Shown here piece after piece: positions 1 through 34,955 of a stretch of 34,955 nt of DNA. The stretch's first letter is position 1. The number at the start of each line of letters is the position of its first letter. The position numbers and the translations under genes are program-made. The DNA comes from Staphylococcus epidermidis (GTDB lineage Bacteria; Bacillota_I; Bacilli_A; RFN20; CAG-826), in the NCBI GenBank assembly GCA_945870555.1, contig CAMBSI010000006.1, positions 1 through 34,955 of the forward strand, written 5' to 3'. The notes under the pieces were generated by a model. That model was not told the origin of the DNA. It saw only the letters and a program-made list of their open reading frames with translations, and searched no databases.

Positions 1-1794
1 GTCATCATTTATACCTACCGCTCAAATAACAATGGGTTTGCCATTTATTACACAGGTGGCCCAACTGGTATTTCTGCACTCTTGAGTGATGAACAAAAAC
101 AAACCTTAGATGCGAATGGTTTATCCATGCCAGCAACAATTTTAGACGCCACCACATTAACCTTGTCAACCCTTGGAAGTAATGGTTCAACAATCGCTTG
201 GACGTCAAGCAATAGTTCGTTAATCAATGCCACCACCGGTGAAGTCATCATTCCAGAATCAGCACAAGCGGTTACCCTAACTGCGAGCGTGACGATTGGA
301 TCACTGGTCGCAGTCGTGAAAACCTTTGTGATCGTGGTCGGATTATTAGAAAATACAGATTTAGTTGATTTCGACGGTTTAGCATTAAACACCATTGGTT
401 ATTCTGAAGTGAAAGTTTTATGGAAAAACCCATCAGGATCAAGTGCTGGCAAAACCTTCGTCGTCGGTGATGCAACTGGATTTGCTTATATCTTTAATAG
501 CGCAGTACTCAGCATCAACGTCGGTGACTTTGTTGGCCTCAACTATAAGGTTGGCGCATTCCGTGGTTTAAATCAAATGACGGAAGTGCAAGTCCTTACC
601 CCAGAAGCAGAAACCGCGCCAACCATCTTAACACCAACTACATGGACATCAACGGAAGCCACAACCTTTGCTACATCGTTAAAAATTGGTGTTCGTTATG
701 TCACGTTTGAAAATGTCATTGGCTATCAAAGCAGTACATTCACGAACGGTTATTTACCAGGTTTTGGAGTCAGACAAATTCAACTTAACGGCGCAGATTC
801 AACCTTAAGAAATACGAAGTTTAACGTTACCGGTTGGATGATTGGCCGTAGCGGAGACGCCCCAGCTAATAGCATCACCATTCAAGGCGAATTGTATTCA
901 AGTCCTGTAGCATTAAGTGATGCTGAAAAGCTCGCTTTAGCTTCAGAACGTTATGTTGCACCTAATGCAAATCCTGCCTTAACCGGTAACTTGACGCTTC
1001 CAACGACCACCACGCCATCAGGCACAACAATCACTGCTAATATAGCTTGGACATCATCGAACACGGATGTTATTTCTAATACGGGGGTTGTGACTCGACC
1101 AGCTATTGGGTCTTCTGATGCAGACGTAACCATGTCTTATGTTTTAAGTGTTGGTGAGTTATCTACAGTATCAAGGGATATTGCATACACAGTAAAAGCT
1201 TTAGAGGATTTACCTGCAGTTTTTGCAACTGATCTCTTTATTAACTTCTATATGGAAGGTTCAACGGGCAATAGAAAAGTTATTGCAGTTCATAACAATA
1301 CTGGAAGTACTGTTGATTTATCAAATTATAAAATTGGGTCGCTCAATAATCTCGTTGCAGCTCCTGTTGCAGCAAATATTCTTGGACCAACATTATCGGG
1401 AAATCTTGAACAAGGTAAATCGATCATTATTCATCATGCTGACATGACCAATTCTGCTGTAGCCGGATACATTGCCGAGTTTAAAACCATGGTTGACACT
1501 TTACCTACCGGAAATATTGCTGTGACCAATGGATATACGTTTAACGGTACGCAAGGCGATGTAATGGCAGTAGCCAAAAACATTTCAGGAACTTGGACCT
1601 TTGTTGATTTTTTAGGAGAATGGACAGCCGCGATTTCACCCGGATCCTCAGGTGCTTGGGAAACGTCCTATACAAAAGATAAATCTTTATATAGAAAATC
1701 AACTGTTGTAAATCCAACCACAACCACGGATTGGACCGAATGGGATGTAGCAGACGTTCATTCATTTGATTCTAGAACATATACTTGGCGTTAA
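1..1794 (+). CDS. Secreted multidomain surface protein, 5'-truncated: bacterial Ig-like domains, OB-fold-like domain, C-terminal lamin-tail domain (possible C-terminal part of an extracellular nuclease)
   Basis: Frame 1 is open from base 1 through the ORF at 82. Ig-like strands (IAWTSSNSSLINATTGEV, IAWTSSNTDVISNTGVVTRPAIGSSDADVTMSY), OB-like segment (GKTFVVGDATGFAYIFNSAVLSINVGDFVGLNYKVGAFRGLNQMTEVQVL), LTD-like segment (LFINFYMEGSTGNRKVIAVHNNTGSTVDLSNYKI...FNGTQGDVMAVAK). No sorting signal at the C-terminus. Confidence 0.75.
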   Translation, partial: VIIYTYRSNNNGFAIYYTGGPTGISALLSDEQKQTLDANGLSMPATILDATTLTLSTLGSNGSTIAWTSSNSSLINATTGEVIIPESAQAVTLTASVTIGSLVAVVKTFVIVVGLLENTDLVDFDGLALNTIGYSEVKVLWKNPSGSSAGKTFVVGDATGFAYIFNSAVLSINVGDFVGLNYKVGAFRGLNQMTEVQVLTPEAETAPTILTPTTWTSTEATTFATSLKIGVRYVTFENVIGYQSSTFTNGYLPGFGVRQIQLNGADSTLRNTKFNVTGWMIGRSGDAPANSITIQGELYSSPVALSDAEKLALASERYVAPNANPALTGNLTLPTTTTPSGTTITANIAWTSSNTDVISNTGVVTRPAIGSSDADVTMSYVLSVGELSTVSRDIAYTVKALEDLPAVFATDLFINFYMEGSTGNRKVIAVHNNTGSTVDLSNYKIGSLNNLVAAPVAANILGPTLSGNLEQGKSIIIHHADMTNSAVAGYIAEFKTMVDTLPTGNIAVTNGYTFNGTQGDVMAVAKNISGTWTFVDFLGEWTAAISPGSSGAWETSYTKDKSLYRKSTVVNPTTTTDWTEWDVADVHSFDSRTYTWR

Positions 1795-1812
1795 TTTCGA
1801 TTATAAGCAAAC

Positions 1813-1840
1813 AAAAAGGTGCTTTATTAGCACCTTTTTC
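1813..1840 (+). terminator. Intrinsic terminator
   Basis: AAAAAGGTGCT-TTATT-AGCACCTTTTT, an 11-bp stem with a T-run on the 3' arm, directly after the stop of the first CDS. Confidence 0.85.
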
Positions 1841-1855
1841 TTTGAAGAACAAAGT

Positions 1856-2710
1856 ATGAATCATTACAAAAAATACATATCATTGTTTCTTTACTTGATT
1901 TTTTCAATCGTGAGTTCTATCCTTGCTATCACTTTTTCCCAAGCTTCAAAGATTGTGGATTTTTTGGCAGTTAATCAGGAAACCTTAGAAGAAAATCCCC
2001 TTGCTTTCTTTTCTGCAACTGCAATCGCAAATCGCCACGACGGTAGTGATGCATTTGTGGTTGAAGAACCCATTATTGATCAACTTTATTCATCGAGTGA
2101 TATTGAATTTCGCTTTCGTTTGTTTACACTTGTTTCCTTTCAAGAAAATGATGTTAATGACATCCTTGTTTTTTACTTAGATGATATTTTAGTTGACGAT
2201 GAATTGGTCTTACCGGCTGATGATGGTGAAGTTGATATACGGATGAAGATTGAGTTTAACCAACCCATCGCTGAGAACCAATCCATTTTTCAAACCATAC
2301 CGTTTGTAACTGGGTATGACGCTACCACTAGGGTTATCTTCTTTGAATACAGCCAATTTAATGATGCGATTCAACCCTTAACCATTCAACGTATTGAAAT
2401 TGTGTATGCCGTTCTCGATATCGGTTTAACTTCTACACTGGTGATGGATGAAGATGTCATGTCTCTCATTGATGACATGACCTACCAACCTTCCGTGATG
2501 TACGCCGACAGTTATTTAACCAATCCATCCATTTATTATGATGCGATTTGGTTAACGCGTTTCAAGGAATTCAATATTTATGATGTTTATTACTTAGGTG
2601 GCGTTTTTTTATTCTTACTTCTGATTGGATATTTTTCATTTATTTATCCAAACATGCGGCAGAAGAAAACTTTGAATTCCAATACCGATACAAAGGGAAA
2701 CATTCTATAA
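1856..2710 (+). CDS. Hypothetical membrane protein (N-terminal and C-terminal TM helices, extracytoplasmic middle)
   Basis: Start moved from ORF-track 1766 to ATG 1856 (MNHYKKYISLFLYLIF...), because the upstream part spans the terminator. C-terminal TM YLGGVFLFLLLIGYFSFIYP. Confidence 0.7.
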   Translation: MNHYKKYISLFLYLIFSIVSSILAITFSQASKIVDFLAVNQETLEENPLAFFSATAIANRHDGSDAFVVEEPIIDQLYSSSDIEFRFRLFTLVSFQENDVNDILVFYLDDILVDDELVLPADDGEVDIRMKIEFNQPIAENQSIFQTIPFVTGYDATTRVIFFEYSQFNDAIQPLTIQRIEIVYAVLDIGLTSTLVMDEDVMSLIDDMTYQPSVMYADSYLTNPSIYYDAIWLTRFKEFNIYDVYYLGGVFLFLLLIGYFSFIYPNMRQKKTLNSNTDTKGNIL

Positions 2711-2717
2711 TTAAATT

Positions 2718-4001
2718 ATGAAAAAATTCATCTCAGTCTTATCACTTTTGTTGGTTGCGGCATGTAATCCGAGTACTTCTTTAAGTGAATCATCTTCATC
2801 CTTTGTTTTTAGTTCTAGTTCAGTTAGTGTCGAGAGCTCATCAGAACTTGAGGTTTTACCAAATTTAGTCTTTTCTAAATTGATTACCGGCACCGCTTCA
2901 CGTAACAATGTGATAGAACTTTATAATGCAGGAACAACTGGGCTTGATCTATCATCCTTCTCGATTGATTTTTATTCGAATGGATCAGAGGAAGTGACAG
3001 CCTCAATCGAACTGTCGGGTTCGTTAAGTGAACAGAGCTTTTTCATCATCGGAAGTGCAAACACAACGACCGAAGGCTTACTTGAAAAAATGGATTTTGT
3101 TTATCCTTCTGTATCGCTTCCGTTTAATGGCAATGACTATATCGCCATCACCAAGGATGGCCTTAAAATTGACGTTCTTGGATATTTAGGCTCAGACTTC
3201 GACTATTCAAAAAATGTGACGCTCATTCGCTTGGGTGAAACCGCCTCATACCAAGCTTCGGTCAACTATGATCCATTCCAATTTATTCGTTACATTCCGG
3301 ATTACACAACGAGTCTTGGTTTGGATACCCATCCGATTAAAACGATTGACCAATTGATGGAAGGACCAATGCTAGAAGAACGTTATCTTTCGATGCCTTA
3401 TGTTCAAGTTGGCAGCACAACCGTTGGTGGTGGTGGGGCAGTTTTAACAACGAATTCTTCAGTTGCCGATGGTGATACGGCGTTTTTTTCAGCGGGAAAT
3501 GGATTTCCTGGTGGATCGGTCAGATACTACTACATCAATACACCTGAAGTAGATGGTAGTTATACAAATGCTGAGCCATGGGGATATGTGGCGAGTAAAT
3601 ATCACAAAGAATTTATCATGAGCAATCGAAACAGTTCAACATTTCGCGTTCAATCGATTCCCGGTGGTGCTCTAAAAGAAGTGAACAATCGAAGCCTTGG
3701 TCTCATATGGGTTAATGGTCAACTCGCACAATTTTTAATTGTTAGGGAAGGTTTAACCGAAGATGTGGGCATGAGTTTTGGTGCAAGTGATTTGTTACTC
3801 ACCGACCGTGACGTTCCTTATTTAACCTTTTTGCAATTTGCGGAACATCAAGCAAAATTAAATGGTTGGGGAACAAAAGGTTATCCCATTCAATTAACCG
3901 GTGAAAAATCTCCTGACTGGAATTATCAAGCGAATGGTGGCGTCGGGGCTTTATCCACCACCAATCCAGTCTGGTTACCCCATATCGAATTACCTTGGTA
4001 A
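2718..4001 (+). CDS. Lipoprotein with lamin-tail domain and staphylococcal nuclease-like (SNase/TNase) domain
   Basis: Lipobox MKKFISVLSLLLVAAC; LTD (VIELYNAGTTGLDLSSFSI...FNGNDYIAITKDG); SNase-like motifs VADGDTAFF, VRYYYINTPEV, EPWGYVASKYHKEFI, NNRSLGLIWVNGQLAQFLIVREGLTEDV. Confidence 0.75.
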   Translation: MKKFISVLSLLLVAACNPSTSLSESSSSFVFSSSSVSVESSSELEVLPNLVFSKLITGTASRNNVIELYNAGTTGLDLSSFSIDFYSNGSEEVTASIELSGSLSEQSFFIIGSANTTTEGLLEKMDFVYPSVSLPFNGNDYIAITKDGLKIDVLGYLGSDFDYSKNVTLIRLGETASYQASVNYDPFQFIRYIPDYTTSLGLDTHPIKTIDQLMEGPMLEERYLSMPYVQVGSTTVGGGGAVLTTNSSVADGDTAFFSAGNGFPGGSVRYYYINTPEVDGSYTNAEPWGYVASKYHKEFIMSNRNSSTFRVQSIPGGALKEVNNRSLGLIWVNGQLAQFLIVREGLTEDVGMSFGASDLLLTDRDVPYLTFLQFAEHQAKLNGWGTKGYPIQLTGEKSPDWNYQANGGVGALSTTNPVWLPHIELPW

Positions 4002-4008
4002 AATACAA

Positions 4009-4035
4009 AACCCGCTTGAAAAAGCGGGTTATTTT
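4009..4035. terminator. Intrinsic terminator, possibly bidirectional
   Basis: AACCCGCTT-GAAA-AAGCGGGTT followed by ATTTTAT, between a + strand CDS end and a - strand tRNA 3' end. Confidence 0.8.
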
Positions 4036-4041
4036 ATGTTT

Positions 4042-4126
4042 TGGTGCAGGTAGGGAGACTCGAACTCCCAAGGGTTACCCCATACGCCCCTCAAACGTAC
4101 GCGTCTACCAATTTCGCCATACCTGC
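4042..4126 (-). tRNA. tRNA-Leu (GAG)
   Basis: Reverse complement GCAGGTATGGCGAAATTGGTAGACGCGTACGTTTGAGGGGCGTATGGGGTAACCCTTGGGAGTTCGAGTCTCCCTACCTGCACCA; 7-bp acceptor, anticodon loop TTGAGGG, encoded CCA. TATAAT on the - strand at 4141-4136. Confidence 0.95.
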
Positions 4127-4158
4127 GCGAATATGATTATAACCAAAATGCGCGTTAA

Positions 4159-5586
4159 TTAAAAGAAATTAAACAGAAAATTGGCTAATAAGAAGTAAAT
4201 TAGCAGAGAACTAAAGTCAACCAAGGTTGTTAAAAAAGGCGAGGACATCACCGCTGGATCTTTTTTTAACTTGAGGGCAAGTAATGGGACTAAACTCCCT
4301 AACATTTTTGAAATGATAATTGCCACCAATAACGTTAAACTGACGAGACCAGAAAGGCGCGTGATAAAAAACCACCAAGCTTGCTGATACATTGGTAAAT
4401 CCATATCTAGTGGTAAACGAATAAAGCCTGATGCTAATTGGATAAAAATGAATCCAAAGGCGAATAGACTTGTTAAACATGCAGTTAGGAGTGCAACATT
4501 TAATTCTTTTTTCACCACAAATCCAAAATCTTTCATCGAGATTTCTTTAACTGCAATTGCACGCGTAATCATCGCAACCGATTGATTTCCAGTATTACCA
4601 CCGGTATTCATGATTCCTGGAATAAATGCGGTTAAGATAACCACACTTTCTAAAGTGCCTTGGAACTGATTAATGGTAAAGGTTGAAATCGCACCCAGGA
4701 CCATCAGTCCAATAATCCACGGAACCGATTTCATCACAATTGCATTCGGTTTACTTTGGCGATAATTTCCGTCTAAAGGTTGAATCGCAGCCATCTTTAA
4801 AAAGTCTTCACTGGCTTCTTTATCGATAACGTCAACAATATCATCGATCGTGATAATGCCCACCAAATGATTCGATTCGTTTAAAACGGGAATAACGGAC
4901 AAGTCATAACGCTTAAATAATTGGGAGACTTCTTCTTGGTCGGTATGCACAAAACACGATATAAACTCACGATTCATGACCTCTTGGACTAACATATTGG
5001 ATTCATGAAAAACCACATCTTCAATATAAATAATGCCTTTTAGAAAACGCTTTTCATCAACAATAAAGTTTGAGTAGATTGTTTCTTTATCGCGACCGAC
5101 TTTTCGAATCTTATCTAATGTTTGACCAATCGTGGCCGTCTCAGCGATGGTCACATATTCTGTTGTCATGATACTGCCAGCAGTGCCAGGTTTGTAATTG
5201 AGCAGGTTATTGATATCTTGGCGAATAGAAGGATCTGCAACTTTGAGGATGCGAGAAACAAGATTTGCAGGCATATCAGAAAGGAAGTCTGCTACGTCAT
5301 CTTGATAGGAGTGATTGATTAAATCCACCAATTGTTTATCACTAAAAATATGAAGAAGGTTTTCTTGCTGCTCAGGGGATAAATGTGAAAAGAGTTCAGA
5401 TGTATGATCTGAATTACAAGTCCGAAAAATAAATAACAAATCCTCCGGATGGCTAAGGTGATTCATGATGGATGCTAAATCAATCACGCGGTACTTTTCA
5501 AACAAATGTCGGATTTTCTTTACATCTTTTTTATGAATGTAAGATTTTAAAGTGTTTAACGTTATTAATTTATTTGACATTTCCAT
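4159..5586 (-). CDS. mgtE: Magnesium transporter MgtE
   Basis: MgtE N-domain, CBS pair and C-terminal TM domain with GIMNTGGNTGNQSVAMITRAIAV. Confidence 0.95.
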   Translation of the reverse strand: MEMSNKLITLNTLKSYIHKKDVKKIRHLFEKYRVIDLASIMNHLSHPEDLLFIFRTCNSDHTSELFSHLSPEQQENLLHIFSDKQLVDLINHSYQDDVADFLSDMPANLVSRILKVADPSIRQDINNLLNYKPGTAGSIMTTEYVTIAETATIGQTLDKIRKVGRDKETIYSNFIVDEKRFLKGIIYIEDVVFHESNMLVQEVMNREFISCFVHTDQEEVSQLFKRYDLSVIPVLNESNHLVGIITIDDIVDVIDKEASEDFLKMAAIQPLDGNYRQSKPNAIVMKSVPWIIGLMVLGAISTFTINQFQGTLESVVILTAFIPGIMNTGGNTGNQSVAMITRAIAVKEISMKDFGFVVKKELNVALLTACLTSLFAFGFIFIQLASGFIRLPLDMDLPMYQQAWWFFITRLSGLVSLTLLVAIIISKMLGSLVPLLALKLKKDPAVMSSPFLTTLVDFSSLLIYFLLANFLFNFF

Positions 5587-5624
5587 ATCATTTTACCTCT
5601 TTTCATATAAAATTATAAGTAAGA

Positions 5625-7898
5625 ATGGATATGGAAGCCGTCAAAGACCACTTACCTCATCCAAAACATAAAATTCAAAAACAAAATTGGGTTATTTTTT
5701 TCTTTTTCTTGTCGATTGGAATTGGCGTCCTATTTACAACCATATCCTTACAAAATGATCTGAGTAACCTTGATTTTTCTGCAATCTTAAACGCGAGTCA
5801 AACTTGGTTAGCAAATTGGCCGATGATGGTCGTTGCAATCATGATGCTAGTGACCATCATGGTCACTAGTGGCATTCGTTACCAACTCTTGTTAAGAAAA
5901 GCGAAATCTGAAGTCCGCTTTCGCGAAAGTTTGATGTTTGGTATTCTTGCCAGGTATTACGTATTAATTACGCCTTGGGCTTTAGGATCTCAACCAATTT
6001 TAATTGGCCTACTTTATCAACGAAAATATTCGATTGGTCAAGCGACGAATGCAGTCATGTTAGATTTATTGATGATGCGTTTAAGTATGGCAATGATTGT
6101 TGCGGTCGCGCTCCTAGGATTTTCTCATTTGGTTTCGCCAGTCATTATCACGATTGCTTGGATCGGTTTTTTCTTAACTTGTGTCTTTCCTATTTTATTG
6201 GTGTTAGGTTCAGTACAACCATGGCTAGAAAAATTGGTAAAGAGTCTAATTCACTTCGCATTTCCTAAAAAACATCCAAAAATGATCCAATCGATCGAAC
6301 ATAGTTTGACTCAATATCGCCAAGCTTTTAAAGAATATCGCCAACATAAACAAGGTATGTTTTTTGTATTTTTGTTTGCGTTGATTTCTCAAATTGCAAT
6401 GTTATCGATACCGTATTTTTTGTTGGCAAGTTTTTCACAAGATATTTTCAATCCTCAATTTGGATTGTTTACTTTTTGGAACTTGGTCATGATGATGGCA
6501 ATTGCAAATGTGATCATAGGCGTTGCCCCTACCTTAGGAAGTGCTGGAGCAGCGGAACTAACCTTTGCAACCTTTTTCTCGATATTTCTAAGTGGTAATT
6601 TTATGTTTTGGGCGATATTACTATGGAGAGGGATGTTGTTTTACGTTTGGTTAATCATTGGAATCCTGATGAGTTTGTCCTTAAGTTTAACCCAAAAAAA
6701 ATCCAAGAAAAAAGCGCAAAAACTTGATTTAAAGTTTCCTTTAAAAGTATTTATATTTAATGATGGTTTTTTTCCCATGATTGACGGGGTCGTTCGTGCG
6801 GTCGATGGTTATGCAAAGTATTTAGTTTCCAAAGGGATTGATGTCACGGTCGTGGTACCTTTTAATGGTGATACAAAACCATTCCCTTATCAAGTGATTG
6901 CCATTCCTCAATATAAAATTCCTGGTTTTTTTTATCCTGTCCCATATGGTGTTAATCGAAAAAAAATATGGAAAAAACTCCAGTATGACGGTCCGACGAT
7001 TTATCACGCTCACACACCCTTTTTGTTAGGTCATCTTGCATTGAGACTATCAAAGCGATTTCAAGTTCCGCTTGTCACAACCTTCCATAGCAAATATTTC
7101 GATGATTACTATGCGGCAACCAAAAATCGCTTGGTTTCAAATATTTTAAAGTATTTCACCATCAATTATTTTCGAAAGTCGAATGCGATTTGGACCGTTT
7201 CTGATGCGACTGTGAAGACCATTCATGCATATGGATTAACCGATCGACCCATCAAAGTTATCTCCAATGGCGTGGATATCAAACCAAATCCTTGGATAGG
7301 AAAAGAAAAAGAAAAAGTACTCAAGACATATGGCATTCAATCTGGGGTGCCAATTCTATTGTTTGTTGGTCAACTAATTTGGCAAAAAAATTTAAAACTC
7401 ATCATCGACACCTATTCATGCTTAGAAAAAAAAGGGTTCACATTTCAAGCAATGTTTGTTGGTGATGGTCGTCACCAGGATGATATCAAAGCCTATGCAA
7501 AAGACTTAAACCTGCAATCTAACATTATCTTTACAGGTCAAATCAAGGATTATCAAGTTTTATCAACGATATATGCCTTAAGTCATTTATTCTTTTTCCC
7601 ATCTGCATACGATAACGATCCGCTTGTTATCAAAGAAGCGGCCGCTCACGGTTTGCCTTCCCTTGTCTTAGCAAACACTTCCGTATCAACGTTAATTCAT
7701 CATGACGATAATGGCTTCATTCAAGATGGTGATGCCAATTTATTTGCAGAACGAATCATCAATATTTTCCTAAATCAGCAAAAACGAACGCTTGTAGGTT
7801 TGAACGCAAAGGCAACTTTGGTGAAGGGATGGAATGAAACCTTATTAAGTTTAATCCCTTCTTACGCATCCGTGATTGATGACTATTATTCAACGTAA
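5625..7898 (+). CDS. Fusion: flippase-like/LPG-synthase-TM domain plus GT4-family glycosyltransferase
   Basis: N-terminal multi-TM region resembling the MprF/UPF0104 flippase-like family (GIRYQLLLRKA..., ARYYVLITPWALGSQPILIGLLYQRKYS..., APTLGSAGAAELTFATFFSIFL). C-terminal GT4 (FFPMIDGVVRAVDGYAKYLVSKGIDVTVVVP..., FPSAYDNDPLVIKEAAAHG). Confidence 0.88.
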   Translation: MDMEAVKDHLPHPKHKIQKQNWVIFFFFLSIGIGVLFTTISLQNDLSNLDFSAILNASQTWLANWPMMVVAIMMLVTIMVTSGIRYQLLLRKAKSEVRFRESLMFGILARYYVLITPWALGSQPILIGLLYQRKYSIGQATNAVMLDLLMMRLSMAMIVAVALLGFSHLVSPVIITIAWIGFFLTCVFPILLVLGSVQPWLEKLVKSLIHFAFPKKHPKMIQSIEHSLTQYRQAFKEYRQHKQGMFFVFLFALISQIAMLSIPYFLLASFSQDIFNPQFGLFTFWNLVMMMAIANVIIGVAPTLGSAGAAELTFATFFSIFLSGNFMFWAILLWRGMLFYVWLIIGILMSLSLSLTQKKSKKKAQKLDLKFPLKVFIFNDGFFPMIDGVVRAVDGYAKYLVSKGIDVTVVVPFNGDTKPFPYQVIAIPQYKIPGFFYPVPYGVNRKKIWKKLQYDGPTIYHAHTPFLLGHLALRLSKRFQVPLVTTFHSKYFDDYYAATKNRLVSNILKYFTINYFRKSNAIWTVSDATVKTIHAYGLTDRPIKVISNGVDIKPNPWIGKEKEKVLKTYGIQSGVPILLFVGQLIWQKNLKLIIDTYSCLEKKGFTFQAMFVGDGRHQDDIKAYAKDLNLQSNIIFTGQIKDYQVLSTIYALSHLFFFPSAYDNDPLVIKEAAAHGLPSLVLANTSVSTLIHHDDNGFIQDGDANLFAERIINIFLNQQKRTLVGLNAKATLVKGWNETLLSLIPSYASVIDDYYST

Positions 7899-7921
7899 AT
7901 TTTTCATATAATAGAAACTAT

Positions 7922-8494
7922 ATGAAAACAATATTGGTTGAAACGTCGGCAAGGCATATCCACTTAACACAAAAAGATTTGGAAGTCCTTTGTGGGGTTG
8001 GTTTCAAAATGGAATCCATTCGCCCATTATCCCAACCAGGGCAATATGTGGCAAATGTAAGACTCACATTGGTTGGCCCTAAAAAGAGTATAGAAAATGT
8101 GGTGGTTTTAGGTCCTGTTCGACCCGCATCTCAAGTTGAAGTTTCTGCAACTGAAGCTAGAATGTTAGGGGTCAATCCACCGATTCGTGAATCTGGAGAT
8201 ATTCAAGGTTCGTCCTCGATTACCATTGTTGGACCCAAAGGCCAAATCACCTTAGCTCAAGGTTGTATCATTGCCAAAAGGCATGTTCATATGACCCCTA
8301 TGGATGCGCAGTATTTTGGAGTTACCGATAAGCAAATGATTTCTGTCAAGGTTCAGTCAGTTTCAAGAAGTCTTATTTTTGCCGATGTAGTCGTGCGTGT
8401 TCGGAAGGATTTTGCATTAGCGATGCATATTGATACCGATGAAGCGAATGCTGCAGGTTTAACTGGTGATACCCAAGGTGAAATCATTCGATAG
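7922..8494 (+). CDS. pduL: Phosphate propanoyltransferase/phosphotransacylase, PduL family
   Basis: Paired histidine motifs ARHIHLTQKDLEVL and KRHVHMTPMDAQYFG; VVVLGPVRPASQVEVSATEARMLGVNPPIRESGDI. Confidence 0.93.
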   Translation: MKTILVETSARHIHLTQKDLEVLCGVGFKMESIRPLSQPGQYVANVRLTLVGPKKSIENVVVLGPVRPASQVEVSATEARMLGVNPPIRESGDIQGSSSITIVGPKGQITLAQGCIIAKRHVHMTPMDAQYFGVTDKQMISVKVQSVSRSLIFADVVVRVRKDFALAMHIDTDEANAAGLTGDTQGEIIR

Positions 8495-8502
8495 GCGTGT
8501 TT

Positions 8503-8532
8503 TTGAATTAAATTATCTTTTTTTAGTATAAT
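8503..8532 (+). promoter_or_regulatory. Sigma-A type promoter for the metK leader
   Basis: TTGAAT (8503-8508), 18-bp spacer, TATAAT (8527-8532); predicted start about 8539. Confidence 0.8.
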
Positions 8533-8539
8533 GCAACTA

Positions 8540-8682
8540 AGGTCATATCCCGACACTGTGAAAACGGACCGAACACAGTAGCAACTCTAGGTATCTAGTA
8601 AGTGCTGGTCCAAGCGGAGCTCCACCTCCGAACGATATGAGCGAAAGTTTCTTACACACTTTCCATCGTGGAAAGTTTTTTT
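8540..8682 (+). promoter_or_regulatory. SAM-clan riboswitch (SAM-I or SAM-I/IV-like, variant P2) controlling metK
   Basis: P1 TCATATC (8543-8549)/GATATGA (8634-8640); P2 ACTGTG (8555-8560)/CACAGT (8574-8579); P2-loop GGACC (8566-8570) pairs GGTCC (8607-8611); P3 AGCA..CT-CTAG/CTAG..AG-TGCT (8580-8606) with SAM-I core GCAAC/GUGCU; P4 CGGAG/CTCCG (8615-8630). Followed by alternative antiterminator/terminator, then metK. Confidence 0.87.
8658..8682 (+). terminator. Riboswitch expression-platform terminator
   Basis: ACTTTCCA-TCG-TGGAAAGT followed by a T7 run; 5' arm can alternatively pair with GAAAGT 8643-8648. Confidence 0.88.
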
Positions 8683-8701
8683 ATTCAAGGAGGACACAAG
8701 A

Positions 8702-9871
8702 ATGAAAGAATCCATGTTATTCACTTCCGAAGCAGTTGCTGAAGGCCATCCTGATAAAGTTTGCGATCAAATTGCAGATGCAATCCTTGATGCCTGCCTT
8801 GCTTTGGATTCACAAGCCCACGTTGCCATTGAATGTTTTGCTGCAAAACAAAAGTTATTGATTGGTGGCGAAGTCAGATTTTCTTCACCTAAAATCCAAC
8901 GACCAGACATCAAGAAAATTGCAAAGGATGTCATGAGAGAAATTGGTTATACCAATCCTGTGTTAGATTTTTCAGTTGATCAAGTTGAAATTTTTGACTG
9001 GGTACAAACCCAATCAGAAGATATTAATCAAGCCGTGAATAAGGAAGAAACCACCGCTGGCGATCAAGGTTTAATGTTTGGTTATGCCACTGATGAAACC
9101 GAAGGATTTATGCCGCTCGCGATTGTGTTAGCCCAAAAACTTGTTCGGGTGGCATCAAGACTAAGAAAACAAGGTCAATTCCCATATGCTCGGCCAGATA
9201 TGAAGTCACAAGTCACAATCGCATATGAAGGTAAGAAATCTCGGGTGGATAAAGTCGTCATGTCCATTCAACATGATCCAAATACCCCGTTTGTCGCATT
9301 CAAAGAATTTATCTTGGATAAAATCATTAAACCGGTGGTTGCTTCATTCAAGTTGAATCAGGATTATGAAGTATATATTAATCCTTCCGATCGATTTGTG
9401 ATTGGAGGCCCAGCGGGTGATACAGGCTTAACGGGTAGAAAAATTATTGTGGATACTTATGGAGGTTATGCTCGTCACGGTGGCGGGTCATTTTCTGGAA
9501 AAGACGCAACCAAGGTTGATCGATCAGGGGCGTACTTAGCAAGATATATTGCCCTCAATCTTGTTGCAGCAAAAGTTGCAAAAAAAGTTGAAGTTCAACT
9601 TGCCTACGTGATTGGACAATCTAAACCAGTATCCATCGCTTTATTCACATTCGGAACCTTAAAAAAAGGTTTAACTGAACAGCAAGTTCTTGAAGTGATC
9701 AAAAAAGTATTTTTCTTTAAACCTGGCGAGATTATTGAAAAATTCTCATTAAATAAACCTAAATTCCGATATCGTGATTTGGCAATATATGGCCATTTTG
9801 GTAGACCAGACCTTGATGTCCCCTGGGAAAAAACCGATCGCGTTAACGCGATATTGTCAAGTTTAGATTAA
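8702..9871 (+). CDS. metK: S-adenosylmethionine synthetase
   Basis: MLFTSEAVAEGHPDKVCDQIADAILDA, GDQGLMFGYATDET, FVIGGPAGDTGLTGRKIIVDTYGGYARHGGGSFSGKDATKVDRS; AGGAGG RBS near 8690. Confidence 0.98.
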   Translation: MKESMLFTSEAVAEGHPDKVCDQIADAILDACLALDSQAHVAIECFAAKQKLLIGGEVRFSSPKIQRPDIKKIAKDVMREIGYTNPVLDFSVDQVEIFDWVQTQSEDINQAVNKEETTAGDQGLMFGYATDETEGFMPLAIVLAQKLVRVASRLRKQGQFPYARPDMKSQVTIAYEGKKSRVDKVVMSIQHDPNTPFVAFKEFILDKIIKPVVASFKLNQDYEVYINPSDRFVIGGPAGDTGLTGRKIIVDTYGGYARHGGGSFSGKDATKVDRSGAYLARYIALNLVAAKVAKKVEVQLAYVIGQSKPVSIALFTFGTLKKGLTEQQVLEVIKKVFFFKPGEIIEKFSLNKPKFRYRDLAIYGHFGRPDLDVPWEKTDRVNAILSSLD

Positions 9872-9936
9872 ATCAAGATAAACCTATGCATTCAATTTAA
9901 AAATTGAGATAATGGTAATATGAAAAGGAGTGGAAA

Positions 9937-10485
9937 ATGAAATACCAAATTATCGGTAAAAATATTGAAGTTACCACCGCCATTTCGAATACCATTCAAA
10001 AAAAACTCAATCGATTAGATAAATTCTTTGTCATTAAAGATGACGTGACATGCCGCGCACTTGTTAGGTCTTACAAAGTTGGTGCTAAGGTTGAAATCAC
10101 CATCTTCACCACGATGATGGATTTAAGAGCCGAAGTTAAGAACGATGATCTTTATGCGGCGGTCGATCTTGCATTAGATAAACTTGAAAACCAACTCAGA
10201 AAATTAAAAACGCGCTTAAAAAATCATAAACAAAAAAGTTTGGGTGAATCGATCAATTTAGAAGCAATTGGCAATGAAGAAAAACTTACGAAAAATGATG
10301 ACGTGGTTCGTACCAAATCCATGTTTTTGAATCCAATGACCATGGAAGAGGCCATCACAAGGATGGAAGCCCTTGGTCATAGTTTCTTCGTTTATCTGGA
10401 TATTGAAGATAAACAAATTAGTGTCTTATATCATCGTCATGACGGTGGTTTAGGACTTATCCAAGCAGAAAACAAACTACAATAA
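9937..10485 (+). CDS. hpf: Long-form ribosome hibernation promoting factor
   Basis: MKYQIIGKNIEVTTAISNTIQKKLNRLDKFF; C-terminal VRTKSMFLNPMTMEEAITRMEALGHSFFVYLD; AAGGAG RBS. Confidence 0.93.
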   Translation: MKYQIIGKNIEVTTAISNTIQKKLNRLDKFFVIKDDVTCRALVRSYKVGAKVEITIFTTMMDLRAEVKNDDLYAAVDLALDKLENQLRKLKTRLKNHKQKSLGESINLEAIGNEEKLTKNDDVVRTKSMFLNPMTMEEAITRMEALGHSFFVYLDIEDKQISVLYHRHDGGLGLIQAENKLQ

Positions 10486-10488
10486 CGC

Positions 10489-11325
10489 ATGGCAAAATTA
10501 ATCGCAATCGATTTAGATGGAACGTTGTTTTATCCAAAAAAACGAATTAAACTTGTTTCAAAAGAGAATATTCAGTTTTTGAAAGCAGCGCAAGAAGCTG
10601 GACATGAAGTTGCTTTTGTCACTTCTCGAAATCGTCAGTTTGTCGAGAAGGTGTTAAAGGAAATTAAACTAAACATTGATTTTGTATGTAGAAACGGGTC
10701 TGTTGTTGTTCACAATCAACAAGTGATTTTAGATGAAGTGATGCGTCATCAAGATGTTGAAATGGTGACCCAATTTATTTTAAAAAATCATGATCGCATT
10801 ATGTTTTCAATTGATACAAGAGAAAAATCCAACATCGTCTATACAAGTGATTATGTATGGTATTTAAATGCTTTATATCGGTTCTATTATTTTTTACAAG
10901 GGCGTTATCGTGAAAATTATGATAAAAACAACGATTCATTTTTAAAGGAAATTCAACATTCGAATTCTATTCAACGTCTTTTGATTTATTTTGGGATCGG
11001 AAAAAAAGCAAAACAAACTGCCTTGACCGTCAGTGATGGGTTAAAAAAGAAGTTTCCTAACTTGGAAATTGCATGGATTAATGGTTTAATTGAAGTTGCT
11101 TCACTTGGAACAAATAAGGCAAATGGGCTGAAACGTTTAATGGAGGCCAAAAAGTGGTCTGCCAAAGATGTCATCGTCGTTGGGGATTCTGGAAATGATA
11201 TCCCAATGTTTAATGCTTTTTCAAATAGTTATTGTATGTCCCATGCCCATCCTCAAGTTAAAAAGCATGCCAATCACATCATTGATCGCGTTCACCATTT
11301 AAGCAAAGTGTTAAATCTCAAATAG
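10489..11325 (+). CDS. HAD-superfamily (Cof-type) hydrolase
   Basis: IAIDLDGTLFYPKKRI, FVTSRNRQF, GTNKANGLKRLMEAK, VIVVGDSGNDIPMF. Confidence 0.9.
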   Translation: MAKLIAIDLDGTLFYPKKRIKLVSKENIQFLKAAQEAGHEVAFVTSRNRQFVEKVLKEIKLNIDFVCRNGSVVVHNQQVILDEVMRHQDVEMVTQFILKNHDRIMFSIDTREKSNIVYTSDYVWYLNALYRFYYFLQGRYRENYDKNNDSFLKEIQHSNSIQRLLIYFGIGKKAKQTALTVSDGLKKKFPNLEIAWINGLIEVASLGTNKANGLKRLMEAKKWSAKDVIVVGDSGNDIPMFNAFSNSYCMSHAHPQVKKHANHIIDRVHHLSKVLNLK

Positions 11326-11372
11326 CGTTTGATTAAAACTCCAAGAATTGATAAAATAAAAAAGGATTTGAT

Positions 11373-11714
11373 ATGGCAAAAAAAATAAAACAACCGTTCA
11401 CCTTAGCGCAAACCATTTTGGGCAGCTTATCCCTACTCTTCATTTTTTCAGGTCTCACATTAGGAATATTAGGTTTCCTTAGAGATTTACTCAATTTACC
11501 CTATGATCAAAATTGGATTCGAATTGCAGAAACTGCGATGAATGAGTTCCTTAATACAGAACTCCCATGGCAACTGTGGGGTTCATTCCTACTCTTTATC
11601 GGCGCGATCATATTCACCTTGTTAATGAATCAAATGTCGAATGAAGAAGATCGTTTAAAAGAAAAAGCTCAACGCCGATCACAACGACTTCAAGATGCAA
11701 AGATTGCTGAATAA
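11373..11714 (+). CDS. Small two-TM hypothetical membrane protein
   Basis: Two hydrophobic segments (TILGSLSLLFIFSGLTLGILGFL, LWGSFLLFIGAIIFTLLM); charged C-terminus. Confidence 0.65.
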   Translation: MAKKIKQPFTLAQTILGSLSLLFIFSGLTLGILGFLRDLLNLPYDQNWIRIAETAMNEFLNTELPWQLWGSFLLFIGAIIFTLLMNQMSNEEDRLKEKAQRRSQRLQDAKIAE

Positions 11715-11726
11715 GCAATCTTTTTT
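11700..11726 (+). terminator. Intrinsic terminator overlapping the stop codon
   Basis: AAGATTGCT-GAATA-AGCAATCTT plus T-run; the TAA stop (11712-11714) spans the loop and 3' arm. Confidence 0.8.
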
Positions 11727-11741
11727 CTTCTCCAATCATGA

Positions 11742-13226
11742 ATGATGAAAACACAATATAAGCATGGTCGGTTTTATACACTGGATCAAAACTTGCCCTT
11801 TGTTGAAGAAATTTGGGTAGAAAATGGTTTGATTGTTCATCTAGGAAAACACCCTTTTTGGCAAGCTGATCAAACGGTGGATGTCCAAGGTTGGATGGGT
11901 TTACCTGGATTGGTTGATGCCCATTTACATATCCTTGGTTATGGGGAAAAACTCACGTTATTAAATCTTGAAAAAGATCCGAATCCTCAACGCGTCCTTC
12001 AAAAAATCAAAAGTAGGTTTCAGGGAAAATTTTTATATGTTCAGGGTCATGTTGAACAAGCGCTCACCAAAGTTGATTTAGATTTCATTTCCTCAAGCGT
12101 TCCGATCCTCATACGCCATGCGGATTATCATGGGGCGACAGTGAATACACCATTATTAAAATTAATAGGTTTTAACGATCATCCTACCGGCATTTTACAT
12201 GAAGCAGATGCAATGAAAGCAGTTCAAACCATTCCCAAGTATACACATAAAGAGTTATCTTCCATGATTGAAACCGCCATCAAACAATTACATCGATTTG
12301 GTATCACAGGCGGTCATAGTGACGATTTATATTATTTTAATGGCTTTGATGATACGTTGAAAGCCTTTGAAAATGTTTTAGGAACAACACCATTTCGGGC
12401 CCACCTTCTCATGCATCATATGATCTTAGATGATTTTATAAAAAGTGGACGGAAATGGCTAACTCAACATCCATTTTTACAACTCGGAGCAATCAAAACA
12501 TTTTATGATGGCACCATTTCGAGTCGAACTGCGCTAATGGAGCACCCTTATCAAGGTTATGCACATCATGGAGAATTACAATTTAAAAACACAACCTGGG
12601 AAGCACTCGTCAAAAAAGTTCGGCAATTAGGTCTACCACTTGCCATCCATACGATTGGTGATCTCGCACTTGAAGAAGTAGCAAATTGGTTAGAAAAATA
12701 TCCGGTTAAAGCTGGTCTTCATGATCGCATCATTCACGCTTCTTTTGCAAACACGAAAACCATTTTAAAACTTAAAAAGTTGCCACTAATTTTTGATATT
12801 CAACCTCAGTTTCAAAGTAGTGATTTACCTTGGGCTTTATCGTTTATTTCACCCAAGACTGAAAAAATATATCCTTGGAAAAGTTATCAGGATGCAGGCT
12901 TAATCTTGTGTGGTGGTAGTGATGCGCCGGTAGAAATACCAAATCCGCTTTTAGGGATACAAGCGGCCTATCAAAGAAAAAGTAGTCATGATGGAAAGGT
13001 GTATCAACCCAAGCAAAGATTATCGTTGATGGATGCAGTCAAACTTTATACGGTGGGGGCAAATGTCCCTACGTATGAAAGTTCAAAACGAGGGAAGTTA
13101 AAAGTTGGTAATATCGCAGATTTTACATTTTTGAAGGATGATATTTTCTTAAATGAGTCATCGCTAACGACCACCAACGTGATGATGACCGTGATTGACA
13201 ATCAAATCGTGTTTCGACGCAATTAA
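11742..13226 (+). CDS. Amidohydrolase family protein (YtcJ-like)
   Basis: GLPGLVDAHLHILGYGEKL, GITGGHSDDLY, AIKTFYDGTISSRTALM, LAIHTIGDLALEEV, GGSDAPVEIPNPLLGIQAA. Confidence 0.9.
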   Translation: MMKTQYKHGRFYTLDQNLPFVEEIWVENGLIVHLGKHPFWQADQTVDVQGWMGLPGLVDAHLHILGYGEKLTLLNLEKDPNPQRVLQKIKSRFQGKFLYVQGHVEQALTKVDLDFISSSVPILIRHADYHGATVNTPLLKLIGFNDHPTGILHEADAMKAVQTIPKYTHKELSSMIETAIKQLHRFGITGGHSDDLYYFNGFDDTLKAFENVLGTTPFRAHLLMHHMILDDFIKSGRKWLTQHPFLQLGAIKTFYDGTISSRTALMEHPYQGYAHHGELQFKNTTWEALVKKVRQLGLPLAIHTIGDLALEEVANWLEKYPVKAGLHDRIIHASFANTKTILKLKKLPLIFDIQPQFQSSDLPWALSFISPKTEKIYPWKSYQDAGLILCGGSDAPVEIPNPLLGIQAAYQRKSSHDGKVYQPKQRLSLMDAVKLYTVGANVPTYESSKRGKLKVGNIADFTFLKDDIFLNESSLTTTNVMMTVIDNQIVFRRN

Positions 13227-13996
13227 AGAATTAATAACGATAACGCCATCACACCCATGCCAGCAATTAAACCAAACATCGATAAATGATGGTGCCCATA
13301 TTTTTCTGCAGTCGGCAATAATTCATCTAGCGAGATATAAACCATAATCCCAGCAACAAATGGAAAGATAATGCCAAAAATTGCGGTTGGTAAAAAAGAA
13401 GAAAAGATAAGAAAACCAATCAGCGCACCAACCGGTTCTGCTAAGCCTGAAAATAAGGCAAAGTTAAACGCTTTTTTTCGATTTTTAGTTGCTTGGTAAA
13501 TTGGTAAGGCAACCGCAACCCCTTCAGGGATATTATGTAAGGCGATTGCCACCGCAATACCTAATCCAAGGCGACTATCTGCTAACGAAGCATAGAACGT
13601 TGCTAAACCTTCAGGAAAATTGTGTAAGGCGATTGCAAATGCTGAGAATAACCCCATTCTCAAAAGCGCGTGGTCGTGGTTGGGTTCTTTGATCTCATGT
13701 GGATTTTGTTCTTTTGGAATGAGTTGATCAATAACTAATATAAATAGGATCCCAACAAAAAAACCAACCACAGCAATCCATTCACTTAATTCATTGTTAA
13801 AATTATCTTTAAGTGCCACTAAACCTTTCGGAATGATTTCCATAAAGGACACATAAATCATGACACCCGCGGAAAAACCTAAACTTGCTGCAAAGAACTT
13901 TGCACTCTTTGCAAGTTTTGAAAACGCCAATAAACCTCCAAGGCCGGTTGCAAGACCAGCGAAGAGTGTAAGCAGAAAGGCAATAAGAATATTCAT
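13223..13996 (-). CDS. ZIP-family metal transporter
   Basis: GVMIYVSFMEIIP, ALHNFPEGLATF, ALHNIPEGVAVALPI, GIMVYISLDELLP. Confidence 0.93.
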   Translation of the reverse strand: MNILIAFLLTLFAGLATGLGGLLAFSKLAKSAKFFAASLGFSAGVMIYVSFMEIIPKGLVALKDNFNNELSEWIAVVGFFVGILFILVIDQLIPKEQNPHEIKEPNHDHALLRMGLFSAFAIALHNFPEGLATFYASLADSRLGLGIAVAIALHNIPEGVAVALPIYQATKNRKKAFNFALFSGLAEPVGALIGFLIFSSFLPTAIFGIIFPFVAGIMVYISLDELLPTAEKYGHHHLSMFGLIAGMGVMALSLLIL

Positions 13997-14006
13997 TTTT
14001 TTATTT

Positions 14007-14097
14007 TGGCGGAGAAAGAGGGATTTGAACCCTCGCGCCCGGTTAAGGACCTACAAGCTTTCCAAGCCTGCCCCTTCAGCCTCTTGGGTATTTCTCC
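14007..14097 (-). tRNA. tRNA-Ser (GGA)
   Basis: Reverse complement GGAGAAATACCCAAGAGGCTGAAGGGGCAGGCTTGGAAAGCTTG...GAGGGTTCAAATCCCTCTTTCTCCGCCA; anticodon loop TTGGAAA, long variable arm, encoded CCA. Confidence 0.95.
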
Positions 14098-14159
14098 ATA
14101 ATATTGATTATAACAAAACTTACTAATGAGGGACATTAATTAGTGATAAAATATCCAAG

Positions 14160-15125
14160 ATGAAACAAATTACAATTACCGCACAAACTGCAAATCAGCG
14201 CGCTGATAAATTTATACGCAAGTGGCTAAAAGAAGCACCCTTGAGTTTCATTTATCGTATCTTTAGAAAAAAAGATGTGAAGATTAATGGTAAACGTATC
14301 AACATCCAATATATTCTTCAAGTCGATGATGTCATGCAAGTATATGTAACGGATCAACAATTACAGGATTTTACAGTTAACCGGCGTTATCAAAAGAAAC
14401 CACTTCAATTGCCAATTGTTTATGAAGACGATCATTGCCTGATGATTCATAAACCCAAGGGTTTATTGGTTCAAGGTGAAGATGATACCCGGCAACATAC
14501 CCTGACTGAAATGGTGATCGAACATTTATATGCAAGCGGAAGTTATGTCCCTGATACACCTGGATTTACCCCCGCGCCTGGCCATCGGTTAGATCGCAAC
14601 ACAAGTGGCCTCGTGCTTTATGGTAAAACCATGGAGGGTTTACAAGGACTCCATCGTTTGTTTAAAGAAAGAGAAGACTTAAATAAACAATATTTAGCGC
14701 TCGTTGTTGGAAAGTTAACCGGTAAGGGAACGATTGATTTTCCACTCATTAAAGATGAGACCAATCATATGGTGTATGTTGCCAGGGAACCATTAAAAGG
14801 TCTATCTGCCATTACTGAATACGAAGTGATTGCGACGTATGGTCAATTCACGCTTGTAAAAGTACACTTGGTTACAGGAAGAACCCACCAAATTCGTGTG
14901 CATATGCAAGCGATTAACCATCCGATTGCTGGCGACCGTAAATATGGTGATTTCAAGGCCAATAAATGGTTGAAAGACCAATTTGGATATGAGCATCAAT
15001 TTTTGCATGCAAGCGAGTTATCCTTTGGCAAACTTGAGGGAAGTCTTTCGGGATTGTCGAATCGTAACTTTACAATTAAATTAGATGCACATGAAGAAGA
15101 ATTATTGGTAAAATTAAAAACGTGA
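14160..15125 (+). CDS. RluA/RluD-family pseudouridine synthase
   Basis: S4-like N-terminus; PGHRLDRNTSGLVLYGKT catalytic motif; LVTGRTHQIRVHMQAINHPIAGDRKYG. Confidence 0.94.
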   Translation: MKQITITAQTANQRADKFIRKWLKEAPLSFIYRIFRKKDVKINGKRINIQYILQVDDVMQVYVTDQQLQDFTVNRRYQKKPLQLPIVYEDDHCLMIHKPKGLLVQGEDDTRQHTLTEMVIEHLYASGSYVPDTPGFTPAPGHRLDRNTSGLVLYGKTMEGLQGLHRLFKEREDLNKQYLALVVGKLTGKGTIDFPLIKDETNHMVYVAREPLKGLSAITEYEVIATYGQFTLVKVHLVTGRTHQIRVHMQAINHPIAGDRKYGDFKANKWLKDQFGYEHQFLHASELSFGKLEGSLSGLSNRNFTIKLDAHEEELLVKLKT

Positions 15126-16846
15126 AAACCACTCCGCAATCTCGATATATGTCTTGGATTAACCATCCCTTGATGACCTCTGAAGATCAAGAACTTTTGA
15201 AACTTTATTCAGCAAAAGTGATTGAGGATGCATTTTTTAAAGATATTGAATTTGGCACGGCAGGTATGCGAGGCATTATGGGTCTAGGCTCGAATCGTAT
15301 TAATCGCTTTACGATTCAAAAGGCAACCGTCGCATATGCATTGATGTTAAGAGATCTTTACCCAAACGAACTTCATCGAGGAGTCTTGATAGCCCACGAT
15401 AATCGTCATCATGCGGAAACGTTTACAAAGCTTTGTTCGAAAATTTTAAATCAAATGGGCATTCAAACCTATACGTTTGATGAATTAGTGCCAACGCCAT
15501 TATTATCATTTGCAGTCCGTCACATGAAGGCCTTAGGAGGCATCATGTTAACTGCGTCACACAACCCTAAAGAATATAATGGCCTGAAGGTTTATGACGA
15601 TCTTGGTTGTCAATTGGTCCCTCATAAAATCCAACCGATGTTAGATCATTTAGCTAAATTACCTGAGTATTTGTCGGTGTTGGTTCCTAAAATGATGCCA
15701 GAAGGAAAACATCAAGTTTTAGGTAAACAAATCGAGACAACATACCTCAATCTTGTTAAATCTTTACAACGATTACCTCAATTAAAAAAGTCACAATTTA
15801 AGATTGTATTTTCGCCTCAACATGGTGCAAGTTATCGTATACTTCCATCTCTATTTAAAGATCTTGGATATGAATTACTGGTGGTCGCAAATCAAGCGAA
15901 CCCCGACCCAAATTTTTCAGGAACACGGTCACCAAACCCAGAAGAAAAAATAGCATATGAGGAATCCATTAAGCTTGCAACTGCTGAGCATGCTCATTTG
16001 ATTATGATTGCAGATCCAGATGCAGACCGCGTCGGTTTAGCGTATCGAAATCAAAAAGGAGAATATCCTTTATTGAATGGAAATGAATCGGCTGCACTCT
16101 TGGTTCATTACTTATTAAAGCAAAGACAAATTCACCATGACCTTCCTCGCAATGGCATCATGTATGACACGATTGTCAGTTCCCCACTTGCTAGAAAAAT
16201 TGCCCACCATTTTCATGTTAAAACAGAAACGTTTCTCACGGGATTTAAGTTCATCGGTGATCGGATTGCCTTTTATGAAAATCATGCGGGTCCCCAATTT
16301 TTATTTGGATATGAAGAATCGTACGGTTGCCTCGTCGGTGATTTTGTTAGAGACAAAGATGCCATCCAAGCACTAACCCTTTATGCGGAAATGGCGCTTT
16401 ATCATTTTCATCAAGGAAAAACATTAGGCCAAGCTCTCGAAGATTTATTTTTGGAATATGGGTATTTTCTTGATCGCCAATTTTCATTAACATTGACTGG
16501 CCTAGAGGGTGAGAAGTTTCTTTACAACCTTATGGAACAATTAAGAAAAACACCTTTTAAACCATTAGGCCAATATAAAGTAAACATGGTTGAAGACTTT
16601 TTAAAGCAAGAATTAAAGGACGCCCAAGGCCAACAAAAACCGATTGCGCTACCAAGTGCAAATGTCATTAAATTTACTTTTGATGATGGCTGTTCAATTA
16701 TTGTCAGACCGAGTGGCACGGAACCAAAGTGCAAATTCTATTTTTCAATTCAAGGGAAAAGCCATGACGAATGTGAGCGTAAACTGCAAACCTATCTTCA
16801 ATCCTTTTCAGGGATCTATTTATCCGAAGATAAACGATTAAAGTAA
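15122..16846 (+). CDS. pgcA: Alpha-D-phosphohexomutase (phosphoglucomutase/phosphomannomutase)
   Basis: EFGTAGMRGIMGLGSNRIN, GGIMLTASHNPKEYNGLKVY, ADPDADRVGLAYR, FGYEESYG, IVRPSGTEPKCKFYF; GTG start overlapping previous stop (GTGA). Confidence 0.93.
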   Translation: MKTTPQSRYMSWINHPLMTSEDQELLKLYSAKVIEDAFFKDIEFGTAGMRGIMGLGSNRINRFTIQKATVAYALMLRDLYPNELHRGVLIAHDNRHHAETFTKLCSKILNQMGIQTYTFDELVPTPLLSFAVRHMKALGGIMLTASHNPKEYNGLKVYDDLGCQLVPHKIQPMLDHLAKLPEYLSVLVPKMMPEGKHQVLGKQIETTYLNLVKSLQRLPQLKKSQFKIVFSPQHGASYRILPSLFKDLGYELLVVANQANPDPNFSGTRSPNPEEKIAYEESIKLATAEHAHLIMIADPDADRVGLAYRNQKGEYPLLNGNESAALLVHYLLKQRQIHHDLPRNGIMYDTIVSSPLARKIAHHFHVKTETFLTGFKFIGDRIAFYENHAGPQFLFGYEESYGCLVGDFVRDKDAIQALTLYAEMALYHFHQGKTLGQALEDLFLEYGYFLDRQFSLTLTGLEGEKFLYNLMEQLRKTPFKPLGQYKVNMVEDFLKQELKDAQGQQKPIALPSANVIKFTFDDGCSIIVRPSGTEPKCKFYFSIQGKSHDECERKLQTYLQSFSGIYLSEDKRLK

Positions 16847-17646
16847 CGTTGAAGTTCATCGATTATCCCATCGTGATTATGATCTTTTTTCGTCACAAAT
16901 TTACCATACTTTTTCATGGATTTATCTGCGTTTTTCATGACGAAACTATGCGTTGCATATAAAAGCATTTCCTTATCGTTTTCGGCATCACCAAAACTTA
17001 TAAACTTGTCACGTTGAAGGTTCATGTTTTTTAAAATTTCTAGTAAAGCATGTCCTTTCGATATGTGTTCATGGTAAATTTCACAAAAGGTTGATTTGCC
17101 CCAAAATCGTGCATTAAAACCAGGATGGTTTTTAATGATTGTTAAAATTCTTTGATCTTCTTTTTTACTTCTTGTTTTTAACTTAAGAATCATCGTCATT
17201 GGATCTTCGTTTAAAGTTTTTGTTAACGGCCCGTAAATGATGTTCATATTCTCGTGCCAAAAGAAAGATGCTAAATTTTTCTCTTCTTTCTTTAACCAAA
17301 TATCTTGATTCGTCTCACACATCACATTATCCAAGGCATCTTCACCGATATCTTGATAAATTGCTTTGACTACTTTTTGGGGAAATGCGAAACGCTTGGT
17401 TTTAAAACTTGAATCTTTTGGATTGGTGACATATGCCCCGTTATAACACACCATCGGTGTGTCTAAACCGAGTTGTTCATAATATTGAATAAATGATCGA
17501 TATGGTCTTCCAGTTGCAAGGATGATCGTATGATCTTTTTTTATTTTTCGCAAGTAATTCAATGTCTTTTTTGAAATTTTTTTGTCTTGATTTAAAAGGG
17601 TTCCATCTAAATCCAAGGCAATAAGGTGCCGTGGAATCACGACCAT
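16816..17646 (-). CDS. HAD-superfamily (Cof-type) hydrolase
   Basis: HLIALDLDGTLLNQDKKISKKTL, ILATGRPYRSF, ISFGDAENDKEMLLYA. Confidence 0.92.
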   Translation of the reverse strand: MVVIPRHLIALDLDGTLLNQDKKISKKTLNYLRKIKKDHTIILATGRPYRSFIQYYEQLGLDTPMVCYNGAYVTNPKDSSFKTKRFAFPQKVVKAIYQDIGEDALDNVMCETNQDIWLKKEEKNLASFFWHENMNIIYGPLTKTLNEDPMTMILKLKTRSKKEDQRILTIIKNHPGFNARFWGKSTFCEIYHEHISKGHALLEILKNMNLQRDKFISFGDAENDKEMLLYATHSFVMKNADKSMKKYGKFVTKKDHNHDGIIDELQRYFNRLSSDK

Positions 17647-18617
17647 AAACCGACTGCCTTTTTAACGCGTTGCAACGTTGCATTCGCAACGAGTTGAGCT
17701 CTTTTTGCACCTTGTTGAAGGACATCATGAACCAACCCGCTCTTGAGCACTTCAAGATAACGTTTTTGTAGTGCCCCAATTTTTTCAACCACGACATCTG
17801 CGACTTTACCTTTGAATTGACCATAGGTGAGTCCTTGAACGCTGGCAACCGTTTGTTCGATGGTTTGATCCGTTAAACCGGATAGAATGCTTAATAAATT
17901 ACTAATTCCTGGTTTGGACTGTTCATCATAACGAATGCTTGTATCCGAATCGGTAACCGCTGACATGATTTTCTTACGGATAATTAATAAATCTTCTTTT
18001 AATTCAATATTACCTTTTGGATCAGATTTAGACATTTTTTTACTTGGATCTGATAAGGACATGATGCGAGAACCTGTTGCACCCAATTGAGCTTTTGGCA
18101 TCACCAATACATCACCAAATCGATGATTAAAACGTTGAACTAAATCCCTGGTTAACTCCAAATGTTGAACTTGGTCTTCTCCAACCGGAACCACCTGGGC
18201 ATCATATAAAAGAATATCGCTTGCCATTAAAACTGGATAAGCAAACAGTCCAAGACCGATTGCAGAATCTTTCATCTGTATGGATTTTTCTTTAAATTGG
18301 GTCATGCGTGACAACTCACCCATATAGATGAAATTTTGAAGAATAGCATTTAATTCGGCGTGAGCCGAAACTTGAGATTGTAAAAAGATGGTGCTTTGAT
18401 TCGGATCTAATCCCGCGGCAAGATAAAAAGCCGCAAGATCAATTGCATATTCTTTTAGCAACGTTGGTTCAATCGGTAAGGTTAATGCATGAAGATCGGC
18501 AATAAATAAAAACGTTTGATATTGGTTTTGAAAACCGGGAAATCGGCGTAATGCCCCTAAGTAATTTCCTAAGGTTAATCCACCCGTTGGTTTAATGCCA
18601 CTAATCATTCTCGTCAT
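17637..18617 (-). CDS. trpS: Tryptophanyl-tRNA synthetase
   Basis: SGIKPTGGLTLGNYLGALR, ADLHALT, PVGEDQVQHLELTRDLVQRFN, KKMSKSD. Confidence 0.97.
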   Translation of the reverse strand: MTRMISGIKPTGGLTLGNYLGALRRFPGFQNQYQTFLFIADLHALTLPIEPTLLKEYAIDLAAFYLAAGLDPNQSTIFLQSQVSAHAELNAILQNFIYMGELSRMTQFKEKSIQMKDSAIGLGLFAYPVLMASDILLYDAQVVPVGEDQVQHLELTRDLVQRFNHRFGDVLVMPKAQLGATGSRIMSLSDPSKKMSKSDPKGNIELKEDLLIIRKKIMSAVTDSDTSIRYDEQSKPGISNLLSILSGLTDQTIEQTVASVQGLTYGQFKGKVADVVVEKIGALQKRYLEVLKSGLVHDVLQQGAKRAQLVANATLQRVKKAVGLWS

Positions 18618-18724
18618 AATCTTTTGTTTTTTTCTCTTTTCAAATCATTTTAGCAAATCTAACGTAAAGTTTCGATAAACATTAGGAAATCAGTACCCAA
18701 AAGGGTATAATTTGATGAGCATTT

Positions 18725-19159
18725 ATGGTTAAAATCTACACCTCACCAAGTTGTTCAAGTTGCCGAAAGGTAAAAAAATGGTTCGAACTTCAAGGCATCA
18801 TTTATGAAGAACGAAACATCTTTTCTGCAACCTTAAATGAAAACGAACTAAAAGAAATGTTAGCAAAAACTGAAAATGGTACGGAAGATATCATTTCCAC
18901 GCGAAGTAAAATCATCAAAGAACAAAATCTGGATGTGGAAAATTTAAGTATTTCACAATTGGTTACCTTTATTCGCGAAAATCCTTCGGTTCTGAAAAGA
19001 CCAATTATGGTCGATGACCGCCGAATTCAAGTTGGTTATAACGAAGAAGAAATTAGAACCTTCATTCCAGTGAATAAACGCCAATCATCTTTTAAAGAAA
19101 AAAACTTGAATCTAGATAAAAAGAAAAAACACATGACGACTGACCTAGGCGAAGAGTAG
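18725..19159 (+). CDS. spx: Spx/ArsC-family transcriptional regulator
   Basis: MVKIYTSPSCSSCRKVKKWFE (CxxC), TRSKIIKE, LVTFIRENPSVLKRPIMVDDRRIQVGYNEEEIRTFIP. Confidence 0.92.
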   Translation: MVKIYTSPSCSSCRKVKKWFELQGIIYEERNIFSATLNENELKEMLAKTENGTEDIISTRSKIIKEQNLDVENLSISQLVTFIRENPSVLKRPIMVDDRRIQVGYNEEEIRTFIPVNKRQSSFKEKNLNLDKKKKHMTTDLGEE

Positions 19160-19160
19160 T

Positions 19161-19739
19161 TTATTTTTTTAAAGTTTTGATGGCACGAGCATATTTAGAA
19201 ACATGATTGGCTTTGTATTCAATTTTGGCTTTTTCACAAAGTAGCTTTAGCGTTTCTGCTGCATGCTTTAAAGACGATTCTTCGCTTTCAACCTCATAGT
19301 CGGTAATCCCGTGGTATAAATTTTTATCTAAGCAAACATGACGGCCTTCAAACTTGGTTTCATATCGTTCTGTGGTCAATTGAGTAACGATGGATAGTTG
19401 TTTCGTTTGAAAATCAAACATGTCTAAAAAGTCATGGATGATTCCTTGGGGAAACATTCTTTTTTCTTTAAATAAACGATAGGCAGCTTCCGAAATAACC
19501 TGATTTTTTTCTAAGGTTCCTTCTGCCATTGGTGATTTTAATGTGAGCGTATAAGTTTGATTTAGTTCTCGAATCCTCAATGCAAAGCCAAAGGTTCGTA
19601 ATGACCCTTGTTGATCATCCACATAATAATTGGTCTGGGTTACTTTGATTTTTTCTTGAATACCAAGAATTGATTTTAATTTTAGAAAATCGCTTTCATT
19701 AACTAGGATTTTTGCTTCAATTTCAATATTGGTTGACAT
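19161..19739 (-). CDS. CYTH-domain protein
   Basis: Start trimmed to MSTNIEIEAKILVNESDF (EIEAK CYTH signature); TYTLTLKSP, CLDKNLYHGITDYEVESEES. Confidence 0.9.
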   Translation of the reverse strand: MSTNIEIEAKILVNESDFLKLKSILGIQEKIKVTQTNYYVDDQQGSLRTFGFALRIRELNQTYTLTLKSPMAEGTLEKNQVISEAAYRLFKEKRMFPQGIIHDFLDMFDFQTKQLSIVTQLTTERYETKFEGRHVCLDKNLYHGITDYEVESEESSLKHAAETLKLLCEKAKIEYKANHVSKYARAIKTLKK

Positions 19740-19808
19740 GATGAGTTCCTCTTTAAAAGTCTTTCCATGAATATGATAAAATAAAAACAAGAAAATATAC
19801 CAAACTTT

Positions 19809-20600
19809 ATGAAATATGCATTTATGACGCGTGAAGATGAACATTCACGATTATTGAAATCAAAGTTAGAAAAGAAACTTAATATTGCTGGCCATATTTT
19901 CGATTTACAAAAACCAGATATCTTAATTTTTATTGGTGGGGATGGAACTTTTCTAAGATCCATTCAAACTTATCTTCATCACCTTTCATCCATCGTCTTT
20001 GTTGGTATTCATACTGGCACACTTGGTTTCTTTTGTGAATTTACCCCAAATGAACTCGATGATTTGGTAAAAGCAATTCCTACGATGAATAAATCGAGTG
20101 AAAAGTATGCACTCATTGAGTTAACCCTACATGGTAAAAAAAAGCAAAGCTTTTATGCGGTGAATGAAGTCCGTGTTGAAAATCCATTTCAAACATTTGT
20201 AACGGATGTACAAGTTGATCATCAGCATGTCCAAACTTTTCGTGGAACTGGATTAATTGTTGCCTCTACCCTAGGCAGTAGTGCCTACAATAAAAGTTTA
20301 GGTGGTGCCTTGGTGGATGTCACCATGCCAACGCTACAACTGACTGAAATGGCAACGATTCAAAACAATGCATACCGATCATTAGGAAGCTCTTTGGTCC
20401 TTGATCAAAAAAGAATCATTTCTTTCCAAGGTGACTTTAAAAAGGCTATTTTTGGTTATGATTATTTACTTGTCAATCCTGAAGAACAAATTGAAAAAGT
20501 GACCGTCCAATTAAGTGAAAAAACATTTCGCCTATTCCATCAACAACAACATCCTTACTTTGACACATTAAAGAAAACGTTTGTTAAAAATACTAATTAA
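19809..20600 (+). CDS. nadK: NAD kinase
   Basis: DILIFIGGDGTFLRSIQTY, GIHTGTLGFFCEF, NEVRVENPFQTF, GTGLIVASTLGSSAYNKSLGGA. Confidence 0.96.
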   Translation: MKYAFMTREDEHSRLLKSKLEKKLNIAGHIFDLQKPDILIFIGGDGTFLRSIQTYLHHLSSIVFVGIHTGTLGFFCEFTPNELDDLVKAIPTMNKSSEKYALIELTLHGKKKQSFYAVNEVRVENPFQTFVTDVQVDHQHVQTFRGTGLIVASTLGSSAYNKSLGGALVDVTMPTLQLTEMATIQNNAYRSLGSSLVLDQKRIISFQGDFKKAIFGYDYLLVNPEEQIEKVTVQLSEKTFRLFHQQQHPYFDTLKKTFVKNTN

Positions 20601-22270
20601 CCGCGATTCATAATTACAGGAATAATCATCGGATTTCTTTGGGTTTTAATAAATAAATATTTCCCAACGACTTCTTTGATTGCGTTCTTTAGTTCGGAAA
20701 AAGAAACACGATTTTTCATCATTAATTTCAATCGTTCATCAAGTTTTAATTCCGCATTTTTTAGCATTTCATTGGCAGACTGAAAAACGAATCCCAATGC
20801 AGTAATTGTCGGTCTTAACAAAAGTAAATTATTTTTGGCATCGATGACGATGGCTACCGATACCACCCCATCTTCCGCTAGAATTTTGCGATCACGAATG
20901 ACTGCAGTTGATAAACCATTGATATCTTTACCATCGATATAAACAGCTTCTGCTGGAACGGATCCGCCTCTTGTAATCGCATGGTTTTTAAGGACTAAAA
21001 CATCGCCGTTACGACAAATAAATGAATTTTGTTTAGGTATGCCGAGGGTTTCTGCGATTTCAGTGTGTAACTTTAGCATGCGATATTCTCCATGCATTGG
21101 CATGAAAAAATGAGGCTTAAATAGTTTTAGCATTAAGCGTAATTCTTGTCTTGCAGGGTGACCTGAAGAGTGAACATTAAATAAAATTGAATTGGTTAAA
21201 ACGTTTGCTCCTGCACGTGTTAATTGATTCACGACGCGATTGATACTTAATCCATTCCCAGGAATTGGACTAGAAGAGAAGACCACGGTATCTCCAGGAA
21301 CAATTTTGACTTGCCGGTGTTCGCCTTTGGCAATGCGCGATAGTGCTGCCATCGGTTCGCCTTGAGATCCAGTACAGATAATCACGGTTTCTTCTAAGCG
21401 CAATGTACGAATATCTTCAGAGGCAACAATTGAAGAATCAGGAATTTTAATGTAACCTAATTGCCGTGACATACTGACCGCATTTTCCATGGATCGGCCA
21501 ATAATCACAAGTTTCTTTTTATGACTTACCGCCGCCTCAACAATTTGTTGAATTCGCGATATATTACTAGAAAAGGTTGAAACAATTAATCGTCCTGGTG
21601 CATTTTCAAAAATATCATTGATCGCTGAAATCACACTACGTTCGGACGGTGTATAACCCTCGATTTCTGCATTGGTTGAATCCGAAAGAAGAAGATCAAC
21701 GCCTTCGGTTCCAAGTCGAGCAATTTTTCCAAGATTGATTTCTGCACCCACAGGGGTGAGATCAATTTTAAAGTCTCCTGTGGTTACCACTCTTCCTTCA
21801 GAGGTATCCACACATACACCAAAACAATCAGGGATGGAATGCGTCATACTAAAAAAACTAATTTTTAATTCATTGATGTTTAAAATCGTATCTTCATCAT
21901 ATTCAACAATTTTTACCGGTTCTTTGATGCGTTGGTCTTGTAATTTGTGGCGAATAAATGCGGCTGCAAGTCTTGGTGCATAAATCACAGGAACAAAGAC
22001 GTGTTGCACTAAAAAAGGAATTCCACCGATATGATCTTCGTGGCCGTGCGTGATAATTAAAGCGCGAAATTTTCTTTGATTATTTTTGATATGTGAATAG
22101 TCAGGGATAACATAATCAACACCTGGAAGATCTTCTTCAGGAAAACGAACACCTGCATCAATCATGATGAGGGTTTTTTCGGATTCAACACAATAGGTGT
22201 TTTTTCCTACTTCCCCAAGCCCTCCCAGGGCAAAAATAGACACGCCTTCTTGACCAGGATTAAACGCCAT
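20597..22270 (-). CDS. rnjA: Ribonuclease J
   Basis: ALGGLGEVGKNTYCVE, IITHGHEDHIGGIPFL, VDLLLSDSTNAEIEGYTPSERSV, NVHSSGHPARQELRLMLKLFKPHFFMPMHGEYRML. Confidence 0.96.
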   Translation of the reverse strand: MAFNPGQEGVSIFALGGLGEVGKNTYCVESEKTLIMIDAGVRFPEEDLPGVDYVIPDYSHIKNNQRKFRALIITHGHEDHIGGIPFLVQHVFVPVIYAPRLAAAFIRHKLQDQRIKEPVKIVEYDEDTILNINELKISFFSMTHSIPDCFGVCVDTSEGRVVTTGDFKIDLTPVGAEINLGKIARLGTEGVDLLLSDSTNAEIEGYTPSERSVISAINDIFENAPGRLIVSTFSSNISRIQQIVEAAVSHKKKLVIIGRSMENAVSMSRQLGYIKIPDSSIVASEDIRTLRLEETVIICTGSQGEPMAALSRIAKGEHRQVKIVPGDTVVFSSSPIPGNGLSINRVVNQLTRAGANVLTNSILFNVHSSGHPARQELRLMLKLFKPHFFMPMHGEYRMLKLHTEIAETLGIPKQNSFICRNGDVLVLKNHAITRGGSVPAEAVYIDGKDINGLSTAVIRDRKILAEDGVVSVAIVIDAKNNLLLLRPTITALGFVFQSANEMLKNAELKLDERLKLMMKNRVSFSELKNAIKEVVGKYLFIKTQRNPMIIPVIMNRG

Positions 22271-22356
22271 AAAAAACTCCTTTATTTAAGTTGATGATTG
22301 TATGCATCGTCTCAATTGATTAAATTGTATATAAACCACGACAAATTGTAAAGGAA

Positions 22357-22902
22357 TTATAGTAGTTCTGTATTTGGTTGTTCTTGAAAAGGATCAATTT
22401 TATCCAAGTGATCGTAAAATAAAACACCATTTAAATGATCGATTTCATGTTGCAATACAATCGCATCAAATCCTTCAGCTTTGATGATTACTTCTTTTTT
22501 TTGTAAAAGATCATAGGCTTTGACGGTAATTTTGTTCGCTCGATAGACAAAACCGGGGTGCTCAATAGGTACGGATAAACAACCTTCACCAGATTGAATC
22601 GCTATTTTTTTTACCGATTGAGAAACAATGATTGGATTTGCCAAGGCGTATTCAACTTTCAATTCATCTTTTTGGTAACTTATTGCAGTTAATCGTTTAC
22701 TAATACCCACTTGTGGGGCAGCTAGGCCAATGCCTTCTCGAATCTGATGCTTCTCTGCGTAAACTTTATCTTGTGATAAATGAACATAATTTAATAGTTC
22801 CATGAGTAATTCCGTATCTTCTTTGGTTAAAGGTATTGGAACTGGGGTTGCCCTTTTTCTTAAAATTGGATGTGGGTCTTGGATGACTTTCAGTCGTTTC
22901 AT
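22357..22902 (-). CDS. def: Peptide deformylase
   Basis: GIGLAAPQVGISKR, EGCLSVP, LQHEIDHLNGVLFYD. Confidence 0.97.
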   Translation of the reverse strand: MKRLKVIQDPHPILRKRATPVPIPLTKEDTELLMELLNYVHLSQDKVYAEKHQIREGIGLAAPQVGISKRLTAISYQKDELKVEYALANPIIVSQSVKKIAIQSGEGCLSVPIEHPGFVYRANKITVKAYDLLQKKEVIIKAEGFDAIVLQHEIDHLNGVLFYDHLDKIDPFQEQPNTELL

Positions 22903-22966
22903 AGGGATACTTTATCATATCTTATCTCGATTCGTGAACCATAATTGGATGTGATAAAGTATCTAT

Positions 22967-23326
22967 ATGAGTTATGCAGACGTCATTACATTGGCCCAAC
23001 AATTAAAAGAAACTTTAGAAGCGGATTCAAGGGTTGTTTTGTTAATGACGCTTGATCAAAAACTTAATCAAAGTCAAAGCCTGTTAATGTTGACCGATCA
23101 ATATCATCGAGCGCAACAAAATTATCAAAGTATGTGGGAAAGTTACGGTGATGAAAGTCCCCATTTATTAAGGGCAAGAGCAGAACTCCACCAAGTGAAA
23201 ATTCAAGTTGATACCAATCCATTGGTGAGAGACTATTTAAAAGCATATGGTCAAGTCAGAGAAATATACCAAACCATCCAACAAAAAGTTTTTTCACCTT
23301 TTAAGTCACATCCTCCTGGTTGTTGA
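22967..23326 (+). CDS. YlbF/YmcA-family protein
   Basis: Helical DUF964/YlbF-like composition, syntenic with rsmD-coaD as in Bacillus ylbF-ylbG-rsmD-coaD. Confidence 0.75.
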   Translation: MSYADVITLAQQLKETLEADSRVVLLMTLDQKLNQSQSLLMLTDQYHRAQQNYQSMWESYGDESPHLLRARAELHQVKIQVDTNPLVRDYLKAYGQVREIYQTIQQKVFSPFKSHPPGC

Positions 23327-23328
23327 AG

Positions 23329-23877
23329 ATGTTAAGAATCATTGCAGGTAAGTTCCGAACGAGACTGATTAAACAACCACCTTTATCATTGACACGAGCA
23401 ACAAAAGATCGGGTTAGAGCAGGCGTTTTTTCCGCTTTGGGTTTTCAAATAATGGGGGCAAAAGTTCTTGATCTGTTTGCTGGTAGTGGCGCTTATGGCA
23501 TCGAAGCATTGTCCCGTGGTGCAGCGTCGGTGGTATTGAATGACCAGGACTCACTATCTATTTCCATCATTCAAGAGAACTTAAAAACTCTCGCGATTAC
23601 GCATGCAAAAGTAAACAAATTAGATGCGATTGCCTGTTTACAAGAATTACAAAACGAACACCTCTTATTTGATGTGATTTTTTTAGATCCACCTTATGAA
23701 AGCCCAATTTTAAAAGTTTGTGTCGACTTGATTTTAGAAAAAGAACTCCTTGCCCCAAAAGGTGTTTTGATTATTGAATCAGAATCAAACGAACGTTTTC
23801 TTTCAAAAGACAAATTCAAGGTGAAAGCATATAATTATGGAAGAACCAATATAGAAATTGGATGGAAAACATCATGA
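23329..23877 (+). CDS. rsmD: 16S rRNA (guanine966-N2)-methyltransferase RsmD
   Basis: MLRIIAGKFRTRLI, VLDLFAGSGAYGIEALSRGA, DVIFLDPPYE. Confidence 0.94.
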   Translation: MLRIIAGKFRTRLIKQPPLSLTRATKDRVRAGVFSALGFQIMGAKVLDLFAGSGAYGIEALSRGAASVVLNDQDSLSISIIQENLKTLAITHAKVNKLDAIACLQELQNEHLLFDVIFLDPPYESPILKVCVDLILEKELLAPKGVLIIESESNERFLSKDKFKVKAYNYGRTNIEIGWKTS

Positions 23878-24371
23878 AAATTGCAATTTATCCAGGAAGT
23901 TTTGATCCCATCACGAACGGACACTTAGATGTGTTAAAACGATCACTGACGATTTTTGATCAAGTGATTTTATTGTTAGCCATTCATCCAACCAAGGTTT
24001 CTAGTTTTTCCGTAAATGATCGGTTAGCGATGTTAAAGGCGGTTGCCTTAACCTTCCCTAAGAATCAAGTCATCGTCGATTCAACTTCAGGACTAACCGT
24101 TCAATATGCTGAATCTAAAGGTGCCATTGCTTTGGTTAGAGGTCTTAGAGCTGTGCCAGATTTCGAATATGAACATGAAATTTATTCGGGTAATCAATTC
24201 ATTAATCCGAAAATTGAAATGGTCTTTTTCATGGCTAAAAATGACCATGAAATGATTTCCTCTTCCTTGATTAAGCAACTTCACCAAAACGGCATTGATG
24301 TATCTGAATTAATTCCAAAAGAAGTTAAGCCATTCTTAAAGCAACTAAAAGCATTTACCGTAAATAAATAA
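23874..24371 (+). CDS. coaD: Phosphopantetheine adenylyltransferase
   Basis: MKIAIYPGSFDPITNGHLDVLKRS, LVRGLRAVPDFEYEHEI, ISSSLIKQL; ATGA overlap with the rsmD stop. Confidence 0.97.
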   Translation: MKIAIYPGSFDPITNGHLDVLKRSLTIFDQVILLLAIHPTKVSSFSVNDRLAMLKAVALTFPKNQVIVDSTSGLTVQYAESKGAIALVRGLRAVPDFEYEHEIYSGNQFINPKIEMVFFMAKNDHEMISSSLIKQLHQNGIDVSELIPKEVKPFLKQLKAFTVNK

Positions 24372-25128
24372 AAGATACATGGCGGCCAGTCTTTTGATTG
24401 CGATCATAAGAGAAGTAGTCTTCTTCATTTGAGAACGTATCAAGATTACTGACATGGACGTGTTCTGGCTTTAGTCCTGAATCAATCAATTGCATATAAT
24501 TTAATAACGGAATATCTAAATAATGCTGACCACCAATCTTCTTAATGATGGATTGAAATAAACTTGATTGTTTAAGTAATTGATTTTTTTTCGTTTCATC
24601 AATCGGATGATGTGCAAAATCTAGGGAAGGTCCTAAATAAGCGGTCAGATCGTCGGGCTTAATGTTTACCTCTTTCACCAACTGTTGAATGACCTTTGCT
24701 GTAATGCCTTGAAGACTTCCGGGTGTTCCAGCATGAACGATTGCGATTAAGGGTTGACGACGATGGATTAAGAAAACCGGAACACAATCCGCATGGAAAA
24801 CGCCTAATAGAACTTGTTTATCTTGGGTGTAAAGCGCATCTGCTGCGATACCTTGTTCAAAAGATGTGGAACCTTTTCCACCATCCAAAGATGTGACTTT
24901 TTTTAAATTGGTTGAATGTGACTGATAGGTGAAAACCATCTTTGAAATCGGAACATTGATTAATTGAGAAAACTTGTTACGATTCTCCAACACATGTTTG
25001 CCTTGATCACCAGTATGAAAAGCTAAATTAAACTGGCTATATTCTCCCTTAGAGCTACCGCCATGTCGGGTGGTGGTTCCAGCCAGGACCCTTTTATCAT
25101 CGTGAGCAATCCAAATTGGTTGTTTCAT
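24355..25128 (-). CDS. pgeF: Multicopper polyphenol oxidase/peptidoglycan editing factor family (YfiH/PgeF)
   Basis: FTYQSHSTNLKKV, ADALYTQDKQVLLGVFHADCVPVFL, AIVHAGTPGSLQGITAKVIQQL. Confidence 0.9.
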   Translation of the reverse strand: MKQPIWIAHDDKRVLAGTTTRHGGSSKGEYSQFNLAFHTGDQGKHVLENRNKFSQLINVPISKMVFTYQSHSTNLKKVTSLDGGKGSTSFEQGIAADALYTQDKQVLLGVFHADCVPVFLIHRRQPLIAIVHAGTPGSLQGITAKVIQQLVKEVNIKPDDLTAYLGPSLDFAHHPIDETKKNQLLKQSSLFQSIIKKIGGQHYLDIPLLNYMQLIDSGLKPEHVHVSNLDTFSNEEDYFSYDRNQKTGRHVSFIYLR

Positions 25129-25148
25129 TACTCTACTATTATACAAAA

Positions 25149-25173
25149 AAACGTTTCCAATTTGGAAACGTTT
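25149..25173 (-). terminator. Intrinsic terminator for the downstream - strand gene (25199..25987)
   Basis: AAACGTTTCC/GGAAACGTTT hairpin; T-run on the - strand (plus-strand AAAAAA at 25145-25150). Confidence 0.75.
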
Positions 25174-25198
25174 GATTTAAAAGTGATAGATGAAGATT

Positions 25199-25987
25199 CT
25201 AATCTAAAGAAAATAGGTTTCGATGCATCCATGCATCGGAGAGAATGACTGCTTTATCATAAAGGTTAGCACCTGGTATAGAGATGAGCAATTCAGAAAT
25301 ACCTACTTCTGGGGAATTGGCTGTTAAATCATACATGATAGCAGTTGGCGTAGAAATGGCATTATTTTCGCCACTTTCTAAGGATTCAATCGACGCATCG
25401 GTGAGTTGATTATTCACGCGGTAAGCTGAATTTCTTGCGACTTCAGCGGTTCTTTCCAAAAAGGCAATATTGCGTTGCAGAAATCTTTCAAATGGCGTCG
25501 TGGTTGTATCTTCAGGATAATCATAATTTTCATCTGTGAATATGGTGTAGAAAGTGAACTCACCAAATTGATCTTCGGTAACCGGAACCACGCTATCAAT
25601 TTCTTGAGTACCGAAATATCTTGATGTGTTATCTCTTAATTCTTTAATTCCAGGTTGGGCTGCTTTGCAGAATTGGCAATCTTGTTGAACAAAAATAAGC
25701 ATAAATTTTTCACCAAATTCATCGGAGTCTTCCATCATGGCATCAATCAGTTCTTGAGCATCAGAATTTTCTTCACCTTCTAATTTCTTTTGGAAATTAC
25801 GGTAATAGGATTCTGCACTGTTGATGTTTTCGGCAATGCCATTAACCCATTCCGTAATGGTTGGGATGGAAAAAATGATTGCAAAAATAGTTCCAACAAT
25901 TAATAAAGGTTGAACCCATGCTGTTTCTTTAATCCAATTCCATAAACCGCCAAATATTCTTCCAAAAAATCGTCCAATTGGTTTCAT
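25199..25987 (-). CDS. Membrane-anchored thioredoxin-like protein
   Basis: Start MKPIGRFFGRIFG preceded by GGAGG; one TM (VQPLLIVGTIFAIIFSI); FMLIFVQQDCQFCKAAQPGIKELRD (CxxC redox motif); TPTAIMYD cis-Pro-like loop. Confidence 0.65.
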   Translation of the reverse strand: MKPIGRFFGRIFGGLWNWIKETAWVQPLLIVGTIFAIIFSIPTITEWVNGIAENINSAESYYRNFQKKLEGEENSDAQELIDAMMEDSDEFGEKFMLIFVQQDCQFCKAAQPGIKELRDNTSRYFGTQEIDSVVPVTEDQFGEFTFYTIFTDENYDYPEDTTTTPFERFLQRNIAFLERTAEVARNSAYRVNNQLTDASIESLESGENNAISTPTAIMYDLTANSPEVGISELLISIPGANLYDKAVILSDAWMHRNLFSLD

Positions 25988-26124
25988 TTGAAAACCTCCA
26001 GCTAAACTCGTATAGCACGTTAAGTTTACCAAAGACTTCACATATCTTCAATAAAAATTACTACGTTCATACAAAAGGTCAAAAATAAGGTATAATTTCC
26101 TCGATTTCAAAAGGTGGATAAAAA

Positions 26125-27105
26125 ATGAGCACTATATATACTCGCGTTGAAACCTGGTTCAATCTTCGCCCTAAATTAAAGAACTTCACAGAAAACACAT
26201 TTATCTTTCTTGTTTCCTGCTTATCCTCGCTGTTGGCTGCATATGTATTTAGGAGTTTTATTGTTCCGGCAGGAGAACCACTTCCTACGCCCTTAATTAC
26301 TGGTGGCGTCTCGGGAATTTCTCAAATTGTGAACCGTTTTTTTGATTTGTTGAATCTTTTTGACATGATAGAAAATCGTACCATGCAAGCAATTTTATAT
26401 TTTATTTTCAACATACCTATTTTTATTCTTGCTTATACTAAAATTGGTAAGAGATTTGCTATTTTCTCCTTCATCAATGTCATTACGACCTCTTTATTCA
26501 TCGAAATGATTCCCCATGAATGGACTCAGTTAGTTACGATTTCAAGCGACTTATTATCGCGTGCGATTATTGCTGGATTTATTCAAGGACTTGCAAGTTC
26601 ATTGGCATATTTGATGGATATTTCGAGTGGTGGAATGGATGTCATCACGGTCTATTTTGCAAACGTTAAATCCACATCGGTTGGAAAATACGCTTTTGCT
26701 ATTAATGGCATCATCTATTTAGCATTTACAATTTTATATTTGTTAAATACAGACTCAACGACCGGTGCGCTTAATGCGGTTATCTTCTCGGTGATTTATT
26801 CCTTTACAACTTCAAAAGTAGTTGATGCAATCAATATTCGTAACAAAAAAACACAACTTCAAATTATCACGTCAAAAACCGATTTACCAAAAATTTTAAT
26901 GGAAAAATTTTATCATGGTTGCACGGTTGTCCAAGCTAAAGGTGGTTATACCAACGCGGTCAAGTATATCGTTTACATGGTGGTTTCAAGCGGTGAAGTT
27001 GCCAGTGTGGTTCGCCATATTCGCAAGGTTGATCCAGAATCCTTTATAGACGAATCGCCATCCCATCAAGTTTATGGGAAATTCTTTATTAAACCAATCA
27101 AATAA
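26125..27105 (+). CDS. YitT family (DUF161/DUF2179) membrane protein
   Basis: Multi-TM; PLITGGVSGISQI, SSGGMDVITVYFANVKSTSVGKYAFAING, C-terminal DUF2179-like domain; AGGTGG RBS and upstream TATAAT. Confidence 0.88.
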   Translation: MSTIYTRVETWFNLRPKLKNFTENTFIFLVSCLSSLLAAYVFRSFIVPAGEPLPTPLITGGVSGISQIVNRFFDLLNLFDMIENRTMQAILYFIFNIPIFILAYTKIGKRFAIFSFINVITTSLFIEMIPHEWTQLVTISSDLLSRAIIAGFIQGLASSLAYLMDISSGGMDVITVYFANVKSTSVGKYAFAINGIIYLAFTILYLLNTDSTTGALNAVIFSVIYSFTTSKVVDAINIRNKKTQLQIITSKTDLPKILMEKFYHGCTVVQAKGGYTNAVKYIVYMVVSSGEVASVVRHIRKVDPESFIDESPSHQVYGKFFIKPIK

Positions 27106-27106
27106 A

Positions 27107-28132
27107 CTAGCGGTAGTCGTTCAATACTTCATTTAATAAACTAGGTACATCGGTCATAATCCCATCCACACCCTTTTCTATAAGGGATCGCATGGTTTCT
27201 TCGTCATTGATTGTCCAATAATGGACGGCAATATTATGCAAATGGGCTGTGGTAATTAACAATTCAGTTGTCAGTGAAAGTCCAAGTTGCTCGGTTGGTA
27301 ATTGGAATACTGCAACGGGTTCATTATAAAAAACACTTGTTAAGGTTGTTTGCATTATGAAAAAACTTAAAACCCCATTAAATTCTGGGGAAAACATTAA
27401 TTGGGGATGGGTGTTATTTTTGTATTCGTTCATCACTTCATAAACTTCCTCATGAAAGGTAGCCAAAACAATTCTTTCAAAAGTTTGATAATCATTATCG
27501 AGGGCATCCATTAAATCAATCACTGCATCCAAAGCAGCAATACCAATATCACCCGTTTGTTTTATTTCTACGTTGATCAAGTTGGTGGGAAATGTCGTAA
27601 TTAAGGTTTCCAAGGTGGTTACTAAAAACTTATCTGGATGCCTGACAGTAACACCTTCAGGATAAACCACATCCTGAGGTGAAACGAATTCACCTAAGTA
27701 ATTTGTATATTTCTTAAAAATACCCGATGTATTGTATCCATTTGCTCCTGAAATATCATTTTGATATCCAAAATCTACTTCATTTGATACTAAGTCACTG
27801 TAATTGGTTTCAATGATGTCGGCATTTAATAGATTGGTTTTTTGATCCAAGCTACGATCATGCGACAAAATAATGACATCGTCTTTGGTCAGGTTGACAT
27901 CCGTTTCCAACATGACATGCTCATCAATACTATAAGCGTGATAATACGCTTCTAAAGTGTTATCAGGAAATTCCATGTTACCACCACCATGAGCAATTAA
28001 AAATGGTAACTCACCTGCATCAACTCTTAAGGGGTTAACACCTTTAAAGTTTTGCGGTCTTGGAAATAAGGCGATTAAACCAAATGTAACAAATAAGGAT
28101 AGTAGGACCTGTCTAAGTTTATTTTTTTTCAT
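27107..28132 (-). CDS. Membrane-anchored glycerophosphodiester phosphodiesterase family protein
   Basis: LIAHGGGNMEFPDNTLEAYYHAYSIDEHVMLETDVNLTKDDVIILSHDRSLDQKTN; VNVEIK-type motif (INVEIKQT); GVDGIMTDVPSLL. Confidence 0.92.
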   Translation of the reverse strand: MKKNKLRQVLLSLFVTFGLIALFPRPQNFKGVNPLRVDAGELPFLIAHGGGNMEFPDNTLEAYYHAYSIDEHVMLETDVNLTKDDVIILSHDRSLDQKTNLLNADIIETNYSDLVSNEVDFGYQNDISGANGYNTSGIFKKYTNYLGEFVSPQDVVYPEGVTVRHPDKFLVTTLETLITTFPTNLINVEIKQTGDIGIAALDAVIDLMDALDNDYQTFERIVLATFHEEVYEVMNEYKNNTHPQLMFSPEFNGVLSFFIMQTTLTSVFYNEPVAVFQLPTEQLGLSLTTELLITTAHLHNIAVHYWTINDEETMRSLIEKGVDGIMTDVPSLLNEVLNDYR

Positions 28133-28142
28133 AATTTTTCCT

Positions 28143-28233
28143 TGGCGGAGAAAGAGGGATTTGAACCCTCGCGAGACTTACGCCTCCTATCAGTTTTCGA
28201 AACTGACCCCTTCAGCCTCTTGGGTATTTCTCC
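28143..28233 (-). tRNA. tRNA-Ser (CGA)
   Basis: Reverse complement GGAGAAATACCCAAGAGGCTGAAGGGGTCAGTTTCGAAAACTGA...GAGGGTTCAAATCCCTCTTTCTCCGCCA; anticodon loop TTCGAAA. Confidence 0.95.
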
Positions 28234-28333
28234 ATGAAGGAAATTATACACGAAACACTACATGTTTTCATTGGTGTTTTCACTCCGAAAATGTTGGTTG
28301 TGAGCCAAGGCACTTAAGGGTATAATTTGAAGG

Positions 28334-30082
28334 ATGAAAACTAATCTTTTATTCATCAGTGAAATTGTTGAAGACCCGTTAATTTTAGGTTTGATTGGTG
28401 TTTTTATCACGCTTATATTTTTCATCATTATTGTTCTTTGGTTAAACTTTCAAAAACAACAATCTAAGCATCTTTTATCCATCCAACAACGGATTCATCA
28501 TTATTTGGTCTATCGGGTTAACCTTAAATTAGATATGATCTATGAATTTAATCCAAAGTACCCAGGTAAAGATAAGTTAATTTCTGTCAGAACCTATTTA
28601 AGAAAATTTCCTGTTTCTGAAGCTGAAAAAATATATCACTGGTGGGAAAAATTATTACGGGCAAAATTGGACACACCTTGGATCCTTACTACGAAATTTT
28701 CCAAAATCAGAAAGTCCATCCACCGGCAGTTAATTTTTGAGGTGATTAAGATTGATGAAGACAAACAAACGATTCATTTTCATCAATACGGTTTAAAATA
28801 CCTAAAACCTAATCCGAAAAAATTTGCCTCTAAACAAGTTGTTATTACGTCACAACAAGCCATGGATGTGATTAAGAAACTACCAAGTAAACAAGGGTCT
28901 TTGATATCGATTTTTATGATGTTTCCAAGGGATGGTTTGGATGAACAATTTAAATACTTTTACTTATCTCAAATTAAAGAAAAATTGTTGCCTTACCTGA
29001 GCAATCAAATCTTATTAATTGACACAGCGAATGATATTTTGGTCTTTGTTTCCAAACCACTCGAAACGCATGCATACATGCAAATCGCGCAGAGTTTATT
29101 CCAAGTTATTTCCCAATATGTTGAAGTAAATGCATTGGAATCACTAATAAAGTTTAATATGGCGCTAATTGAACATAAGCATTTTCCTAATGATTTAAAA
29201 ACATTGATTCGTACTAGTAAAGAACTAAATCAAATTATGATGAAGAGGAAAATATCGATTTTAACTTATGAAAAACATCAACCGGTCGCGGAAACCATTG
29301 AAAAGAATGAAACCTTATTTGCTGATGATTTCTACCGGCAATTAAAGTTTAATTTAGTATTCCGCCCTTTGCTTAGTCAACCTGATGTCATGCAAGTAGG
29401 GCATCAAGTTATGATTCAACCTGCAATGCCTACGTCATTATCTACACTTGAAATGTTACAAGAAGCGCCACTGATGATGAACTATACGAAGGATTTTTAT
29501 CGCCGATATTTGTATTACATCCAACAAGCTTTATTAACCGAAAAAGATCAATTACTCGTTCCTTTTTCAATTGCGATGAAACTTCAAGAACTTATTCCTG
29601 AAATCAAAACGCTAAATCAACCTGAAAAATTGCTCGTGATCTTAGATGAAATTGAAGTAAAAGATGCTTCTTTAACCGATGTATCAATCAAAACTTGGGC
29701 GGAACCATTAAAACGCATAGGTGTTCGTTTTGTCCTGACATTAGATGACAAAACTGCAAACCTAGATGATTCCATTTACCATTTTTTTGATTATTTGTTA
29801 GTTGATTATAAGACCATGATTAATATAGAAAATGCTCAAAAAACATCCATTCAACTAAAGTTAATTTTTCAAAATTTCGGAAGATTTGATAAACCTTTTA
29901 TTGTCATCGATATGCCTTCTGAATCAAGTCTAGAATTAATCCCTCTAAAGCATGTTAAAATCTTTAGTGCTGACTGGATTATGGGGTTTCAAGGTCTTCA
30001 AGAAGACCTCTCAAAACGGCAGCTTAATAAAGTCACCAATTTATTAAGCAAACAGGAGAATTACCGTGGAAAAACAAATTAA
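28334..30082 (+). CDS. Membrane-anchored protein with degenerate GGDEF-EAL-like region
   Basis: N-terminal TM; GGDEF-fold-like stretch with TANDILVFV in place of GGDEF; EAL-like start LKFNLVFRPLLSQPDVMQVGHQVMIQP and end FIVIDMPSESSLELIPLKHVKIFSADWIMGFQGLQEDLS. Confidence 0.55.
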   Translation: MKTNLLFISEIVEDPLILGLIGVFITLIFFIIIVLWLNFQKQQSKHLLSIQQRIHHYLVYRVNLKLDMIYEFNPKYPGKDKLISVRTYLRKFPVSEAEKIYHWWEKLLRAKLDTPWILTTKFSKIRKSIHRQLIFEVIKIDEDKQTIHFHQYGLKYLKPNPKKFASKQVVITSQQAMDVIKKLPSKQGSLISIFMMFPRDGLDEQFKYFYLSQIKEKLLPYLSNQILLIDTANDILVFVSKPLETHAYMQIAQSLFQVISQYVEVNALESLIKFNMALIEHKHFPNDLKTLIRTSKELNQIMMKRKISILTYEKHQPVAETIEKNETLFADDFYRQLKFNLVFRPLLSQPDVMQVGHQVMIQPAMPTSLSTLEMLQEAPLMMNYTKDFYRRYLYYIQQALLTEKDQLLVPFSIAMKLQELIPEIKTLNQPEKLLVILDEIEVKDASLTDVSIKTWAEPLKRIGVRFVLTLDDKTANLDDSIYHFFDYLLVDYKTMINIENAQKTSIQLKLIFQNFGRFDKPFIVIDMPSESSLELIPLKHVKIFSADWIMGFQGLQEDLSKRQLNKVTNLLSKQENYRGKTN

Positions 30083-31502
30083 AAATGATGCCATTACTGC
30101 TCGGACTGTAGATTTTGCACAATGGTACACCGATGTTTGTAAAAAAGCAGAATTAATGGACTATTCATCCATCAAAGGTTTTATTATTTATCGCCCTTAT
30201 GGATATGCAATTTGGGAACAAATTCAAAAATACCTTGATCAACGATTCAAGGATACCGGTCATGAAAATGTCTATATGCCAATGGTTATACCACAAAGTT
30301 TATTCAATAAAGAAAAGGAACACGTTGAAGGTTTTGCTCCCGAAACCTTGATCGCGACTCAAGGTGGGAAAGAAAAATTAGACGATCCACTTATCATCCG
30401 GCCAACGTCGGAAGTTTTATTTTGTGAGCACTATGCCAAAATTGTAAATTCTTACCGAGACCTTCCAAAAAAATATAACCAATGGTGCTCCGTCGTCCGT
30501 TGGGAAAAAACCACTCGGCCGTTCTTAAGAGGGGCTGAATTTTTATGGCAAGAAGGACATACCGTTCATGAGACGGAGCAAGATGCAAGATTTGAAACCT
30601 TACAGATGCTTAAAATTTATGAAAAATTGGGACTTGAATTACTCGCGATGCCTTTCTTGACAGGCCGTAAAACTGAAAAGGAAAAGTTTGCTGGTGCTAA
30701 AGAAACCTATGCAGTTGAAGCGCTCATGCATGATGGTAAGTCATTGCAATCTGGAACAAGCCATTATTTTGGAACTGGCTTCGCAGAGGCTTTTGGCATT
30801 CAATATCAAAACCGGCAAAACCAATTACAATATGTTCATCAAACCTCATGGGGTGTGTCAACAAGATTAATTGGAAGTTTAATCATGGTTCATGGTGATG
30901 ATAATGGCCTCGTTTTGCCACCACAAGTGGCCCCAATCCAAATCATCATTATTCCGATCATGCAACAAAAACCAGGTGTATTAACGCAAGCAAAATCAAT
31001 TTATGATTCACTCAAATCTTCTGGTGTTCGCGTTTCACTTGATGCAAGTGACAATTCACCAGGATGGAAGTTTGCAGAAGCAGAAATGAAAGGGATTCCA
31101 CTACGTATAGAAATTGGTCCACGTGATTTAGAACTAGGGCAAGTGGTGTTGGTCCAGCGTCATGATAAAGCAAAATCGATTGTAAAGATTGCTGATTTAA
31201 TCGCTTCTGTTCAAACTGGATTGATTCGCATTCAACACGAGATGTTGTTGAAGGCTCAACAGCATCTAAGCACAAACATTCGGGAAGTGACTTCTTTACA
31301 ACAAATGATTCAAACCTTAAACACGGTCGGTGGTTATGTGAAAGCCTCCGTTTCAGATGCTGAAGAAGTTGAAATCATCGTTAAAGAAAAAGCCCAAGCA
31401 ACCGCGCGCGTCATCCCCTTTGATCAAGTTGGTTTGAAGCCCATTTGTGCCATCACAGGAAAACCAGCAAAACGAATCGTTTATTTTGCACGCGCATACT
31501 AA
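30066..31502 (+). CDS. proS: Prolyl-tRNA synthetase (archaeal/eukaryal-like type)
   Basis: DFAQWYTDVCKKAELMDYSSIKGFIIYRPYGYAIWEQIQ, RPTSEVLFCEHYAKIV, WEKTTRPFLRGAEFLWQEGHTVHET, C-terminal VYFARAY; GTG start with CAGGAG RBS. Confidence 0.96.
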   Translation: MEKQIKNDAITARTVDFAQWYTDVCKKAELMDYSSIKGFIIYRPYGYAIWEQIQKYLDQRFKDTGHENVYMPMVIPQSLFNKEKEHVEGFAPETLIATQGGKEKLDDPLIIRPTSEVLFCEHYAKIVNSYRDLPKKYNQWCSVVRWEKTTRPFLRGAEFLWQEGHTVHETEQDARFETLQMLKIYEKLGLELLAMPFLTGRKTEKEKFAGAKETYAVEALMHDGKSLQSGTSHYFGTGFAEAFGIQYQNRQNQLQYVHQTSWGVSTRLIGSLIMVHGDDNGLVLPPQVAPIQIIIIPIMQQKPGVLTQAKSIYDSLKSSGVRVSLDASDNSPGWKFAEAEMKGIPLRIEIGPRDLELGQVVLVQRHDKAKSIVKIADLIASVQTGLIRIQHEMLLKAQQHLSTNIREVTSLQQMIQTLNTVGGYVKASVSDAEEVEIIVKEKAQATARVIPFDQVGLKPICAITGKPAKRIVYFARAY

Positions 31503-31549
31503 ATAACCTTGAATCGTCGGCAAAACTTATGCTACTATGACTTAGCGTT

Positions 31550-31642
31550 GGAGTAGTACCCAAGAGGCTGAAGGGGACGGTTTGCTAAACCGTTAGATCG
31601 GGGTAACCCGGTGCGAGGGTTCAAATCCCTCCTACTCCGCCA
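31550..31642 (+). tRNA. tRNA-Ser (GCT)
   Basis: GGAGTAGTACCCAAGAGGCTGAAGGGGACGGTTTGCTAAACCGTTAG...GAGGGTTCAAATCCCTCCTACTCCGCCA; promoter TTGAAT (31509) - 18 bp - TACTAT (31533). Confidence 0.96.
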
Positions 31643-31644
31643 TG

Positions 31645-31671
31645 ACTCATAGCCTGTCTATGGGTTTTTTT
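31645..31671 (+). terminator. Intrinsic terminator after tRNA-Ser
   Basis: ACTCATAG-CCTGT-CTATGGGT (8 bp incl. G:T) plus T-run. Confidence 0.8.
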
Positions 31672-31721
31672 ATTTTACGAACGTGCTAGAAAGTATTAAA
31701 ATAAGGTAATCGGAGTTTAAC

Positions 31722-32849
31722 ATGGTAACCATTGAAGTTGTTAAAACAAAAAAAGAGTTAAAAGCTTTTATTGATTTTCCGACAAAACTTTATCAAAACA
31801 ATCCATATTTCACTCCATACATTTTCGAGGATGAATTAAAGAATTTAGACCCAAAATTCAATCCAGCCAGCACATATTGTGACTTTCGCTTATTTGTTGC
31901 AAAGATAGATGGGCAAATTGTGGGTCGAGTTGCCGCCATCATCAATCGGTTTGCCAATGAAAAGTATCATGAAAAAAGAATTCGGTTTAATCGCATTGAT
32001 TTTATCGATGATGCATCTGTTTTTGATGCATTAATTGGTGCAGTCCAACAATATGGTAAAGACCATGGTATGACACAAATGGCAGGTCCACTCGGTTACT
32101 CTGATCAAGACAAAGAAGGTTTACTTACCTTTGGTTTTGAAGAAAAAAACATGTTCGTTACGTTTTATACTTCCGCATATTATGTCACCCAATTTGAACG
32201 ATATGGATTTAAGAAAGATGCAACCTGGAATGAGTACCAAATCAAGATACCAAAACAAGTACCTCCTATCCTTGATAAAATTGCGCAGCGACTTCTTGAA
32301 CGGCATGCTTTACGAGTTGTCAAAGTCAAATCTAAGCGTTATAAGGATCTTGCACCTTATATTAAACAAATTTTCCAATTAATGAATAAAACCTATGATC
32401 ATCTATATGGTTATGTACCCGTCAAGGAAGATTTGATGGATATGCTTGCGAAGCAATATATACCGTTAGTGAATTTAGACTATATTCAATTAATCTGTGA
32501 TGAAAACGATAAATTAGTGGCATTTGGATTGATGATTCCTTCCCCGGTTGATGCACTCAAGCGATCGAAAGGCCATTTGTTTCCTTTTGGATTTATAGAT
32601 TTCTTTCGGCAGCTAAAACATAGCAAAGTCTTAGATATGCTTTTGATTGCAGTTGAACCAAGCCTAAAAAATTCAGGCGTGTTGGCACTCGTATTTGCCG
32701 AGGCGATTCGCAATGCGATTAAAAATGGTATTGAATATGCTGAAACTGGCCCAGAACTAGAAAACAATCAACAAGTTCAATCCTTATGGAAAAGTTTTGA
32801 TGCTCGTCACCATAAAACCCGAAGTGCGTTTGTAAAGGATATTCAATAG
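31722..32849 (+). CDS. GNAT-fold acyl/acetyltransferase-like protein of uncharacterised family
   Basis: FIDFPTKLYQNNPYFTPYIFEDE..., LFVAKIDGQIVGRVAAIINRFANEKY, MAGPLGYSDQDKEGLLTFGFEE, two-lobed GNAT-like layout. Confidence 0.7.
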   Translation: MVTIEVVKTKKELKAFIDFPTKLYQNNPYFTPYIFEDELKNLDPKFNPASTYCDFRLFVAKIDGQIVGRVAAIINRFANEKYHEKRIRFNRIDFIDDASVFDALIGAVQQYGKDHGMTQMAGPLGYSDQDKEGLLTFGFEEKNMFVTFYTSAYYVTQFERYGFKKDATWNEYQIKIPKQVPPILDKIAQRLLERHALRVVKVKSKRYKDLAPYIKQIFQLMNKTYDHLYGYVPVKEDLMDMLAKQYIPLVNLDYIQLICDENDKLVAFGLMIPSPVDALKRSKGHLFPFGFIDFFRQLKHSKVLDMLLIAVEPSLKNSGVLALVFAEAIRNAIKNGIEYAETGPELENNQQVQSLWKSFDARHHKTRSAFVKDIQ

Positions 32850-34082
32850 ATGGCAGACAAGAAATATACCTTTTGGCATCACCGTTTTTTTGTAATCCTC
32901 ATTCGTATGTTTATCGGTCCTTTTTTTAAATACCATTACCGATTTAAAGCTCCCTCGATTAAGATAAAAAAAACGGGTCCTTATTTAATTCTTGCCAATC
33001 ACACAGCAGAGTTTGACATCGTTTTTTTAGGGATGTTGTTTGATACGCCGATGTATTTTGTTGCAAGTGATCAACTGCTCAACTCCGGAAAAGGTAGTTG
33101 GGTTTTAAAAACGCTCTTTAATCCCATCCCAAAAAGTAAATCGGTCGCAGACTTGGCCGTGGTTAAAAGAATCAAGTCGGTTATCAATGAAGGTGGAAAT
33201 GTTGTGATATTTCCAGAAGGAAATTCCTCGATGAATGGAGGCCCTTCCATAATCCCAGATGGGATGGGACGATTAATAAAGTTTTTGAAAGTCCCGGTCA
33301 AATTTATTGAAATTAAGGGCCTATATTTGTCATCACCTCGATGGTCCTATTTTCGTAAATATGGACCGACAACGATGCAAGAAATTAAGTCCTTGTCTGT
33401 GGCAGAAAGTGACAAATTATCACCAGAAGCTATCGATACCCTTGTAAGAACGACATTGTCGATATCTGCATACGAAGGAAATCCACACCACTTTCGTGGA
33501 AAACGCATCGCCGAGGGACTTCATAAACTAATTTTTACATGCCCACAATGCAATGGGTTGTTTACCACCTATTCAAAGGATGATGAATTATTATGCCATC
33601 AATGTAGTTTCCGGGGACAGTATTCAACCTTAGGGACTTTAAAAATTAACGATAAAAGTGAAAATTTAATCATGCGTGACCAGGAAAACCTTCAGCGTTT
33701 CCATAAGATCATGTTAAGGCATTCGCCTAAATTCCAATATCAAGCTCCGATTGAAGTCGCCTTTTGGTCAGGAGGAAATACCAAAAGAACCAAGTTCGAA
33801 AAAGGAAAGTTACAAATTTCTGAAAATGGTTTAAAATTATCATTAATTAGCCAAACAATTCAATTTTCTTATCATGACATCTTTGCAAGTGCCATTCAAG
33901 TAAGAACAAAGCTCCTACTTTATCCTCTTAGCGGTCCTATGTTACTCTGCCGATTTCCTAGATCATTCTCACCCTATGCCATTCTCAATATCATCAAATG
34001 GTATCAAACCAAGTTGATAAAAGGAGCAAACACGTATGAACAATTTCATGACCGTCCAGCCTCAACCTTTTTGGGCCTTTGA
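32850..34082 (+). CDS. PlsC-like 1-acylglycerol-phosphate acyltransferase with C-terminal zinc ribbon
   Basis: LILANHTAEFDIVFLG (HX4D), VVIFPEGNSSMNGG; zinc-ribbon cysteines FTCPQCNGLF...LLCHQCSFRG. Confidence 0.85.
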   Translation: MADKKYTFWHHRFFVILIRMFIGPFFKYHYRFKAPSIKIKKTGPYLILANHTAEFDIVFLGMLFDTPMYFVASDQLLNSGKGSWVLKTLFNPIPKSKSVADLAVVKRIKSVINEGGNVVIFPEGNSSMNGGPSIIPDGMGRLIKFLKVPVKFIEIKGLYLSSPRWSYFRKYGPTTMQEIKSLSVAESDKLSPEAIDTLVRTTLSISAYEGNPHHFRGKRIAEGLHKLIFTCPQCNGLFTTYSKDDELLCHQCSFRGQYSTLGTLKINDKSENLIMRDQENLQRFHKIMLRHSPKFQYQAPIEVAFWSGGNTKRTKFEKGKLQISENGLKLSLISQTIQFSYHDIFASAIQVRTKLLLYPLSGPMLLCRFPRSFSPYAILNIIKWYQTKLIKGANTYEQFHDRPASTFLGL

Positions 34083-34955
34083 TTTTTATTGGAGTACACT
34101 CATCCAATTCTCATTGATCATGAGTATTTTGCTTTTGGCCAATGTTTTAAGGAGAAAAGTAAAGTGGTTAAAAGAATCGCTTTTACCAGTGGCTGTTATT
34201 GGCGGATTTCTCGGTTTATTCTTAAAGTACCTTTTCAATGGTAGTCCAATCTCCATCATCGATTTATCGATAGGGGAAACAAGTTTATTTCAAGCAGACA
34301 CGTTGAGTGCATTTACATACCATGCCATTGCCATTGGATTTGCTGCATTAACATTAAAAGGGATTGATCAACTACAAAATGGTCCATTGAGAAAAAAACC
34401 TCTCGCAGTCAAGAGCGGCATGGTGATTGTTAATTCTTATCTGATTCAAGGCATTTTTGGCTTAATTTCAACGATTTTACTTAGTTTTTTCTTTTCAAAT
34501 ATCCCATCTTATTCTGGTTTTCTTCTACCCATGGGTTATGGCCAAGGGCCTGGCCAAGCATTAAGTACAGGGGCAATTTTTCAAAATGAAGGGTTTAACT
34601 TTGGACGTGATTTTGGACTATCCATTGCCTCGATTGGTTTTATCGCAGCCTCCATTGGTGGAATCATTTATTTGCGAAAACTTAAAAAATTAGGGATTAT
34701 ACAAAAAGTAGAAGATACATCCATGGAATCAAAAGGTGAATCAACCGTCCTTGAAGGGAATGGTCAAACTCCTTTAGTGGATGCAGTGGATAAGTTAACG
34801 ATTCAAATTGCAATTATCTTTTTTGTTTACGGGCTGTCCTGGCTTTTCATTTATTCCATGGAACAACTGATTTTGATCAGTAATGTGACCTTTTTGATAA
34901 ATAACCTAAGGCCTTTGCTTTATGGATTTAACTTTATCATTGTGGTTTTTGCAGC
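34036..34955 (+). CDS. Sodium/glutamate symporter (GltS)-like transporter, 3'-truncated by window end
   Basis: Not in the ORF track. Read by hand from ATG 34036 (RBS AGGAG) with no stop to window end: MNNFMTVQPQPFWAFDFYWSTLIQFSLIMSILLLANVLRRKVKWLKESLLPVAVIGGFLG...FLLPMGYGQGPGQALSTGAIFQNEGFNFGRDFGLSIASIGFIAASIGGIIYL. Overlaps the upstream CDS by 47 bp. Confidence 0.8.
   Translation, partial: MNNFMTVQPQPFWAFDFYWSTLIQFSLIMSILLLANVLRRKVKWLKESLLPVAVIGGFLGLFLKYLFNGSPISIIDLSIGETSLFQADTLSAFTYHAIAIGFAALTLKGIDQLQNGPLRKKPLAVKSGMVIVNSYLIQGIFGLISTILLSFFFSNIPSYSGFLLPMGYGQGPGQALSTGAIFQNEGFNFGRDFGLSIASIGFIAASIGGIIYLRKLKKLGIIQKVEDTSMESKGESTVLEGNGQTPLVDAVDKLTIQIAIIFFVYGLSWLFIYSMEQLILISNVTFLINNLRPLLYGFNFIIVVFA

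Follow-up and report, generated by a model that had tools for sequence, protein, structure and literature searches.

The metK leader of the 34,955-nt stretch of DNA analysed here (the window) is in all likelihood a SAM-sensing OFF switch that acts by terminating transcription, and it is very probably a trimmed-down relative of the SAM-I riboswitch that is used only for metK in one family of mostly uncultured Bacilli. This reading is based on the position of the leader in front of metK at every family locus examined, the covariation of its helices, the invariant ligand pocket, its detection by a model from which the genus of the window was left out, the scores obtained with the SAM-I model of Rfam (RF00162), and the terminators found in nearly all the family leaders. 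The SAM-I riboswitch is a textbook example of RNA-based regulation, and its kink-turn is usually credited with bending the RNA so that the P2 loop can take part in the pseudoknot. A family that keeps the SAM pocket and the pseudoknot without a kink-turn, beside relatives that bear the inner helix P2b, offers a natural series for testing the purpose of this bend. Judging from covariation across the family, the P4 loop and the terminator that follows it have co-evolved as pairing partners, and this pairing is a concrete and mutable link between aptamer and terminator. The family was placed through named relatives, e.g. Candidatus Alloenteromonas and other uncultured Bacilli.

The features of the leader are collected in Table 1. 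Given the promoter-like site and the intrinsic terminator, the leader transcript should extend from about position 8540 to the start codon of metK. The original prediction had proposed P1, P2, a pseudoknot, P3 and P4, and each of them is present in the sequence where it had been placed. Its description ended at the aptamer; the antiterminator, the terminator and the pairing between the P4 loop and the terminator were absent from it.

Table 1. Features of the metK leader and its gene in the window
Feature	Position	Strand	Evidence or remark
Sigma-70-type promoter for the metK leader	8503-8532	+	TTGAAT-18-TATAAT; consensus scan, 10/12 matches; 0.5 expected in shuffles
P1 5' strand, UCAUAUC	8543-8549	+	Covariation in 4/7 P1 pairs; A8547 and U8548 are the counterparts of SAM-I A6 and U7
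J1/2, CCGAC	8550-8554	+	G8552 corresponds to SAM-I G11; its G and A invariant in 76/76
P2, a single helix of 6 bp (8555-8560/8574-8579) that closes a 13-nt loop and lacks P2b and kink-turn	8555-8579	+	5/6 pairs covary
PK-1 5' strand, GGACC, in the P2 loop	8566-8570	+	Covariation; swap test of L2 x J3/4 complementarity (0/2000)
P3 (8580-8590/8595-8606) with the SAM-binding internal loop	8580-8606	+	Contact bases invariant in 76/76 family leaders; C8582, A8583 and A8584 correspond to C44, A45 and A46, U8603 and G8604 to U57 and G58
PK-1 3' strand, GGUCC, in J3/4	8607-8611	+	Covariation and swap test
P4 hairpin, CGGAG/CUCCG (8615-8619/8626-8630)	8615-8630	+	Double-sided changes at 4 of its 5 pairs (20 leaders)
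UCCAC in the P4 loop, pairing with 8668-8672	8621-8625	+	Family covariation
P1 3' strand, GAUAUGA	8634-8640	+	A8635 and U8636 are the counterparts of A87 and U88; covariation and invariance
Antiterminator hairpin, GAAAGU (8643-8648) with ACUUUC (8658-8663)	8643-8663	+	In 71/76 leaders the segment that follows P1 can form at least 4 pairs with the terminator 5' arm
Intrinsic terminator hairpin	8658-8676	+	Followed by a T-run (8677-8682); below -6 kcal/mol by folding in 73/76 family leaders
GUGGA, terminator loop and top of the 3' arm	8668-8672	+	Complementary to the P4 loop; family covariation
metK, S-adenosylmethionine synthetase, the regulated gene	8702-9871	+	Three S-AdoMet_synt Pfam domains

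The single-sequence fold of the window leader did not stand out significantly from shuffled sequences (z = -1.67, with 12 of 200 shuffles equalling it), and the minimum free energy structure lacks P2. Taken alone the fold could therefore be due to chance, and it is the comparison with relatives that settles the structure. The metK leaders of these relatives share the consensus CUUAUCAAGAA-P2-AGCAACUC...GUAAGUGCU-PK-AGC-P4-GAACGAUAAG. When 20 leaders were aligned, 92.7% of the pair cells were formed (shuffles gave 73.4% and slid versions no more than 43.4%), and double-sided changes were present at 22 of the 32 pairs, including all five pairs of PK-1. A second alignment that excluded the genus of the window gave 96.7% of pair cells formed and 19 of 27 pairs with double-sided changes. 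Covariation among the leaders of related genomes, the check suggested along with the original prediction, is thus strong for P1 to P4 and for the pseudoknot between the P2 loop and J3/4, and on this comparative evidence the anatomy of the window leader is real and correctly placed.

Two covariance models were used to find homologues, both with E-values that are rough. Model R2, built without the genus of the window, had a single match at E<=10 in the genome, namely the window site, with 67.4 bits (E = 3e-12). Within the order, model R1 had matches in 214 of 282 genomes, nearly always a single one in each, and it matched 94 of 398 genomes sampled from the phylum. The gene directly downstream is metK in 59 of the 59 family loci examined and in 19 of 20 loci of the class, the remaining class match (L202) having no metK within the stretch read. 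The expectation that metK would be the regulon member was accordingly borne out, and it is the sole neighbouring gene found in the family.

Across the family, the sequence of the P4 loop can pair with the terminator loop and with the top of the terminator 3' arm, and the pairing takes different forms in different leaders: CCCACC/GGUGGG, CCCAGAA/UUCUGGG, CCCAUAA/UUAUGGG, UUCCACG/CGUGGAA and UCUCCAAC/GUUGGAGA. Taking a single leader from each genus gave a mean complementarity of 6.28, versus 5.05 (sd 0.17) in between-genus swaps, and none of 6000 swaps reached the observed value. Leaders were also anchored on CCA and UGG, which fixes three anchor columns by construction, so that those columns are not evidence. 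At one position, the 69 anchored leaders (20 genera) carry C-G in 55 cases, G-C in eight, U-A in five and A-U in one; all 69 are Watson-Crick and all four pair types are represented. A further 22 leaders could not be anchored; a few of these (L028, L236 and L237) are complementary by eye, and many others that have a short P4 loop have no GUGG in the terminator either. Complementarity to the P4 loop is missing from roughly 20-25% of the leaders, so that the pairing is not essential to the class. The swap test detected no P4-loop/terminator pairing in the outgroups. In the window the pairing comprises 5 bp (p ~0.07 against shuffled loops), which is weak alone, and its support is therefore the covariation in the family. 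A search of mostly open-access literature returned no account of such a variant or of a pairing between P4 loop and terminator.

In the mechanism that we propose, SAM would bind between P1 and P3 and stabilise P1, as can be expected from the biochemistry of SAM-I. Without SAM, the antiterminator would hold the 5' arm of the terminator while the P4 loop would hold part of its 3' arm (8668-8672), and metK would be transcribed. With SAM bound, P1 and P4 would be fixed, the P4 loop would release the 3' arm, the terminator would form and metK would be switched off. We infer that the P4-loop pairing probably acts as an antiterminator, and we regard the complete model, i.e. an OFF switch derived from SAM-I in which the P4 loop has this role, as rather likely on balance. 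The pairing occupies some of the bases of the terminator stem, as would be fitting for an antiterminator. In addition, the antiterminator equals the terminator in stability in only one of 89 leaders when taken by itself, and in 44 of 89 when the P4-loop duplex is added; this balance was obtained by rough addition, with loop penalties left out and with energies that share sequence, and so it does no more than tip the reading towards an antiterminator.

The same OFF switch could instead use the P4-loop/terminator pairing as a kissing contact that forms with SAM bound and that would dock and stabilise the terminator. Such a contact would resemble the PK-2 of SAM-I/IV and SAM-IV, a pairing between an aptamer loop and RNA further downstream, and it would agree with the covariation of the pairing and with the location of three to four of its bases in the terminator loop. 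The terminators are also more stable in leaders with the pairing (median -14.9 versus -11.6 kcal/mol); however, a balanced antiterminator would also demand extra terminator stability. Moreover, the complementarity regularly reaches three to four bases into the 3' arm of the terminator, which must open for these bases to pair. We consider the kissing contact unlikely, at about one chance in four.

Under the antiterminator reading, the P4 loop and not the P1 strand might be the switching arm, capturing the 3' side of the terminator without SAM and replacing the usual SAM-I antiterminator that overlaps P1. We propose this tentatively, at slightly less than an even chance; if true, it would be a new design of expression platform in the best-studied riboswitch clan. 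When an antiterminator formed by the P1 3' strand was sought by folding, at least three P1 bases were paired in three of 76 leaders. A helix search gave this number of P1 bases in 27 of 93 leaders, with a median overlap of 0; since the overlap was also 0 in the Bacillus mojavensis control, this search does not decide the matter. In the scorable P4-less SAM-I copies of relatives, the antiterminator uses 6-8 bases of the P1 3' strand. Two G+C-rich family leaders (L034 and L179) have no T-run after the terminator-like hairpin, for which reason they may act on translation instead.

The relationship with SAM-I was evaluated using the Rfam models. The cmscan comparison that accompanied the original prediction as a check found that no existing SAM-clan model matches the window leader: the window gave none at the gathering score of each model (Rfam 15), and neither did the region 8490-8720 even at E<=10. 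When RF00162 (gathering score, 44.4 bits) was run over the whole genome of the window, the best score was 16.2 bits, at another site, and the metK leader was unmatched, whereas in the same kind of search the metK leader of B. mojavensis, used as a control, scored 70.7 bits. On the leaders of those relatives that were detected, RF00162 gave 36-65 bits and no other SAM-clan family scored better. The family members detected with RF00162 in short searches had 36-50 bits, two of them above the cut-off (46.7 and 49.9 bits), and in whole-genome searches none of the metK leaders of the family was above it. Most of these leaders are missed by Rfam, so that SAM regulation in these Bacilli is under-annotated.

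The family shares with SAM-I the order P1-P2-P3-P4, the pseudoknot PK-1 between the P2 loop and J3/4, the internal loop of P3, the SAM-contact bases, metK as target and the intrinsic terminator; P4 lies between J3/4 and the P1 3' strand, and it covaries. In contrast, SAM-I has a two-part P2 (P2a and P2b) with a kink-turn and the family a single helix, the pair that follows C47-G56 of P3 is C-G in SAM-I and U-A in the family, and the P4 loop of the family covaries with the terminator. The claim that P2 is reduced to a 6-bp hairpin without a kink-turn held for the window and also for the family, where a single helix carries loops of 6-20 nt with no consistent inner helix, PK-1 having a median of 6 bp; at least three pairs can be drawn somewhere in the P2 loop of 31 of the 76 leaders, at varying places, so that some inner helices are to be expected by chance. 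In relatives from the class the inner helix P2b is present within the P2 loop in 20 of 20 leaders, and some of them carry the GA...GAUGA kink-turn signature. Relatives of the order that fall outside the family have metK leaders above the RF00162 cut-off (for instance 65.3 bits in G036 and 50.0 bits in G040). This gradient of score and P2b, from the outside relatives to the family, argues for descent from SAM-I through the loss of P2b and the kink-turn, the direction of change being inferred, and it lends support to the earlier suggestion of a lineage-specific simplified SAM-I. Genomes of the same class, most of them small single contigs, have SAM-I-like metK leaders near the Rfam cut-off (L191-L199, beside the match L202 mentioned above), several with an irregular P4.

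The other class suggested by the original prediction, the SAM-I/IV variants (RF01725), did not find support. These RNAs likewise have no internal loop in P2 (PMC2864571) and share the SAM-binding core with the family, but in them PK-1 is absent and PK-2 is present (PMC6890682). A swap test with one leader per genus (30 genera, 2000 swaps) gave the reverse: no swap reached the observed complementarity of PK-1, while PK-2, sought between the P3 loop and the RNA downstream of P1, was undetectable (5.34 observed and 5.28 for the swaps, of which 745 of 2000 come up to the observed value). A search of 55 genomes with RF01725 found no metK leader of the family of the window. Based on this search and on the PK-2 test we rejected the SAM-I/IV assignment, which is highly improbable. 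SAM-IV (RF00634) resembles the family in its SAM-binding core and in PK-1; nonetheless, it has no P4 and does have P5 and PK-2 (PMC6890682), whereas the family has a covarying P4 and no detectable PK-2.

The positions of the SAM-I aptamer equivalent to A6, U7, G11, C44, A45, A46, U57, G58, A87 and U88 are those which we take to contact SAM. Their equivalents, assigned using the T. tengcongensis aptamer sequence as printed in PMC5393176, are the same as first proposed for the window and are invariant in all 76 family leaders, so that the ligand pocket is indeed intact. The replacement of the J1/2 sequence AAGAG by CCGAC is correct for the window itself and does not extend to the lineage, given that most of the family has AAGA; the first two positions are CC in four of 76 leaders, and C8554 is an insertion relative to the model, an extra C present only in the window. 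A change of ligand on a conserved fold, as in the spermidine-sensing variants that share the SAM-I architecture and in some cases precede metK (PMC10853860), could be suspected from this departure of J1/2, but it is very improbable, because those variants alter the contact bases in J1/2 and in the P3 internal loop that are intact here, and metK is the only gene found beside the leaders of the family.

Other SAM-I copies were observed in the course of these searches. In the window's own genome, which is 82% complete, no second SAM-I riboswitch above the RF00162 cut-off was found. SAM-I riboswitches with a kink-turn and without P4 are present on contigs of relatives (L112-L120) and on six contigs labelled as viral in IMG/VR (L223-L228). 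The genes downstream of these P4-less copies include those for DNA cytosine methyltransferase-like proteins (L223 and L224, by eye), MetK (L118 and L228), N-formylglutamate amidohydrolase (L112), and small proteins of no known function. Four genus-mates of the window (G001-G004; L250-L253) carry a second SAM-I riboswitch, which also lacks P4 and exceeds the RF00162 cut-off. In L250, L252 and L253 this copy precedes a gene of unknown function (MSGRWYTWFLEKGLT... or a similar sequence), whereas L251 stops short of the gene.
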